A DNA stretch of 64,000 bases from a virus, in the IMG/VR virus record IMGVR_UViG_3300034198_015644, positions 42,490-106,489 of that record; one strand, given 5' to 3'. Positions 1-64,000 of the stretch are shown in pieces; the first letter of the stretch is position 1; each line of letters opens with the position of its first letter. The notes beneath the pieces are model-generated. The model did not search any database, was not told where the DNA came from, and saw nothing but the letters and a program-made list of their open reading frames with translations. Both the position numbers and the translations under genes were made by a program.

Positions 1-1
1 A

Positions 2-214
2 AGTGAGGGTTGGAATGCTTCAAATACGTCATTATCGGCAATAACAAAAGAAGAGATTTATTTTGGAATTGTTTTCCCACCAAAAATTGAAAATAATGTA
101 TTTATTGATAGAGGCGGAGTATCTGTTTTTGAAAACCACTCAAGATTGAGATCAATTTCGAGTATTCAACAACTTGAGATATATGGAAATGGGTACTATA
201 ACTTAATTAATTAA
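2..214 (+). CDS. C-terminal fragment of an unidentified tail/baseplate-region protein
   Basis: An open frame runs in from the left edge and ends at TAA 212-214, giving the last 70 residues of a longer protein. The visible part contains EEIYFGIVFPP and ends GYYNLIN. No domain is recognised. It lies 13 bases before the next gene, in the same direction and with the same AT-rich codon use, so it is most likely part of the structural operon that follows. The start is outside the window. Confidence 0.7.
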   Translation, partial: SEGWNASNTSLSAITKEEIYFGIVFPPKIENNVFIDRGGVSVFENHSRLRSISSIQQLEIYGNGYYNLIN

Positions 215-227
215 AAAAAAAGATAAA

Positions 228-1133
228 ATGTCAACAGGAAATTATGGAATAATCAGACCCGCAGACGTGTCACCAGATGACATGGAGGTTTTTTACCATT
301 TTACCCCTACTAGGGATCAAATTGGTAATGTAAATTTAATAAAGTTGGATCCAAATACTATAGTTAAAAAAATTGACAACCCAACTAATCCAAACCAAAT
401 ATTTGGAGGTTTATATACCCTACAACTACCAACCTCAATTTTTAACCAAAAAGGTATATATACTTTAGTAATTAAACCTAAAGAAATTAGGACAAGAATA
501 TTAGATTGCGGAGTTCTTTCATCATTTCCTGAGGTTAGAGGAATCATATTTGATTCAGGACAAATACCCGCAGGTGATGTTACTAAATTTGAAAATGGGG
601 CGTTAGTTGGTTATAGAGTAGAATATTTAAGTACTGACCCTAATGCACCTGAAAAGAAAATTCAAAATTTATTTAGAATTTTTACGTCTAATAATAAAGC
701 GGAGGCGGTAAGTCAAAATTTAAATAATACTACACAAAAGGCATTAACTTATAGATTTAACGATAACTCAAGCTTAGTATTTTGCACAGTAACACCTAGC
801 TCTGCACCAAGTGTTAGACCTAACGCGTTACCATATATTGGAGTACCCGGACAAGATGTGATAATAACAAATACATTTTTTAATCCAGTATCAATTGAAA
901 TTGATATGGTAGAATATGATATAGAATCATTGGCATATGGTTTATTTGGTAATCAAACCAAATCCATTGATGATGGTATATATACAATTTATAACTTTCA
1001 AAATCAAATTTACAAACAATATAACTTGTTTGAAATTAAAGATCAATATGATAAAGCGTTATATGAAGTTAGAGAAGAAAGAACTAATATTGATTTTGGT
1101 AAAGATTTTGTAACTGTAACTAGTGGTTTATAA
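228..1133 (+). CDS. Unidentified structural-operon protein, 301 aa
   Basis: The ATG follows an A-rich leader (AAAAAAAAAGATAAA), which suits Bacteroidota-type initiation. The protein has no signal peptide, membrane segment or recognised motif. The C-terminal part (about residues 205-300) is rich in aromatic and charged residues and ends in short beta-type stretches. It is separated by only 3 bases from the gpI-like baseplate gene downstream, so a tail or baseplate role is inferred from position alone. I do not recognise the family. Confidence 0.8.
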   Translation: MSTGNYGIIRPADVSPDDMEVFYHFTPTRDQIGNVNLIKLDPNTIVKKIDNPTNPNQIFGGLYTLQLPTSIFNQKGIYTLVIKPKEIRTRILDCGVLSSFPEVRGIIFDSGQIPAGDVTKFENGALVGYRVEYLSTDPNAPEKKIQNLFRIFTSNNKAEAVSQNLNNTTQKALTYRFNDNSSLVFCTVTPSSAPSVRPNALPYIGVPGQDVIITNTFFNPVSIEIDMVEYDIESLAYGLFGNQTKSIDDGIYTIYNFQNQIYKQYNLFEIKDQYDKALYEVREERTNIDFGKDFVTVTSGL

Positions 1134-1136
1134 TAG

Positions 1137-3698
1137 ATGGCGACAGTTAAGACAAAAGTAGTTGGGAATAATTTTGATCCTTACTTAGTAGGATTACAAT
1201 GGACTAGTGAAGGAGGTACACCTCTTTTCACTGTAGGTAATTTTCAAATTACTACTAACTTAACTTCACCACCCAAAAGAAATTTTCAACTAGGATCATT
1301 TTCAGATCCATTAACATTAGAAAATTTAGGTACAACACTTACTGAGGCGACTCAATTTGTTGACGATAATTATAGTATTTTTCTAAATTTAAATACTGAA
1401 AATTTATTAAGTTTTACTTTATTTGGTTCATTTAAAGAATTTGTAAGGGTAGAGTTAGAACAAATACAATTAAATTGGCCTGCTTCAATATACGTTTTTT
1501 ATGCGTATGGAACAACTACGGGTAACACCATGACGAATTATAGTTATAATTCGGGAACAGGAGAGGCTTCATTTGATGTATCTACTAATTTTTTCTACAA
1601 TAATTATAATATAAATTTTTTACAAAGTGGTGCTTTATTACCAAACACTTCAATACCTAGTTCAATAAGAAATTTAAGTGTTTATTATCCTGAGTATGAA
1701 ATTTTTATAAATGGACAAAGTTATCCTATCATTGGGTTTACGGGGTCGACTACCATAACTAATGGTACAGTAAATTTTATCATTCAAGGAGATCCACTTA
1801 GCGGTGCAACAAACACCACATTATCTTATCATATAAGACCAAATAGTAGATATTTGGAAAGATTTTTTTCCAATTTAGATGATTTTGCTAGATTTCTATT
1901 AAATAGAAATACAGTACCTCAATATACATGTATGATATATTATGAGGAACAAAATGAAAATTATCAAATACTACAAAGATCACAAAGATTCACATGGCCG
2001 GTTACAGATGGATATAATTTAGATTTAAATACGGGTGAATTTTTATTATATAGAAAATCATTATTAGAAATTGCAGAAAATTATGACGAGTATAGATCAG
2101 ATTTAATGAGAAGAATGCTCGTAACAGAGTCTGTATCATACTTTGAATTAAATCCAAGACTATCCGCGTATATACCAATTAATACTACAGAAAAAATTGA
2201 TAAATTATTAAACATTTATGGTAGAGAGTTTGATGAAATAAGAAAGTACATTGAAGGTATTTCTTTTGCGGCAACAGTATCATATAATAAACAAGGTAAT
2301 ACTCCTGATGCTTTAATAAAAGATTTTGCTTATTATTTAGGTTGGGACATATTATCACCTATGGACGAGAATCAACTCTTCCAAAATTTTATGCCAACAC
2401 AGAGTGTATTTTCAGGAATGACGGTTGGTTATACCCCTGCGGAGGCAGAGATTGAATTTTGGAGAAGATTAATTTTAAATTCGTCATTTTTATGGAAGAG
2501 TAAAGGCACTAGAAAACCAATCGAATTTTTATTTGATTTTATTAATACACCACCCGCTTTAGTTAATTTTAATGAATACATTTATCAAGCAAAAAATAAA
2601 TTAGATATTAATAATTTTAGACAAATAATACAATATCTTTATGATGATACTAATTTAGATGGATATAATGTGGATGAAAATGGTTATCCTAAAGTTCCGG
2701 TAGACACACTACAAAATTATTTTCAAAAAGGTGGAGGATGGTACAGAGAAACCGCAGGAATCAATTCCCAAGTAGATTATTATGAAGGTAATAATCCACA
2801 TATAGGACCTTACGATGGTGGACAATTCTATATAGATAGTTTTCGTTGTTTATTAGAAAATTTTTCAGGACAAACAATAAAAATAACTAATGAGTATGTA
2901 GAATTTACAAATATATTTTCAAATTATTATGGTGGCACAGTTGGAGATTATACAGGACAAATTTATGTTGATCCTGTAGATGGAGGTAACAATCCAACAG
3001 ATTGTATATTAATAGCAGGTACAGTAGTTACTGCAATTACGGCACCAGAATATACGGTATGTGGTTGTTTGTTACCATCAGGATTAACTAAGGCAATTGT
3101 GATTAACGTAAGACCAAATCCAAACCCGAACCCTGGATGTTCAACTGCGGCAACTCCATCTTGCCCAAGCAATTTATTGTATTATAATCAAGTTAATAAT
3201 TTGCATGTTTGGATAGATAATAATACTGGTAATTTCGTAAATCAAGTACCGGCACAATGTTGTCAAGATATTGGAGGGGTTTATGATTCGTTAACACAAC
3301 ATTGTTTAGTTTCGGGAACTAATGGTTCTTCAGGAACTAGCGGTTCTTCAGGAACTAGTGGGTCTTCAGGAACTAGTGGGTCTTCAGGAACTAGCGGTTC
3401 TTCAGGAACTAGCGGTTCTTCAGGAACTAGTGGCGGTGGGGCATATAGATCTTGGATTATTACAAAATGTATAAATTCTTGTGGAGCAAATGGTTACGAA
3501 TGTATTGGACCTTCAACAGTCACAGTTTATACTAACTCTACTGTAACATCTTTAACTGATCCAAATACGGTAATTTATTCAGACCCATTAGGAACTACAT
3601 TATTTAGTTTACAATATTTCTCTCGTTTAGGAAGTATATACATTACAGATATTGATGGCACCCCTGCGGTAGAAGGTGCAATAGGAAATCCGTGTTAA
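1137..3698 (+). CDS. Baseplate-type tail protein with gpI-like domain and GTSGSS repeat tract, 853 aa
   Basis: Residues about 330-475 resemble the phage P2 gpI / TIGR02242 tail-protein fold. There is an IDKLLNIYGREFDEIRKYIE helix, then LIKDFAYYLGWD, then a WRRLILNSSFLWKSKGTR segment; the arginine-rich helix followed by KGTR is typical of that family. The N-terminal 300 residues look beta-rich. Residues about 727-766 are seven six-residue Gly-Thr-Ser-Gly-Ser-Ser units, a flexible collagen-like linker. A cysteine-containing domain of about 85 residues follows the linker (EGAIGNPC end). Order within the operon (baseplate protein, then fibres) supports an attachment role. The gpI assignment is by pattern only; the C-terminal domain is unidentified. 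Confidence 0.75.
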   Translation: MATVKTKVVGNNFDPYLVGLQWTSEGGTPLFTVGNFQITTNLTSPPKRNFQLGSFSDPLTLENLGTTLTEATQFVDDNYSIFLNLNTENLLSFTLFGSFKEFVRVELEQIQLNWPASIYVFYAYGTTTGNTMTNYSYNSGTGEASFDVSTNFFYNNYNINFLQSGALLPNTSIPSSIRNLSVYYPEYEIFINGQSYPIIGFTGSTTITNGTVNFIIQGDPLSGATNTTLSYHIRPNSRYLERFFSNLDDFARFLLNRNTVPQYTCMIYYEEQNENYQILQRSQRFTWPVTDGYNLDLNTGEFLLYRKSLLEIAENYDEYRSDLMRRMLVTESVSYFELNPRLSAYIPINTTEKIDKLLNIYGREFDEIRKYIEGISFAATVSYNKQGNTPDALIKDFAYYLGWDILSPMDENQLFQNFMPTQSVFSGMTVGYTPAEAEIEFWRRLILNSSFLWKSKGTRKPIEFLFDFINTPPALVNFNEYIYQAKNKLDINNFRQIIQYLYDDTNLDGYNVDENGYPKVPVDTLQNYFQKGGGWYRETAGINSQVDYYEGNNPHIGPYDGGQFYIDSFRCLLENFSGQTIKITNEYVEFTNIFSNYYGGTVGDYTGQIYVDPVDGGNNPTDCILIAGTVVTAITAPEYTVCGCLLPSGLTKAIVINVRPNPNPNPGCSTAATPSCPSNLLYYNQVNNLHVWIDNNTGNFVNQVPAQCCQDIGGVYDSLTQHCLVSGTNGSSGTSGSSGTSGSSGTSGSSGTSGSSGTSGSSGTSGGGAYRSWIITKCINSCGANGYECIGPSTVTVYTNSTVTSLTDPNTVIYSDPLGTTLFSLQYFSRLGSIYITDIDGTPAVEGAIGNPC
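3315..3434 (+). repeat. 18-bp tandem repeat encoding GTSGSS units
   Basis: Seven units of 18 bases start at 3315, 3333, 3351, 3369, 3387, 3405 and 3423, each beginning GGAACT. Third-position differences (AGC/AGT, GGT/GGG) alternate between units, so the units are not all identical copies. The first unit encodes GTNG, the rest GTSG. It is in frame inside the baseplate-type gene. Length variation by slippage is expected for such tracts. Confidence 0.95.
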
Positions 3699-3708
3699 AA
3701 ATTTAAAT

Positions 3709-4068
3709 ATGGAAATACATAAACTTCGTTGGCCACTTAATGAATGTCCCATTCCCGTTAAATTTAAAACACAAAAACCTATAATTTATCCGATCATAGA
3801 AAATTTTTATGAATTACCCGATGAACAAAAAAATGTTTTATTAGAAATAAAAAAGATAATAAATTTTTATTTACCCGATGCGAAGTTATTTTTATTTGGT
3901 TCTAGAATAAAAGGTAATTGGGATGAAAATAGTGATTATGACATAATGGTTGAAACTAAAGAAAATGGCGAAAAAAATAAAATTTTAAAAAAATACGATT
4001 TTGGGGTAAAAGTAGACATTTGTTTTACCCAAAAATACGAAGCACTAAAAAAAATTGAAATTACTTAA
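3709..4068 (+). CDS. Minimal nucleotidyltransferase-domain protein, 119 aa
   Basis: Residues 61-80 carry the nucleotidyltransferase signature FLFGSR...SDYD: G64-S65-R66 and the metal-binding pair D76/D78 at the usual spacing of the MNT/Pol-beta-like superfamily. A third acidic residue fits VKVDICF near residue 104. Length (about 120 aa) matches minimal nucleotidyltransferases, which transfer a nucleotide to a small molecule, tRNA or protein; the substrate here is unknown. The gene lies 10 bases after the baseplate gene and before the giant fibre gene, an unusual place for such an enzyme. No HEPN partner is visible next to it, so a classical MNT/HEPN toxin-antitoxin pair is unlikely. Confidence 0.8.
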   Translation: MEIHKLRWPLNECPIPVKFKTQKPIIYPIIENFYELPDEQKNVLLEIKKIINFYLPDAKLFLFGSRIKGNWDENSDYDIMVETKENGEKNKILKKYDFGVKVDICFTQKYEALKKIEIT

Positions 4069-4098
4069 AAAATAAAAAATAATTTGAAAAAAACTTCA

Positions 4099-4121
4099 AA
4101 AACAAAATAATTATTTTAAAA
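4099..4121 (+). promoter_or_regulatory. Shared 23-base palindrome-containing upstream element, copy 1
   Basis: A 23-base sequence, including the 14-bp perfect palindrome AAAATAATTATTTT at 4104-4117, lies 8 bases before the ATG of the 4101 aa gene. The identical 23 bases recur at 16548-16570, 7 bases before the 626 aa gene. No TTTG/TAnnTTTG promoter is present at either place. It could be a late promoter element, an operator, or an mRNA leader element; it could also be a remnant of the duplication that made the two genes. Confidence 0.5.
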
Positions 4122-4129
4122 TTGACATA

Positions 4130-7100
4130 ATGGCGTTCCCAATATTAAGAGATCCTGAAGTAATACATTTATTTGTAGATAAGTTCCCAACTTTATTGAG
4201 TGGTCCGTCTAGTGCAATTACAGAATTTTATAGTTTTTGTGTAAAAAATGGAGTAAATGAACTTTCATTATATGACACATTAAGTGTTTTACCAAGTTCA
4301 ACAAACTCAGTTAGTAATTTTATTTATAGTGCAAAAACTTTTAATTACGTATGTGAAGTTGGCGGAACCGTAAATCCTTATGATCCTGCAACATTAGGAT
4401 TAAAATATTTAAACTTAATTACTACCTACAATAATGGACAACCAAATCTATCAAGAAAATACGATAGGATAACTATTGAGAATGAATTTTGGAACTTAGA
4501 GACAAGTATTAATCCATTAAAAAATACTGCAGGATTTACCATATCAACAATTGCGGGAAATACTGTGGCATCCATAGCAGGGGGAATACCCTCATCAATT
4601 TTTGTTGTGGGAAATATGGTTAAAGTTTTTGGTGAATATAGACAAGTCTTAGCAATTGGGGCGACAACAATAACTGTTGATAGAGGATTTACTAATACAG
4701 TAACAAATCAAACTTTTGAAATTAGAGATAATAAAGTTTCGGGGGCAGAAACATATGCAATTGATTTTGAAACATATTTGTTGCGTTTAAAAAATATTAG
4801 AAATGTTGCAGTTGCAAATAATTTAAAAATAGATGCATATCTTTCAAGAAGAGTAACACAAGTACAATTTTTAAAATTAATTCCATTTATTGACAGAATT
4901 TTAATTGAGGCAGATTACGATCAAAATAATTATTTACTATATAACGACCCAACACAATTAAATAAAATACGAGATGTTTTAATTAGATGTAGTCAAAATA
5001 GAACAGGTACTGTCAATATCAATGTTGGTAACAATAATATGCAAGGTATTGGGACTGACTTTACCAATGAGTTGGGAGTTGGTACAAAGATTTACGTTAG
5101 TGGACAAGTTTTTACAATACAATCTATTGTAAGCTCAACGCAGGCAACTTTATTGGAAACTAACAATAGTAGTACAATTAATAATGCAACTTTTAAAACT
5201 TATACAGAATTTGCCCCAATATTCTATATCAACAAGACATTAAGAAAAACTTGGTTAACCACACCTGTTAGTACTAAAAGTTATGCTGATGTTTTTAAAA
5301 TGTTTACACTTAGTGGTTATACAGTAGGAGGATCAGTACAATCAGGTAGTAACCCAATTTGTTATAATTTGGAAGACAACCCATCAATAACTGGTGCGAC
5401 TAATTTGATTGGCATATCAATATTTGATAGAACTGAGGCACAATCTATAGACATAAAAGTTGCACAATCTTCTTCACCAAGATCAAGTTGTACCAATCCT
5501 TTGGCTAGATCTATTGGTGCTAACAATACTTATGCAATAACTTTTCAAGGAAATGATTGTACCTGTGATAATGCGACAAATGGATCAGTAACTGCGAATT
5601 TTAGTACAATACAACCTACCCCATACAACTATACATTTACAAATGGTGGTAGAGTAATTGAGATTACAAATTTAACTACACCACCACCATATACGTTTAG
5701 TGGTCTAGGTTTAGGTACTTGGAACATATCAGTAAGAGATGGTAATAATAGTGTTTCAACAGGTAGTGTCACAATAAATGAATCATTTCAACCAACCATT
5801 ACAGGTAATTATATAAGTGCAGGTCAAGGCGGAATTACAGTATTCTATACGGGAGGTTATAACAACTACTATATTTCAAGAATAGATAACCCAACAAATA
5901 TAAACAATCAATGGGGACCTTTTATTTCATATCACAATGCAGGTAGTGATCCATTTTTTGATTCTAACATAACAGTTAATAATACAACAAAATCATATAA
6001 TTCATCATCTACTCCTGCGTATAATTTTGTACCAAATCAAAGTTATAGTTTTGTTATTGGAGATACAGATGCATGTATTAAAATTTTTACTGTAACAATA
6101 CCTCAAGCGTCAACGGGACCTTCAGTAAATATTACTCAAACTACCAATCCATCTTGTGATGCAGCATCAAACGGTTCTATAACTATGGTTGCAGCAGGCA
6201 CAGGACCTTACGTATTTCATGTAACATATCCAAATGGAAATACAAGTAACATAAATAGTGTGAGTACTACACAAGTATTAAATAATTTATCGGCAGGAAA
6301 TTACTCAGTAACAGTAACAGATGCAAATAATGTTACATCTACCCCTGCGGTTACTACAACTTTAACTAATACATATAATTCAAATATAAATGCAACTAGT
6401 ACATCACCTAATCAAGTGTGTTTTCAATTAGTCGCAGGATCAACATATACTATAACATCAGGAGGGGGAACATTCCAATCATTTAATCAAACAGTAAGTG
6501 GACCTAACTTTACCCCATGTTTTAATAATTTACCAGGAGGACAATATAACTTTAATGTTTTATCTTCTAATGGTTGTTCAGAAACAATTTATTTAACAGT
6601 TAATAGTGCAACATTAACATTATCATTAAATCAATACGAAAATCCAAGTTGTACACAAGTTAATGATGGAATTATTAATGTATTTGCGACAAGTAATGGT
6701 AATGGACAATTTTCTTATTCCGCATCAAATGGTAGTGTAATTTATAGCAACAATAGTGGTAATTTTACTAATTTGAGTGCCGGTACTTGGACATTATCAG
6801 TTAGTCAAAATGGAATTTTGGGGAATAATATTGTAGTGCAATTAAATAATTCATTTTATGTTAATGTGACTAGTACAGGTGAAACTGTATGTGTTAGTGC
6901 GAGTGGTGGTTCATTAGGTATTTATACTGTAGATATTAACGGTACGTTACACACCTATAACACCGCATCCACAATAAATTGTTATACTGGTCTTTGTTCG
7001 GGAAATGTTGTCAGAGTTGTTGATGGTGACATTATAAACACTTCAATATCAGGTTGTGTATACACCACAACAACACCTAAAGATTGTGCATTTAATTTTA

Positions 7101-10100
7101 ACGTCACTGCTAATACAATTACTTGTGGCGACTACGGATCAATAATAGCTAGGGCGGATGGTGGAGTTACTCCATATATTTATACTGCCACAGGTAATGG
7201 TACGTACACGAATACTACAGGTAATTTTAATGTTTTACCATCAGGTATATGGACAATAACAGTAGAGGATAACATTGGTAACTCAGGAACTACGACAGTT
7301 AATTTAGATAGTAAACTTAAATTTAGTGCCGACAGTAGCGCTCTTAGTGCAACATGTGTTACCATTATAGATGGTTTAGCACCTTACTATATTTTAATAA
7401 ATCAAATATTATATACTGCCTCTACACAAGGAACTTATTGTTTTGATTTAGAATGTGGTTATAATGGTATTGATGTATATGATAGTTGTACAGGAACTAC
7501 TTGTGCAAATTATTTATTTACTGCTCCGGGTGGAATACAAAGTTTTTTTCAAAATATATTTTGGACTAATTGTAGTGGAATGACACAAAGTGGAATTTTA
7601 AATTCAATTAGCCCTATCATAGGTAATACTTTTAGTACCTGTGCAATTTTTGGAACTCCTGTTACTACAAATTCTAAAATAGAAATAAGTCTAATAGGTT
7701 TTTGTCCACCCGGCACAAATCAAGATTGCGTGGTTGATAATAGTGTGATTGTGTATTATGATTGTCCGGGACCATTAAGTTTAGAACAAACTCAAGATAG
7801 TGTCAATCCTAGCTGTACTGATAGTAGTGATGGTGAGATATACTTTAGTGGTTTTGGTGGGGACTATCCCTATGTTAGTTATTCAGCAATAAATGGTAAT
7901 ACCATATATGTTAATGGTACAGGTACATTTTCAAATTTAAGTGCAGGTACTTGGACGATTTATGTTGAAGATAGTTCAAACACTATAACATCAACAACTG
8001 TAACATTAGTTTCAGATTTTATAGTTGATTTTACTATCACTAGTTTTACAGAAAACAGCGTGACCATTTGTGCTAATATACCAATCCAATATCAAACATT
8101 AGAATATGAATTAACGTTTGAAAATCAAACGGCGATATTGAATGCATCTAATTCTTTTTGTAATACATTTACAGGGATAACAGGATGTAGTGTAGTTAAT
8201 GTTAATTTATGTTCTTTAAGAAATTATAGAAGGCTTACTAATATTGGTGGTGGAGGTAGAAGTGTAATTAAAGGAAGTGATGGTCTTTTTTATGGGGTAA
8301 CACAAATTGGTGGTTTATACAATTATGGGACTATATACAGATATAATGAAACCACTAAGGTTTATACTACATTACATAGTTTTAATGGGACTACAGATGG
8401 AAACACCCCGCAAGATATAATTGAAGTATCTAATGGAAAATTATACGGAATTTGTTTAGTCGGTGGTAATAGTGGTTATGGTACGTTGTTTAGTTGTACC
8501 ACTTCAGGATCATACGCAGTAATACATAATTTTGATGGGACGAACGGTGGAAATCCGGTTAGCAATTTAACTTTGGCTAGTAATGGTGTCATGTATGGAA
8601 TGACACAATATGATTCTACTTATGGATACGGCACTATATTTAGTTGTAGTACCATTGGAAATTTTGGGGTAGTTTATTCTTTCCAATACGTTTTTTCCAT
8701 ACCTTTTGATGGGTACAACCCAACAGGAAAATTAATCGAAGCATCTAATGGGTTACTTTATGGGGTCACACCACTTGGAGGTTCGAGTGACCAAGGAATT
8801 TTATTTAATTATGATTATATAAATAATCAATATAACAATTTATTTTCTTTTGATTATGGGTCAGTCGCATATCCAAATGAAATAGTTGAAGGATTGGATA
8901 ATAATTTATATGTAATAGGTGATACATTTTCAAATAAAAGTATTTATAAATTAGATTTATCGGGAACACCAAAAGGAAATGTACATAATTTTTCATTAAG
9001 TGACGGATCAAATGCAAATAAATTAATAAAAGGACTTAATGGTAATTTATGGGGATCAACTTTATATGGTGGTTTATATAATTTTGGTACAATATTTAGT
9101 TGTGATACTTTAGGTAATTTTGAAGTACTGTATAATTTTAAAAATTCTCTTCCAAATGACAATTTCTTATTGAATACTAACTCAACAATATTTTATGGGA
9201 CAAGACAATCAAATATATTGTATAAAATAAATGTTAGTTTACCCGAATCTTGTTGTTTTGATACAACTACAAATTTAAATGATTTGTTAAAACCAAATAT
9301 AATTTCTCTTTATGGAGACTATGTTAATGGGGTGCCAAGTATTTGTACTACGATAGATATTAGTAGCTCAGTTAATGTTTGGTATACTGTAACTGTAAAT
9401 GGAGAAGAAAACATATATGATAGAAGTTTAGAACCTAATTGTTTTAGTGCGCTAACTGAGGGGTTAACAGATGTTTCTATATGTGAATATGTGGATTCAT
9501 TTAACTATCTAGCAATACATTATTTTGACTCAACTAACAATACTTTTGGGACTACTCCTAATGGAGGTTTGATAGAGGCAAGTGACGGCAACTTTTATGG
9601 TATGACATTTAACGGAGGTTCAAATGATTTTGGTGTAATTTATAGTTGTGATACTATAGGTAATTATGGTATAATATATAATTTTGGGTCTGTTTTATTT
9701 GATGGAAAATATCCACTTGGATCTTTAATACAAGGATCAAACGGAACATTATATGGGATGACATCATCAGACAATATATTAAATTTATGTGGAGTAATTT
9801 TTAGTTGTACTACAACAGGTAATTATGGGATAATACATAGATTTGATAATACAGTTACTAATGGCGTAACTAAAGGAAGAACACCTGAAGGTTCTTTATG
9901 CGAAGTTTCTGATGGATTCTTATATGGGGTGACAAGATATGGAGGTTTTAATAATGGTGGGGTAATATTTAAAATTAACCCAACAACAGGACAATATTTT
10001 TCAATTTATGAATTTGGACAAGCACCAAATGATCCATTAGAACCAATAGAAGGTGTAATAGAAGTTAACAATAAATTATATGGAATGTCTTACTTTGGAG

Positions 10101-13100
10101 GACAACATAATTTTGGCACTATATATGAATTGGACTTAAACATAGGTGTACCTAATACTGTATTTAGTTTTGAAAATGTAACTGGTTCGGGAGATATTGG
10201 ATTTTATCCTAATGGAAAATTAACTTTAGGGTCAAACGGATTGTTATATGGACTAACAACTGGTGGAGGATTTTATGGAGTAGGGGCATTTTTTGAATTC
10301 GATCCAACTTATCTAACCTATAGGACAATACATAGTTTTAGTGGCACCCCTATTGACGGTGAGACTGCGACAGGTACTTTATTTGAAGATGAAAATGGAG
10401 TATTTTATGGGTTAACAAAAGAAGGTGGACCTATAGGTCGAGGAACAATTTTTGCTTGTGATATATATGATAATTATAAAATTTTAAAAACTTTAAATAA
10501 TTCAAACGGTAGATATCCTGAGAATACATATTTTATAAAGGCATCCGATAATAATTTATATTCTACAGTTAGTGGTGGATTACCTAATAATGGTGGTGGT
10601 ATTATAAAATTAACAATTGAAACATTAACGGGTTGTTGTTATAGTGCAACTACAAATATACCACAGTGTTTAGACGGAGTGACTATTGACACATTATGGA
10701 TAGATAATATGCCATATGTTAATGTATTAATTAATAGTCAAAATACTACACCTCCATATGAAGTTACGGTTGGGGGTATAACATATCCTTATTATGTTGG
10801 ATCATTAACCGGAAATTGTTACCCAATAATCGGATGTGATCCAGTTATTGTAAATGTTTGTGCACCTGAGATTACTTCCCAACAATTAAGTGGATTTACA
10901 GTAGAACATAAATTTAGTTTTTCAGATGCTTATGATGGTAAAAATCCATATGGTGATTTAACATTAAATTATAATGGAATATTTTATGGAATGACATCGC
11001 AGGGTGGTGTAAATGAGCCAGGATATTTCCCCACAGGATGCGGAACAATTTTTAGTTTTGATCCAATAACTAAGATTTATCAAAAAGTTTATGATTTAGA
11101 CGCTGATAATGGAGATGGATTTTTTCCAAAAGGAACATTACAATGTGACCTAAATTATAATTTATATGGGGTTAATTATTACGATGCAGTTAGTGGTTAT
11201 GGTACGTTGTTTAGTTGTACCACTTCAGGATCATACGCAGTAATACATAATTTTGACGATGTTAATGGATCAAATCCTGTTACATTACCTAGTAGAGAAC
11301 CATTAACAGGACGATTCCAAAGAGTCGGAACAACAATAAAAAGTGCAACCGGTGATGGAGTTTTATATAGTTTTGATAATGGTACACACGTGAATGATGA
11401 TTTTAGCTCAATAGGGTCTTTTGGTCGAGGCACTAATTCATATTTTAATGACCCATCTATATCTTATAATAAAGGAATAAATTCAAACGGACCCTTATTA
11501 GTTGATCAAGAGTTATCATTAATATATTTCGGATCAACTCAAGCATTTGTTTACGGCATGACAAAAGAAGGGGGAACAAACAATAATGGTGTTATTTTTG
11601 CTTATGACTTTTTTGTCTATGGTTTATACGATATTTATAATTTTACAGGCGGAGCGGACGGAGGAAAACCAACAGGAGGTTTAATTAAGTATAGTTATGG
11701 GTTATATAATAAAGTTTATGGAATGACTTCAGAAGGTGGTGCAGGTTTTGGTGTCATATTTGAGATGGATTTATCAATTTTTGGTTCACCTGTAAATACA
11801 ATTTTACATACATTTGCGGGAGGAACTTCTGATGGATCTAGACCATATGGTTCATTATACGAATTTAATGGTCGACTTTATGGTATGACATATTATGGAG
11901 GAACGAATAATGCCGGTGTAATATTCTCATTAGACCCAAGACTTCCTTATCCACACGACTATACAATCATTCATAGCTTTAATGGAAGTACGGGAGGATC
12001 AAATCCTGTAGGTTCATTGACAATGGGCCCTGATGGTAAATTATATGGTATGACATTGTATGGCGGTAATGGAGTAGGTGTAGGAGGTAAAGGTATAATA
12101 TTTAGTATTGATTTTAATTTAACTCAAAGAGCGGCATGTTGTTATCAAACAACCATAGACGTAAATGATCCTAACGATATAAATTTACCTCTTATTGAGG
12201 GAACTTGGTTTAATTCACAACCAACAATTTCTGTGAGCATTGACCCAAATAATTATTATGTCGCTCCTTATACTGTAACTATTGATGGAGTTACATATAA
12301 CTATGACACAAATAGTGCTAAAAATTATTTCCCACAATTAAGTTGTGGTACACATACAGTAGTCATTACACCAAATGCGGGAAACAATACACTTGACTTT
12401 TCGGGTTTAAAATCGTTTAGTGGACCAACAATTGATCCGGGTTCATTATTTGGTAATCCAATTGAACCAATCACCAACGAATTTTATGCCTTATCTTATG
12501 CGGGTGGAGCATTAAATTTTGGTACAATTTTTAAGATTGATTTGTTAGGTAATGTTGAGATACTTCATAATTTTTCAGGATCAACTTATGGTGATGGAAA
12601 CCACCCAATACAAGATTTAATTTTATCGTCAAATGGAAAAATGTACGGTACAACCTCGGAAGGCGGAATATATAATGCGGGTACAATATTTAGTTGTGAT
12701 ACTTTAGGTAATTATGGTATAGTTTATAATTTTTCTGGTGGCACAAATGGAGGTGGACCGATTCAAAATTTAACAGAAGTTTCTAATGGTATTTTTTATG
12801 GATTAGTGTATCAAACCGGTGCATTTGGTATGGGTATTATTTTTAGTTGTGATACAATAGGAAATTATAAATTGATTCATAGTTTTAGTGGGTCACCTTA
12901 TGATGGGATGCAACCTTTAGAAAGTTTTTATAAACATTCAAATGGTATTTTATATGGTACTACATTTAATGGGGGTACTTATAATGCGGGAACAATTTTT
13001 AGTTGTGACACTTTAGGTAATTATGGTATAATTCATAGTTTTAATAATACAGTGATTCCCAATAACGGATGCAACCCAAGATGTACGTTAATTGAGGGAG

Positions 13101-16100
13101 ATAATGGTATTTTATATGGTACTACATCAAATGGTGGAAATATAGGTTCATATGGGACAATTTTTACTTGTAGTACATCAGGAAATTATGGAGTAATACA
13201 TAAATTTACAGGTGTAGATGGTGACGGACCACAAGAAGGTCTTTTTAAAGGTCAAAGTAATATTTTTTATGGGACTACTTATGGTGGTGGGATTCATAAT
13301 TTGGGTACAATTTATAGTTGTGATACTTTAGGTAATCATGGGGTAATTTACAATTTTAATGGTTCAGGTTCAACCGGATCTTTACCGTATAATGGATTAT
13401 ATGTGGCAGAAAATGATATTTTATACGGTTTCACTCAGTACGGCGGAATTTATTCGGCGGGAAATTTTTATAGATTTAATCCATATAATTTTCTATATGG
13501 AGATTGTCCTTATTCGGGTACTGTTAACATACCATGTTTTTATTTAGATGAATTAAATGTGGAAGTTCCATGTACAACAAACGATGGTCAAATATCAGTT
13601 CAGGCATTGGGAGGTAATCCTGATTACACATATACTTTGACATATACTAGTATAACAAATGATACATACAGTATAACACAATTTGGTACCACATTTCAAC
13701 CAATAACGTTTATCAATTTAAGTGCATTAACATGGGGATTAATTGTCACAGATTCTAGTGGACAAACGTTAAGTCAAATTTATGATTTTAATCCAATCGA
13801 TAACCCATCTATCACTACAGTTAATGGTGATACTATTTGTATTAGTTTAGATCAAGTGGGATTATCATTAACAGGTATTACATTAGATGGTAATATACTA
13901 TATAGTGGGAATATAGGTCTAACTAATTTTTGTTTTACTGCAGGTTGTGGTAACCATTTGGCCCAATTTTATACTACCAATGGATGTATGTACCCCATTC
14001 CCTTTTCTTTTGATTGCCCACCAAGTAATTTAGTCTTCACAAATTTAAGTCAGATAGATCCTTTTTGTTGTAACTCTTCTGCAAAAATTAATGTGGCAGT
14101 AACAGGCGGTACATTGCCATATACGTATACTATATATAATATACCAACTACCGCGACTTATACTAATACTACGGGTAATTTTACAAACATATACCCACCT
14201 ACAGGAACTTGGCAAGTAATTGCAACGGATGCAAATGGTAGCACGATAAGTAGTAATATTTTTACATTAAATTCAATATTTTTTGCTGATATTACATTTA
14301 TTAATAATATCGCAGTTATTAATTTTAGTGGATCTACTGGAATAGATGTACTAATAAATGGAGTTTCACAAACTTTAGGTTATATTGCAACTAAAGTAAG
14401 TGGGGGAACTTTAAGTTATCCAATACCTTGTGGAACTAATATTAATGTTGAAGTTATTGGTAGAATAGTTATAAATCCTATAACTAAAACTTATGAATAT
14501 TGTCCTATAAGTGCAAGTACATTTTATCCTTGTCCTTTATTTTGTAGTAATATAATTAGTCAACCAAGATGTCCAGGACAAAACGCTAATTCTGTTACAG
14601 TCTTAGTAACAGGCGGAACACCAAACTACAATATAACATTAACTAATGGTACGTTAATTTATACTGCTAACACATCACTAAATAGTTATATTTTTAACGA
14701 TAACCCACCTTTAGTCACTTTAATACAAGATGATTGGACAATAACTGTTATAGATTCTGATGGTACAGTTTGTATACAAGATATAACTATACAATCTAGT
14801 TTTGATGCAACAATAACAGGTACGTCAACGGGGGCATGTTTTACGGTAGTTGGGGGAAATCCACCATATACACTTTATATTGATGGCGTGATTTATACAC
14901 CATTAATAAATCAAATAAGTAATGATATTGTTTATTGCGTACCACTAAATTGCGGTAATCATCAATTAGAAATAAGAGAAACAGGAGTACCACCAGCGGC
15001 ATGTTCAATAGTTTTAGATTACTTTAGTTCCTGTCAATTGACTTGTAGTACAATAACTACAGATCCCGGTTGTAATGATAATTGTAGTGGATCAGTTACG
15101 ATAAGTGTAACTGGTGGAACACCACCATACAACTATAGTTTAATTAGAACCTCACCATCGTTTTATCAAACGACATATACGGGTCCACAAACTACTTGGA
15201 CTTTCTATGATCTATGCGAAGGGACTTATGATATTACAGTATCGGCGTTAACTAATGGTGCGTTTTGTACATCTAATTTGAATCTAGCATCAATATATGA
15301 TGTAGTAGTTAGTGGATATGCAGTTTCAACTAACTGTCTATATGGTGTAATGTGTATTGACATTACGGGAGGAACACCACCTTATGATGTATATATTGAT
15401 GGAATACTAAGAGCAACTGCAATTACTCAAACACATAGTTGTTATAGTGCAACTTGTGGTGTAAATCATACTTATCAGGTAATTGATTCTGCACCTCCTT
15501 GTAATATACCATTAAATCAGGCATTACTTAAAAATACAAGTTTTACAGGGACTAGTGATTGGATATTGACTAATGATTATACTGGTAGTACTATAATATC
15601 GGGAGGTAGTGCAATAGTATCTTCTACGACATATAATACTTTACAAGTATTTAGATTTTTACAAGATTATATTTTCCCGTTCCAAAAACCAATATCAATA
15701 AAATATAATGTCAGTGTTAGTACAGGGACAATTCAAAATTACAATTATTTACCACAATTTAGGATACAAAGTCCTTTTGGTAGTACTAATATGGGTGGAA
15801 TTGCACCTAATTCGACATATTCTACAACAAAACAGATAGTAAGTACGGTAGAACCTGTAATTTTCTCAGGTTTTGGTATTAATTTTTATCAATCGTTCCT
15901 ACCTAATAATAAAACTGAGGTAAAAGACATGCAATTGACATTATTGTCTTATACTGTAGATTGTAGATGTTCGGCTAGCGGAACTACATATGTACCTTGC
16001 AACCCACCATTAACATTAAATGTTGTTTCTTATACAGAACCAAATTGTTTCAGTGCTTGTAATGGAACTATCATCGTTTCTGCAACCGGAGGAGTACTCC

Positions 16101-16435
16101 CATATAGTTACTCAGCAACTAATGGAACGTCAATTTACATAAGCCCTAACGGGGTATTTAACGATCTTTGTGAAGATACTTGGGACTTGTCGGTTAGTGA
16201 TAGTTGTAATACAGTTGTTACAAACGCAGGATTCTTCTTACCAAACTCATTCCATGTAACAGTGGATACGTATCCTACAGAGTTTTGTGTGGGAATAACA
16301 GGAGGAACACCACCTTACCATGTTTTCATAGATAATGTAGAAATTGATACCATTAGTCAAAGTCCGGTTAATATTTGTTATAGCGCAAGTTGTGGGGTAA
16401 CCACAATTATACGTGTGGTGGATAGCTCTACTTAA
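4130..16435 (+). CDS. Giant adhesin-like tail fibre protein (TIM-barrel-like, SprB and GloVer repeats), 4101 aa
   Basis: Domain order from the sequence: residues 1-430, a TIM-barrel-like domain with E117-N-E-F-W-N and DRILIEADY (E260), carrying two small beta insertions; about 440-1360, SprB-type Ig-like repeats (PCNGxxxG..., GG-PY-Y, GTW.....D); about 1363-3120, four blocks of GloVer repeats (LYGMT..GG....GTIFS, a TIGR03803-like propeller unit) separated by CC-containing linkers; 3120-4101, more SprB-type repeats with TGGTPPY. It is cysteine-rich and has no signal peptide or T9SS sorting domain. Size and position in the tail operon point to a long fibre that contacts host surface glycans; the TIM-like domain may bind or cleave polysaccharide. 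The family names are recalled patterns; the fibre role is inference. A 66-bp exact internal repeat is present. Confidence 0.85.
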   Translation: MAFPILRDPEVIHLFVDKFPTLLSGPSSAITEFYSFCVKNGVNELSLYDTLSVLPSSTNSVSNFIYSAKTFNYVCEVGGTVNPYDPATLGLKYLNLITTYNNGQPNLSRKYDRITIENEFWNLETSINPLKNTAGFTISTIAGNTVASIAGGIPSSIFVVGNMVKVFGEYRQVLAIGATTITVDRGFTNTVTNQTFEIRDNKVSGAETYAIDFETYLLRLKNIRNVAVANNLKIDAYLSRRVTQVQFLKLIPFIDRILIEADYDQNNYLLYNDPTQLNKIRDVLIRCSQNRTGTVNINVGNNNMQGIGTDFTNELGVGTKIYVSGQVFTIQSIVSSTQATLLETNNSSTINNATFKTYTEFAPIFYINKTLRKTWLTTPVSTKSYADVFKMFTLSGYTVGGSVQSGSNPICYNLEDNPSITGATNLIGISIFDRTEAQSIDIKVAQSSSPRSSCTNPLARSIGANNTYAITFQGNDCTCDNATNGSVTANFSTIQPTPYNYTFTNGGRVIEITNLTTPPPYTFSGLGLGTWNISVRDGNNSVSTGSVTINESFQPTITGNYISAGQGGITVFYTGGYNNYYISRIDNPTNINNQWGPFISYHNAGSDPFFDSNITVNNTTKSYNSSSTPAYNFVPNQSYSFVIGDTDACIKIFTVTIPQASTGPSVNITQTTNPSCDAASNGSITMVAAGTGPYVFHVTYPNGNTSNINSVSTTQVLNNLSAGNYSVTVTDANNVTSTPAVTTTLTNTYNSNINATSTSPNQVCFQLVAGSTYTITSGGGTFQSFNQTVSGPNFTPCFNNLPGGQYNFNVLSSNGCSETIYLTVNSATLTLSLNQYENPSCTQVNDGIINVFATSNGNGQFSYSASNGSVIYSNNSGNFTNLSAGTWTLSVSQNGILGNNIVVQLNNSFYVNVTSTGETVCVSASGGSLGIYTVDINGTLHTYNTASTINCYTGLCSGNVVRVVDGDIINTSISGCVYTTTTPKDCAFNFNVTANTITCGDYGSIIARADGGVTPYIYTATGNGTYTNTTGNFNVLPSGIWTITVEDNIGNSGTTTVNLDSKLKFSADSSALSATCVTIIDGLAPYYILINQILYTASTQGTYCFDLECGYNGIDVYDSCTGTTCANYLFTAPGGIQSFFQNIFWTNCSGMTQSGILNSISPIIGNTFSTCAIFGTPVTTNSKIEISLIGFCPPGTNQDCVVDNSVIVYYDCPGPLSLEQTQDSVNPSCTDSSDGEIYFSGFGGDYPYVSYSAINGNTIYVNGTGTFSNLSAGTWTIYVEDSSNTITSTTVTLVSDFIVDFTITSFTENSVTICANIPIQYQTLEYELTFENQTAILNASNSFCNTFTGITGCSVVNVNLCSLRNYRRLTNIGGGGRSVIKGSDGLFYGVTQIGGLYNYGTIYRYNETTKVYTTLHSFNGTTDGNTPQDIIEVSNGKLYGICLVGGNSGYGTLFSCTTSGSYAVIHNFDGTNGGNPVSNLTLASNGVMYGMTQYDSTYGYGTIFSCSTIGNFGVVYSFQYVFSIPFDGYNPTGKLIEASNGLLYGVTPLGGSSDQGILFNYDYINNQYNNLFSFDYGSVAYPNEIVEGLDNNLYVIGDTFSNKSIYKLDLSGTPKGNVHNFSLSDGSNANKLIKGLNGNLWGSTLYGGLYNFGTIFSCDTLGNFEVLYNFKNSLPNDNFLLNTNSTIFYGTRQSNILYKINVSLPESCCFDTTTNLNDLLKPNIISLYGDYVNGVPSICTTIDISSSVNVWYTVTVNGEENIYDRSLEPNCFSALTEGLTDVSICEYVDSFNYLAIHYFDSTNNTFGTTPNGGLIEASDGNFYGMTFNGGSNDFGVIYSCDTIGNYGIIYNFGSVLFDGKYPLGSLIQGSNGTLYGMTSSDNILNLCGVIFSCTTTGNYGIIHRFDNTVTNGVTKGRTPEGSLCEVSDGFLYGVTRYGGFNNGGVIFKINPTTGQYFSIYEFGQAPNDPLEPIEGVIEVNNKLYGMSYFGGQHNFGTIYELDLNIGVPNTVFSFENVTGSGDIGFYPNGKLTLGSNGLLYGLTTGGGFYGVGAFFEFDPTYLTYRTIHSFSGTPIDGETATGTLFEDENGVFYGLTKEGGPIGRGTIFACDIYDNYKILKTLNNSNGRYPENTYFIKASDNNLYSTVSGGLPNNGGGIIKLTIETLTGCCYSATTNIPQCLDGVTIDTLWIDNMPYVNVLINSQNTTPPYEVTVGGITYPYYVGSLTGNCYPIIGCDPVIVNVCAPEITSQQLSGFTVEHKFSFSDAYDGKNPYGDLTLNYNGIFYGMTSQGGVNEPGYFPTGCGTIFSFDPITKIYQKVYDLDADNGDGFFPKGTLQCDLNYNLYGVNYYDAVSGYGTLFSCTTSGSYAVIHNFDDVNGSNPVTLPSREPLTGRFQRVGTTIKSATGDGVLYSFDNGTHVNDDFSSIGSFGRGTNSYFNDPSISYNKGINSNGPLLVDQELSLIYFGSTQAFVYGMTKEGGTNNNGVIFAYDFFVYGLYDIYNFTGGADGGKPTGGLIKYSYGLYNKVYGMTSEGGAGFGVIFEMDLSIFGSPVNTILHTFAGGTSDGSRPYGSLYEFNGRLYGMTYYGGTNNAGVIFSLDPRLPYPHDYTIIHSFNGSTGGSNPVGSLTMGPDGKLYGMTLYGGNGVGVGGKGIIFSIDFNLTQRAACCYQTTIDVNDPNDINLPLIEGTWFNSQPTISVSIDPNNYYVAPYTVTIDGVTYNYDTNSAKNYFPQLSCGTHTVVITPNAGNNTLDFSGLKSFSGPTIDPGSLFGNPIEPITNEFYALSYAGGALNFGTIFKIDLLGNVEILHNFSGSTYGDGNHPIQDLILSSNGKMYGTTSEGGIYNAGTIFSCDTLGNYGIVYNFSGGTNGGGPIQNLTEVSNGIFYGLVYQTGAFGMGIIFSCDTIGNYKLIHSFSGSPYDGMQPLESFYKHSNGILYGTTFNGGTYNAGTIFSCDTLGNYGIIHSFNNTVIPNNGCNPRCTLIEGDNGILYGTTSNGGNIGSYGTIFTCSTSGNYGVIHKFTGVDGDGPQEGLFKGQSNIFYGTTYGGGIHNLGTIYSCDTLGNHGVIYNFNGSGSTGSLPYNGLYVAENDILYGFTQYGGIYSAGNFYRFNPYNFLYGDCPYSGTVNIPCFYLDELNVEVPCTTNDGQISVQALGGNPDYTYTLTYTSITNDTYSITQFGTTFQPITFINLSALTWGLIVTDSSGQTLSQIYDFNPIDNPSITTVNGDTICISLDQVGLSLTGITLDGNILYSGNIGLTNFCFTAGCGNHLAQFYTTNGCMYPIPFSFDCPPSNLVFTNLSQIDPFCCNSSAKINVAVTGGTLPYTYTIYNIPTTATYTNTTGNFTNIYPPTGTWQVIATDANGSTISSNIFTLNSIFFADITFINNIAVINFSGSTGIDVLINGVSQTLGYIATKVSGGTLSYPIPCGTNINVEVIGRIVINPITKTYEYCPISASTFYPCPLFCSNIISQPRCPGQNANSVTVLVTGGTPNYNITLTNGTLIYTANTSLNSYIFNDNPPLVTLIQDDWTITVIDSDGTVCIQDITIQSSFDATITGTSTGACFTVVGGNPPYTLYIDGVIYTPLINQISNDIVYCVPLNCGNHQLEIRETGVPPAACSIVLDYFSSCQLTCSTITTDPGCNDNCSGSVTISVTGGTPPYNYSLIRTSPSFYQTTYTGPQTTWTFYDLCEGTYDITVSALTNGAFCTSNLNLASIYDVVVSGYAVSTNCLYGVMCIDITGGTPPYDVYIDGILRATAITQTHSCYSATCGVNHTYQVIDSAPPCNIPLNQALLKNTSFTGTSDWILTNDYTGSTIISGGSAIVSSTTYNTLQVFRFLQDYIFPFQKPISIKYNVSVSTGTIQNYNYLPQFRIQSPFGSTNMGGIAPNSTYSTTKQIVSTVEPVIFSGFGINFYQSFLPNNKTEVKDMQLTLLSYTVDCRCSASGTTYVPCNPPLTLNVVSYTEPNCFSACNGTIIVSATGGVLPYSYSATNGTSIYISPNGVFNDLCEDTWDLSVSDSCNTVVTNAGFFLPNSFHVTVDTYPTEFCVGITGGTPPYHVFIDNVEIDTISQSPVNICYSASCGVTTIIRVVDSST
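8470..8535 (+). repeat. 66-bp exact direct repeat, copy 1
   Basis: Starts TAGTGGTTATGGTACGTTGT and is identical over 66 bases to 11191-11256, 2.7 kb downstream in the same gene and the same reading frame. It encodes a GloVer unit containing LFSCTTSGSYAVIHNF. Confidence 0.93.
11191..11256 (+). repeat. 66-bp exact direct repeat, copy 2
   Basis: Identical to 8470-8535. Lack of any synonymous difference over 22 codons, in a gene where other GloVer units have diverged, indicates recent duplication or gene conversion between blocks. Confidence 0.93.
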
Positions 16436-16475
16436 AAAAGTAAAATATAAAAGATTAAAACTATGTACGTTTTTT

Positions 16476-16511
16476 ATAAAATCCTTAATTTTAAATAATT
16501 AAGGATTTTAT
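16476..16511 (+). terminator. Rho-independent-type terminator after the 4101 aa gene
   Basis: A 15-bp perfect inverted repeat (ATAAAATCCTTAATT, loop TTAAAT, AATTAAGGATTTTAT) lies 40 bases after the stop codon and is followed by CCTTTTATTTTTATT. It separates the two giant-fibre transcription units and implies a new promoter before the 626 aa gene. The stem is AT-rich, so its strength is uncertain. Confidence 0.7.
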
Positions 16512-16547
16512 CCTTTTATTTTTATTAAAAAACTTATAAAAAATCAG

Positions 16548-16570
16548 AAAACAAAATAATTATTTTAAAA
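16548..16570 (+). promoter_or_regulatory. Shared 23-base palindrome-containing upstream element, copy 2
   Basis: Identical to 4099-4121, with the 14-bp palindrome at 16553-16566. It lies between the terminator hairpin and the ATG at 16578, where a promoter for the second fibre unit would be needed. Confidence 0.5.
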
Positions 16571-16577
16571 ACAAAAG

Positions 16578-18458
16578 ATGCCTATTCCAGCACCATATAA
16601 TCCTAAAAATTTACATTTATGGGTTGATAATGTTACTAGTTTGTTAACTAACAGTACCAATTTTTTCCAATTAATTGATAATAACTGTATTAACACATTC
16701 ACTATGTATCAAATACCTACGATAACTTCGCAGGTACAATCTTTGGGAAATTTTATATGTGAGGCAAAAACAAATCATGGAGTCTGTAGTGTGGCAGGAA
16801 TTATAAACCCATACGATTGGACTCCTCCTCCGGCCGGTACAAGAAACGTTCAATCTATTGTCAATTACAATAATAACCCAATTACACAGGCAAATTCATG
16901 TCGTAGAATTGATTATCTCACAATTGAGAGTGAGTTTTGGAATATAGACGATCCCGCAATAAATCCTGTAGTTTCTAATGGTTGTACCATAAATATAGCT
17001 GCTAACTCATCAACAGGTACAGTTTCAGGTTGTTTAGGAGGAGTAACCGCAGGTATGATAATAAAAGTTTCTGTTGGGGCGACTTTTGTTTATAGACAAA
17101 TAATTGGTATTAGTGGTAATATTGTAACATTTGATAGAGTTTTTGATCCAATTAACGCGTACTTAGCTGCACCATTTACAGTAATTAACAACCAAACCTT
17201 CTATGGAATTGATTTTGAAACACTATTATATAGGATAAAATATAATATACGACCTATGGCAATTGCAAATAACTTATTGCCATTAGAAATATATGTTTCA
17301 AGAGCTTTAACCAGCGATCAATTTGAAAGACTAATACCACACGTTGATAGATTATTAATTGAGGTAGATTATAATCAATTAAGTTATCCTAGATACAACG
17401 ATAACGATGTAACTAATCCCTCATGGTCAACTAACACTATTAAAAACGCTCTAAGTCTTTGTAGCGTCATTAGAACGGGTACAATTTCAATTGCACAAAA
17501 TAGTAATATTGTAACAGGTAGTGGAACTTTATTTACAAGAGATTTGGGTGAACAATCACAAATAATTGTAAATGGAAACCAAATTTATACAATTGCCACA
17601 ATAATTTCAGATACTCAGGCAACAATTGTTGGTACTTCCCCAATCAATATAACTGCAGGTAGCACATACGCATCTTATTTTGATTACATGCCAATTTTTT
17701 ATACATTACCAGCTGGGGCATTTGGTACTCCTCTTAGGAGACAATGGATGTTAAACCCTTCACCAAAAAGTTATGCGGATGTATATAGATTCCATTCTCA
17801 AAACGCCTATACTGCAGGTGGATCAATACAGGTAGGAAATACCCCTATTGCATTTAACAACGAAACAGATCCATATATTGTTGATTCAGTTTCATTAGTT
17901 GGTTTATCGTTATTTGTTTGGTCTTCTGTTAGTAATTTATCTCCTGTTGCACCACCAGATTATCCTTGTCCACCTTGTAGTGGAGAAACCATAATAGGGT
18001 GCGAGGTTACCGCAATCACAACCTCAAATTGTTTAATCGCAACATATACTAATCCAGCTTGTGATGGTGTTTGTGATGGCACTATAAGTGCGTCTACAAC
18101 ATATGGAATTGCGCCATTTACTTATTATATAACAGGAATAACTAATTCAATAACTTATGTAAGTAGTACAGGTTTTTTCAGCGGATTATGTGAAGACACT
18201 TATATTTTATGTGTTACAGATTCTGCATCAAATACCGAATGTTATTATCAAAATATAGAATTAGTAAATACATTTTATGCATCTATAAATTCATTTTTAA
18301 ATGGTTTTTGTGTTACAATAAGTGGAGGTACAGGAATTTATTATGTATACAAGGATAATCAAGTTTTGCCTTGGGATTATAATAATACTACAAATTGTTA
18401 TAGTGCGGATTGTTCCACACTTTCAGTAATAACAGTAAGAGATACTAGCACATTATAA
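16578..18458 (+). CDS. Paralogue of the N-terminal part of the giant fibre (TIM-barrel-like domain plus one SprB repeat), 626 aa
   Basis: Residues 1-480 align in order with the N-terminus of the 4101 aa protein: a WVDN/FVDK start, a conserved CEAK-type segment, E117-S-E-F-W-N at the same residue number, Y-GIDFETLLYR, YVSRALTSDQFERLIPHVDRLLIEVDY (E262), and PKSYADVYRFHSQNAYTAGGS. Residues about 490-626 are one or two SprB-type repeats. The gene stops one base before the ATG of the 4829 aa gene, so translation is probably coupled. Together the two would reproduce the order TIM-SprB-GloVer of the 4101 aa protein. A tail attachment role is inferred. Confidence 0.85.
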   Translation: MPIPAPYNPKNLHLWVDNVTSLLTNSTNFFQLIDNNCINTFTMYQIPTITSQVQSLGNFICEAKTNHGVCSVAGIINPYDWTPPPAGTRNVQSIVNYNNNPITQANSCRRIDYLTIESEFWNIDDPAINPVVSNGCTINIAANSSTGTVSGCLGGVTAGMIIKVSVGATFVYRQIIGISGNIVTFDRVFDPINAYLAAPFTVINNQTFYGIDFETLLYRIKYNIRPMAIANNLLPLEIYVSRALTSDQFERLIPHVDRLLIEVDYNQLSYPRYNDNDVTNPSWSTNTIKNALSLCSVIRTGTISIAQNSNIVTGSGTLFTRDLGEQSQIIVNGNQIYTIATIISDTQATIVGTSPINITAGSTYASYFDYMPIFYTLPAGAFGTPLRRQWMLNPSPKSYADVYRFHSQNAYTAGGSIQVGNTPIAFNNETDPYIVDSVSLVGLSLFVWSSVSNLSPVAPPDYPCPPCSGETIIGCEVTAITTSNCLIATYTNPACDGVCDGTISASTTYGIAPFTYYITGITNSITYVSSTGFFSGLCEDTYILCVTDSASNTECYYQNIELVNTFYASINSFLNGFCVTISGGTGIYYVYKDNQVLPWDYNNTTNCYSADCSTLSVITVRDTSTL

Positions 18459-18459
18459 A

Positions 18460-21400
18460 ATGCCATATATTTTTAACGACAAATATTATAAAATAATACA
18501 TAAAATAGGACTTAATAATCTTAGTCAACAATCAAATAGTTCATTAATTATACCTAACTCCTTTCTAAATAATTTATTTTATGCAACAACGGAGGAAACG
18601 AGCTTAGTAGGTTCCAATTTTCGAGGTACTATATATAGAGCTGATGCGGATGGTAACGTTTTTGATGTTTTGTATCTTTTTTCGGGATTAACTCAACCAC
18701 TCACACTATTTAAAGACGGTGATGGAGATCGACCAATCGGATCATTAATCGAAGCACCAAATGGGTTGTTGTATGGAACAACTGATGGTGGCGGGGTTTG
18801 GACTAATAGTAGTCAAACTCCTATTTATGGAAATGGTATATTATTTAGCTATGACCCTTTGGGTAATACATACAATATTTTATATAGATTTTCGGGTATA
18901 ACAAATTTTGATCCGATACCTTCTTTAACGGATGGTGGTAGGCCACAAGCAAATTTAAAAGTAATTTCAGGTACAACAATATTTGGTACAACTTGTGCCG
19001 GAGGTTATAACCCTATAGGTGGGGGAACTGAATTAGGGTCTATTTGGAAATTTGATACGTCAACTAATACATATTCAATTTTACACCATATTACTGCATC
19101 TACGGAAGGAAGAAAAGTAACTGAACTTATTTTGGCTAATGATGATAATTTATATTTTACAACCAAATTTGATGGTGCGGGTTTTCCATGGCCTGCTGGA
19201 GGATCATTAGTTAAATTAGATCTAAATGGGAATAGTACAGTAATACATCAGTTTACCAATACTCCTGATGGGGCAGATCCTTCCGCATCATTATTACAGG
19301 CATCAAATAATTTAATTTATGGTACAACTACTCAAGGAGGAACAGGAGGATATGGGACAATATATACGTGTGATACTTCAGGTAATTACGGAATCATATA
19401 TAATTTTTTAGGTGGAATTAATGGACAAAATCCATCAGGATCTTTATATGAATATAGCCCTGGATTATTTTATGGTATGGCATATGGTGGGGGTAATTTT
19501 AATTTAGGTGTTATTTATAGTTCAGATACTTTTGGAAATGTAGGAGTAATTCACCATTTTGGATCTTTTTATCTAGATGGAGAATCTAATTATCGACAAA
19601 TTACTAATCTTAGTACAGGAGTTAATGGATCTCTTTTTGGTGTTACAAACGGTGGAGGAATAGGAAGCGGGACAATTTATACTTGGATTGATACTTGTAG
19701 TTTTATTTATTCCAGAAGCGGAACAACATTAAATTATTTCGATCCAAATCATATTGAATATTCGTATTATTTTGAAACTATAAGTCCATCAAATATAAGA
19801 GTAGCATTTGCATGTAGAAATAATAATCTTTTTTGGAGAAAAATTACCACATCATTTAATGTTATAGATGAATTTACGTTAGGAAATTTTTTAGACGAAG
19901 CGCCCGTCATAAATAGAAATATATTTTTACCTCCAGCAGCATTTAAAGGAATGGCATATGCCGGACCAAATCAACTCTTTGTAAACAATAGAACTTCACA
20001 AAGAGTTGAATTATATGATATAACAAATACAAGTGCAACATTAATAACTCCAGTATTTTCACTACCTATAACACATCAGTTTAGTATAGGAAATTATACA
20101 GATTCTTTGTATGTAAATAACACTCAAACAGTATTTTATATTAATTTTAATAATACATTTACATCGTTTGATTCTAGTGGACAAATTTTAAATGACGGGG
20201 CACCACCTTTAGGTAATGTAGTTAGTATGTATGTACATAATGGTGATATATACACTACTACTGACAATAATTTAATTTATCTTACCGAACCTTCCGCACC
20301 AAGTGGATGGACTTTTACCTTGATAGGTAATACACCATATAACGAACCAATGTATGCAATCGCACAAGATAATATTTCTGAATGTCTATTATCAATCCCA
20401 ACGGTAGATTATTCTTGTGTAACTTTATTTGTACGTTATGCGGATGATTTTTATATTTATGAACTTGACCCCAATAATCCCGATATTTTAAATTATAGAT
20501 TTAAGCCTTTTTATGCGACAACTCAATTAGCGACAAACGGAATTTATCTTTGGGCACATAGAAGTACAGTTCCTTCATCATTTATTGATGTGTATGATTT
20601 GGCCGCATCGTATGCTACTCTTAATGGGGTATTAGTACCAAGTATGCAAATTACTGTTCCAATTAACACTAGACTTGGTGGAATTTTTTATATATCACCT
20701 AACCAATTATATGTAGTTAATGAAACTTTAAATACGGTAGAATTGTGGGACATATCAACACCACCTACACCTATAATAACAACAGTATTTAATATACCCG
20801 CACCATATTCGCCAGTAATACTTAACTCTTCCTATAATTCTTTATATGTTGATTTAAATAATAATATATTTTATTTGACAACTTTTACTGATTTTGTTTC
20901 ATTTAGTGTAACACCTGGCAACCCTAATCCAACTGTTTTAAATACCTCATCAAGTACAATTCTCCCAAATGGGCATCAAATAATTAACATGTATTTGGAT
21001 AATGGACAAATATATGTTACAACTCAACAAGGGTATATATATTTGGCACAACCGGCGGTGGGAGGAGGATGGACTTTTATACAACAAACATTTATACCTA
21101 GACCAACAAGATTTGGTGTGACACAAACTTATGCAGAAGATTGTGTAGGTACTGTTCCACCCACACCTTTAACAGGTTGTGTTATCACAGGATTAACAGT
21201 AACAGGTTGTTCTGATTTTGTTATAGTAAGTGGGGATAGTCAAGACATAACATGTTTACATGATGGTAGTGTATCAATTCAAATATCAGGAGGATGCCCA
21301 AATTATACATATACATTATACCACCCAAATATAAGTACACAAGTAAATCAAGTAGTAACACCTAACAAAAATTGGACTTTTACAGGATTAACTGATCCGG

Positions 21401-24400
21401 GAAATTACTATGTATCTATAAGTGGATGTAGTGGGGCGACGTTAGTGACATTAAGTCCATTTACAATTTTAGATAACAATACTTTTTATAATAACATCTT
21501 CCAATTAAACAATGAAGAGTTTTGTGTTACTGTAAGTGGTGGTACATTACCTTATATAATTACAATTGATGGAGTTTCTCAAACGTATCAAAGTGCAGAC
21601 ACATATTGTTTTAGTGCAAGTTGTTTAACACCACCATCACCATCACTAATTAGATGTAGATTAAGTAATAATAATGGAAGAATAAATAGAGCTTGGGATG
21701 GAACACCTTTAAGTCCATGTCAACATACTTTTACAATTTTAGATTTAACCGTAAATGGAGTCCAATATGGACCCGGTACACCACTAACAGTTACCGCACC
21801 TTCAGGATTGATGGCGGGAATAGGTACTGATGGTAATAGTTACGTCACCAATATTACTGATTGGATAAATAGTTATGTGCCAGCAGGATTTACATTTTGG
21901 GATGACATGAAAGTTGTCGATAGACCTGTAGGATCAACATTTAACTTAACCATAAGTTACTTCAACGCATGTGCAGGAACAACTCAACAATATACATATA
22001 ACGACTCTACGGGTTGGACAATACCGGGACCTCAAACATATTCTACATATGATTGTGTACCTTTAACAATTGGAGGTGGATCACAAACAGGAAGAACAGT
22101 TACTATTAGTGATGCGGAAGGATGTAGCGCAAGCACTGTTATAAATTATACTTGTGAAACGCCAACAATTAGTATAAGTGGCACAAATCTTTGTTGTAAT
22201 AATGACGGAAGTGTAAGTATAACAGTCAATAATGGAGTACCTGCTTTTAGTGTTACCGGCACTAATGCGACTACGGGTGAAGAAATAATTGTAACTTCAC
22301 CCACAACTCCAATAAACATAGATCATTTAACTCCGGGTAATTGGACGTTTGTTGTACAAGATTCTTACGGTAATTTAATAACCACCAATAATACAATTAA
22401 TTTAATAAGATCTTATAATGTTGATTTTTTCAGTGCAAGCACTTCCCCAACAGGGACTACATTTTGTTTTAGTGGAGAATCTTGTTTAGATTATTTGAAT
22501 GTAATTATTGAAGCTACCGGTCAAATAACCTCGATCAATCTAAACCCGACACCGGATGCTTGGTTTGGTACTGATGGAATTATTGATACAAATACTTTAT
22601 ATTGCTTTGACATACCAATAGAGTATTGTGGAAACGATGTAATAAATATATTATTTTTTAATGGACTAAATACTAACATAAATGTTCTATCAGGATCATT
22701 TACTAACCCAACCTGTCAGGCGCTATTTGGATATGTAGGGGCACAAGAAGGTACTTGGGTTAATGGGTATCCTGCTTATTGGTTTACTCTTAATAATGGA
22801 ATTGATGTTGTAGTTTATTTTGATTTAACATTAAATCTTTGGGTTTGGAAAAATAGAAATAGTGGTACTATTTGTTCATCTTCACCTGATTTAATAAACT
22901 GGACATCAATAAATACTAGTCCAAATTGTCAGTGTGTTGATAGTTTTACTAGTTCTATAGTTATTGCTGTCGATTCTTGTGGTTACATATACGAATCTAT
23001 AAGTTTACCATGTCCGACACTTACATTAAGTGGAACATCAGTAAATCCTACATGTATTCAAAATTGTAGCGGAACAATAACATTGACATCATCAGGAGGT
23101 CAATCACCATTTACTTTTCAATTAACAGACTCCAATGGAAATACATTATTAAATTCCATTGGACAACCAACAATTGCAACAAATATAACTACTAATAGTT
23201 ATACATTTACTAATCTTTGTTCGGGTACTTATTATACATTAATTACTGATAGCGCTTTCCCAATTCCAGCTACGGCAAATACAACACCAATAGTTTTAAT
23301 AAATACATTTATCGCTAGTGCAAATGTTTTACCTATAACAATAAATGGCACTGGAGGTACAATTTGTTTTACGGTTACAGGAGGTAGTGGAAATTATAAT
23401 ATTGACATACAAGATACCAATTATACTTATCCGCCAGTAAATGATACTATAGTGGACGGTGAAACTTGTTTTGATTTGCCATTTGGGTGTTATGATTGGT
23501 CAATTATAGATCCTTCCACATTATGTCAATACACAGGAAATACGTGTATACCTGAGACACCATTTGGTTGCGGAGATTATACATATACTGACCCAACCTG
23601 CACCAATGACGGCACATTAACAATCAATGTTAGTGGAGGAACGGGTCCATATCAATTTGATTTATACCTTAATGGAATTTTCAATCAAACAGGTACTAAT
23701 TCTGTTGAAACATTTACATTTCAAAATTTAGTTGCGGGAACTTATAACGTTTTAGTTACAGATTTAGGTAGTGGGACAGTTTTAGATTGTGTTACAGTAA
23801 CATTAGTAAATACGTTTAGTGTTCAATTTATAAGTGGAAGTACTTGTGAAAATCCAGGATATTATTGTGTCTCATTTTCAGGAGGAAATCCACCATATAT
23901 TATAGAGTTTGATCAGACTATACAATATGTTGAATATATTGCAGGTACATACTGTTACCAAGCACCTTGTGGAACTTATGAATTAACGGTAAGTGATAGT
24001 GCAATTATTGGAAATTGTTATCAAGTCCAAGTGTACACTAAAGGATTGGGTGGATTTATTATAACCACAGATATAAATGGAAATGAAATTGCAAATACTG
24101 TACCAATTTCATTAAGTCCACAAACATTTTATTTTTGTTCTTTTAGTGCGCCTTATTATTCGGTATCAGGACCACCTTATAGTCCATATGTACCTCCATC
24201 ACCATATTATCTTAATATTTCTACATCAGGAGATTGTTCTAGTACGAATTGTGGCGGATCAACAATAGGTGGATGTAGTGATTCACAAACAATCACAATA
24301 TCTTGTGGAGTTGATTTAAGTGCAACTACCGTTGGTAACCCTTGTGGTCAAAATGGTCAAGGATCTATAACTATATTTAATATTGGTGGATCACCTAATT

Positions 24401-27400
24401 TCCAATATTCAATAAACGGAGGTTTAACCTATCAATCGTCTAATTATTTTACTGGACTAAATAGTGGTACATACGATATTACAATATTAGATGCAAGTGG
24501 TTGTACGGCATCAACTCAGGCGGTAATAGGGTATCAAACAAATTTAAGTGTAAGTGCGAGTACAACACCTGAAAATTGTGACTATAGTAGTGGGGGAACT
24601 ATTACGATTAATATAGTTGGAGGTACACCTACATATTCAATATCACTTAATGGAGGATTACCAACTACGCAAACATATTACACAGGATTAACAGTAGGAA
24701 CTTACACATTTAATATTACAGATTCAGAAGGTTGTACTGCGACAATTGATGTTACAATTGAACCACCAATAAGTCTTAGCGGTACAATAACTACGTCAGA
24801 AAGTTGTAGTTATTCACCATCATTAAATCAATATTTGGCACTTAAAGTCGAGTCGCTAATTAACTATTTAGGTAATGATGTATTAGAAAATGAACACATA
24901 AATTATGCGGTTTGTCAAGGATATACAATTTTCCAATCCTATGGGGTGGCTAAAATATGGAGGACATTATCCCCAACTGTAACTAATCCACAAGGATTAA
25001 ATAGAGCGCAGGCAGAGGCAAGACTTAGTGTATTTTTAGGTAAAATATATTCGGCAGGTTTATTACCAGTGGCACTTTTAGGTGACACTGCAGACATGGA
25101 TTGGTTGGCAAGTGTGGATGCGGTAAATGCAAATAAATTTTGGGGAATTGGTTTAGAAAATGAATTTTGGAATGGTGCAGTATCTTTTGCGAATTGGGTT
25201 AGTTATTTAAATTATTTAAAAGTTACATATCCACAATATTTTAGGATGGCATATTTGGCCAATCCGGCAGGAACTTGGGGGGCAACTGAAGCATTACAAA
25301 TTATAGATGCGCAAATAGATGTAATAGAAATTACAAATTATAATTCAGGTAAACCTAATCCAAATTGGGGATCTTTTGTTAACCAATTAAATCTTTTAAG
25401 TACTGCGGCAAATATTAGAGGAGTTAATCAAAAATTTATACCATTATGGAGTGCGGAATATAATGGTAACTCAGGTAATAATTTTTCGGGACAATATTTT
25501 GGCGTTACTACAAATTATACAAAAATAAATCCATCTGCAGTACTTACGCAATATGATATAGATTTTGCTGCAGTAACATATGCATACCCTCCGAATTTGA
25601 CAAAGGTAGGATTTAGTATGTATGAATACATTTACGCAATTGATGCGGGTGTATTACCTCAATGTACGAATTTATCGGGTTCAATAACTGCTTCTACTAT
25701 AACTTCTGGTGGTACAGGAGTTTATAGTACCTCAGGAACTTTAACAATAAATGCTAATGGTGGATATGCCCCATATCAATACTCAGTAGATGGTGGGGCG
25801 TTTGGAACATCTAATTATTTTACAGGATTAAATGGTGGAATACATAATTTTGTGGTAATAGACGCGAGCGGTTGTACTGTCAGCGGTACGACCACAATCG
25901 GAGGGGCATTTGAGTTTGAAACATCAGTGACATCGTTAGATTGTTTAACAACTAGCAGTGCAACCATATGTGTTACAAGTATATCAGGAGGATACCCACC
26001 ATACACCTATTCAATTAACGGAGGATCTTTTAGTAGTTCAAATTGTTTTAGTGGATTATCTTCAGGTTCATATACAATTGCAGCTCAAGATTTATCGGGT
26101 TGTAGTGCAACAACAGTAGTATTTATTTCTGCACCATCACCAATTATAGTAAATGCAAATGTAATAGATTCAATTAGTTGTTTAGATGGGTCAAGCGCTA
26201 GTGGAGGTACTATAACAATTACTGCGACCAATGGTACTTCACCATATTATTATAGTATTGATAGCGGGTTAAATTATCAAACATTAAATACTTTTATAAA
26301 TGTACCTGTAGGTACATATACCATAGTAGTTAAAGATTCCTTAAATTGTACAGGTACTACTACAGTAAATGTTGGAACAAGACCTTCGTTCTCAATAAGT
26401 GCCTCATCTACGCCTGATAATTGTAGTTTAACAGGGTTAGGTAGTTTAACTATAAACGTTATCGGAGGATATTCACCATATTACTATTCAATTGACGGAG
26501 GTTTATTCTTTAATGGACCAATAAATTCAAATTCTTATTATCAAGGAGGATTAAATCCGGGTGTTTACGACATAGTAGTTGAAGATAGTAGCGGTTGTAC
26601 TGCGACCACACAAGTAACTATTATCACTAGTGAAGATTTAACTATAGGCGTTGTAACAACACCTGAAACTTGCAATTACAATAGTGGGGGTACGGCAACT
26701 ATTAGTGTGACAGGAGGGACTCCAACATTTACATATTCATTAAATGGATCTTCTCCAGTTTCTTCTAATTATTTTACAGGTTTAACTGTTGGTACATACA
26801 CAGTAACAGTTACTGATAGTTTAGGATGTAATGATACAATAACATTTACTATTGATCCACCAATAAACATAAGTGGTAATACAACTCCTCAACCATGTAA
26901 TGGTATTAGTGGTGGTACGTTAACAATAAATGCATCTTCAGGTAATCCACCATATACATATTCTGTCGATGGTGGATCATTTACCAACAATAATTATTTT
27001 ACAGGATTAACAACAGGTAGTCATACCATTATTGTTAAAGACGCAAGCGGATGTACCGCGTCTACAATAACACAAGTAAATCCACCAATTATTGTAAGTG
27101 CCGTAACTACACCAGAAAATTGTTTATATACAAGTGCGGGTACAATAACAATTGTCAGTACTATTGGAGGTACTTCACCTTATACTTATTCAGTTAATGG
27201 TGGATCATTCACAAATTTAACATATTATACAGGATTAACTTTTGGTAGTTATAATATTATCGTAAAAGATATTTCAGGTTGTAGTGCAACTACGCAGGTG
27301 ACAATTAATCCACCTATACCTGTTAGTGGTACAGTAGTTACTACAAATTTAGATTGTAATAATACTAACATAGGTACATTATTGATAACTGCCTATGGAG

Positions 27401-30400
27401 GTACTTCACCATATACTTATTCAGTTAATGGTGGTAGTTATACTTCACAAAATTATTATTTTGGACTTAGTGCAGGTACATATAACATAACGATTAAAGA
27501 TGTGTATGGATGTAGTGCAACTACTAGTGGTATAGTTAGTACTGCAACACCTATAACAGTATCTGCAGTAAGTGTTACTGCGATTACATGTACAGGAGTA
27601 AGTGTGGCGGATTTGACATTGATACCAAATGGAGGTACACCACCTTATACATTCTTATGGAAACCAATAAATGTTAATACACAAACTGTAAACACAGGAA
27701 ATTACATAACGTCTCCTGGTACATATACCTATAGTGGATCAGTAGTAGATAGATACGGATGTTCGGCATCAACGACAGTTACATTTACGATATTATCCGC
27801 GTTTACACCCACATTAGATATAATCGCCACTGGTGATTTATCTTGTGATGGATCTTCTTATGTAACAATTTCCGCAATAACAAGTGGTTATAATACTATA
27901 TGTTGGAGTACAGGACAATGTGGTGTTTCATCAATAACCGCAAATACGCCAGGGTCATATTCTTATTATATAACTCTTAGTGGATGTGTTTATAGTTCAG
28001 ACACTGTAATATTAGATTATGTTGACGTACCACCACCAATAGTAGGATATGATGCAAATTTATGTATTTGTAGTTCTACCGATGTAAGTTTAATAAATAA
28101 TGGATTTACTTATACTGATATATTATGGAATAACGGTGAAACCGCATCTTCATTTAGTGTAAGTTCTTGTACACCAACAGGGTATACATTTTACCTAACT
28201 GCGAAGGATCAATACGGTTGTCCTGTAACATCAAATACTGTTACTATTGTGTTTAGTGAATTGGATGTAGATGTTTACACAAATAATTCAGTTTGTTTAG
28301 AGTGCGGCATTTGTATTGATGGTTACGCAGAAGTTGTAGTAAATAAAGGAACACCACCATATGTATTTAGTTGGACGGGGGTAAATAGTACAACTAACGT
28401 TGTGGATAATTTACAACCAGGAAATTATTGTGTTAGCGTAACAGACGCTGCGGGTTGTTTTGAATCGATATGCTTTACAATATCGGCAACTACCCCTACT
28501 GATTGTACTTATGAACCCGTTAAAGATCCTAATGGAAATATAATTTTAAATCCTGATGGTACAATATCTTTCACAGACCCAGCAATAAATGTTGGACCTG
28601 TAGCAAGAATTAGCATAACCAATTACAGTCCAACGGAAGAATGTTGTTTAAGTAATTCTACAACCGCATTACCATTATTATATTGTGACTGTAAATGTTA
28701 TTGGAGTAAACCATCTTGTAGTAGTGGAGATACTATTATAGATAAAATAATTTTAGGGACAAATGGAAATAATGGAATACAATTAATTAATAGCACACCA
28801 AAAAATAATCAAACAATTAAATGTCAATATCAAGTAACGTTTAATTATTTATTTAATTTTGATTGTCAATCTTTAAATGATTGTGTACAAACCAATTATA
28901 GTGGAGATGTTTTAACATTTTTAAGTGGATTATCCGCATTTGCGACTGTAGAAGTGTTAACAACTGGAGGAACTTATACAACACAACAAATTGCACCAAT
29001 ATGGAATTTTGATTTTTATAATCAACCTACGGGGGTATATTTTGGTGGTCAAAATTGTGATCTAATAACACAATCAATATTTAATTCTTTAGGTACAAAT
29101 TGCACGGCATTGACAGAAAATACTTTTGCCGCAATATGGAAAACCGCATCATTTAAGATATATGATTCACTTGTTGGTGAGACAATAAAACTTGGTATGA
29201 TATTAGAAGGTTTTGGTTGTGAATATAATATTCTATTAGATAATATACAAATAAATGAAGTTTGTGTTGTCACAGAAGAACAAATAATAACACCACCTAA
29301 TGGAGGGTGTCCGGGTTTTGAATTAGAAAAAATTGTAGATAATAAAAAATCTTGGATTTATAATGAAACTACGTATAATAGAGATTGGTTCCACTTAAAA
29401 TATAGAGACACATCATACATAGATTATGACGAGAGATTAGATATAAACACTAAAGAAGTTGATTTAGAGGTTAATGTTTCTAGGGCAATAAATTATGACA
29501 TATATTGTTACGCTACTTCACCACAAAATTGTTTAACAATTAGTGGTTGTAATAACCCTAATTTAGTAGTGGGATTAATGACATCTATTGATTATTGTTC
29601 TTTAGGTATACCTTATCTTAATGATATGAGTGGTTTTACGGGACCCGGAAGAATTTATTTCTTTGATGCACTTGGAACGCTTACGACAGATGTAAATCAA
29701 ATTGTTAACGCACCTGCAGGTGGGTTGTATTGGGATGGAACTGATATAAATGGGGTAGATAGAACTTCTTACTTTGCCCCAATAACAGGTAACACCGGTG
29801 TTTTATATATTTGTCAAAGCGGAGTTACCGCCGCATTTAAATTTGAACCAAATACGTTACAATTATATTATTTTAACTCTTGTTGTTTACCACAAATACC
29901 GAACAGTGTTAGACCAACATTTATGTGCTGGCCAACTAATACAGGTTTATCTTATTTACAGACAATAACTCCCGCTAGTACTTTATTTAGTGCTGGGTTG
30001 GTGTATTTGTATTATGTATTAGGTACAGGAGTTCCACCATCAATTCAACCGTCAAACCCTTGGGTTCAATTCCCTAACGTTACAACCTACACAGGATCTG
30101 TTTTAACTTTTGCAACATCAGGTTTAACTGCAGGTCAAACTTACGACTTTCAATTTTCAATAAGAGTTAATGGAACTAACAATCCACCCCAACCGATAGT
30201 TTATATTGCGTTTGGAGTGGGTCAAGGAGGAACTCAAGTTACACTCTTAGACAATATTACAGGGGCAACAAATAATGGTACCATTACCTATAATTTTACT
30301 CAAACAATAACGGGTCCATTAACACAGTATAATGAATTCTTTATACGTATAATAAATGGAACATCAACTAAGACGTATTTTGTTAACTATAATGATCTTA

Positions 30401-32949
30401 TAATTACAGAACATTGTGAACCAACAAATGTAAATAGTGGGAATATATTTTCAATACCTAGTGGAACTACCTTTAATCAATTTATGGATTTGATTAGCAC
30501 TCAATTAATAGATGTTAAAGATAGACAATCTATATCTGCGTATCCATTACTCAGATATTTTTACGACAAATATTTAGGATTGTGTGGTTTAGATAATTGT
30601 AATACCAGTAGTGGACAATATAACTACAATACCTTAAATAATTTTGCACAATTAATTGGAGATTATTGGATAGATTTAGTAGAACAATTTGTTCCTGCCA
30701 CAACAATTTGGGGTGGAGACGGTGGAGGAAGAGGAACCAGAACATATTCAAATAATATGTTTGACCAACCTAAATTTGAATACAGAAATTTTTCATTTGG
30801 TTATTGTAGTGATTATTGTTTTCAAATAGGGGCAACTTCACCACTTAATACATCAACATGTTATGTCGCATCTTCATTAATTAAAACTGTTGACACACCA
30901 TTGACACCTCCAAATTTCGGTGAATGGGTAAATCAAAATATATTAGGAGGACAATCAACAATTGCAGGTAGAATATCTTCAGGGGTTCGTTTATGTGCTA
31001 GTCAAAACTCTCAATATAATGGATTATGTGACTGTATTAATGCACCAAACCCATGTTTAATTTCGGCAAATATAAATTTGTCGATGACAGAAGGTCCTTT
31101 AACTGTTAATATCGCACTACCAATCGTGACCAATTTAAATACGGCACCAAATCAGACAGATTTTTTAAATGCAATATATGCGGGATTAACACAATTAGGT
31201 TATAGTACAACAATAAATCCTCCATATAATAATTTATTGTGGAGTAAAGATAGTGCAATTGGTTGTAATGATGATATAACACCAAATTTAACGGTAGATA
31301 TTGTTTATTCTTGTATAACAGGTAGTACTTTAGTGCCAGGATCAGGAAATGCTTTTGTGTACGATTCACTCAATTATAATTTCCCTAGTACAAGTACATT
31401 CAATATTGGTCAAGTTGCGTTTAGTGGTGATGTTATATATGGTGTAGTTAAAGGTGATCCTGCTTCAAATAATAATTTTGGTTATCTATATTCTTACAAT
31501 AAAAATACAAGTACTTTATCAATATTAAAATTATTTGGTATTATAGGAAATTCATTAAGACATCCTAATGGAGGATTAGTTTTGGGTAATGATGGTTGGT
31601 TATATGGAACTTCACTTTATAATAATGCCCCTGGTACTTTGTATTATGATTGGGGTGCAATATTTAGGTACAACCCAATTACTGCACAGTTCCAAATATT
31701 AACTAATTTTAATCCTTCGATTGGAAATGGTAAAGTGACAAATTCAAGTAGAATACTTTACCATAGTAATGGTAAACTTTACATACCTTTAGTTGATTAT
31801 ACAAATATAACATCATACATTTATGAATTAGACATAACTCAACCAACTCCAATAGGAAACGCTTTTCTAACATTAGGGTATCAAACGGGTGAAGTATTTT
31901 TGTCTGAAGATACGGCAAATTTATTGGGATCTAACTATATTTTTGGTACTACAAGTTTAGGTGGTACATTTAATAAGGGAACTATTTTTAGATTTGTACC
32001 AAATATATTTACACCATTATTTAACATAGTTTATCATTTTGGTAGTTCAACTACAATTTTAAGTGAAAATCCAAGTGGACCATTATTACAATCTCCAACA
32101 ATAGGGTCGTATAATATATTTTATGGACTAACAAATGGGTCAACGGCAGTAAAACAAACTTTATATGAATTTGACGTATACCAGTCACCAACACCAAGTG
32201 CGGTATCCGTTATCCACACATTTGATGGTACAACACCACCCGAAGGTAGAAATCCAGAAGGTAATTTAGTTATATCGAATAATAAATTATATGGACAAAC
32301 CACATCAGGAGGTTTAGGATATGGCGAAATATTTGAGTATGATTTAATTGCCAATACGAATCAATATAATATTGTACATCAGTTTATTAACGGAGCCAAT
32401 GGAGCTAACACACCTCAAAGCTACCCTTATTTGACGTATAATCCTAACGATAATTACATATATAGTGTTACACCTTATGGTGGATTTAATAAGAATGGTA
32501 CATTGTATAGATTTGCCTATACCGGAACACCAACAACTTACACATATCAATCAGGAATTTTTAATTGTAATGATTTACCTTTATTGGCAACTTCATTACC
32601 TGTACTAAATAAACTTAGTGTTTCATTCAGTGCTGATTCTGGTACGACAGTATCAACTGCGATTAGCGGACTTTCAAATTGCATTACGTCACAACAAGGG
32701 ACAGGAAATTGTCCTGGTTATGTAAACAATCCGGGTGTTGAAGTAATCGTACAAGATTTGACAAGTTTAATTGATAATCCATGTGTTGAACCACCATTAG
32801 TTGCACAATGTAATACAATTTTTGCTACTCACATAGATAATGATATTTGGTTTGATGGTTGGGTAACGGTAATTACAGGTGCAACATATAATAACAATAG
32901 TATTACTACAGTCTTTACTGCATCAACTTCTAATACGGGAGCTATTTAA
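18460..32949 (+). CDS. Giant adhesin-like tail fibre protein, 4829 aa
   Basis: Domains from the sequence: about 1-410, GloVer repeats; about 424-900, two copies of a propeller-like module (ITTD/YLTxP...W.F); about 900-2120, SprB-type repeats and cysteine-rich segments; about 2120-2400, a TIM-barrel glycosidase-like domain with GIGLE2233-N-E-F-W-N and PLWSAE2333YNG; 2400-3350, a tandem SprB array; about 3350-4200, an unidentified region that includes a LIGDYWIDLVEQFVPATTIWGG stretch; about 4290-4700, GloVer repeats. It has no signal peptide. The start is one base after the preceding stop. At nearly 14.5 kb it takes up over a fifth of the window. A very long fibre or adhesin is the best reading; catalysis by the TIM-like domain is only suggested by the two glutamates. 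Confidence 0.85.
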   Translation: MPYIFNDKYYKIIHKIGLNNLSQQSNSSLIIPNSFLNNLFYATTEETSLVGSNFRGTIYRADADGNVFDVLYLFSGLTQPLTLFKDGDGDRPIGSLIEAPNGLLYGTTDGGGVWTNSSQTPIYGNGILFSYDPLGNTYNILYRFSGITNFDPIPSLTDGGRPQANLKVISGTTIFGTTCAGGYNPIGGGTELGSIWKFDTSTNTYSILHHITASTEGRKVTELILANDDNLYFTTKFDGAGFPWPAGGSLVKLDLNGNSTVIHQFTNTPDGADPSASLLQASNNLIYGTTTQGGTGGYGTIYTCDTSGNYGIIYNFLGGINGQNPSGSLYEYSPGLFYGMAYGGGNFNLGVIYSSDTFGNVGVIHHFGSFYLDGESNYRQITNLSTGVNGSLFGVTNGGGIGSGTIYTWIDTCSFIYSRSGTTLNYFDPNHIEYSYYFETISPSNIRVAFACRNNNLFWRKITTSFNVIDEFTLGNFLDEAPVINRNIFLPPAAFKGMAYAGPNQLFVNNRTSQRVELYDITNTSATLITPVFSLPITHQFSIGNYTDSLYVNNTQTVFYINFNNTFTSFDSSGQILNDGAPPLGNVVSMYVHNGDIYTTTDNNLIYLTEPSAPSGWTFTLIGNTPYNEPMYAIAQDNISECLLSIPTVDYSCVTLFVRYADDFYIYELDPNNPDILNYRFKPFYATTQLATNGIYLWAHRSTVPSSFIDVYDLAASYATLNGVLVPSMQITVPINTRLGGIFYISPNQLYVVNETLNTVELWDISTPPTPIITTVFNIPAPYSPVILNSSYNSLYVDLNNNIFYLTTFTDFVSFSVTPGNPNPTVLNTSSSTILPNGHQIINMYLDNGQIYVTTQQGYIYLAQPAVGGGWTFIQQTFIPRPTRFGVTQTYAEDCVGTVPPTPLTGCVITGLTVTGCSDFVIVSGDSQDITCLHDGSVSIQISGGCPNYTYTLYHPNISTQVNQVVTPNKNWTFTGLTDPGNYYVSISGCSGATLVTLSPFTILDNNTFYNNIFQLNNEEFCVTVSGGTLPYIITIDGVSQTYQSADTYCFSASCLTPPSPSLIRCRLSNNNGRINRAWDGTPLSPCQHTFTILDLTVNGVQYGPGTPLTVTAPSGLMAGIGTDGNSYVTNITDWINSYVPAGFTFWDDMKVVDRPVGSTFNLTISYFNACAGTTQQYTYNDSTGWTIPGPQTYSTYDCVPLTIGGGSQTGRTVTISDAEGCSASTVINYTCETPTISISGTNLCCNNDGSVSITVNNGVPAFSVTGTNATTGEEIIVTSPTTPINIDHLTPGNWTFVVQDSYGNLITTNNTINLIRSYNVDFFSASTSPTGTTFCFSGESCLDYLNVIIEATGQITSINLNPTPDAWFGTDGIIDTNTLYCFDIPIEYCGNDVINILFFNGLNTNINVLSGSFTNPTCQALFGYVGAQEGTWVNGYPAYWFTLNNGIDVVVYFDLTLNLWVWKNRNSGTICSSSPDLINWTSINTSPNCQCVDSFTSSIVIAVDSCGYIYESISLPCPTLTLSGTSVNPTCIQNCSGTITLTSSGGQSPFTFQLTDSNGNTLLNSIGQPTIATNITTNSYTFTNLCSGTYYTLITDSAFPIPATANTTPIVLINTFIASANVLPITINGTGGTICFTVTGGSGNYNIDIQDTNYTYPPVNDTIVDGETCFDLPFGCYDWSIIDPSTLCQYTGNTCIPETPFGCGDYTYTDPTCTNDGTLTINVSGGTGPYQFDLYLNGIFNQTGTNSVETFTFQNLVAGTYNVLVTDLGSGTVLDCVTVTLVNTFSVQFISGSTCENPGYYCVSFSGGNPPYIIEFDQTIQYVEYIAGTYCYQAPCGTYELTVSDSAIIGNCYQVQVYTKGLGGFIITTDINGNEIANTVPISLSPQTFYFCSFSAPYYSVSGPPYSPYVPPSPYYLNISTSGDCSSTNCGGSTIGGCSDSQTITISCGVDLSATTVGNPCGQNGQGSITIFNIGGSPNFQYSINGGLTYQSSNYFTGLNSGTYDITILDASGCTASTQAVIGYQTNLSVSASTTPENCDYSSGGTITINIVGGTPTYSISLNGGLPTTQTYYTGLTVGTYTFNITDSEGCTATIDVTIEPPISLSGTITTSESCSYSPSLNQYLALKVESLINYLGNDVLENEHINYAVCQGYTIFQSYGVAKIWRTLSPTVTNPQGLNRAQAEARLSVFLGKIYSAGLLPVALLGDTADMDWLASVDAVNANKFWGIGLENEFWNGAVSFANWVSYLNYLKVTYPQYFRMAYLANPAGTWGATEALQIIDAQIDVIEITNYNSGKPNPNWGSFVNQLNLLSTAANIRGVNQKFIPLWSAEYNGNSGNNFSGQYFGVTTNYTKINPSAVLTQYDIDFAAVTYAYPPNLTKVGFSMYEYIYAIDAGVLPQCTNLSGSITASTITSGGTGVYSTSGTLTINANGGYAPYQYSVDGGAFGTSNYFTGLNGGIHNFVVIDASGCTVSGTTTIGGAFEFETSVTSLDCLTTSSATICVTSISGGYPPYTYSINGGSFSSSNCFSGLSSGSYTIAAQDLSGCSATTVVFISAPSPIIVNANVIDSISCLDGSSASGGTITITATNGTSPYYYSIDSGLNYQTLNTFINVPVGTYTIVVKDSLNCTGTTTVNVGTRPSFSISASSTPDNCSLTGLGSLTINVIGGYSPYYYSIDGGLFFNGPINSNSYYQGGLNPGVYDIVVEDSSGCTATTQVTIITSEDLTIGVVTTPETCNYNSGGTATISVTGGTPTFTYSLNGSSPVSSNYFTGLTVGTYTVTVTDSLGCNDTITFTIDPPINISGNTTPQPCNGISGGTLTINASSGNPPYTYSVDGGSFTNNNYFTGLTTGSHTIIVKDASGCTASTITQVNPPIIVSAVTTPENCLYTSAGTITIVSTIGGTSPYTYSVNGGSFTNLTYYTGLTFGSYNIIVKDISGCSATTQVTINPPIPVSGTVVTTNLDCNNTNIGTLLITAYGGTSPYTYSVNGGSYTSQNYYFGLSAGTYNITIKDVYGCSATTSGIVSTATPITVSAVSVTAITCTGVSVADLTLIPNGGTPPYTFLWKPINVNTQTVNTGNYITSPGTYTYSGSVVDRYGCSASTTVTFTILSAFTPTLDIIATGDLSCDGSSYVTISAITSGYNTICWSTGQCGVSSITANTPGSYSYYITLSGCVYSSDTVILDYVDVPPPIVGYDANLCICSSTDVSLINNGFTYTDILWNNGETASSFSVSSCTPTGYTFYLTAKDQYGCPVTSNTVTIVFSELDVDVYTNNSVCLECGICIDGYAEVVVNKGTPPYVFSWTGVNSTTNVVDNLQPGNYCVSVTDAAGCFESICFTISATTPTDCTYEPVKDPNGNIILNPDGTISFTDPAINVGPVARISITNYSPTEECCLSNSTTALPLLYCDCKCYWSKPSCSSGDTIIDKIILGTNGNNGIQLINSTPKNNQTIKCQYQVTFNYLFNFDCQSLNDCVQTNYSGDVLTFLSGLSAFATVEVLTTGGTYTTQQIAPIWNFDFYNQPTGVYFGGQNCDLITQSIFNSLGTNCTALTENTFAAIWKTASFKIYDSLVGETIKLGMILEGFGCEYNILLDNIQINEVCVVTEEQIITPPNGGCPGFELEKIVDNKKSWIYNETTYNRDWFHLKYRDTSYIDYDERLDINTKEVDLEVNVSRAINYDIYCYATSPQNCLTISGCNNPNLVVGLMTSIDYCSLGIPYLNDMSGFTGPGRIYFFDALGTLTTDVNQIVNAPAGGLYWDGTDINGVDRTSYFAPITGNTGVLYICQSGVTAAFKFEPNTLQLYYFNSCCLPQIPNSVRPTFMCWPTNTGLSYLQTITPASTLFSAGLVYLYYVLGTGVPPSIQPSNPWVQFPNVTTYTGSVLTFATSGLTAGQTYDFQFSIRVNGTNNPPQPIVYIAFGVGQGGTQVTLLDNITGATNNGTITYNFTQTITGPLTQYNEFFIRIINGTSTKTYFVNYNDLIITEHCEPTNVNSGNIFSIPSGTTFNQFMDLISTQLIDVKDRQSISAYPLLRYFYDKYLGLCGLDNCNTSSGQYNYNTLNNFAQLIGDYWIDLVEQFVPATTIWGGDGGGRGTRTYSNNMFDQPKFEYRNFSFGYCSDYCFQIGATSPLNTSTCYVASSLIKTVDTPLTPPNFGEWVNQNILGGQSTIAGRISSGVRLCASQNSQYNGLCDCINAPNPCLISANINLSMTEGPLTVNIALPIVTNLNTAPNQTDFLNAIYAGLTQLGYSTTINPPYNNLLWSKDSAIGCNDDITPNLTVDIVYSCITGSTLVPGSGNAFVYDSLNYNFPSTSTFNIGQVAFSGDVIYGVVKGDPASNNNFGYLYSYNKNTSTLSILKLFGIIGNSLRHPNGGLVLGNDGWLYGTSLYNNAPGTLYYDWGAIFRYNPITAQFQILTNFNPSIGNGKVTNSSRILYHSNGKLYIPLVDYTNITSYIYELDITQPTPIGNAFLTLGYQTGEVFLSEDTANLLGSNYIFGTTSLGGTFNKGTIFRFVPNIFTPLFNIVYHFGSSTTILSENPSGPLLQSPTIGSYNIFYGLTNGSTAVKQTLYEFDVYQSPTPSAVSVIHTFDGTTPPEGRNPEGNLVISNNKLYGQTTSGGLGYGEIFEYDLIANTNQYNIVHQFINGANGANTPQSYPYLTYNPNDNYIYSVTPYGGFNKNGTLYRFAYTGTPTTYTYQSGIFNCNDLPLLATSLPVLNKLSVSFSADSGTTVSTAISGLSNCITSQQGTGNCPGYVNNPGVEVIVQDLTSLIDNPCVEPPLVAQCNTIFATHIDNDIWFDGWVTVITGATYNNNSITTVFTASTSNTGAI
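18550..19690 (+). repeat. N-terminal GloVer-type repeat block of the 4829 aa protein
   Basis: About eight units with the pattern LYGTT.GG....GTIY....G....I..F...DG..P...L, matching the blocks of the 4101 aa protein. It begins almost at the N-terminus, which is unusual for a complete fibre and fits a split from the 626 aa gene. Confidence 0.8.
24820..25670 (+). other. TIM-barrel glycosidase-like domain inserted in the SprB array
   Basis: Encodes residues about 2120-2400 of the 4829 aa protein. It has alternating helix/strand character and few cysteines, unlike its surroundings. W-G-I-G-L-E-N-E-F-W-N fits the end of a strand carrying an Asn-Glu acid/base pair as in many glycoside hydrolases. 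PLWSAEYNG (E2333), 100 residues later, fits the second catalytic glutamate. SprB-type sequence (TTSESCSYSP) breaks off just before it and resumes after it (GTLTINANGGYAPYQYS). Confidence 0.6.
25680..28500 (+). repeat. Tandem SprB-type coding repeat array
   Basis: About eleven units of 75-90 residues run head to tail. Each has the order C-(N/x)-G-x-x-x-G-(T/S)-(I/L)-T-I, then GG..PY.YS(V/I)(N/D)GG, then a YFTGL..G.Y segment, and ends (V/I).D..GC.A(S/T). This is the SprB repeat pattern known from Bacteroidota gliding adhesins. Confidence 0.8.
31360..32520 (+). repeat. C-terminal GloVer-type repeat block of the 4829 aa protein
   Basis: Units such as LYGTSLYNN, IFGTTSLGGTFNKGTIF, LYGQTTSGGLGYGEIFEY and TPYGGFNKNGTLYRF repeat at about 45-60 residues. 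The protein therefore carries GloVer blocks at both ends. Confidence 0.75.
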
Positions 32950-32973
32950 AAGTGATTAAAAAATTAAATTGAC

Positions 32974-34731
32974 ATGGGAGATATGTTTAAAACTGAAGGT
33001 ATGGTAATCCAAGAGATTACAACTAAAGATGTAAAAAATTTAGACGTAAAAAATTTTTATGAAAGTAAAGATTATATTAATTACGATAATACCTATGTAA
33101 GTTTGACTAGACAAGATTATGGTGAATCTAAAATAGATTTTTTAATTGACGGAAGAACTGTAGGTCAAATAGTGGCAGGTTTTATTGATGGTTATGTATT
33201 AAATACTAGTGGTTTGACCATACATGAAAATTTTAAATATCAAAATGATCATACTTCAAAAGGAAAATCAATAAATAATTTTAATGAAAGGTCGGATTAT
33301 CACGTTTTCTTTTTACCAACTTATACAATTGATGGTGCGACTAAAATAATGACAGGAGTTACAAGTGCATCTACGGGTGTTTATATTGTAGATACTTTAA
33401 GTAGTCTAACTTTTACTACAATTTTCAATGACACTTCAGGATATACAACATCATTTTTTGTAAATAATAATGGAATAAAATTTGAACTTTTTCAAAGAAC
33501 AACTCCAAGTACAATATTTGCAAGTCCATATCCTGCGCCAGCACCACCAATTATTGGTTTCGTAGTAAATCCAATATTTAATCAAAATATAATTGATAGT
33601 ACGGATTATTTTACTAAGGTAAATTTAGAGAACTACGTAACATCTTATTCTTCAGTAACATATACTTTTGATTTAACTAATTTTGAAGGAGAATTTGTAA
33701 TCAAAGGGCTATTTAAATGGACAAATTTTAGTTATTTTTCTAATTTAATTGGTAGTGAATATTACCAAAATAAAATAACAGGAATTTACCCTAATAATTT
33801 ATATAACATATATGATCCTGATAAAGATTATTATTTTATTTATTTAAAAAAGGCTGAAAAACCTAAAATAACATCTAATATTTTTACACAAACTAATTTG
33901 CCATTAAATGTTATTAGCTTAGCCCCTTGTTTTGACGGACAAGTAGATTATCCAATCGCAAACGATATTAATACAGTGACTAGTAGTATATTGGTAACAG
34001 TTAATGGTATTGTTTTATCTACTGATGAATATATTTATTCATCCAATACCTTATCAATTATTAGTGGGTATTTGAAAATGGATGATATTATAACTTTAGC
34101 ATATTCTAACCAAATAAATACCCCACCAATACAGACAGAATCTTATAAAATTACTTCAATACCAAACACAACTTACCCTAATTATGGGCAAAAAGTTATA
34201 TATAATACTTCTAAAAATAAGTACGAATATTGGTTAGATTATGAATCGGTTGGAGATCTAGTTTTATCGGTAAACGGTCAAATTTTGCCAAATAATATTG
34301 ATTTTTATGTCTCATCTTCAAATAAAAAAAGGATTATTTTTGAAAATGTTTTAAATATCGATGATATTATTACCGTTTTCTACAATTCGGTATTAAATAA
34401 TGGGAACAAAATAACCTCATCAGTATATAATTTAAATTGGAGTCTAAATGAGGCACCTAAAAATAATTCAGGATATTTCCAAGTTCAAGTGGCAAATTAT
34501 AGTGACACTACATTTAGTAGTCCTATATTTACAGGTATTACACTTTACAATCAAAATATTGTAAATTATAATATGAATATTTCATTTAGTGGTAATTATG
34601 GGGACAAATTTTTAGTTAGAGTTATAAATTATAAAAATTACTATACCATTTTAAATGAATTAATACAAACAATAAATTATAGTGAAATAGTACCGTTGAC
34701 TATTTCTACAAACGCATTAAATAACTATTAA
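32974..34731 (+). CDS. Unidentified tail/structural protein, 585 aa
   Basis: Starts MGDMF after an A-rich leader 24 bases downstream of the giant fibre gene. It has no signal peptide or cysteine-rich repeats. Residues about 330-380 and 410-465 look like two related beta modules: each has a 'LVSVNG..L....Y..SS....I' pattern (ILVTVNGIVLSTDEYIYSS and LVLSVNGQILPNNIDFYVS). This suggests duplicated sandwich domains of the kind found in fibre-joining proteins. The role is inferred from position only. Confidence 0.75.
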   Translation: MGDMFKTEGMVIQEITTKDVKNLDVKNFYESKDYINYDNTYVSLTRQDYGESKIDFLIDGRTVGQIVAGFIDGYVLNTSGLTIHENFKYQNDHTSKGKSINNFNERSDYHVFFLPTYTIDGATKIMTGVTSASTGVYIVDTLSSLTFTTIFNDTSGYTTSFFVNNNGIKFELFQRTTPSTIFASPYPAPAPPIIGFVVNPIFNQNIIDSTDYFTKVNLENYVTSYSSVTYTFDLTNFEGEFVIKGLFKWTNFSYFSNLIGSEYYQNKITGIYPNNLYNIYDPDKDYYFIYLKKAEKPKITSNIFTQTNLPLNVISLAPCFDGQVDYPIANDINTVTSSILVTVNGIVLSTDEYIYSSNTLSIISGYLKMDDIITLAYSNQINTPPIQTESYKITSIPNTTYPNYGQKVIYNTSKNKYEYWLDYESVGDLVLSVNGQILPNNIDFYVSSSNKKRIIFENVLNIDDIITVFYNSVLNNGNKITSSVYNLNWSLNEAPKNNSGYFQVQVANYSDTTFSSPIFTGITLYNQNIVNYNMNISFSGNYGDKFLVRVINYKNYYTILNELIQTINYSEIVPLTISTNALNNY

Positions 34732-34757
34732 CAACATATTTATAAATAAAATAACAG

Positions 34758-36863
34758 ATGAGTTATATTATCAAAGAAACTAGCCCCTTTATTGGGGTAA
34801 AATTGACTGAAATAGGTCGCCAAAAATTGGCTATGGGTCAATTGACATTTAATCAATGGGCTGCCGGTGATTCTGAAATAGATTACGGATACGTCTCACC
34901 AAATTTACCTGGGGTAAATGAAATGATATTGAGACCAAAAGACGAACAACCCAATTTAAAATATTATCTAAGAAAAATTGATGGATCAATTAAGACAAAT
35001 TTGAGTTCCGCAAATCTTAGAGTTTTGGGTATTACAGTTAATAATAAAGCGGATGAAAGAGGATTTTTTAATATAGCGGGAGATCCCACTACAGGGTGGC
35101 CAATACAGACAGGATCTACCTACATTAAAACTACAGGTACATTACCTTGTAATTTATTTAATGGGGGTAACACAATAAATTTAGGTACAACTAATTTTAG
35201 TGATTGTGATTTTGTTTTATTTATTGTAACAAATCCGGTAAATGGAACATTGTCTCCACAATCTTTTTCATATGTACCAGTTCCATATTTGTGGTTCAAA
35301 ATTGTTTCAGGGGGGACTTCAGGTTCAATAGTGACACTAGATAGGGATTTACCAGATTTAAGTTTTTTTGGTACGTGTAATTCTAGTACACAAATTCAAT
35401 ACATCATATACCCAGGTTGTAATGACCCAATAAATACATTTTATGGTAGTGGATGTACTTCCGCATATTGGAATACAGGTACATTGTCTTTTGATTCTTG
35501 TTGTGAAATATCGGTTAGTGATGTTTTAGTTTGGAATCAAAATAACGTTTGGTGTGAAGATATCATTGGAACTCAATCAGGTACAGAAACACATAGAGAT
35601 TATGGATCTATTGATTATATAGGAGAAAAACAATATTTAGGTTTTCCATGTGAATGTCCTGCGGCAGATTCTGAAGTTAATTGTTGTGATCCGGCTGAAA
35701 GTATACGAGACGGTTTCCAAAAAGGAATTGGAATAATTCACTATACAAATAATACAATATCTAATTTTTATGGTGAATTTTTCTATGTAGATGGACCTAG
35801 TGGCAAAGTTTTAACTTTAGATGTACCTACAGTCATGTGGTATAATAGGGATTTTGGTGGTGTGTCGGGAACAGGAGATATTATAGGAATGAGATTTGTT
35901 TCGGATACTACATTAAAATATGTTACAGGTACTGACATTCAATATTATGATTTAATAGAGGACGCAACATACAGTTCAACACCGACAGCACCATTAGTGG
36001 TCGGTAGAGTATACCCACAATTAAAAATTGTGGTTATAACAGATGAAGAATTATTGGCGGCGATGTCGTATAAATCAAATAGAAATTGGACTTTACCCGA
36101 ATTAAAAGCTACTCTTACTAACCCATCTAGTGGAACAGGATTGTTATCGCCGGGCGAAACTTTATATCTAACTTATGACATTAGACCAACTTCGGGGTTA
36201 CAACCATCATTACCTTGTCAATATTATGTAAAAATAACTAACACAACAGTTACAAGTAAAGATGTTTATTTCCACATAAATGGTTTGGGTAAGTTACCAT
36301 ATATGCGAGAAGTTGAGCAGTTAGGATATGACGGTTTAGGGTTTTATGGACATCAATTTGTTTTACTATCACAAATAGTAACGACTAGTGGAGGTTGCCG
36401 ACCCGACTCTTCAATGTGGAGACAAACAATATGGACAGATCCATCTGGAGGCACATTAAGTCCAACTGAAATTGAAGATCAAAATCCTGTTGTCAACGAT
36501 TTCTTATTGACAGTGGCTAGATATAGTGGAGCTACTTACTATGATAATACTATATTGGGCGTACCATTAATTGGGCAAACTAATATAATGAATTTTGGGG
36601 ATGAAAGATTTTTTTATGGAAATTTAGATACGTATATCGGTGCTAAAATTTTTAAAACAATTTTTAGTCTCAGTGTAGATAGAAGTCAATTTGTTAGTAC
36701 TACTAACCCATCATATACAACTAGTAACAATGGAATACTTAATTTAAGTGAGATTGGAATATATGATAATTTATCTAATTTAGTTATGATTGGTAAATTT
36801 AGTACTCCCGTGATACTTCCGCCGGGATCAATTGCGGATATTGAAATGACATTAGATTTTTAA
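34758..36863 (+). CDS. Tail-collar-like / fibre-attachment protein, 701 aa
   Basis: The N-terminus (residues 12-45, VKLTEIGRQKLAMGQ...FNQWAAGDSEIDYG) has the layout of the tail-collar fibre N-terminal domain (DUF3751 type: LT..G..KLA......F....GDG), which docks fibres on the baseplate. The C-terminus (about 640-701) has FVSTTNPSYTTSNNGILNLSEIGIYD and ends in a beta strand. It resembles the C-terminus of the next gene (PTFTTNTPIRISSIGLFN), so the two are paralogous at both ends. The middle 500 residues are specific to this protein and include CDPAES and CECPA cysteine clusters. Confidence 0.72.
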   Translation: MSYIIKETSPFIGVKLTEIGRQKLAMGQLTFNQWAAGDSEIDYGYVSPNLPGVNEMILRPKDEQPNLKYYLRKIDGSIKTNLSSANLRVLGITVNNKADERGFFNIAGDPTTGWPIQTGSTYIKTTGTLPCNLFNGGNTINLGTTNFSDCDFVLFIVTNPVNGTLSPQSFSYVPVPYLWFKIVSGGTSGSIVTLDRDLPDLSFFGTCNSSTQIQYIIYPGCNDPINTFYGSGCTSAYWNTGTLSFDSCCEISVSDVLVWNQNNVWCEDIIGTQSGTETHRDYGSIDYIGEKQYLGFPCECPAADSEVNCCDPAESIRDGFQKGIGIIHYTNNTISNFYGEFFYVDGPSGKVLTLDVPTVMWYNRDFGGVSGTGDIIGMRFVSDTTLKYVTGTDIQYYDLIEDATYSSTPTAPLVVGRVYPQLKIVVITDEELLAAMSYKSNRNWTLPELKATLTNPSSGTGLLSPGETLYLTYDIRPTSGLQPSLPCQYYVKITNTTVTSKDVYFHINGLGKLPYMREVEQLGYDGLGFYGHQFVLLSQIVTTSGGCRPDSSMWRQTIWTDPSGGTLSPTEIEDQNPVVNDFLLTVARYSGATYYDNTILGVPLIGQTNIMNFGDERFFYGNLDTYIGAKIFKTIFSLSVDRSQFVSTTNPSYTTSNNGILNLSEIGIYDNLSNLVMIGKFSTPVILPPGSIADIEMTLDF

Positions 36864-36874
36864 AAACTTATAAA

Positions 36875-38056
36875 ATGGGATTTGTACCTGGACTTACAAC
36901 ACAAATAGAGACATTTTTAACAAATAAAGGTGCTCAACAAATAATGACAAATGGAATTGGAATAATTAAATATTTCGCAGTTAGTGATGACGCTTCTAAC
37001 TATGTAACTTCTGACCCATTAACCTACAATCAAGTGTTTACACTTGGGGGTAAATTATTGATAGATAATAAATCTTTATCCGTAGTTAATGATCAAGAAT
37101 TGAATTTACGAATTTTAGTTGATAATAGTTCTGAAACATTTAAAGGTTTTTTGGGGGAATCAGGTTCTATTATAATAGAAGAATCGGTAGGCGGTATTAA
37201 CACATCTAATTTTTATAACATATATTCTTACACCGTAAATAGAAATACTATTAATTATCAATTAAATTGGGTTACCGATTTGAGATTACCGTATGGTGCG
37301 GGAGATAATATTGCTTGGAGTACACCATTTAATGGTGGAGGGTTTTCAAATACTGCAATTAGTGATATGTATAATAACGAATTTTTATTGTTTAATATTG
37401 ATGGATCGCAACATGCAATAATGGATGGTAAATCAATTAAAATGACTTTACCATACTATACGTCTACTGTAGATATATATGGTACGTTTTTAAACACCAA
37501 TATGAACAGGTCATTTTATGATGGACAATACAGTGATCAATCTCAATATATGAGAAGATTTGGATCTAATGCAATTTTATTATTTTGTGACGATATAATG
37601 AGACCTAATGGAGGTAATCCTTCATTATCTTGGTCTACAGGATATAATTATTCTAACGCACCATTCACACAAGGTGCTAAAAGTTTGGCAAATTATGTAA
37701 GTAATGGGTCTTTAAACAAAGATACTGCAGTCGGTATTGCATACCTTGATAAAGGAGTCATTGTAATATTTAACAATGTGTTGTATAATGGATATGTGGG
37801 TAGAAGTAATGATAATATTTCTATTAACAATAGAAATTTAACTAGAAGAAGTGTGGTTAATTATATATGTGATTTACCCATAGGCAATTACACTAGATCC
37901 CAAAACCCTACATTTACTACCAATACACCGATTAGGATATCTTCAATAGGTTTATTTAATGAGAATAAAGAATTGATGGCAATAGGTAGATTTAACCAAG
38001 AAGTTACTAAAAATCCTGCACAAAGGTTGACATTTATGGTTAAATTAGTAATTTAA
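36875..38056 (+). CDS. Tail-collar-like protein, shorter paralogue, 393 aa
   Basis: The N-terminus (FLTNKGAQQIMTNGIGIIKYFAVSDDASNY) follows the same collar-type pattern as the 701 aa protein. The C-terminal 50 residues (NPTFTTNTPIRISSIGLF..KELMAIGRF) match the end of that protein in order. It is 11 bases downstream of its paralogue and is the last gene of the structural cassette. A baseplate or fibre-docking role is inferred. Confidence 0.72.
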   Translation: MGFVPGLTTQIETFLTNKGAQQIMTNGIGIIKYFAVSDDASNYVTSDPLTYNQVFTLGGKLLIDNKSLSVVNDQELNLRILVDNSSETFKGFLGESGSIIIEESVGGINTSNFYNIYSYTVNRNTINYQLNWVTDLRLPYGAGDNIAWSTPFNGGGFSNTAISDMYNNEFLLFNIDGSQHAIMDGKSIKMTLPYYTSTVDIYGTFLNTNMNRSFYDGQYSDQSQYMRRFGSNAILLFCDDIMRPNGGNPSLSWSTGYNYSNAPFTQGAKSLANYVSNGSLNKDTAVGIAYLDKGVIVIFNNVLYNGYVGRSNDNISINNRNLTRRSVVNYICDLPIGNYTRSQNPTFTTNTPIRISSIGLFNENKELMAIGRFNQEVTKNPAQRLTFMVKLVI

Positions 38057-38061
38057 TTCGT

Positions 38062-38697
38062 ATGAGCGAAGAAAAAGAGTTATTTTTAGGATTAGACGTA
38101 TCAACTAAAACAATTGGGATTTCTTTATTTGAAAGTACGGGTAAATTAATTTTATTAACCCATGTAACCCCCAAGATTAAGCTGGAAGATTTATCGTCTA
38201 TGGAAATTTTAATCAAAAAAGTTGAAGTTTTTGAAACAGAGTTTCTTGAAAAGTATGCGGATAGTAATATAACAAAGGTTGTTATAGAAGAACCATTATT
38301 ACAATCTAATAACGTTAATACGGTTGCTACGTTGCTTCGTTTTAATGGAATGATATGTAGGAGTGTTTACGAAACATTGAATGTTGTACCCGACTTTATA
38401 TCGTCTTATGACGCAAGAAAATATGCATTTCCTGAATTAATGCAAATTAGAACTACAGATAAAGAAGGTAAAATTTTAAGTGAAAAAGAACTTAAAAAGA
38501 AAACGCCGGTATTATTTGGCGGACATCCAAAAAATGTAGATAAGAAATTAATTATTTGGGAAAAAGTTGCTGATCGTGAACCACACATTGTTTGGTTATA
38601 TGATAAACACCAAAATCTTAAAAAAGAAAATTTTGATATGACAGATAGTTATGCTGCGACTTTAGGTTATATGAGAAAGAATGGTATTTGGAATTAA
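38062..38697 (+). CDS. RuvC-like Holliday-junction resolvase / RNase H-fold nuclease, 211 aa
   Basis: The N-terminal FLGLDVSTKTIGISLF places the first catalytic aspartate at D12. KVVIEEP near residue 72 gives the conserved glutamates of the second motif. The C-terminal MTDSYAATLGYM supplies the last acidic residue. This D...E...D layout is that of RuvC and the poxvirus A22-type resolvases, which cut four-way junctions during phage recombination and packaging. Length (211 aa) suits the family. It follows the structural cassette by 5 bases but belongs by function to the recombination genes downstream. Confidence 0.8.
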   Translation: MSEEKELFLGLDVSTKTIGISLFESTGKLILLTHVTPKIKLEDLSSMEILIKKVEVFETEFLEKYADSNITKVVIEEPLLQSNNVNTVATLLRFNGMICRSVYETLNVVPDFISSYDARKYAFPELMQIRTTDKEGKILSEKELKKKTPVLFGGHPKNVDKKLIIWEKVADREPHIVWLYDKHQNLKKENFDMTDSYAATLGYMRKNGIWN

Positions 38698-38725
38698 TTA
38701 TTTTTTATCTTACTAAATTAATTCC
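38690..38725. terminator. Possible bidirectional hairpin at a convergent gene junction
   Basis: GGAATTAATT at 38690-38699 pairs with AATTAATTCC at 38716-38725 across a 16-base T-rich loop. It spans the facing stop codons of the resolvase and the minus-strand gene. The stem is AT-rich and no long T tract follows it, so support is weak. Confidence 0.3.
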
Positions 38726-40123
38726 ATATCTTCTTAATTTACCTTGCATGTAAACGTCATAGTTAGGACCTAATTGATATTCACCTTTTCTATTACGTGT
38801 CACAATACCCGCATCTTTTATAGAACCAAAAAATTGACTAAGATAACCTGAACGATATTTTCTACCTAATTTTTCTATAAAGCCTTTTTGTGTGGCAGGT
38901 TTACCCATACTATTTTGTTCTTTTACATATGAAATAAACGCCTTTGTTGTTTTTCCTGCCTCTTTAGGATTTTCAAATGAATAAGTACTCGTACTGTTTT
39001 CAGGATACCAATAAACAAAATCTCCTTTTTTGATAAATTCACCTTTTATTTTTGCAACTCTTCTTTTTATATTTAAAAAACGATCATTAACATTCCTTAC
39101 AAATGAAACCGCAGATTCCGCAGAATCTACTGTACAATATTCACTATAGTTGGATAAAAAGTATTTTTTACCATTAAAGTTAAAACCTAATGTAAATGTT
39201 ATTTTTTTAATCTTATCTACACCGTAAGATTTACCAATGGTGATAAAATAAAATCCATCGGTATCATCAGACAATTCTTGTTTGTAAAGTGCAAAAATAT
39301 TTTTATTTACATTAAATTTAGTCTGTTTAAACTCACCCAATTCTTCGCCAAAATAAAATGAATCAATATGTTCAAATCTTTGATAACAACCAATATCTTC
39401 ATTTTTAATTTCCTTAACTCTGTCATTTACAATTTTAACTATACCGCTAGGTAAAGTATTTAAAATTTTATTATCCTCAACACGATCTTCAGAATTCCAA
39501 ACAGTTATTCTACCGTAATTAGTTATTTGAACTGCCAATCTATTGTGGATGCCTCTACCTGCACCTTTTTTAATTACAAAGAAAAATTCATTTTGTTTCT
39601 TCTCAGTGTATTGTGAAAATATATTATCTACTTTAGCTGCGATACACCACTTAGTATCCACACCAAACTTACAAGACGCTTCAGTGGTCAATGGTCTAAT
39701 CATTAAATATTCATTATCTTCGTATAATTCATCATATTGACCTGTTAGAGATTTTTTGGAAACTCTGTCTTCCGCATCTAATACAACTTTTACTAATGAA
39801 TCAAAATTATTATAAGAATTAATATCTTTATTCTCTATTTGGTTTTTATTAATTAAATCATTAAATCTAACAATATAATCATGTACGTGATTAGCCCAAT
39901 CAGGTAACATTATACTTCTTTCATCGTTTATTACAATGTTTTTAATGATCCATTCTAAAAATTTTTTAGTTGGGGTTGGGTCTAAATTATTTACTAATTT
40001 TTTTATAACGTCACATCCATAACCAACTGACTCTATTCTTTTACAATATTTTTCAAATAGATCATCTATTTTAGCTTCTGTTAAAAGAAAAATATGTTGG
40101 TTTTCGGTTATTTTTATTCTCAT
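38705..40123 (-). CDS. Unidentified protein with possible head-targeting N-terminus and C-terminal winged-helix-like region, 472 aa
   Basis: The start at 40123 (MRIKITENQ) is preferred over the ATG two codons upstream (40129) because the 94 aa protein at 51427 begins almost the same way (MKIIITENQ). The first 16 residues end LLTE before Ala, which fits the (L/I)-x-E processing site of T4-type prohead proteases. A central TKWCIAA motif (about residue 158) is followed by beta strands ending in AVQITNYGRITVWN. The last 70 residues (GFIEKLGRKYRSGYLSQFF...GIVTRNRKGEYQLG) look like a winged-helix DNA-binding domain. A packaged, injected DNA-binding protein is possible but unproven. Confidence 0.75.
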   Translation of the reverse strand: MRIKITENQHIFLLTEAKIDDLFEKYCKRIESVGYGCDVIKKLVNNLDPTPTKKFLEWIIKNIVINDERSIMLPDWANHVHDYIVRFNDLINKNQIENKDINSYNNFDSLVKVVLDAEDRVSKKSLTGQYDELYEDNEYLMIRPLTTEASCKFGVDTKWCIAAKVDNIFSQYTEKKQNEFFFVIKKGAGRGIHNRLAVQITNYGRITVWNSEDRVEDNKILNTLPSGIVKIVNDRVKEIKNEDIGCYQRFEHIDSFYFGEELGEFKQTKFNVNKNIFALYKQELSDDTDGFYFITIGKSYGVDKIKKITFTLGFNFNGKKYFLSNYSEYCTVDSAESAVSFVRNVNDRFLNIKRRVAKIKGEFIKKGDFVYWYPENSTSTYSFENPKEAGKTTKAFISYVKEQNSMGKPATQKGFIEKLGRKYRSGYLSQFFGSIKDAGIVTRNRKGEYQLGPNYDVYMQGKLRRYGINLVR

Positions 40124-40134
40124 AATCATAAATA

Positions 40135-40166
40135 TTTGGTTTTTTAATATAATTTACATATATTTG
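40135..40166 (+). promoter_or_regulatory. Bacteroidota-type promoter for the primase gene
   Basis: TTTG at 40135-40138, a 20-base spacer, then TATATTTG at 40159-40166: a perfect match to the TTTG/TAnnTTTG consensus. The ATG is only 5 bases beyond the -7 element, so the mRNA may be leaderless. Confidence 0.75.
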
Positions 40167-40170
40167 TCCC

Positions 40171-41103
40171 ATGTCGGATTTATTATTAGATTTAATCACA
40201 GACATTTTAGGTGAACCTAAGAGTCAATATGGTAGAGGTGGACAATACCAGTTCAACTGCCCTATATGTTCTGCAGAAAAGGGGGTAAGAACCGATAATA
40301 AGTACAATTTAGAGATTAATTTAGATAAAAACGTTTATAATTGTTGGAGTTGCACTGATAATCATGGGTCAATAAAAAAATTAGTTAAACTTTGGGGTAA
40401 CAGAGATCAAAAGAAAAGACTTAAAATTTTATTACCCGATGAGATTAGTGTTAGCTCTGATGGTCAAAAAGAAACATTTGATGGACTACCAAAAGAATAC
40501 ATTTATTTGGGGTCAAATTATAATTCATTCACTAAAGATAAAGCATTGAAGTACCTTAAAAATAGGGGTTTAGGTAAAGATTTTATTGAAAGGTTTAAAA
40601 TAGGATTTGCAGAAAAAGGTAAATATGCAGGAAGAATCATATTACCTTCATATGATGCAAATGTAAATATTAATTTTTTTACAACGAGAACATTTACCGG
40701 ACAAAAACCAAAATATTTAAATCCTAAGATTGAAAAGAATGATGTAATATACAACGAACATTTGTTGTCTTGGTATTCTACGATATATTTTGTTGAGGGT
40801 CCGTTTGATCACCTCGTGGTACCCAATTCAATACCAGGACTTGGAAAGATAATGTCGGATGAAGTATATAAAAAAATATCAGATAATGCCTGCGCGGATC
40901 TTGTTATATTACAAGACGGAGATGCTTGGAAAGATTCTATTGAATTATATAAAAAATTAAATCAAGGTAAGTTACGAGATAGAGTTAGAATAATAAAGTT
41001 GCCCGATAAGTATGACATATCAAAAATATATGAGTTATTTGGTAAAGAAGGTATAGTTAAAGTTCTTACTAGTTCTTTTAAATTGAAGGAACATTTAGTT
41101 TAA
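40171..41103 (+). CDS. DNA primase (zinc-binding plus TOPRIM), 310 aa
   Basis: Residues 30-62 form a four-cysteine zinc ribbon (C30-PI-C33 ... C59-WS-C62) as in the template-binding domain of phage and bacterial primases. A TOPRIM domain follows: E209 in FVEGPFDH and D249-G-D251 in LQDGDAW, the metal-binding residues for primer synthesis. Length (310 aa) is close to T4 gp61 (about 340) and shorter than DnaG, with no helicase-binding C-terminal domain. No helicase is fused. It has its own promoter and overlaps the minus-strand gene on its right by 4 bases. Confidence 0.85.
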   Translation: MSDLLLDLITDILGEPKSQYGRGGQYQFNCPICSAEKGVRTDNKYNLEINLDKNVYNCWSCTDNHGSIKKLVKLWGNRDQKKRLKILLPDEISVSSDGQKETFDGLPKEYIYLGSNYNSFTKDKALKYLKNRGLGKDFIERFKIGFAEKGKYAGRIILPSYDANVNINFFTTRTFTGQKPKYLNPKIEKNDVIYNEHLLSWYSTIYFVEGPFDHLVVPNSIPGLGKIMSDEVYKKISDNACADLVILQDGDAWKDSIELYKKLNQGKLRDRVRIIKLPDKYDISKIYELFGKEGIVKVLTSSFKLKEHLV

Positions 41104-41525
41104 AGGAAACGAATATTATTGAAATAATATGGTTCTAAAGTTTTTAATGAATCTACAGATGCATCATTTAAAAAAGTTTCATTACCATCTACAATATCAA
41201 ATAATATATTTTTTAGACTAACACAGGAATCCTGAGTAAACTCAAATTCGGATTCAGTACATTCTACTCGAATAGTTTTTTTAAAATGTCCGACCATTTT
41301 ATCAAATACCGCAAGAACGTCTACACCTAAATTAACTTCAAATATAATTTCTTTATAATGAGACAAATAAGATTCAAAAACCAAATAGAGTTGATCTTGA
41401 TTAAATTCTTCATCATGAGGTATAAAATCGTAATCTTTTAGTGAATAAAGAAAAAAACCTTCACTTTGTGTTTGGATTTCAAAAATAAAATCCTTATATT
41501 TGTCTAATATCTGTATCTTATCCAA
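41100..41525 (-). CDS. Unidentified acidic protein, 141 aa
   Basis: The product is acidic, with no signal peptide, membrane segment or motif I recognise. It includes an FEVNLGVDVLAVFDKMVGHFKKT segment that may form a helical core. The gene opposes its neighbours, and its 5' part contains, on the other strand, the promoter of the methyltransferase gene. Its tail overlaps the primase tail by 4 bases. The frame is open for its full length in a dense region, so it is probably real. Confidence 0.65.
   Translation of the reverse strand: MDKIQILDKYKDFIFEIQTQSEGFFLYSLKDYDFIPHDEEFNQDQLYLVFESYLSHYKEIIFEVNLGVDVLAVFDKMVGHFKKTIRVECTESEFEFTQDSCVSLKNILFDIVDGNETFLNDASVDSLKTLEPYYFNNIRFL
41471..41502 (+). promoter_or_regulatory. 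Bacteroidota-type promoter for the methyltransferase-nuclease operon
   Basis: TTTG at 41471-41474, 20-base spacer, TATATTTG at 41495-41502. It sits antisense within the first codons of the 141 aa gene and leaves a leader of about 60 bases before the ATG at 41566. Firing in the two directions may interfere. Confidence 0.7.
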
Positions 41526-41565
41526 AGTAATAAGTATAATACCTTAAATATAAATATAACGTAAC

Positions 41566-42231
41566 ATGGAAGAAATTGTAAATACTAAAGAGAAACAAAA
41601 AGTAATAAAATCAATTGGTAAGGATCAACACCAAATCATTAGAGATATAATTGAATTGCATATACCTTCAGGTGTAATTGATTGCGATTGTACCTATTCT
41701 AGTGGTAAATTTTATACCCCAAAACACGGAATTGTGAGACCAAAATATGTTTTTGACATTGAACCTCAATTTGATTACGTAGTTAAGGCGGACTGTAAAA
41801 ATTTACCATTAGAGAATGAATCTATAAATTCATTAATGTTTGACCCCCCATTTATCATAAGTTCGGGACCATCAATGACTTCGGATAATGAAAAACAAAA
41901 TATGACGCATAGGCGTTTCTCTTCTTTTAGGAATCCAAAAGAATTATTTGGAACATATGATGGTGCAATAAAAGAAGCATATAGAGTTTTAAAAAATGAT
42001 GGGGTATTAATTTTTAAATGTCAAGATACCGTATCGGGCGGTAAACAATATTTTACACATTGTTGGATTATGAATAAGGCGTATGAATATGGTTTTTATC
42101 CTAAAGATATGTTTGTACTTGAAGGTAAATCACGTCTAATATCAGGTAAACACGCAAATCAAAAACACGCAAGAAAATTTCATTCTTATTTTTGGGTGTT
42201 TACTAAAGAAAAAAGTAAAGTATCATACTAA
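41566..42231 (+). CDS. DNA methyltransferase (amino-group type, DPPF motif), 221 aa
   Basis: Class I SAM-dependent methyltransferase by the catalytic motif D93-P-P-F96 (MFDPPFI) and the later strand VLIFKCQD. The N-terminal IDCDCTYSSGKFY and FDIEPQFDYVVKADCKNLP supply the acidic strand ends that normally hold SAM. DPPF/Y is the mark of N6-adenine or N4-cytosine methylation. No target-recognition domain or cognate restriction enzyme is visible, so it is probably an orphan enzyme that protects phage DNA. It overlaps the next gene by one base (TAATG). Confidence 0.75.
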   Translation: MEEIVNTKEKQKVIKSIGKDQHQIIRDIIELHIPSGVIDCDCTYSSGKFYTPKHGIVRPKYVFDIEPQFDYVVKADCKNLPLENESINSLMFDPPFIISSGPSMTSDNEKQNMTHRRFSSFRNPKELFGTYDGAIKEAYRVLKNDGVLIFKCQDTVSGGKQYFTHCWIMNKAYEYGFYPKDMFVLEGKSRLISGKHANQKHARKFHSYFWVFTKEKSKVSY

Positions 42232-42989
42232 TGGCAAAAATTTATTTAGAACCTGAAAAACATGTTTACATTAATGAAGATACGGGCGAAATATATAAAT
42301 CCGTAACTACAGTACTGTCTATGTTGGAGGAAGAATTTCCGGCACAAAATATTGCGCAGGCAATTGCGAGACAATCCGAAAAAAAGAAAAAAGAAAAGTA
42401 TAAAGGATTAAGTGAGAATGAAATATTAGATTTGTGGGAAGAAGAAAATAAAAGTGCAAATGAATATGGAACTAAAGTTCATAATCTTTTAGAAGAGTAT
42501 TTGAAAAGAAATAAATTTTATTTTCCTGAAAACGACGATGAACGAGAAATATTAAATTCATACGATGATTTAAATATTGATTTAGGGGAAAGATTTCATT
42601 GCGAAAGAATTTTATTTTCTGAAGAATATAGTATTGCCGGTATGTCGGATCATATTGTTGATGTCGATGGGGGGTTATTTGATATTAATGATTATAAAAC
42701 TAATAAAGTAATAAATTTTTATTCGCAATATAAAAAGAAATTACTACCCCCGATGGAACATTTGGATGATTGTCAATATAATATTTATTCCTTACAATTA
42801 TCCATATACGCATATTTTTATGAACAAGAAAGTAAGAGAAAATGTAGATCTTTAAATTTATTATATTTTGATCGCAATAGTAAAAAATTTATTAAATACC
42901 CTGTACCATATATGAAGATGGAGGCAATCGGAATTTTAAATCACTATAGAGATATGTCAAATGTATCTCCTTCGGATATTCCATTTTGA
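42231..42989 (+). CDS. PD-(D/E)XK exonuclease of the RecB/Cas4 type, 252 aa
   Basis: Conserved features in order: GTKVH84NLLEEYL, ERILFSEEYSIAGMSD140HIVD, then FDINDY and D154-Y-K156-TNK. This H...D...DxK layout is the RecB-type nuclease core, where D140, D154 and K156 bind metal. The C-terminus has a QLSIYAYFYEQ helix, also typical, with no four-cysteine iron-sulphur cluster of Cas4. It probably processes DNA ends in recombination with gp46/47. It is translationally coupled to the methyltransferase, and its last 46 bases overlap the opposing DUF192 gene. Confidence 0.8.
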   Translation: MAKIYLEPEKHVYINEDTGEIYKSVTTVLSMLEEEFPAQNIAQAIARQSEKKKKEKYKGLSENEILDLWEEENKSANEYGTKVHNLLEEYLKRNKFYFPENDDEREILNSYDDLNIDLGERFHCERILFSEEYSIAGMSDHIVDVDGGLFDINDYKTNKVINFYSQYKKKLLPPMEHLDDCQYNIYSLQLSIYAYFYEQESKRKCRSLNLLYFDRNSKKFIKYPVPYMKMEAIGILNHYRDMSNVSPSDIPF

Positions 42990-43288
42990 TTACAAGTTCC
43001 GCCGGCAAGTTCTAATACTACATTTCCTGGATGGGAATAATGTTGACAATTATTTTCATTACATGGTGGACAATCGTGGAATATTTTGACAATTTGATTA
43101 TTATCACAAAAAATAATATCTAAAGGAACCAAACAATCTTTCATCCAAAAAGAGTGGGATTCATCGTCTTGTAACATAAATAAATAACACCCATCTATGA
43201 AATTTTTACCTTTTAAACCCTTTTCTAATTCGGATTTTTTTCGTAATATTGTAATAGGAAATTCTATATCTTTTATGTAGATTTTCAT
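42944..43288 (-). CDS. DUF192 family protein, 114 aa
   Basis: Matches the DUF192 pattern in order: SELEKGLKG, the SFWMKDCLVPLDIIFCD core, VKIFHDCPPC, then YSHPGNVVLELAGG and GISEGD. The ATG at 43288 (MKIYIKD) is chosen over one nine codons upstream because the added residues are hydrophobic and outside the family. Bacterial members are often secreted; this one has no signal peptide. Four cysteines (CPPCNENNC and others) may bind metal. The molecular function of the family is not established. The 3' end overlaps the nuclease gene tail. Confidence 0.8.
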   Translation of the reverse strand: MKIYIKDIEFPITILRKKSELEKGLKGKNFIDGCYLFMLQDDESHSFWMKDCLVPLDIIFCDNNQIVKIFHDCPPCNENNCQHYSHPGNVVLELAGGTCNQNGISEGDTFDISL

Positions 43289-43305
43289 ACTAATAAATAT
43301 AGAAA

Positions 43306-43461
43306 ATGGAAACAAAAAACGAAAATCTAAGTAAAATTAAAAAATATTCTGATTTATATAAAAGAAATATAATAACTTTTGATGAGTATCAAAAAGTAGT
43401 AAATCAGTCTATAAATCAGTTAAGTGAGTCTAATAAATTAACTAAAAAACTTTCAAAATGA
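43306..43461 (+). CDS. Small unidentified protein, 51 aa
   Basis: An open frame from ATG 43306 to TGA 43461. The product is lysine-rich and helical, with SDLYKRNIITFDEYQKVV in the middle, a helix pattern like the short SHOCT-type 'KLKELLDKGIITEEEF' modules. The stop overlaps the start of the gp47 gene as ATGA, a strong sign that it is translated and coupled. Function unknown. Confidence 0.65.
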   Translation: METKNENLSKIKKYSDLYKRNIITFDEYQKVVNQSINQLSESNKLTKKLSK

Positions 43462-44267
43462 TTAAAAAAATTATCCACATAGGTGATCTTCATTTTAAAA
43501 CTTATAAACGACATGAGGAATTTCGTGAACAATTTCAAAAATTGTTTGATTATATCAAGGAATTGAGAAAAGATTATAAATACGAGGAATTGAGGGTTGC
43601 AATTTGTGGGGATATTGTAGATCAAAAAATTAATGTGAGCAATGAATTAACTTTAGTTTTGGCATGGTTTTTTAATAATATATCTGAACACTGTCCTGTT
43701 GTTATGATTGCCGGTAATCATGATTTTCTTGAAAATAATAAAGATCGAGTAGATTCACTTACACCTGTAATTGAACTTTTAAATAAAGATAATATAAAAT
43801 ATTTTAAGGTAAGTGAGTGTGTAGTTGATGAAAATATTGTTTGGTGTCCTTATTCGATGTTTGAGGGCAACAAAACACCTAACATTGAAGAATATAGAAA
43901 AAAATATGGAGATACTAAAAAATTTATTGGTCTTTATCATGGTCCTTTGTTTGGATCCGTCACTGATATGGGATTTGAGGTTGAAGGTACTGAACTGTCA
44001 ATTTTCAAAGGATTGGATTATGTTTTATGTGCGGACATTCACAAGCGTCAAACACTAAAATACAATAATATTCCTATTGTTTATTGTGGATCATATCTAC
44101 AATTAAACTATGGTGAGACTGTAAGGAAACACGGATTTTTAGTTTGGGATGTAGAAACTAGTACCTATGAAGAACATAATTTAGAGAGTGAATATGGGTA
44201 TTATCAATTCAAAATCGAATCATTATTTGATATTGAAGAAGGAAAAGAAGAGTTGACTAATCGATGA
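43458..44267 (+). CDS. Recombination exonuclease, SbcD/Mre11-type (T4 gp47-like), 269 aa
   Basis: Calcineurin-like phosphoesterase motifs in order: IGD10LH12F, CGDIVDQ, IAGNHDF, YHGPL, ADIHKRQ and YCGSYLQLNYGE. These are the two-metal nuclease residues of Mre11/SbcD/gp47. With Rad50-type gp46 it resects DNA ends for recombination-dependent replication. At 269 aa it is shorter than T4 gp47 (about 340), mainly lacking the C-terminal capping region. Overlapping ATGA junctions on both sides place it in one coupled operon. Confidence 0.88.
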   Translation: MIKKIIHIGDLHFKTYKRHEEFREQFQKLFDYIKELRKDYKYEELRVAICGDIVDQKINVSNELTLVLAWFFNNISEHCPVVMIAGNHDFLENNKDRVDSLTPVIELLNKDNIKYFKVSECVVDENIVWCPYSMFEGNKTPNIEEYRKKYGDTKKFIGLYHGPLFGSVTDMGFEVEGTELSIFKGLDYVLCADIHKRQTLKYNNIPIVYCGSYLQLNYGETVRKHGFLVWDVETSTYEEHNLESEYGYYQFKIESLFDIEEGKEELTNR

Positions 44268-44737
44268 AAATTGAATTACCTGAAAAAATTTATGATGAAA
44301 TAAAAGAGTATTGTCGTGTTAATAACATAGACGATGTTGATAAATTTATTCGTAAAATTTTAAATCAGGGATTTACAACTGAAAAATGGGGAGTAATTGG
44401 TGAAAATAAAAATTCTAAAACTGAAATAATTGAAAAAATAATAATATCTGCAATTACAACAGAACCTGAAATAAGGATAGTAGAAAAAATTATTTATAGT
44501 GCAATTACAACAGAACCTGAAATAAAAATAATATTTAGTGGAGTTCCACAAGAGAAAATTGTAGAAAAAATTGTACTTTCGGCAATTACTAATGAGGTAA
44601 CAAAATTTGTTAATACGGGTGATAGTGTTAATTATATCTACAACGTTTATACTAAACCTGAACAACCAAAAAAAGAAATAAATAAATCTAACGATAATAT
44701 CGACTTATATGGAGAAAGAAATATTAGAAAAACCTAA
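44264..44737 (+). CDS. Ribbon-helix-helix-like protein with repeated SAITTEPE segment, 157 aa
   Basis: Residues 1-40 (KIELPEKIYDEIKEYCRVN...VDKFIRKIL) have the strand-helix-helix pattern of small DNA-binding antitoxin or Arc-like proteins. Residues about 60-110 repeat a 17-residue unit, (V/I)EKII.SAITTEPEI, three times with decay. The start overlaps gp47 by 4 bases and the end overlaps gp46 by 29 bases. Standing between the two subunits of one complex suggests a partner or regulator of that nuclease. The family is not recognised. Confidence 0.7.
   Translation: MKIELPEKIYDEIKEYCRVNNIDDVDKFIRKILNQGFTTEKWGVIGENKNSKTEIIEKIIISAITTEPEIRIVEKIIYSAITTEPEIKIIFSGVPQEKIVEKIVLSAITNEVTKFVNTGDSVNYIYNVYTKPEQPKKEINKSNDNIDLYGERNIRKT
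44449..44525 (+). repeat. 26-bp direct repeat pair, 51-bp period
   Basis: TGCAATTACAACAGAACCTG and the six bases after it are identical at 44449-44474 and 44500-44525. The period is exactly 17 codons, giving the repeated SAITTEPEI segment of the 157 aa protein. Confidence 0.9.
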
Positions 44738-47105
44738 AAAGGGTAAGAAGAAAAAAGAACCAATAATCATTCCGTCAAAAGCTCAGATAAAAGTTTATTG
44801 GGACGATTTTCCTGAAAATAATTCTTATGAGGGTAAAAAAAGAGTTAAAGCATATTTTTCAGAAAAATATAACATTCCTCAGGAAAATATTAACGTAGTT
44901 TTTAGGGCGAAGAAGAGGGATATTGAAGGCAAAGAAGTTTCAATTGAAGAAGGTGTGATTGATAATATTATGGATATCAATTACCAACGAGATCTATTTA
45001 AACAATGGTTAGATAGAGAAAAAATTCAAGTTGATTGGGAACGTCTAATCAAATTGGACGATAAGGTAAACGAAATTTTAAAGACTAAAAAAGATACGGA
45101 TTACAGATATCGGAGATGGTTTATAAAGGAAATCGAAATTAATAATTTTCTTTCTTTTGGTGAGGATAATGTTGTCGATTATAATAAATTAAATGGGGTT
45201 AATTTGGTTACATCTAACCCTACCAATACTGGCGGCAAAACAAATTTTTCCGTTGACGCATTACTGTTTTTATTTTTTGGAACTACTACTAAGACAAGTA
45301 AGAATGAAGAAGTATTCAATACTTTCAGTGGTAAACATAAAGTTTCTGTCAAGGGAGTGGTCAATATTGATGGTCACGATTATGTAATAGAAAGGACGTT
45401 AAGTAGAAAAGAAAAGAAAGATGGTACGTGGGGAGTAACGACAGGTTTGGAATACCAAAAACTTCTTTCTGATGGATCTTATGAAGATTTAAAAGGGGAG
45501 GCACGTCAACAAACAGAAAAGATTATAGTGGAGAGTATTGGTAGTGATTCAGATTTTTTAACAACAATTATTGCTACAGGTGAAAATCTTGAGACATTAA
45601 TTCATACAAAACCTACAGAAAGAGGTAAAATTTTTACAAAGTTTATTGGTCTTGAGGTTATTGAAGATAAAGAAACTATTGTTAAAGAACTTTCATCTGA
45701 TTTTAGAAAAAAGATGAAAGGATTGCATTACGATGTGGAAAGTTTGAAAGTTGAGATTGATGACCTTGAAAATGAAATTCTGAAATCTAACTCCACTATT
45801 AGTGAAAAAAATATAGAATTAATAAATGTCAACAATGAAGTATTGGAGTTAGATTATAAAAAAAATGAATTGGTTGCTAAAAAACAAGAAGTAGACCCAA
45901 AAATTTTACGACTTAATGAAAATACAATTAAGAATGATATCTCAGACATTACTAAGAGAGGTAAAATTTTAAAAAATGAGGTTGATGATTTAAATAGTAA
46001 ATTAAATGACATGCCTCAAATAGATTTTGATGAAGACGAATACGAATCTTTATTAAAAGAAGAAAAACAATTAATCACTGAGAAAACTACACTATCTTCT
46101 GAGTTAAAAAGTAATAATAATTTGATAAAACAATTGGAAGAAGGAAAAATCTGTCCAACGTGTAAGAGAGAACTGGAAGACGTTGATCATACCGATGAGA
46201 TCAATTCAATAAAAGATGAAATAAAAAAACAAAGTGTAGATTTAGAAACTATAATAAAAAAAATTAATGCACTTGAAAAAGAAATATTGGAAAGTAAAAG
46301 TTTAAAATTAAAGGCGGATGAAAAACAAAAGGTCGAACTTTTAATTTCCAAAAAAGAGGTTGAAATGGATAGAATGAGGTTAGATTTGAGAGAAAAAAAT
46401 AGTACACTAAAAGAATATGAGAATAATAAGAGTATTATTGAAAACAATCAAAAACTTCAATCAGAAATAATTTTATTAGAGAGTAATATCAAAATTAAAA
46501 ATAGTGAGAGAGATAATGTAATAATTGCAATTGAAAATGCTAAGAATGATATTAAAAGTGCAAATAATGAGATTACAGATAAAAAAGAATTAATTAATAG
46601 TATTAAGAAAGAGGAAGAGGTGGATAAAATTTTTACCATTTATGAAAAGATGATAGGTAAAAATGGTATATCTAAAATGGTCATTAAAAGCGTCATACCG
46701 ATTCTTAATTCCGAAATAGAACAATTATTGGACGGTATTAGTGATTTTAATATTGAACTCAGAGTTAGCGATAAAAATGAAATTGAGTTTGTTTTAATTC
46801 GTGGAGATGTAGTTAAAAATTTATCTACAGGATCTGGTTTTGAAAAAACAGTGGGTTCACTTGCACTTAGGACTATACTTGGTCGAATATCTACATTACC
46901 TAAACCAAATATAATAGTATTTGATGAAGTATTGGGTAAAGTTTCCGATGATAATTTACCGGCATTAAAAACATTCTTTGATAAGATTAGGGCATACTTT
47001 GATATTATACTTTTAATTACACATAGGGAACATTTCAAAGAACTTGCAAATCAACAAATTATGATTAATAAGGAAAATAACATCTCAAAATTTAGGTTAA
47101 TTTAA
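44709..47105 (+). CDS. Recombination ATPase, SbcC/Rad50-type (T4 gp46-like), 798 aa
   Basis: The ATPase head starts near residue 136 (IKEIEINNFLSFGE). The P-loop is NPTNTGG176-K177-T178, which keeps GKT but departs from the usual GxNGxGKS. Long coiled coils (about 310-480 and 490-640) flank a zinc hook C482-P-T-C485. The C-terminal head has the signature LSTGSGFEKTVGSLALR, Walker B IIVFD739-E740 and the LLITH switch. It works with gp47 in DNA-end resection. The first 135 residues are an extra lysine-rich domain not found in T4 gp46 (560 aa) and probably account for much of the added length. Confidence 0.88.
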   Translation: MEKEILEKPKKGKKKKEPIIIPSKAQIKVYWDDFPENNSYEGKKRVKAYFSEKYNIPQENINVVFRAKKRDIEGKEVSIEEGVIDNIMDINYQRDLFKQWLDREKIQVDWERLIKLDDKVNEILKTKKDTDYRYRRWFIKEIEINNFLSFGEDNVVDYNKLNGVNLVTSNPTNTGGKTNFSVDALLFLFFGTTTKTSKNEEVFNTFSGKHKVSVKGVVNIDGHDYVIERTLSRKEKKDGTWGVTTGLEYQKLLSDGSYEDLKGEARQQTEKIIVESIGSDSDFLTTIIATGENLETLIHTKPTERGKIFTKFIGLEVIEDKETIVKELSSDFRKKMKGLHYDVESLKVEIDDLENEILKSNSTISEKNIELINVNNEVLELDYKKNELVAKKQEVDPKILRLNENTIKNDISDITKRGKILKNEVDDLNSKLNDMPQIDFDEDEYESLLKEEKQLITEKTTLSSELKSNNNLIKQLEEGKICPTCKRELEDVDHTDEINSIKDEIKKQSVDLETIIKKINALEKEILESKSLKLKADEKQKVELLISKKEVEMDRMRLDLREKNSTLKEYENNKSIIENNQKLQSEIILLESNIKIKNSERDNVIIAIENAKNDIKSANNEITDKKELINSIKKEEEVDKIFTIYEKMIGKNGISKMVIKSVIPILNSEIEQLLDGISDFNIELRVSDKNEIEFVLIRGDVVKNLSTGSGFEKTVGSLALRTILGRISTLPKPNIIVFDEVLGKVSDDNLPALKTFFDKIRAYFDIILLITHREHFKELANQQIMINKENNISKFRLI

Positions 47106-47123
47106 ATATTTTACGTATATTTG
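47092..47123 (+). promoter_or_regulatory. Probable promoter for the 189 aa gene
   Basis: TATATTTG at 47116-47123 is a perfect -7 element. The -33 position, 20 bases upstream, holds TTAG (47092-47095), a partial match. It lies across the end of gp46. Confidence 0.5.
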
Positions 47124-47144
47124 TAGTCTAAAATATAAAAACAT

Positions 47145-47714
47145 ATGAAAAATTATTATTGTCTTATTGTTATTGGTAAAGTAGAAGGTATGGAAAATAC
47201 ATTAACTAAGGTCATAGAAGGAAAATTTATGCACAAAAATTTGGGTAAATTATTCATTTCTACTTTCGAATCAAATTTTTCTATATGGGAAATTGAACAA
47301 ATCTTACATGGAGAAAGAAGATCATATTTTTTGACTAAAATGCAAGGGTCTAATTTTACTGCCACAGTTCAGGACGAACAAATTCAAAACGATTTATTTT
47401 TAGATTATGTCACAAAAATGGTTCAATTGAATGACAATATTAACAATGATTTAACAAATTTTAATATTGAAGATCCATTTGAATCTAAAAAGATAAATCC
47501 TATGGATTTTGAAGACAAAATTAATGAATTTTTAAATAATATTAAAAATAATTCTGATGGAAAAAATCCATTTAAAAGTAGAAAAAAAGTTAAAAATGTA
47601 GAAATAGAACCACCAACGTTAGACGAAATTTTAGATAAAATTAATAAGGTTGGTTATCAAAAATTGACCAAATTTGAAAAAGAATGTTTAGAAAATTATT
47701 CAAAAAAGGGATAA
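47145..47714 (+). CDS. Unidentified protein with DUF6576-like C-terminus, 189 aa
   Basis: The last 30 residues (LDEILDKINKVGYQKLTKFE) match the short helical tail 'ILDKI...G..SLT..EK.FL...SK' known as DUF6576 at the end of Bacteroidota rhomboid-family proteins. The N-terminal 90 residues form a probable alpha/beta domain with no known match, and the middle is an acidic linker. There are no membrane segments. It has its own promoter and lies between gp46 and the sigma factor. A role in the takeover of the host is possible; function unknown. Confidence 0.65.
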   Translation: MKNYYCLIVIGKVEGMENTLTKVIEGKFMHKNLGKLFISTFESNFSIWEIEQILHGERRSYFLTKMQGSNFTATVQDEQIQNDLFLDYVTKMVQLNDNINNDLTNFNIEDPFESKKINPMDFEDKINEFLNNIKNNSDGKNPFKSRKKVKNVEIEPPTLDEILDKINKVGYQKLTKFEKECLENYSKKG

Positions 47715-47719
47715 AAAAA

Positions 47720-47751
47720 TTTGGTTTTTGTCCAAAAATTTACTATATTTG
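47720..47751 (+). promoter_or_regulatory. Bacteroidota-type promoter for the phage sigma factor
   Basis: TTTG at 47720-47723, 20-base spacer, TATATTTG at 47744-47751, 25 bases before the ATG. A perfect match to the host housekeeping promoter form, so the host holoenzyme should read it, and the phage sigma factor may read it too. Confidence 0.75.
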
Positions 47752-47776
47752 ATACTTATAAAAACAAAAAAAGTTT

Positions 47777-48580
47777 ATGTCTAAAAAATATATTAATTCT
47801 ACTGAAGAAAGTTTAACAAAATACTTCCAAGAAGTTAGAAAAACGGACACCATTAATGGTGACAAGGAAGTAGAATTGGCTAAAAGGATTAAAAATGGAG
47901 ATCAAGGAGCAATTGAAGAATTGGTATCTGCAAATTTACGTTTTGTCATTAGTATAGCTAAAGACTATCAAAATGGCGGATTACCATTGTCAGATTTAAT
48001 TTCCGAAGGAAATTATGGTCTAATAACTGCGGCTAAAAGATTTGATCATACTAAAGGTTATAAATTTATTTCTTATGCGGTTTGGTGGATTCGACAATCA
48101 ATTCTACAATCTTTGAATGAAAATGGTAGGATGGTTAGACTTCCTGCAAATGTAATTAATAAGATTACTAAGAATAAGAAAGAACTAGAAAAAATGGGGG
48201 CAAATTTTCACGAATATGATTATGACAATAATAATATTGAAAATGATTATCCTTACGTCTTATCACTTAGTTCTCATATGAATGAAGATGGTGACGAGCT
48301 AATTGACCTCATTGAGGATAAATCAGTTAAGAGACCTGATCATGATTTGATGAATGAAGGTGACATGAAATATGAAATAAATCAAGCACTTTCATATTTA
48401 AGTGAACGTGAACGTAATATTATTGAATGTTATTTTGGTTTAAATGGTGAGAGAATGACTCTCGAAATGATTGGTGAGGAATATAATCTAACTAAAGAAC
48501 GTGTTAGGCAGATTAAAGAAAAGGCAATCAGGAAACTACGTTATAATTCAGATAAATTGTACGAATTTTTAAATAATTAA
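47777..48580 (+). CDS. Phage-encoded primary-type sigma-70 factor, 267 aa
   Basis: Region 1.2/2.1: EVELAKRIKNGD then NLRFV near residue 55. Region 2: GGLPLSDLISEGNYGLITAAKRFD and YKFISYAVWWIRQSIL (residues 95-110), the -10 melting segment. Region 4: LSERERNIIECYFGL and the helix-turn-helix TLEMIGEEYNLTKERVRQIKEKA. This is the Bacteroidota RpoD pattern, with no region 1.1, slightly shorter than host copies (about 287 aa). The part between regions 2 and 4 is the most changed and acidic (DYDNNNIEND). It would redirect host RNA polymerase, either reinforcing early promoters or reading variant ones. It is monocistronic with its own promoter. Confidence 0.9.
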   Translation: MSKKYINSTEESLTKYFQEVRKTDTINGDKEVELAKRIKNGDQGAIEELVSANLRFVISIAKDYQNGGLPLSDLISEGNYGLITAAKRFDHTKGYKFISYAVWWIRQSILQSLNENGRMVRLPANVINKITKNKKELEKMGANFHEYDYDNNNIENDYPYVLSLSSHMNEDGDELIDLIEDKSVKRPDHDLMNEGDMKYEINQALSYLSERERNIIECYFGLNGERMTLEMIGEEYNLTKERVRQIKEKAIRKLRYNSDKLYEFLNN

Positions 48581-48607
48581 TCGTATATTTATTATATAAA
48601 AAACAAC

Positions 48608-48928
48608 ATGGAATTTTTAAAAAAATGGGGTATTTTAATCATTACATTTTTTAATGTAATGATATTTTTTAGTACTTGTGGGACAAAATCTAAAATTGAA
48701 AAAGTAGAAAAAAGATTTAATGCCGTATTGTACAATGATTCTATACAAGGTGAAATAAATTCAATAGATAGAGAAATTTTATTGAATGAAACTTCAAGGG
48801 AGGTGGTCTATAATTGGAATGCAATTGTTAGAACTACAGAAAGACCCGATGATGTGATGAATAAATACAACTTGAAGATAAAAGAGTTGGAAAAACAAAA
48901 AGAAAAATTAAAGAATGCTAAACAATAA
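48608..48928 (+). CDS. Small membrane-anchored coiled-coil protein, 106 aa
   Basis: Residues 7-23 form one hydrophobic segment (GILIITFFNVMIFFSTC) ending in a cysteine. It fits a lipobox poorly (S-T before C), so a simple N-terminal anchor is more likely than a lipoprotein. The rest is charged, with a C-terminal lysine/glutamate-rich coiled coil (KIKELEKQKEKLKN). It overlaps the next membrane-protein gene by 14 bases. This arrangement, before the amidase-like gene, would suit a lysis-cassette helper, but there is no motif to prove it. Confidence 0.65.
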   Translation: MEFLKKWGILIITFFNVMIFFSTCGTKSKIEKVEKRFNAVLYNDSIQGEINSIDREILLNETSREVVYNWNAIVRTTERPDDVMNKYNLKIKELEKQKEKLKNAKQ

Positions 48929-49781
48929 AAAAACTTTATTTTGGTTAATTCTTTCTAGTTTTTTATTAATTCCTTTAATTGTATCAGTAATATCTAGTAT
49001 ACACGTTATTAACTTTTTTGAGTTATCTAATTTTACCGGTTTAGCAGTTGCATTGTCAATTTCATTTGAAATCGGAGCATTATCGGCATTGGCGGGTTTA
49101 GTGGTGATGGATAAAATAAATAAAAATGTCATTTATTTTATTTTTATTCTATTAACCGCATACCAAATGATGGGTAACACTTATTATGCATACGATATGT
49201 TGTCACAAAAAATGTTAATAAATCCGAACCTAATAAAAAATTGGACGGAACTTTTTGGTTTTGAAACTGACGACACTATATTAATGAAGAGGATAATCTC
49301 GATAATTTCAGGGGCAATATTACCAATTGTTTCACTTTGTTTTTTAGATCTTTCGGTAGACTATATTAAAAAATCATATCCTACAGAAACTATTCTAAAT
49401 GAAGAGGTAAAAAAAAAACTTCTGACGATAGAGGATCAGACAATTGAACATATTGTTAATACTCCGATTAAGGAAAATGTTGAACCTGTGGTAACAATTG
49501 AACAACCAATTGTTCAAAATACTATAGAAAATGAACGACCAATAGTTGAAGACAATAAAATTTTGGTCGAAGAACCTTTTATTGATGAGGAAGATTTAGA
49601 AATAGAATCTCTTTTTAGTCCGAATACCCAACAAGCTGAGGTTATAACTGAGGAGGATAAAAAAATTATTAGAGATCAAATAAATGAAATTAAAAATAAT
49701 GTTAAAGATACTGAATCAACAGATAATACTATAAAAATGCGCCCTAAAGGTGGATTTCATAATGTAATTTATACAAAATGA
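48915..49781 (+). CDS. Multi-pass membrane protein with acidic cytoplasmic tail, 288 aa
   Basis: Four hydrophobic segments lie in the first 155 residues (about 8-30, 38-62, 70-95 and 130-150). A long acidic tail follows, rich in glutamate, isoleucine and proline (EEPFIDEEDLEIESLF), ending KMRPKGGFHNVIYTK. The four-helix N-terminal part could form a holin-like pore or a membrane platform, but its length is far above that of ordinary holins. It overlaps the amidase-like gene by 4 bases (ATGA), supporting a shared lysis or envelope role. Confidence 0.65.
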   Translation: MLNNKKTLFWLILSSFLLIPLIVSVISSIHVINFFELSNFTGLAVALSISFEIGALSALAGLVVMDKINKNVIYFIFILLTAYQMMGNTYYAYDMLSQKMLINPNLIKNWTELFGFETDDTILMKRIISIISGAILPIVSLCFLDLSVDYIKKSYPTETILNEEVKKKLLTIEDQTIEHIVNTPIKENVEPVVTIEQPIVQNTIENERPIVEDNKILVEEPFIDEEDLEIESLFSPNTQQAEVITEEDKKIIRDQINEIKNNVKDTESTDNTIKMRPKGGFHNVIYTK

Positions 49782-50392
49782 TTGACGTTAATAGTTATGT
49801 TTTAAGTAATAATAATTATCATTTTTTAGAGACAGAAAAAAAACAAATTGTCATTGGGAATACATTTAATGTGGATATGAACCATTTTTTTGGGTGGACA
49901 CATAGATCGAATGGTAGTTATAAAAAAGTTTCCAATTTTACTATCGACACAGGAGGTAAGATTTACCAACACTTCGACTCCAATTACTATTCAGAATTTT
50001 TACCCAATTCTATATATAATAAACATATAGTATCTATAGTTTTGGTTAACGAAGGTTGGTTAGATTATGATATAAAAGATAAAAAATATATAAATTGTTT
50101 TGGTAATGTTTATCTTAAAGATAACATGATAGAAAAACGTTGGAGAAACCATAGTTTTTGGGATACTTATAGTGAAAAACAAATTGATTCTTTAACCGAA
50201 TTAACCAAATATTTATTAGAAAAACATAACATAATCAAAAAAGTATTAGGACATAACACTTACGTTAGAGATATAGTTGGATTTGAGGGGGTAACATATC
50301 GTAGTAATTGGATAAAAGATAGTACCGATTTAAGTCCAAGTTTTGATTTTGAGATATTTAAAAATAAAATAGAAGACAATGGCATACAATGA
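49778..50392 (+). CDS. N-acetylmuramoyl-L-alanine amidase-like protein (amidase_2/PGRP fold), 204 aa
   Basis: The fold pattern is that of amidase_2: a strand KQIVIGNTF, then VSNFTIDTGGKIYQHFDSN, VSIVLVNEGWL, the helix SEKQIDSLTELTKYLLEKH and KKVLGH159NTY. These enzymes cut the sugar-peptide bond of peptidoglycan. The first zinc ligand, normally a His after the first strand, is Gly27-Asn28 here, and no clear third ligand follows H159. The active site is therefore unusual or lost. No signal peptide is present, so export would need a holin. It sits between a membrane protein and, across the junction, a candidate spanin. Confidence 0.7.
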   Translation: MIDVNSYVLSNNNYHFLETEKKQIVIGNTFNVDMNHFFGWTHRSNGSYKKVSNFTIDTGGKIYQHFDSNYYSEFLPNSIYNKHIVSIVLVNEGWLDYDIKDKKYINCFGNVYLKDNMIEKRWRNHSFWDTYSEKQIDSLTELTKYLLEKHNIIKKVLGHNTYVRDIVGFEGVTYRSNWIKDSTDLSPSFDFEIFKNKIEDNGIQ

Positions 50393-50816
50393 TCCACTTA
50401 GAGACATCACGAGAGAGATGATCGATAAAATGTACGAAAATAAAACAAAAAAGTTAATCAGAGAAGAATTTGACGAAAAAATTGAGTTAAAAGAGGATGA
50501 AGCTAAAGAAGAAGAAAAAAAATTCAGGGAAACTGTATCACCAAGAGTAGAGTTTAAAAAATTTTTTATATACCCAAAAGCGTTTAATGTGGAATGGGCA
50601 GGAAAATTTACTAGTTCTAATTTAGAATGGGTTTATTCGTTAGATACCAGTAATGGTGTTTATATTACAGGAGATTTAGTGCAATTAGATGATGATACTA
50701 TGGAAATTTTGAAAAAATTAGTGGGTTATTATGAAACTTGGTCTAACGAATGGGCTAATAAGATTGCAGATAATTACGAATCTAAAAGTAAGGAATCGGG
50801 AGAAGAAACTATTTAA
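50379..50816 (+). CDS. Unidentified charged protein, 145 aa
   Basis: The start lies 14 bases inside the amidase-like gene, suggesting coupling. Residues 10-60 are a highly charged helix (EEFDEKIELKEDEAKEEEKK), followed by a compact alpha/beta part with FFIYPKAFNVEWAGKF and YETWSNEWANKI. No signal peptide or membrane segment. It converges with the minus-strand spanin candidate, overlapping by 4 bases. Family unknown. Confidence 0.65.
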   Translation: MAYNDPLRDITREMIDKMYENKTKKLIREEFDEKIELKEDEAKEEEKKFRETVSPRVEFKKFFIYPKAFNVEWAGKFTSSNLEWVYSLDTSNGVYITGDLVQLDDDTMEILKKLVGYYETWSNEWANKIADNYESKSKESGEETI

Positions 50817-51361
50817 TTTTTATCTTTCTTTTTTCTTTTTGTAATAAGTGAGACTATTTTAACTACCCCACCTATTATTAAACCCCAAAGACCGGTGTTT
50901 ATTAAAGTTAATATTATTGTGGTACATAGGAATAGCCAAAATCCTGCGGTGAAAAATTTATAAATACTTGGGACATATTTAACTTCTTTGGTTATGGTAA
51001 TGTTAGTATTTTTATTTTCTGTTTTATACTTCTCTATTTGAGACTCTAATTTAGTGATTAAAAGATCTTTTTCGTCACAGTTGTTTTGTACACTGATTTT
51101 ACCATTTTTTACTTGGACTAGGCTACTACTACTTTTTGATCTGTATATAAAAACCGTATCTTTATTGCACGGTACTTCAAATTTTATAGTATCACCAGGT
51201 ATTTTTATTAATGTATCTTTATAAACAATTTCTGTTTTAGTTATAATACTATCTTTATTTACGTATATAATATTAGGTTTATTGACCTTACATGTGGTCA
51301 AAGTTAGAATTATAAATACCCCTAAAAATAGGGTTAAATATTTGTTTATTAGTCTTTTCAT
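50813..51361 (-). CDS. Candidate unimolecular spanin (lipoprotein with C-terminal membrane segment), 182 aa
   Basis: The N-terminus is a lipoprotein signal: basic MKRLINK, hydrophobic core, then LTLTTC24. A periplasmic stretch follows with beta-type repeats (IVYKDTLIKIPGDTIKFEVP) and a coiled coil (LLITKLESQIEKYKTE). A C-terminal membrane segment (about 135-170) ends in a basic tail KRKKKDKN. An outer-membrane lipid anchor joined to an inner-membrane helix in one chain is the layout of phage u-spanins such as T1 gp11, which fuse the two membranes in lysis. Position next to the amidase-like gene supports this; the opposite strand is unusual. Confidence 0.65.
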   Translation of the reverse strand: MKRLINKYLTLFLGVFIILTLTTCKVNKPNIIYVNKDSIITKTEIVYKDTLIKIPGDTIKFEVPCNKDTVFIYRSKSSSSLVQVKNGKISVQNNCDEKDLLITKLESQIEKYKTENKNTNITITKEVKYVPSIYKFFTAGFWLFLCTTIILTLINTGLWGLIIGGVVKIVSLITKRKKKDKN

Positions 51362-51426
51362 CTCCCTATAAATACCAAAAATGATAAAAAAAATAAATAT
51401 TTATATATTTAAGAATATTTATTAAT

Positions 51427-51711
51427 ATGAAGATTATAATAACCGAAAACCAACTAAAAGTCATTAGTGAAGCATTTACTCAAACAGATAAAACTGAAAT
51501 TGAGAGAATTATTAGGAAAGAAATAAAAGATGCTTTAGATGATAGTAAATTTAAGAAAAAAATCAAAGATTATATGGATGAAGAACATAAATCTAGAGAT
51601 TTTGAAAAAAAATTAGTCGAAGTTAGTAAAAATGTGTTGGTTCAGTTATTTAAACAAATGTACAATAAGAGAAGTGTTTGGACTTCAGGATTATCTAATG
51701 ACCCAAGCTAA
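51427..51711 (+). CDS. Small charged protein with possible head-targeting N-terminus, 94 aa
   Basis: Begins MKIIITENQLKVISE followed by Ala, almost the same as the start of the protein on the minus strand at 40123. ISE-Ala fits the (L/I)-x-E cleavage site of T4-type prohead proteases. The rest is a lysine/glutamate-rich helix (IRKEIKDALDDSKFKKKIKDY) and a short tail. It abuts the next gene (stop, then ATG directly). A scaffold or internal head protein is possible. No family recognised. Confidence 0.65.
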   Translation: MKIIITENQLKVISEAFTQTDKTEIERIIRKEIKDALDDSKFKKKIKDYMDEEHKSRDFEKKLVEVSKNVLVQLFKQMYNKRSVWTSGLSNDPS

Positions 51712-52542
51712 ATGGATTTTAAGACAAATTTAACGGACAAAATTAAACAAGAATTTCGAAAAGGGGTGGATTCTTTACCTTCTTCGGCAAAAATGGGTAT
51801 AGGCGTAATAAACGAAAAAAAAGAAACCATTAAATTCAAAAGTTGGAGAAAATCCATAATAAACGCTTTAACATTTTTGGATAATGACTATGATTTAGGT
51901 ATGCCAGGGGAGGATAAGAATAAACAAATATTTAAAGATGATTTAATAAATTTATTAGGAAATTGCCCAAATTACCGTTGTGTTTCTAAAATTTTAAAAA
52001 AGACTTTTAAAAATAAAGAAATAATAGATAACATTATGGATAAGGCATATGAAGATTATACCACAAAAGGTTTAAATCCTAAATCTAAAGATGAAACTAC
52101 AACATCGGCTTCTTCGGGACAATATTCGGGTCCTTTGTTTGGAGGTACACCAAAATTTAAATCTAATGTAGATATTCATAGAACAGATGAAACTTTAAAG
52201 AAAAGTGAGATAGAAAAATTAGTAAAAGAAACCATTCAAAATTTAAATACTGATGAATCTACAACTGCATCATCTGCTGGACCTTATGTAGGGACTGCAA
52301 TATGGGCGAAGAATAGAGAAAATTGGAGAGGTAAAAATAAACTTTGGAAAGGTGGTAAATTTGTCTCAGTGAAAGAAAAATGTAAGAAATACCCATACTG
52401 TAATCAAAGTCCTGAGGCAATTATTCTAAGTGACGTGCCTATGGATAAATTAGACCATGTTTTTGAACGTTTAAGTAAGAAAACTAATAAACCTTATAGT
52501 TATATAAAAAGAATGTTTTTTAAACACTTTGATGTAAAATAA
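51712..52542 (+). CDS. Unidentified protein, possibly virion-associated, 276 aa
   Basis: The N-terminal domain (about 1-110) is helical with a CPNYRC pair. A Ser/Thr/Gly-rich linker follows (TTTSASSGQYSGPLFGG). A second similar linker (STTASSAGPYVGTAIW) leads to a C-terminal basic domain with KCKKYPYCNQ and SYIKRMFFKHF. The repeated linker 'TxASS(G/A)xYxGxxxxG' is a feature of the protein. It starts directly after the preceding stop and is followed by another lysine-rich gene. Function unknown. Confidence 0.65.
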   Translation: MDFKTNLTDKIKQEFRKGVDSLPSSAKMGIGVINEKKETIKFKSWRKSIINALTFLDNDYDLGMPGEDKNKQIFKDDLINLLGNCPNYRCVSKILKKTFKNKEIIDNIMDKAYEDYTTKGLNPKSKDETTTSASSGQYSGPLFGGTPKFKSNVDIHRTDETLKKSEIEKLVKETIQNLNTDESTTASSAGPYVGTAIWAKNRENWRGKNKLWKGGKFVSVKEKCKKYPYCNQSPEAIILSDVPMDKLDHVFERLSKKTNKPYSYIKRMFFKHFDVK

Positions 52543-52566
52543 AGTATTTATAATAAAATAAATAAA

Positions 52567-53694
52567 ATGACGAAGAAAGATATCTTAAATAAAATTAAAA
52601 GAACTATTTTAGGTGAGGACGCTGGGACACCAGGTATTACTGTTACTAAAAAAACCCAAAAAACGGAGAAAAAATTCAGTGACGACTATTATAAAGAAAC
52701 TGATAAAAAATTCAAAGATTATTTAGGTATCAAAAAAGATGATTTTGATGCCCTAAAAGTTAACGCAGATGAAAATCAAGAAAAGACTTATGGTGGATCG
52801 GGAATGGAAGGATTAACATACGATAATGAAGGAACTGAAGTGGAAAAGAAATTTACTAAAAGAGTAAAAGACTTAAATAAACCATCAAAAGATTATTATC
52901 TTAAAAAAGATGAAATTGATAATACATTTGAGAAATTAGAGAAGAAGTCTAAAACATATAAAGAGGATAAGAAAAAATTTCAGAATACACCACCTGTAAG
53001 GGCGGTACAAGCTGAAGGTACAATTAAAAGATTAACATATAAAACTGAATTTGTTAATGAATCGACTGCAATTAATTTGATTCCTGAAGAATTCAAACAA
53101 GATAGTTTGGTTTTTGAAATGACAGATGGAAATAAACTTATGAAAGTTAGATGGGAAGGAGGAAAGAATGGAAGGGCGGTAGTCTTATTATCTAAAGATG
53201 GTAAAAAAATAAATGAAGAATTAAATAGAATGTACCAATTATTTGAGTATAACTCTAGAGATACGTTTGGTAAAACCAATTTATTGACAGAAGAAAAAGA
53301 ATTAGATAATATGGTAAAAACTTTTAGAGGTAAGGATGAAACTGATCCTTCACCCGGAGTTGCAGCTAAAATTTCTCCACCTAAAGAAATGAACATAGAA
53401 GTAAGAGAAAAAGGAGATTTAATTAGTGCGGCAAAATATCTTGTAGATAAACCTGAAATTCCAGTCGCACCGGGAAATATAGCAAGTTATGATAAAAGAC
53501 TTTCTAGTTGGACTATCACAACAGATCCAAAAGTTAGTAAGGAAGATTTAGAAACCGCAGTAAAATCTGTAATGGAAAAAAATCCACAAAGTACTGCGAT
53601 GAAACCTAGTCTTCGCAACGCAGCATCTCAAATGAGTAAGGCATTAGGGAAAGAAAAAGTTGACATTTTAATTACTCTTGGTGGTGGGGCATAA
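52567..53694 (+). CDS. Unidentified lysine-rich protein, 375 aa
   Basis: Very rich in Lys, Glu and Asp through residues 1-150 (coiled or disordered). An ordered part at about 160-250 holds LVFEMTDGNKLMKVRWEGG, and a C-terminal part ends ALGKEKVDILITLGGGA. The N-terminus contains RTILGE-Asp, a weak match to the (L/I)-x-E prohead protease site. With the two genes before it, it may encode head-associated proteins, but I see no diagnostic motif. Confidence 0.65.
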   Translation: MTKKDILNKIKRTILGEDAGTPGITVTKKTQKTEKKFSDDYYKETDKKFKDYLGIKKDDFDALKVNADENQEKTYGGSGMEGLTYDNEGTEVEKKFTKRVKDLNKPSKDYYLKKDEIDNTFEKLEKKSKTYKEDKKKFQNTPPVRAVQAEGTIKRLTYKTEFVNESTAINLIPEEFKQDSLVFEMTDGNKLMKVRWEGGKNGRAVVLLSKDGKKINEELNRMYQLFEYNSRDTFGKTNLLTEEKELDNMVKTFRGKDETDPSPGVAAKISPPKEMNIEVREKGDLISAAKYLVDKPEIPVAPGNIASYDKRLSSWTITTDPKVSKEDLETAVKSVMEKNPQSTAMKPSLRNAASQMSKALGKEKVDILITLGGGA

Positions 53695-53748
53695 GAAATA
53701 ATTAATTTACATTTTTTTATTATTATTTAATATTATAGTAATAAGAAA

Positions 53749-54216
53749 ATGGATCATAGTTCAAATATATATAATTTTTTAGTATATATGAATTTACCTC
53801 TTACTGACGAGGAAATATCTTTAATATATAAAGCTAATAATGTTAACTACGAAAGATGTAATCTCTACTATGATTTTTTAGATTCATTGTTTACATTAAT
53901 ATATGATACCTATTTGGGTGAAGAATTTATTAATGGTGAACAGGAAATTAAACATTTTAACTGGTGTTTAAATAGAGTTGTTGATAATTTTAAAAAAGAA
54001 AAAATAGTATTTAAAATTAAAAAAGATTTTAAAGATATCATTTTTTCTTACGTTAAGGAAATTTTTTATGATGAAAAAAATAAAGAACTTAATGGAGATA
54101 AAATGGTTAAATTTTGGAATCATGTTTTTAAATATGATGGTTTAAAAACTAAATCAGATTTAGATGCATTTATAGAAATGTATAAAATTTTGGATTATGC
54201 ATTATTAAGCAAATAA
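53749..54216 (+). CDS. Unidentified helical protein, 155 aa
   Basis: All-helical by composition, rich in Phe, Tyr, Asn and Lys. It has no signal peptide, no cysteine motif and no recognised family. It stands alone between 54- and 38-base gaps. Codon and base use match the neighbours. Confidence 0.6.
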   Translation: MDHSSNIYNFLVYMNLPLTDEEISLIYKANNVNYERCNLYYDFLDSLFTLIYDTYLGEEFINGEQEIKHFNWCLNRVVDNFKKEKIVFKIKKDFKDIIFSYVKEIFYDEKNKELNGDKMVKFWNHVFKYDGLKTKSDLDAFIEMYKILDYALLSK

Positions 54217-54218
54217 CT

Positions 54219-54250
54219 ATTGATTTTCACATTTTTTTTACTTAACATTG
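54219..54250 (+). promoter_or_regulatory. Weak Bacteroidota-type promoter before the small-gene cluster
   Basis: ATTG at 54219-54222, 20-base spacer, TAACATTG at 54243-54250: one mismatch in each element, with the same spacing as the perfect promoters in this window. The ATG is 5 bases further on. Confidence 0.4.
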
Positions 54251-54254
54251 TTCT

Positions 54255-54467
54255 ATGGCTAACATACTTGAAATATGTTTAAGTGACTTAATCACTAAAA
54301 AAAATTTATTGGAAGGGGAACTAGAGTCCATAGTCAATTCTCCAAATATCGGAACTAAAACGAAATATGATAAGACTATGGAAATATTAAATGAAATTGG
54401 TTTACTTTATAATTCCATAAATTTATTAAATATGTATATAACAAAAAATAAAAATGAAGAAAATTAA
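54255..54467 (+). CDS. Unidentified small protein, 70 aa
   Basis: Two predicted helices (ILEICLSDLITKKNLLEGELES and a longer one from residue 38) suggest a helical hairpin or coiled coil. It ends 2 bases before the histone H1-like gene, so the two are probably cotranscribed. No family recognised. Confidence 0.6.
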   Translation: MANILEICLSDLITKKNLLEGELESIVNSPNIGTKTKYDKTMEILNEIGLLYNSINLLNMYITKNKNEEN

Positions 54468-54469
54468 AA

Positions 54470-54646
54470 ATGGGAAAATTTGAAGATTTAAAATCTCTTG
54501 TAGAATCTATGAATGAAGATTATAGTAAATTTGTAGAAAAGGGTAATAGTGCTGCTGGTACTAGAGTTAGAAAAACTTTACAAGAAATAAAGAAATTGGC
54601 TCAAGACATGAGAGTAGAAATTTCAGAAAAGAAAAAAAGTGCATAA
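54470..54646 (+). CDS. Histone H1-like protein (Hc1 family), 58 aa
   Basis: MGKFEDLKSLVESMNED, then FVEKGNSAAGTRVRKTLQEI, then KLAQDMRVEI and a lysine tail KKKSA. The order 'F..LK.L....E.D..KF.EKGN.AAGTR.RK..QE.K.LAQ..R.E' is the pattern of the small histone H1/Hc1-like proteins common in Bacteroidota, and the length (about 58 aa) matches. Such proteins bind DNA non-specifically. On a phage it could condense its DNA or help displace host chromatin proteins. The function of Bacteroidota members is poorly known. Confidence 0.85.
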   Translation: MGKFEDLKSLVESMNEDYSKFVEKGNSAAGTRVRKTLQEIKKLAQDMRVEISEKKKSA

Positions 54647-54654
54647 TTAATTTT

Positions 54655-54852
54655 ATGGCAATTGTGATCCTAAATAAAATAATGTTTATTTTATTTTTTT
54701 TATCATTAGTAAATGTAATTAGACACTCCTTTTTATTTTTAATAAAAGTTAGTGATCAAAAAAAATATTTAATATCTAATACTTCATTATTTTATTTAGG
54801 ATTATCTTTATCAATGTTATTAACTACTTTATTTACGGGAATTAAAATATGA
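54655..54852 (+). CDS. Small two-helix membrane protein, 65 aa
   Basis: Two hydrophobic segments (residues about 3-30 and 40-62) are joined by a charged loop KVSDQKKY. A two-helix protein of this size could be a holin or other small membrane factor, but it lies away from the amidase-like gene. It overlaps the next gene by 4 bases (ATGA). Confidence 0.6.
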   Translation: MAIVILNKIMFILFFLSLVNVIRHSFLFLIKVSDQKKYLISNTSLFYLGLSLSMLLTTLFTGIKI

Positions 54853-55232
54853 CAAGTTTACAAGACAGATTAAAAAATTTAAGACCTTATGTAGTCGGTA
54901 TACGATTTGTTAAGGACATGCCAGTCGTTGATGTGAATATTAAGGATGGTTGGAAAATTTTATCTAGTGATAAAATATCCATCAATAAAAGTGAAAAAAC
55001 TAAGAATTATTTAATGTTTTATAGTGAGAATCCTTCTATGGAGATAGACGAAATATTAGATTTTGTAGAATCTTGTATTGACTATAATAGAGAAATAGAG
55101 GCGAAAGAGATTTTATTTAAGACCTATATTAGTACGTTAAAAAATATTTTTGAAAGTACACCATACGAAGATCTCAAAAATTTAGAATTTAAATTACCTA
55201 AAAAGATTGAAGAAAAAGAGGAACAAATATGA
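54849..55232 (+). CDS. Unidentified protein, 127 aa
   Basis: The N-terminal half is alpha/beta (LRPYVVGIRFVKDMPVVDVN), followed by helices (IDEILDFVESCIDYNREIEAKEI shortened here to its key ILDFVESC) and an acidic tail ending EEKEEQI. Overlapping ATGA junctions on both sides put it between two membrane-protein genes in one coupled operon. I do not recognise the family; similar small proteins are typical of phage early or middle clusters. Confidence 0.6.
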   Translation: MTSLQDRLKNLRPYVVGIRFVKDMPVVDVNIKDGWKILSSDKISINKSEKTKNYLMFYSENPSMEIDEILDFVESCIDYNREIEAKEILFKTYISTLKNIFESTPYEDLKNLEFKLPKKIEEKEEQI

Positions 55233-55585
55233 ACTTAATATTATTTATATTAACTTGTTATGGGATATCAAATATAGTAATATTTGGTTCAATATTTAAT
55301 AAATTTAGATTGTATTGGGAGGCAAAATCACCAAATTTTTTTGGTAAACTTTTTAGTTGTATGATTTGTTTACCAACGTATGTTGGGTTTTTAATTTCAA
55401 TTGGTGCCCACGTTACAGGTCTTTTGCAATTTTCACCATTCGCTTCGATGGGGATGAATGTTTGGTTTATTATACCTTTTTTTAATATACCTCTGTTTCC
55501 CATTGCAATTTTTATGGATGGTTGTTTAGCTTCAGGAAGCGTTTGGTTAGTACATACATTACAAGAACATTTTGAACGAAAATAA
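55229..55585 (+). CDS. Membrane protein, DUF1360-like, 118 aa
   Basis: Three hydrophobic segments (about 1-20, 44-66 and 75-108) with C-M-I-C in the second (FSCMICLPTYVGF). The early helix plus 'CxxC...W/Y' is the pattern of DUF1360, a membrane family common in phages and of unknown function. It overlaps the preceding gene by 4 bases. A holin role cannot be excluded. Confidence 0.55.
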   Translation: MNLILFILTCYGISNIVIFGSIFNKFRLYWEAKSPNFFGKLFSCMICLPTYVGFLISIGAHVTGLLQFSPFASMGMNVWFIIPFFNIPLFPIAIFMDGCLASGSVWLVHTLQEHFERK

Positions 55586-55586
55586 T

Positions 55587-55781
55587 ATGGATGATTTTTT
55601 AAATAAAGAACTTGAAAAAAATAAAAAATATCAAGATTTAATTTATAAACAATTAGAAAATGATAAAAAAGAGTTTATAAAAGAGATCAGAACAAATTTA
55701 GGGGATAAGATTGTTGTCGGATTTAAACAACCCAAACCAAAAGTTAATTTTTGGGGTAAATTAAAAAAAATATTTAGTTAA
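55587..55781 (+). CDS. Small lysine-rich protein, 64 aa
   Basis: The ATG at 55587, one base after the preceding stop, is preferred over an ATG at 55572 that overlaps the membrane-protein gene by 14 bases. Residues 1-40 form a charged helix (LNKELEKNKKYQDLIYKQLE), and the tail is basic with aromatic residues (VNFWGKLKKIFS), possibly amphipathic. It shares one base with the next gene (TAATG). Function unknown. Confidence 0.6.
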   Translation: MDDFLNKELEKNKKYQDLIYKQLENDKKEFIKEIRTNLGDKIVVGFKQPKPKVNFWGKLKKIFS

Positions 55782-55999
55782 TGTTTGAAAAACTTCTAAA
55801 AATAAGTGAATTATATGTTAAAAACGAAATTGAAACTACCAATTTTGTTATTGTCTATGAATTAGACGAGGAAGAACTATTATTTTTGGACAAAGATTTA
55901 TATGTTAGAAAAAACGGAAATCTTAAAAATTTTGTTAAAAATGAAGAAATTGAATTAACCCTTAATGAGGTAAAATTTTTAATAAAAAAGAAATTTTAA
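55781..55999 (+). CDS. Unidentified small acidic protein, 72 aa
   Basis: A compact alpha/beta pattern: FEKLLKISELYVKN helix, then FVIVYELDEEELLFLD strands, then NEVKFLIKKKF. No family recognised. Its stop lies against the first of two AT-rich repeats that precede the DUF2828 gene, so it is the last gene of its operon. Confidence 0.6.
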   Translation: MFEKLLKISELYVKNEIETTNFVIVYELDEEELLFLDKDLYVRKNGNLKNFVKNEEIELTLNEVKFLIKKKF

Positions 56000-56043
56000 T
56001 GGAAAATATTTTCTAAAATACTTGTTTTAGTGGAAAATATTTT
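56000..56043 (+). promoter_or_regulatory. Pair of 13-bp direct repeats flanking the -33 box (operator candidate)
   Basis: TGGAAAATATTTT occurs at 56000-56012 and again at 56031-56043. Start-to-start distance is 31 bp, about three helical turns, and each contains the palindrome AAAATATTTT. The second copy lies in the promoter spacer, so a bound dimer would block RNA polymerase. Confidence 0.5.
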
Positions 56044-56052
56044 ATACTTTTG
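56021..56052 (+). promoter_or_regulatory. Promoter for the DUF2828/TROVE-like gene
   Basis: CTTG at 56021-56024, 20-base spacer, TACTTTTG at 56045-56052 (TAnnTTTG). The ATG follows 20 bases later at 56073. Confidence 0.7.
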
Positions 56053-56072
56053 TAATTCTAATCTTAATTACT

Positions 56073-57479
56073 ATGGACTTCATTCAATCTCTACAGACCA
56101 AAGATACCGTAACTGAAAATGGTATACCTACTAATAGTACTTCTATGGATCGTTGTGTTGATCTATTTTTTATGATTGGTGCAGTTAGAGGTCAACATAG
56201 TGAACGAATTTTAAAATTATTTATAAGGGCATTCTATGAAAATAGAACTGCAGCTCTTCGTATTTTATTTTGGGCTCGTGATGTTAGAGATGGGGCTGGA
56301 GAGAGAAGTACATTTAGAATTATTTTTAAATGGTTATGTGATAATCATCCTGAAACTGTAATTAAAAATTTAAGTTATGTTTCATATCTTGGTCGTTGGG
56401 ATGACATGTTGGTTGCAATTGGTACAAAATGTGAAGATGCAGTTTTTGAGGAAATAAAAAATGGATTAGAAGATGGTAACCAACTCTGTGCTAAATGGAT
56501 GCCACGTAAAGGTAAAATTGCCAACATTCTTCGAAAAAAGTTTAAGATGACCCCAAAGGAATATCGTAAACTTTTAGTTTCTAATACTAATGTTGTGGAG
56601 ACTAAAATGTGTGATAAGAAATGGTCAGAGATTGAATATGGTAAATTACCTAGTCTTGCCATGTCACGTTATAGTACTGCCTTTAAAATTAAAGATAGTG
56701 TAAGATTTAATACTTATCTTAATGATTTAAAAAATGGTAAGGGTAAAGTAAATGCAGGTGCAGTATATCCTTACGATATAATTAAAAATTTACGTAGAGG
56801 TAATTCTGATTTGGCACAAGAACAATGGAATGTTCTTCCTGATTATATGGCGGAGTGTCACGATTTGGTGTTTCCATTGGTAGATGTATCGGCTAGTATG
56901 GATACACCAATTGGAAGTAATTCAAATCTTACGGCAATAGATGTCGCAATTTCATTGGGTCTTTATATTAGTGAAAGAAATGTCGGACCTTTGAAAGATT
57001 ATTTTATGACTTTCTCTCAAAGTCCTGAGTTGGTATACGTTAACGGTTCATTAGAAGATAGAATGTACCAAATGGAGTGTACACATTGGGGGATGAATAC
57101 TAATTTGATAAAAGTGTTTCAGACCATGTTAAAACACGCCAAAGAGAATAATGTTCGTGCTTGTGATATGCCAACTAAAATTTTAATCCTTAGTGATATG
57201 GAATTTGATATGGCAATCAATAATTCTAAAAATAGTGCAATGGAAGAGATTGAAAATCTTTACCGTGAAAATAATTATACGTTACCTAAAATTGTATTTT
57301 GGAATATTCAGGCAAGAGGTAAAAATTTTCCTGTCACTTTTGATAAAAATGGAACTGCACTTGTATCTGGATTTTCTCCATCAATTCTAAAATCAATACT
57401 TAAAATGGATGTTGCAAATCCACATAGAGTTATGTTAGATACAATTAATGATTACAAATATTTGGGTATTAAACCATAA
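56073..57479 (+). CDS. DUF2828/TROVE-like (Ro60-like) protein with vWA domain, 468 aa
   Basis: Residues about 25-240 are helical-repeat type: ERILKLFIRAFYENRTAALRI, WARDVRDGAGERSTFRIIFKWL, HPETVIKNLSYVSYLGRWDDML. This is the DUF2828 pattern and closely parallels the HEAT-repeat ring of Ro60/TROVE proteins. Residues about 265-440 are a von Willebrand A domain with MIDAS D271-V-S-A-S275, GMNTNL and ILSDMEFD. Ro60-type proteins bind Y RNAs and misfolded RNAs. Directly downstream is an independent small RNA gene with a Y-RNA-like closed stem, which suggests an RNP. It has its own promoter with a paired repeat. DUF2828 is known from viruses and eukaryotes without a defined function, so the Ro link is inference. 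Confidence 0.8.
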   Translation: MDFIQSLQTKDTVTENGIPTNSTSMDRCVDLFFMIGAVRGQHSERILKLFIRAFYENRTAALRILFWARDVRDGAGERSTFRIIFKWLCDNHPETVIKNLSYVSYLGRWDDMLVAIGTKCEDAVFEEIKNGLEDGNQLCAKWMPRKGKIANILRKKFKMTPKEYRKLLVSNTNVVETKMCDKKWSEIEYGKLPSLAMSRYSTAFKIKDSVRFNTYLNDLKNGKGKVNAGAVYPYDIIKNLRRGNSDLAQEQWNVLPDYMAECHDLVFPLVDVSASMDTPIGSNSNLTAIDVAISLGLYISERNVGPLKDYFMTFSQSPELVYVNGSLEDRMYQMECTHWGMNTNLIKVFQTMLKHAKENNVRACDMPTKILILSDMEFDMAINNSKNSAMEEIENLYRENNYTLPKIVFWNIQARGKNFPVTFDKNGTALVSGFSPSILKSILKMDVANPHRVMLDTINDYKYLGIKP

Positions 57480-57496
57480 AAATATTTTTAAAAAGC

Positions 57497-57528
57497 CTTG
57501 TATATTTGAAAAAATATATTTATCTTTG
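57497..57528 (+). promoter_or_regulatory. Promoter for the small RNA gene
   Basis: CTTG at 57497-57500, 20-base spacer, TATCTTTG at 57521-57528, the same geometry as the other promoters of the window. Start of transcription is expected near 57531-57535, just at the RNA stem. Confidence 0.7.
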
Positions 57529-57708
57529 TAATGTTGTTTGAGGGATGATTTCAGCAAAATTTAAACTTAAATGTAAACTGGAAAACAACATGTGAGTTTA
57601 TCTGGTACTCACGATAATATTGATATCGATGTTATCATTAAAAACGGAAACCTCCATCCTGTACAACATTATGAACCTGTAAATAACCTTTACAGGTTTA
57701 TTTTTTTT
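57529..57708 (+). ncRNA. Candidate Y-RNA-like small RNA paired with the DUF2828/TROVE-like gene
   Basis: About 175 bases between a good promoter and a strong terminator, with no open frame. The ends can pair: TAATGTTGT (57529-57537) with ACAACATTA (57663-57671), GGATG (57543-57547) with CATCC (57655-57659), then TTTC (57549-57552) with GAAA (57647-57650), leaving a one-sided CCTC bulge. Two hairpins lie inside: GTGAGT/ACTCAC (57592-57612) and a 9-bp stem 57613-57636 with loop GATATC. The 5' strand can instead pair with AACAACAT (57583-57591), so two exclusive folds exist. Closed ends with an interrupted stem and an inner module recall bacterial Y RNAs, but the Ro-binding consensus is not obvious. 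It could also be an unrelated regulatory RNA. Confidence 0.65.
57674..57708 (+). terminator. Strong intrinsic terminator of the small RNA
   Basis: A 10-bp stem AACCTGTAAA (57674-57683) / TTTACAGGTT (57689-57698) with a 5-base loop is followed by TATTTTTTTT. It ends the small RNA and separates it from the 97 aa gene. Confidence 0.88.
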
Positions 57709-57734
57709 ATTATATTTAATAAAAAAGAATTATT

Positions 57735-58028
57735 ATGGAAACAGAAAAAGAACCACTTATTTTAGTATTTTACATCTATAGAGATGTATTGGCACAAAAA
57801 GACATCAGAGATGAATATATCAATGGAGTTAAAAAACACTTTGAAGATATAAAAATAAAGGCAACATTTTTCTTTTTACCCACAGATACTGAAGAAAGAA
57901 TTGAATGCTTAAATCCTAGATTTATTGAAGATCAGAATGAGGTTGAAAAACTTAAAAGAATTTTAGAGGACGTAGAAAAACGTTTTGAAATTGATACTAA
58001 GTCTACTGATAATGTGGATGAAGATTGA
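57735..58028 (+). CDS. Unidentified acidic protein, 97 aa
   Basis: An alpha/beta pattern: PLILVFYIYRDVL strand, a helix, FFFLPTDTEERIEC strand, then helices ending in an acidic tail (DTKSTDNVDED). No motif recognised. It lies after the small RNA terminator and has its own terminator at 58057. No good promoter is visible in front, so some read-through from the small RNA unit may serve it. Confidence 0.65.
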   Translation: METEKEPLILVFYIYRDVLAQKDIRDEYINGVKKHFEDIKIKATFFFLPTDTEERIECLNPRFIEDQNEVEKLKRILEDVEKRFEIDTKSTDNVDED

Positions 58029-58029
58029 T

Positions 58030-58677
58030 TTAAGGTCTTGTAGAGTTACGATAAAGACGGGATGGTTTCCATCCCGTTTTTTTTAACACTTCATTGTATA
58101 TTCTTTTTCTATTTTCTTTTTTTAATTCGTTCATAAAAATTGCCCGTTTAATTTTATTAACTTTAAAAAAATCTAATATAGTGTCGTGTAATAATCTAGC
58201 TTCTTTTTTATTTTTACAAGTTACAATATTTAAATTATCATAATCTTCAACTACCAATTTGTTAAGAAAATAAAATACATATTTAATTTTATTATTATTT
58301 AATAATAATTTTTTAATGATTTCTTTAAATGTCAATCTACCTTTAAAACCATGAACTTGGAATGTTTCCTCTATTTCAAAATCATTTTTATTCAATATTG
58401 TATATCTTTCATCTTTAAATTTTTCTTTTATTAAACGACCTAAACTATCTCTTACAATTTTTTCTTCATCACCATTTTCATGTTCTTTAAGTAGATATAA
58501 ATAAAATTTTAAATTCTTATGTGTGTCATTCTTATTAAGAGTTTTTTTACCAAAAAATACTACATTATTTTTTAAAATTTTTTCATATAATTTTAGTGCA
58601 GAATCCAAATTTTTACGTTTACCATATATTCTATAACTTTGACCTTCAGAATCATACACACCAATTACGTATTCCAT
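58030..58677 (-). CDS. Unidentified basic protein, 215 aa
   Basis: Strongly basic and lysine-rich. The N-terminus MEYVIGVYDSEGQSYRIYG has strand character. The C-terminal 50 residues (IFMNELKKENRKRIYNEVLKK and GWKPSRLYR) look like a nucleic-acid-binding helix pair. It runs against its neighbours, between the 97 aa gene and the divergent dnaJ. A + strand terminator hairpin is embedded in its 3' end. No family recognised. Confidence 0.65.
   Translation of the reverse strand: MEYVIGVYDSEGQSYRIYGKRKNLDSALKLYEKILKNNVVFFGKKTLNKNDTHKNLKFYLYLLKEHENGDEEKIVRDSLGRLIKEKFKDERYTILNKNDFEIEETFQVHGFKGRLTFKEIIKKLLLNNNKIKYVFYFLNKLVVEDYDNLNIVTCKNKKEARLLHDTILDFFKVNKIKRAIFMNELKKENRKRIYNEVLKKTGWKPSRLYRNSTRP
58057..58084 (+). 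terminator. Intrinsic terminator of the 97 aa gene
   Basis: ACGGGATGG / CCATCCCGT, a 9-bp stem with loop TTT, is followed by seven T on the + strand. It lies within the coding end of the minus-strand gene, where it encodes the GWKPSR segment. Confidence 0.85.
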
Positions 58678-58708
58678 TTTGATTTTTAATATAAATTTAC
58701 TATATTTG
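58678..58708 (+). promoter_or_regulatory. Promoter for the dnaJ operon
   Basis: TTTG at 58678-58681, 19-base spacer, TATATTTG at 58701-58708, 20 bases before the dnaJ ATG. Confidence 0.7.
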
Positions 58709-58728
58709 TATAAAATGAAAATACTCTA

Positions 58729-59745
58729 ATGAAAGATTTATATGAAATTTTGGGTGTAAGTAGGGATGCTTCTGCGGAGGATATTAAAAAGGCGTATAAA
58801 AAATTGGCAATACAATATCACCCAGATAAGAATCCTGGTAATAAAGAGGCTGAGGAAAAAATGAAAGATATAAATCATGCCTATAGTACACTTTCTGATG
58901 AAGAAAGTAAGCGAAAATATGATATGGGTGGATCCGATATGGGTCACGGTGGATTTGGTTTTGGTTTTGATCCATTTGATATTGCTTCAAGGATGGCGGG
59001 TTTTGGTTTTGGGGGTAGACGAAGAGGTCAACAAAAAGGAAGAGATATTAAAATAGAACTCGCAATTACTTTAGAGGAGATATACAGAGGTGTTAGTAAA
59101 AAAATAAGATTTAATCATTCTGTCGGATGTAATACTTGTTCAGGTACTGGAGGAAAAGAAACTAACTGTGAAGTATGTAAAGGGCAAGGAGTTATGACAC
59201 AAATTATTGATACCCAAATGGGTAGAATGATGAATCAAAGAATTTGTGGTAGTTGTAATGGATCGGGTAAAATAATTACTGACCCTTGTAAAAAATGTAA
59301 TGGTATTGGTAGTGAAGTAAAATCTGAAGTGATAGATATTAACATACCTCAAGGATGTGAAAATGGTCATACTTTTATAGTTAAAGGAGGTGGGGACTTC
59401 ATGAAAAATGGTGTATCAGGTGATTTATATGTTGTAATTTCTGAAATTCCTGACATAACCACCCAACGGCAAGGCAATGATTTAATTAAAAAAATAACTT
59501 TATCGTATATTGATTTTATTATTGGTAATGAGTATATTTTAGAAACTTTTGATGGTAAAATAAAAATTAACATTCCTGAATTGTCTGAAGTTGGAGATAA
59601 TCTTAGGATAAAAGGAAAAGGATTTAAACGAAATGGGTTAGTTGGTGATATGATAATAATATTAGAACTAACATTACCTAAACAAATAAATGAAAAAGAA
59701 AAAGAATTATTAACAGAAATTAAAAATTTAAAAAAACAACTATGA
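58729..59745 (+). CDS. dnaJ: Type I DnaJ co-chaperone, 338 aa
   Basis: J domain with the catalytic H31-P-D33 loop (QYHPDKNPGN). A Gly/Phe-rich linker follows (GHGGFGFGFDPFD). Then come four CxxCxGxG-type zinc motifs (CNTCSGTG, CEVCKGQG, CGSCNGSG, CKKCNGIG) at about residues 134-190, and two C-terminal beta domains (IPQGCENGHTFIVKGGGDF...). It is complete but shorter than host DnaJ (about 370-385). It stimulates DnaK ATPase, here presumably that of the host, for folding of phage proteins or replication complexes; no phage DnaK is seen. It shares ATGA with the next gene. Confidence 0.92.
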   Translation: MKDLYEILGVSRDASAEDIKKAYKKLAIQYHPDKNPGNKEAEEKMKDINHAYSTLSDEESKRKYDMGGSDMGHGGFGFGFDPFDIASRMAGFGFGGRRRGQQKGRDIKIELAITLEEIYRGVSKKIRFNHSVGCNTCSGTGGKETNCEVCKGQGVMTQIIDTQMGRMMNQRICGSCNGSGKIITDPCKKCNGIGSEVKSEVIDINIPQGCENGHTFIVKGGGDFMKNGVSGDLYVVISEIPDITTQRQGNDLIKKITLSYIDFIIGNEYILETFDGKIKINIPELSEVGDNLRIKGKGFKRNGLVGDMIIILELTLPKQINEKEKELLTEIKNLKKQL

Positions 59746-60152
59746 AATTAGACGGAGTATTAAAAGAAACAGAAGATTTGTTCAAGAAAGTTCTTGAAGA
59801 AACTAGTGTACCAAGATCAATTAAATTTGAATTGATTGCCGCCAATGATATGAAAGAAATTGGTAAAGTTGCTAAGGCAAATGAAATTTTGAAGTATATG
59901 ACTGAGATTGATATCATCATACTTTTAAATGAAAATATTTTTGATAGGTTAGCAGACGATCAAAAAGTTATGATTCTTGAAGAACTATTGGCGCAAGTAT
60001 TTTGGGATAGTAATAGTGGTAAGATTAAATTGATCAAACCAGACGTAAATACTTTTTCATTGTTGATTAAACGTTATGGTATTGATTTCTATCTTGGAGT
60101 TAAAGATAGTATTGCTTCGGTTTTGAATGAACTTGATGCAACAGGTAACTGA
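59742..60152 (+). CDS. Phage metallopeptidase-like protein lacking the HExxH motif, 136 aa
   Basis: The layout recalls the putative phage metallopeptidase family (PF18894): DIIILLNENIFDRLADDQK, then a helix where HELxH is expected, then LIKPDVNTFSLLIKRYG. The key helix here reads ILEELLAQVFW, with no histidine, so zinc binding and catalysis are probably lost. It is coupled to dnaJ by a 4-base overlap and to the next gene by one base. The assignment rests on a remembered pattern and could be wrong. Confidence 0.55.
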   Translation: MKLDGVLKETEDLFKKVLEETSVPRSIKFELIAANDMKEIGKVAKANEILKYMTEIDIIILLNENIFDRLADDQKVMILEELLAQVFWDSNSGKIKLIKPDVNTFSLLIKRYGIDFYLGVKDSIASVLNELDATGN

Positions 60153-60358
60153 TGAATGAATTAATTGAGAACGAAGACTTTTATTGGGAAGAACGCGATG
60201 GAATCCGCTATCGCGTTTTTACCGAATACTATTTCTATAAAAACAAAAAGTTTTGTTGTGGAAATGGATGTAGACATTGTATATTCGAACCATTACATAA
60301 AAGAGGTGCTCAGTTGATTAATTCAGAAATAATTAATAAATTTGAAAATAAAAAATAA
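60152..60358 (+). CDS. DUF5522 family small cysteine protein, 68 aa
   Basis: DFYWEERDGIRYRVFTEYYF followed by FCCGNGCRHCIFEP matches the DUF5522 pattern '(D)YY.E.G..VFTE.YHL.RG.CCG.GCRHCPY'. The four cysteines and one histidine may bind a metal. The family is widespread in Bacteroidota and of unknown function. It is coupled by one base to the gene before it and is probably host-derived. Confidence 0.8.
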   Translation: MNELIENEDFYWEERDGIRYRVFTEYYFYKNKKFCCGNGCRHCIFEPLHKRGAQLINSEIINKFENKK

Positions 60359-60363
60359 AAATC

Positions 60364-61206
60364 GTGATAAGTTATATTGGTGGTAAATCAAAAATTTCAA
60401 GTTGGATCATTCCTTTTATTCCTAAAGATATCCAAACCTATGTAGAACCTTTTGGTGGTATGTATTGGGTTTTCTTTAAAATGAATTTAAAAGAATATCC
60501 ACATCTTAATAATGTTGTGTATAATGATTTTAATCCACTTAATTCTAATCTTTTTAAATGTGTAAAAGATTATGATAGGTTACATCAAGAAATGGGTAGT
60601 TACCCTACACAAAAAATGGGAGAAGATATTGACCCTAAAGAATATGAGGAATGTTTTAAAAGATGTCAAAAAGAAGTTTTTGATCCTAACTTTGTAGTTC
60701 CTACCGATGCAAATTATGATGTTGCATGTAAATATTTATATACTTTGACACATATTTTTAGTGGAGGTAAACCTGCAACTTCAAAATTTATTTATTATCA
60801 CGGTAAATATAGAGATAAATTTTTAGTTTTTATGGATAAACTAAAAAAGAAAGAATGGACATCACATTTTGATAAAATCAATCAAGTTGAAAATTTAGAT
60901 GCATGTAGTGTTATATCGAAATACGATAATTCAAACGCATTTTTTTATCTCGACCCACCATATTTTAAAACTGAGGGATACTATTCTAATCATGAATTTG
61001 GATTAAACGACCATGAAAGATTGGCTAATTGTATGAAACAAATGAAAGGAAAATTTGCACTATCTTATTATGATTTCCCTCAATTAAGTGAATGGTTTCC
61101 TAAAGATCAATATCGTTGGGAAACAAAAGAATTCCCAAAGTCTGCTGCGGCACGTAAAGATACTGCGCAAAATAAAGGAGTTGAACTATTAATCATGAAT
61201 TATTAA
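60364..61206 (+). CDS. Dam-type N6-adenine DNA methyltransferase, 280 aa
   Basis: D12-class features: the N-terminal ISYIGGKSKI and YVEPFGGMYWVFF (SAM-binding FxGG), NDFNP, then F-Y-L-D197-P-P-Y200 (catalytic) and FALSYYD. Length is usual for Dam/T4 Dam. The start is GTG at 60364; no ATG lies in frame close by. It methylates adenine in a short site, probably to protect phage DNA. No restriction partner is present. It follows the DUF5522 gene by 5 bases in the dnaJ operon. Confidence 0.88.
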   Translation: MISYIGGKSKISSWIIPFIPKDIQTYVEPFGGMYWVFFKMNLKEYPHLNNVVYNDFNPLNSNLFKCVKDYDRLHQEMGSYPTQKMGEDIDPKEYEECFKRCQKEVFDPNFVVPTDANYDVACKYLYTLTHIFSGGKPATSKFIYYHGKYRDKFLVFMDKLKKKEWTSHFDKINQVENLDACSVISKYDNSNAFFYLDPPYFKTEGYYSNHEFGLNDHERLANCMKQMKGKFALSYYDFPQLSEWFPKDQYRWETKEFPKSAAARKDTAQNKGVELLIMNY

Positions 61207-61208
61207 TT

Positions 61209-61442
61209 ATGAAAATTGTATTGTTATTATTAACTATGGTTTTTATTTCTTGTACTGATGAAAGAATTAAAGTCAGAGAAAAAGATACTGGAGGAACCGT
61301 GACCGTTTCAACTAGCGGATTCAGTCGTGATTATGATTTAAAAGAATTTACCTATAAGGGTCACTTGTACATATATTCTGAAGTTAGGGATGGAATTGCT
61401 ATGTCACATGCAGGTCATTGTGGGTGCGGTAAAAAATATTGA
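61209..61442 (+). CDS. Small lipoprotein, 77 aa
   Basis: Signal sequence MKIVLLLLTMVFISC with lipobox F-I-S-C at residue 15, then polar sequence and a His/Cys-rich end (SHAGHCGCGKK) that could bind metal. It would be lipid-anchored at the host envelope, perhaps in superinfection exclusion; that role is a guess. It follows dam by 2 bases. Confidence 0.7.
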   Translation: MKIVLLLLTMVFISCTDERIKVREKDTGGTVTVSTSGFSRDYDLKEFTYKGHLYIYSEVRDGIAMSHAGHCGCGKKY

Positions 61443-61448
61443 TTTGTA

Positions 61449-61480
61449 TTTGGAAATTACTAAAAGATTTTATATCTTTG
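61449..61480 (+). promoter_or_regulatory. Promoter for the zincin gene
   Basis: TTTG at 61449-61452, 20-base spacer, TATCTTTG at 61473-61480, 28 bases before the ATG at 61509. Confidence 0.72.
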
Positions 61481-61508
61481 TGTTTGTAATTTAAAGTATA
61501 TTTTTTAA

Positions 61509-61898
61509 ATGAAAAAGTATAGACTTAAAAGTGGTCGTGAACTATCTAAAATGGATATGTTAGTGGTTTTAGATTGGTGTAAAAAATATTTAGGTAGATC
61601 TAAATATTTTTCAATCAGAAAATTGAGATTAAGGATTGATAGTAGAATGACATTTTTGGGTCAATTTGGGGTTGATACTAATACAATATATGTGAACCCA
61701 TCAATACATAGAAATTTTTCCCATATAATTGAAACTATCATTCATGAATATGTCCATTTTTTACAAAATCCTAAGGAATATGATAGACTATCAAGAGAAA
61801 TTTTCTATGACGACTATTATGATCATCCCCACGAATATGAGGCAGAAACTATTGCATTAGAATTGGCACCAAAATGTTATAAACATTTAAAAAAATAA
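61509..61898 (+). CDS. Small zincin-type metallopeptidase-like protein, 129 aa
   Basis: The helix IIETIIHEYVHFLQ has the zinc motif H-E-x-x-H, and HEYEAETIALELA, about 40 residues later, offers a third ligand (E). This is the compact SprT/ImmA-like zincin layout. The N-terminal 60 residues are basic (KYRLKSGRELSKMDM, RKLRLRIDSRM). No signal peptide, so it acts in the cytoplasm. Substrate unknown. It has its own promoter and is followed by another. Confidence 0.75.
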   Translation: MKKYRLKSGRELSKMDMLVVLDWCKKYLGRSKYFSIRKLRLRIDSRMTFLGQFGVDTNTIYVNPSIHRNFSHIIETIIHEYVHFLQNPKEYDRLSREIFYDDYYDHPHEYEAETIALELAPKCYKHLKK

Positions 61899-61930
61899 TT
61901 TGGAAATATCATTTATTTGACTTACCTTTG
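61899..61930 (+). promoter_or_regulatory. Promoter for the secreted-protein gene
   Basis: TTTG at 61899-61902, 20-base spacer, TACCTTTG at 61923-61930. Because transcription would start near 61934, the ATG at 61917 cannot be used and the ATG at 61959 is chosen. Confidence 0.72.
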
Positions 61931-61958
61931 TCTTGTTCAAAAATTAAAAATAAAACAA

Positions 61959-62369
61959 ATGAAAAAAGCAATCATTCTTCTACTAATGGTATTTTTTACT
62001 ACGTCATCATTTTCTCAAGTAGGTATATTTCAACACCTTAATGAAATCAAAGATGATAGTCTTCCTGGTGAGTTGAAAAAAATGAGTAAAAAAGAAGGTT
62101 ATATCTATTCTGTTAATGATGAATCCATGAGTACAATATTTGGATATGCATTGACTAATCATCTTTATTGTTATATGACCATTGCTAAACCCACTAGTAG
62201 CATAAGTTTACAAAGTTGGGTACAAAATTTGAACCAAAAGTGGGTTATTGTAAACGAAAACAAATGGTTGTTTTATCGAGAAGATGGAAATATTTTAGAA
62301 TCGGAATTATCCTATGACGATAATCAACCCATGTTTATATTTTCAATTAAAAAAATGTCAAAAAAATAA
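61959..62369 (+). CDS. Small secreted protein, 136 aa
   Basis: The start MKKAIILLLMVFFTTSS with a cut after SFSQ is a standard Bacteroidota Sec signal peptide. An upstream ATG at 61917 would lie on the promoter. The mature part (about 117 residues) alternates strands and short helices (YIYSVNDESMSTIFGYAL, YCYMTIAKP) and has no known motif. It would reach the periplasm. Together with the lipoprotein upstream it suggests host-envelope modification. Confidence 0.72.
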   Translation: MKKAIILLLMVFFTTSSFSQVGIFQHLNEIKDDSLPGELKKMSKKEGYIYSVNDESMSTIFGYALTNHLYCYMTIAKPTSSISLQSWVQNLNQKWVIVNENKWLFYREDGNILESELSYDDNQPMFIFSIKKMSKK

Positions 62370-62403
62370 TAATCATATATCTCTAACAATTAAAAACAAA
62401 AAA

Positions 62404-62991
62404 ATGAAAAAAGGAAAATTAAAAACTAAAGGTATGTCAAAACGTAAAGAAAATTTCAACAAATTGGTAAACAGTTTGCCGTCGATTGAAGGAATTACTG
62501 GAAAATCAATGCTTAAAATCAATGAAGCATTTGAGTGTTACAAAAAATTACTTAATCGTTATTCGGAACTTAGAAATGACCCCAAAGCACTTAATCGTTT
62601 CTATAGTATGTGTCGTAATCCTTTGTTTGATATTACCGGTATCTCTTATTTTAGAACTGGTCTTATGTCAAATGCGGCGGCTAAATGTCAAGAAAAGTGT
62701 TACACTTCACAGGATCACTTTATTCAAAGAACTAAAGCATTGAAATATATTTTTAGGGATATGGCTAAGAATCCTAATATGACTTTGGAACAATTTATTG
62801 CACTTGTTAAGAAATATTGTTCTACAGTTACCCTTACTAAAGAAGAACACCGTAGTGTAACCACTTATGGACGTAAACACAAGGATATGACTAATGTAAA
62901 AATTTATAAGAAGTTAGGTATCAAAGTTACGGGATTGGGTCAGTGGTGTAAAGAAAATTATGTCACCAAGGCGGTTGAAATGTCGTATTAA
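62404..62991 (+). CDS. Unidentified basic protein, 195 aa
   Basis: The ATG at 62404 (MKKGKLKTKG) is preferred over 62314, which lies inside the preceding gene. Basic and helical, with CYKKLLNRYSELRNDPKALN, CRNPLFDITGISYF and four further cysteines. The C-terminal part (TKEEHRSVTTYGRKHKDMTN) resembles no family I know. It is followed by a terminator and then the tRNA gene. Confidence 0.7.
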   Translation: MKKGKLKTKGMSKRKENFNKLVNSLPSIEGITGKSMLKINEAFECYKKLLNRYSELRNDPKALNRFYSMCRNPLFDITGISYFRTGLMSNAAAKCQEKCYTSQDHFIQRTKALKYIFRDMAKNPNMTLEQFIALVKKYCSTVTLTKEEHRSVTTYGRKHKDMTNVKIYKKLGIKVTGLGQWCKENYVTKAVEMSY

Positions 62992-63012
62992 TGATATATT
63001 TATGATTGATTG

Positions 63013-63050
63013 AGTTAGAGATGGGGAAAATCATCTCTAACTATTTTCTT
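63013..63050 (+). terminator. Intrinsic terminator before the tRNA gene
   Basis: AGTTAGAGATG / CATCTCTAACT, an 11-bp stem (63013-63023 with 63032-63042), is followed by ATTTTCTT. It ends the 195 aa gene just before the tRNA. Confidence 0.75.
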
Positions 63051-63121
63051 GCTTCTATAGTTTAACGGTAAAACTACTGATTTGTAATCAGTCATTATAG
63101 GTTCGATTCCTGTTAGAAGCT
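63051..63121 (+). tRNA. tRNA-Thr (anticodon UGU)
   Basis: A complete cloverleaf of 71 bases: acceptor GCTTCTA/TAGAAGC, D arm GTTT/AAAC, anticodon arm ACTGA/TCAGT with loop TTTGTAA (anticodon TGT, reads ACA), 4-base variable loop, T arm with loop TTCGATT, discriminator T. CCA is not encoded. ACA codons are frequent in the Thr-rich fibre genes, which may be why the phage carries it. Confidence 0.93.
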
Positions 63122-63177
63122 CAAGTTCAAAAATTATTTTTGGCTCTTTTTTAATAATCATAATATTTATTAAAAAA

Positions 63178-63912
63178 ATGAATATTATGAAATGGGAGAA
63201 AGACGAAATAGACAAGATAATAAAATTGTTTAATGATGGTGAGGATTATGTGAGTATCGCTAATTCTTTAAAAAGAACAAGACAATCAATTAGGATTAAA
63301 TTAAATAAATTAGGTTTTTTTATCAAAGACAAAAATAGATTCTTTCATGAAAAATATTGTAAACATTGTGGGGGAATATTTGATTCATATAAGATTGAGA
63401 AAAGAAAATTTTGTAGTTCTTCTTGTAGTGCATCTTTTAACAATAAGATAAGGGAAAAAAACAATACCCCAATAGGGAAAAAATTCAAAGATAAGAGTAA
63501 AATAAAAATATCATTTTATTTAGAAAAAAATAAAAAATGTTTAAATTGCGATAAGATCGTAACTAACAAATTTTGTAATAGTAAATGTCAACATGAATAT
63601 AAACGAAAAATTTTATTTCAAAAAATAGAAAATCAAGAAATAGGTATTAGTCACAAAAGTTATAAAAAATATTTAATAGAAAAATTTGGTGGAAAATGTA
63701 TGGAATGTGGTTGGGATAAAGTAAATCCTATAACAGGAAAAGTTCCAATAGAGTTGGAACATATTGACGGTAATTCAGAAAATAACAGTTTAGAAAATTT
63801 AAAATTATTGTGTCCTAATTGCCACTCATTAACACCAACATATAAGTCACTAAATAGAGGTAATGGTAGGTATAATAGAATGGTTAGATATAAAGAAGGT
63901 AAAAGTTTTTAA
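63178..63912 (+). CDS. HNH homing-type endonuclease with zinc ribbons, 244 aa
   Basis: The N-terminal helix-turn-helix (EIDKIIKLFNDGEDYVSIAN, residues about 8-45) would bind DNA. Two zinc ribbons follow (YCKHCGG...FCSSSC; KCLNCDK...FCNSKC). The nuclease is a C-terminal HNH fold: CMECGW, then ELEHIDGNSENNSLEN and LLCPNCHS, with the H-N-H residues and the paired CxxC of the zinc-bound type. Standing between a tRNA and a tmRNA-like gene fits a free-standing homing endonuclease. The start may also be the ATG at 63187. Confidence 0.85.
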   Translation: MNIMKWEKDEIDKIIKLFNDGEDYVSIANSLKRTRQSIRIKLNKLGFFIKDKNRFFHEKYCKHCGGIFDSYKIEKRKFCSSSCSASFNNKIREKNNTPIGKKFKDKSKIKISFYLEKNKKCLNCDKIVTNKFCNSKCQHEYKRKILFQKIENQEIGISHKSYKKYLIEKFGGKCMECGWDKVNPITGKVPIELEHIDGNSENNSLENLKLLCPNCHSLTPTYKSLNRGNGRYNRMVRYKEGKSF

Positions 63913-63915
63913 TAT

Positions 63916-64000
63916 GGGGACGACAGGAATCGATTGGCGGACTAATTTAGATAGTGCAGGTAGTGTTAGCATTGGAAACACTTTAATAACCTATGTAGAA
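63916..64000 (+). ncRNA. ssrA: Probable 5' part of a tmRNA gene, cut by the window edge
   Basis: GGGGACGACAGGAATCGATT fits the tmRNA 5' end: the acceptor strand GGGG(A/C)(C/T)G, then the D-like GG-x-x-TCGA. A TGCAGG segment stands where other tmRNAs have TGCATG before pseudoknot 1. Then AGTGTT/AACACT forms a stem whose loop (CATTGG) can pair with CCTATG downstream, as in a pseudoknot. The stretch is richer in G and C than its surroundings. The tag frame and the 3' half lie outside the window. An ATG at 63914 also gives an open frame to the edge, so a coding start is the alternative. Confidence 0.55.

What the first reader, a model, noticed from the sequence alone, without database searches (positions are those of the whole stretch)
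56000..57708. Phage Ro60-like (DUF2828/TROVE-type) protein with a dedicated downstream small RNA: candidate new RNP
Seen: a vWA protein with Ro-ring-like helical repeats is followed 50 bases later by a non-coding unit that has its own TTG-N20-TATCTTTG promoter and a strong intrinsic terminator. The RNA ends can pair over 9, 5 and 4 bp with a one-sided CCTC bulge, closing an inner two-hairpin module. Known: Ro60/Rsr proteins in bacteria bind Y RNAs encoded beside them, and Y RNAs have paired ends with a bulged stem. Inference: this DUF2828 protein and the small RNA form a phage Ro/Y-like particle, perhaps acting in RNA quality control or in redirecting host exonucleases. DUF2828 has, to my knowledge, no described RNA partner.
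Basis: partly seen in the sequence, partly recalled or inferred. Interest (0 to 1): 0.88.

Follow-up and report, generated by a model that had tools for sequence, protein, structure and literature searches.

The report
Phage Ro-like protein with partner RNA
A phage protein shaped like the human autoantigen Ro60 is encoded beside small RNAs that all share one previously uncatalogued docking motif, and the same protein-RNA pair recurs in very different phages and in bacterial chromosomes, which points to a widespread, undescribed protein-RNA particle.

Summary
ORF 56073-57479 is a DUF2828/DUF7788 protein. Its AlphaFold model (pLDDT 85) matches only TROVE/Ro60/Rsr structures in the PDB at E<=1e-3. 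The RNA at about 57533-57708 carries a motif that I recovered beside this gene in most relatives: a 7-bp helix, three nucleotides, CAGCAA, a variable inner domain, the second helix strand, then an obligatory G. The window copy is the best site in the window by far (20.6 bits, next 6.8). In two loci sets not used to define the motif, strict hits number 111 and 187, against about 2 for permuted cores and 1-3 on the opposite strand. All seven pairs covary. Phages with no copy beside the gene (KVP40, Erwinia, Aeromonas) have copies elsewhere; T4, SPO1 and phiKZ have none. In Cronobacter and Citrobacter phages the motif sits, circularly permuted, in the anticodon arm of tRNA-like genes. It matches no Rfam family, and seven canonical TROVE loci lack it. 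Published Listeria phage data place the array in one of three highly transcribed non-coding gaps and the protein in virions. Binding and function remain untested. Best reading: a second Ro/Y-like RNP family.

The parts
56073..57479 (+). DUF2828/DUF7788 protein, 468 aa: N-terminal helical repeats and C-terminal vWA domain, Ro60-like fold
   Evidence: AlphaFold2 pLDDT 85.1, pTM 0.83; Foldseek PDB hits only to TROVE/Ro60/Rsr at E<=1e-3
57521..57528 (+). Bacteroidota-type -7 box TATCTTTG of the RNA unit (TTG about 20 nt upstream); predicted start of RNA about 57533
   Evidence: read from sequence; promoter type from general knowledge, not tested
57532..57537 (+). 5' strand of outer helix UGUUGU
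   Evidence: fold; pairs with 57663-57668
57542..57548 (+). 5' strand of the conserved 7-bp helix, GGGAUGA (innermost A is a mismatch here)
   Evidence: register of the family motif
57549..57557 (+). UUU-CAGCAA: conserved core of the motif
   Evidence: 14.3 bits for the 10 unpaired positions 57549-57558
57591..57636 (+). variable inner domain with two hairpins (GUGAGU/ACUCAC-type and GAUAAUAUUGAUAUCGAUGUUAUC)
   Evidence: fold
57654..57661 (+). 3' strand CCAUCCU of the conserved helix followed by the invariant G
57663..57668 (+). 3' strand of outer helix ACAACA
57671..57709 (+). intrinsic terminator (13-bp stem) and U tract

Best explanation
The gene and the RNA are the two parts of one ribonucleoprotein. 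The DUF2828 protein is a Ro60-fold ring with a vWA cap. It recognises a small RNA 'handle': a 7-bp helix opening into an asymmetric loop with CAGCAA on one strand, an A-rich strand opposite, and a G just after the helix. The handle is fixed and the domain it carries is free to vary: a plain loop, hairpins, or a whole tRNA-like body. So the protein is probably loaded with one to eight such RNAs per phage, which, as for Y RNAs on Ro60, gate or tether the ring. The most likely use is RNA surveillance or remodelling during infection: steering a nuclease to structured RNA, or presenting tRNA-like decoys to tRNA-directed enzymes. Shown here: fold, motif, covariation, co-occurrence, strand bias, trans location. 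Inferred: binding, ring occupancy and function. The confidence given is for the two-part RNP; for the surveillance/remodelling role alone it is about 0.35.
For: Fold: Foldseek E 7.6e-9 TROVE, 1.4e-7 Ro60/pre-5S rRNA complex, 2.4e-7 Ro with RNA, 1.5e-6 Rsr. vWA metal-site residues D271, S273, S275, T343 and D375 are invariant in 73 relatives. Motif statistics: 74 strict hits in 72 discovery loci against mean 1.4 for 59 permuted cores, 1 on the other strand, 0-8 at other spacings, 0-1 for other following bases. Replication: 111 and 187 hits in two further sets. Pair-aware scoring: 117/0, 154/1 and 214/1 gene strand/opposite strand. Seven of seven pairs covary in bacterial copies not used for training. 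Reverse search from DNA: 19 of 28 contigs with the full motif encode the protein, 0 of 15 with only the 16-mer (p = 1e-5). Trans copies: KVP40, Erwinia and Aeromonas phages carry them far from the gene. Permuted copies capped by a tetraloop sit inside tRNA-like genes. Literature: abundant ncRNAs upstream of the orthologue in Listeria phage CKA15 and the protein in its virions (PMC12282133); the motif array lies in one of the three non-coding gaps.
Against: No binding data. About a quarter of viral loci (17 of 72, 23 of 80) show no copy within the fetched flanks at the 12-bit threshold. No close relative of this phage was available to test the window RNA itself. The window copy has one mismatch. 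Neighbouring RtcB, typical of several bacterial Ro operons, is found in 1 of 28 records, so RNA repair is not the common context.
Confidence: 0.8

Rival explanations
1. The motif is a cis-regulatory leader: the DUF2828 protein binds copies in its own mRNA to control its own expression, and no separate RNA particle exists.
For: In bacterial genome contigs 207 of 214 copies lie before the gene on the same strand, as an autoregulated leader would.
Against: In the window and many relatives the RNA is downstream, here with its own promoter and terminator. In KVP40, Erwinia and Aeromonas phages the copies are kilobases to about 200 kb away. Copies are embedded in tRNA-like genes.
Confidence: 0.12
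2. The protein is a true Ro60 and these are ordinary bacterial Y RNAs (YrlA class), already covered by Chen et al. 2014; nothing new except phage and host range.
For: Same fold, same kind of gene neighbourhood, tRNA-like forms in two phages. Authors of PMC12282133 suggested Y RNAs for the Listeria orthologue.
Against: No TROVE match in Pfam. TROVE and DUF2828 genes occur in different Bacillota genomes, 4 and 4 of 250. Seven canonical TROVE loci lack the motif and three TROVE phage genomes give no R1 match better than E = 0.16. No Rfam Y RNA match.
Confidence: 0.2
3. The element works as DNA or as an RNA-processing site (ribozyme, cleavage signal) and its link to the DUF2828 gene is only operon history.
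For: Tandem copies with little spacing resemble processing arrays.
Against: Near-absolute strand bias, circularly permuted forms kept, reverse association with the protein, no ribozyme match in Rfam.
Confidence: 0.04

Closest known systems
Ro60/Rsr (TROVE, PF05731) with Y RNAs, including YrlA
   Same: Helical repeat + vWA fold; small RNAs encoded beside the gene, several per locus; paired ends closing a variable inner part; tRNA-like versions exist.
   Different: Different Pfam family (DUF2828/DUF7788, no TROVE match). RNA docking element 7-bp helix-NNN-CAGCAA...G, absent at 7 canonical TROVE loci and not in Rfam 15. No general RtcB neighbour.
'Ro-like RNA binding protein' of mycobacteriophages / PHROG 850
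   Same: Same protein family; 681 phage records hold it.
   Different: Database name rests on remote homology; no RNA partner is annotated in the records read.
Abundant ncRNAs of Listeria phage CKA15 (PMC12282133)
   Same: Gene CKA15_055 is the orthologue; three motif copies lie just upstream, in one of three non-coding gaps within 2 kb.
   Different: The single most abundant RNA there (26,236-26,727) has no R1 match. The authors offered Y RNAs as one of several guesses and gave no motif.

Membership tests
Ro60/Rsr (TROVE family) | TROVE Pfam model match | tested here: not met
   only DUF2828 and DUF7788; a profile of 71 relatives reaches TROVE structures only weakly over the vWA part (4e-4)
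Ro60/Rsr (TROVE family) | Helical repeat ring plus vWA fold of Ro60 | tested here: met
   all four PDB hits at E<=1e-3 are TROVE/Ro60/Rsr, TM 0.40-0.59 by query length
Ro60/Rsr (TROVE family) | vWA metal site DxSxS...T...D | tested here: met
   D271, S273, S275, T343, D375 invariant in 73 sequences
Ro60/Rsr (TROVE family) | Positively charged central channel that holds RNA ends | not tested
   model coordinates were not examined for charge
Ro60/Rsr (TROVE family) | Binds a Y RNA encoded nearby | not testable with these tools
   association only
Y RNA | Match to a known Y RNA family model | tested here: not met
   Rfam 15 scans
Y RNA | Paired ends forming the protein-binding stem, variable inner domain | tested here: met
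   (pairing; protein binding itself not tested)
Y RNA | Same docking motif as RNAs beside canonical Ro60 genes | tested here: not met
   seven TROVE loci lack it; small sample, and the published Y RNA motif was not available to compare
Y RNA (YrlA class) | tRNA-like domain | tested here: inconclusive
   present in Citrobacter Ci1 and Cronobacter S13 phages only; not in the window copy

The most novel reading that the evidence does not exclude
A second, independent Ro/Y-type ribonucleoprotein system: DUF2828 rings paired with a universal CAGCAA 'handle' RNA across phages and bacterial chromosomes of several phyla, some handles grafted into tRNAs, and in some phages the protein carried in the virion so that the particle may act from the first minute of infection.
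Probability: 0.6. Interest if true: 0.92.

Novelty: new variant of a known kind. Interest (0 to 1): 0.86.

Why it matters
It would give a precise, testable RNA ligand to a protein family with no described RNA partner in the papers searchable here. That family occurs in hundreds of sequenced phages of Escherichia, Salmonella, Mycobacterium, Listeria, Staphylococcus, Enterococcus, Vibrio and Campylobacter, and in bacterial genome contigs. It would also show that Ro/Y-like particles are a common tool of large phages. The motif is short and specific, so binding, mutants and phage deletions can be tested directly in laboratory systems. It also offers a way into the old question of what Ro/Y particles do.

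Tried and rejected
Fold energy alone as proof: only moderate without the terminator (z -2.7). Covariance model R1 on the window: fails because it was trained on short loops; replaced by pair-aware scoring without a loop-length penalty. RNA repair as the common context: RtcB in 1 of 28 records. tRNA or tmRNA identity of the window RNA: none found. Known Rfam family: none. Viral TROVE loci by protein pattern search: no hits, so only seven TROVE loci could be compared. Covariation in A3 is partly circular because copies were chosen by pairing; the permuted-core, spacing, following-base and opposite-strand controls and the model-found bacterial set were used instead. Chen et al. 2014 and the 2020 Ro60 review could not be read.

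Full report
OBSERVATION. The window is part of a 106,489-base IMG/VR phage record. ORF 56073-57479 encodes 468 aa with DUF7788 (3.8e-47) and DUF2828 (1.7e-40), PHROG 850 'RNA-binding protein'. The stretch after it has no good ORF, begins with a Bacteroidota-type promoter (57521-57528, read by eye) and ends in an intrinsic terminator (57671-57701). It folds better than shuffles (z -5.6 with terminator; -2.7 without).

DISCOVERY OF THE MOTIF. Reading the DNA after or before the gene in relatives showed one recurring element. Its form is: 7-nt helix strand, three nucleotides, CAGCAA, a variable inner part, the complementary 7-nt strand, then G. In phages the commonest first pair is A-U and the second G-C, and the 3' side of the inner part is A-rich just before the helix. 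One to eight copies occur per locus that has any.

IS IT CHANCE? In 72 non-redundant discovery loci the strict motif occurs 74 times in 41 loci. The 59 permuted hexamers give a mean of 1.4 (maximum 9), the opposite strand 1, other spacings 0-8, and a following base other than G 0-1 each. Two sets fetched later and not used to define the motif repeat this: 111 hits in 48 of 79 viral loci (permuted mean 2.0, opposite strand 1) and 187 hits in 71 of 80 genome loci (permuted mean 1.7, opposite strand 3). A pair-aware score with a 12-bit threshold gives 117/0, 154/1 and 214/1 (gene strand/opposite strand), with copies at 55 of 72, 57 of 80 and 74 of 80 loci. A few loci of the second viral set overlap contigs of the first. 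Model R1, built only from phage copies of the discovery set, found 107 matches beside genome-contig genes, all on the gene strand, and 122 of 125 on the gene strand in the second viral set. In 81 such bacterial copies all seven pairs change on both sides, 99.3% of cells pair, and the covariation score is 0.75 against 0.07-0.15 when slid; that alignment is fitted to the model and so leans towards it. In A3 the pairing is partly circular because copies were chosen by pairing.

THE WINDOW COPY. Scored with other loci's statistics, it is the best site on either strand of the window: 20.6 bits, next 6.8. Coordinates: helix 57542-57548 with 57654-57660, core 57552-57557, G 57661. The innermost pair is an A.C mismatch and the loop is long (102 nt), which is why R1 misses it.

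CO-OCCURRENCE. Whole records: 27 of 29 DUF2828-bearing records have R1 matches at E<=0.1. These include phages with no copy beside the gene: KVP40 (2.2e-9), Vibrio 1.081 (4.6e-9), Erwinia SNUABM_49 (five copies, best 2.6e-7) and Aeromonas AsFcp_1 (2.3e-8). T4, SPO1 and phiKZ give none at E<=1. Starting from DNA alone, 43 IMG/VR stretches hold AGGTTCCTTACAGCAA. In 28 the matching 3' strand follows within 500 nt, each time followed by G; 19 of these contigs encode the protein. Of the 15 without the strand none does (Fisher p 1e-5). Motif-bearing contigs without the gene are mostly fragments with R1 copies. In a 9.2-Mb Chloroflexota genome the only R1 match at E<=0.01 is at the DUF2828 locus.

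tRNA-EMBEDDED FORMS. In Citrobacter phage Ci1 and Cronobacter phage S13 the motif appears circularly permuted: 3' strand, G-starting short loop, 5' strand, NNN, CAGCA. It lies within genes that look like tRNAs with an enlarged anticodon arm, some annotated as odd tRNAs of 113-121 bases; Rfam tRNA models match the S13 pair over 113-121 bases. Across all loci the permuted form occurs 19 times against a mean of 0.9 over all 60 cores. This parallels the reported tRNA mimicry of bacterial Y RNAs (Chen et al. 2014, known here only through citations).

PROTEIN. AlphaFold2 with 73 sequences gives pLDDT 85.1, pTM 0.83. The only PDB matches at E<=1e-3 are TROVE 9kop, Ro60 9nep, Ro with RNA 1yvp and Rsr 2nvo. 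vWA metal-site residues are invariant. By sequence it is not TROVE, and a single TROVE protein aligns only marginally. Giant-virus DUF2828 proteins share the fold.

COMPARISON WITH CANONICAL Ro60. TROVE was found in 4 and DUF2828 in 4 of 250 Bacillota genomes, in different genomes. Seven TROVE loci lack the motif apart from one chance-like site with an 18-nt loop in L332, opposite the coding strand of the TROVE gene, and TROVE phage records give no R1 match better than E 0.16. So this is Ro-like in fold and layout, but its RNA element is distinct. The sample is small and the published Y RNA alignments could not be opened.

EXPERIMENTAL HINT FROM THE LITERATURE. In Listeria phage CKA15 (OR088597; gene 23695-25215, minus strand) three R1 copies lie at 25288-25552. 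PMC12282133 reports three very abundant non-coding regions within 2 kb upstream of this gene, and the protein in purified virions with 57% coverage. The annotation leaves three sizeable non-coding gaps there, one of which holds the array; the exact coordinates of two of the paper's regions are not in the passages read, so that identification is an inference. The most abundant RNA (26,236-26,727) has no significant motif match.

MECHANISM. Shown: Ro-like fold, a conserved structured RNA element, strict strand, association in both directions, trans location. Inferred: the element is the protein's docking handle and the variable domain gates or tethers the ring. Inferred and weaker: the particle redirects RNA decay or acts as a tRNA-like decoy in infection. 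RtcB-linked repair is not general.

NOVELTY. No paper in the searchable library names DUF2828 or DUF7788 with an RNA, and no Rfam family matches. Prior claims that limit novelty: the Y RNA suggestion in PMC12282133, ROT/TROVE proteins in jumbo phages (PMC7824862), and mycobacteriophage Y RNAs in Chen et al. 2014. Verdict: new variant of a known kind, high interest, function open.

Noticed in passing
window 57735-58028: Small ORF right after the RNA (METEKEPLILVFYIYRD...) has recognisable counterparts after the RNA in related Bacteroidota phages (e.g. L006, L087, L096); no Pfam match. A conserved third neighbour of unknown role.
   Followed up: no
L329 3237-3728 (OR088597.1 26,236-26,727): Most abundant RNA of Listeria phage CKA15 in published RNA-seq; no significant R1 match and no known family named. 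A separate very abundant phage ncRNA.
   Followed up: partly
L252, L254: Chloroflexota contigs in which DUF2828 and its motif RNAs sit inside dense arrays of more than 20 tRNA genes.
   Followed up: no
L018 3870-4095, L019 3857-4099: Phage tRNA-like genes (some annotated tRNA-Ser / tRNA-OTHER) whose anticodon arm is replaced by a long arm carrying the permuted motif.
   Followed up: partly
window 58729-59745: Complete DnaJ (J domain, zinc-finger and C-terminal domains) encoded by the phage.
   Followed up: no
BFVD matches: DUF2828/DUF7788 proteins of giant viruses (Pithovirus, Marseillevirus, Cafeteria roenbergensis virus) share the fold; whether they have a motif RNA was not tested.
   Followed up: no
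L022 (Campylobacter phage CP81): Fletchervirus records give two places matching the protein, i.e. a possible second, partial DUF2828 gene.
   Followed up: no
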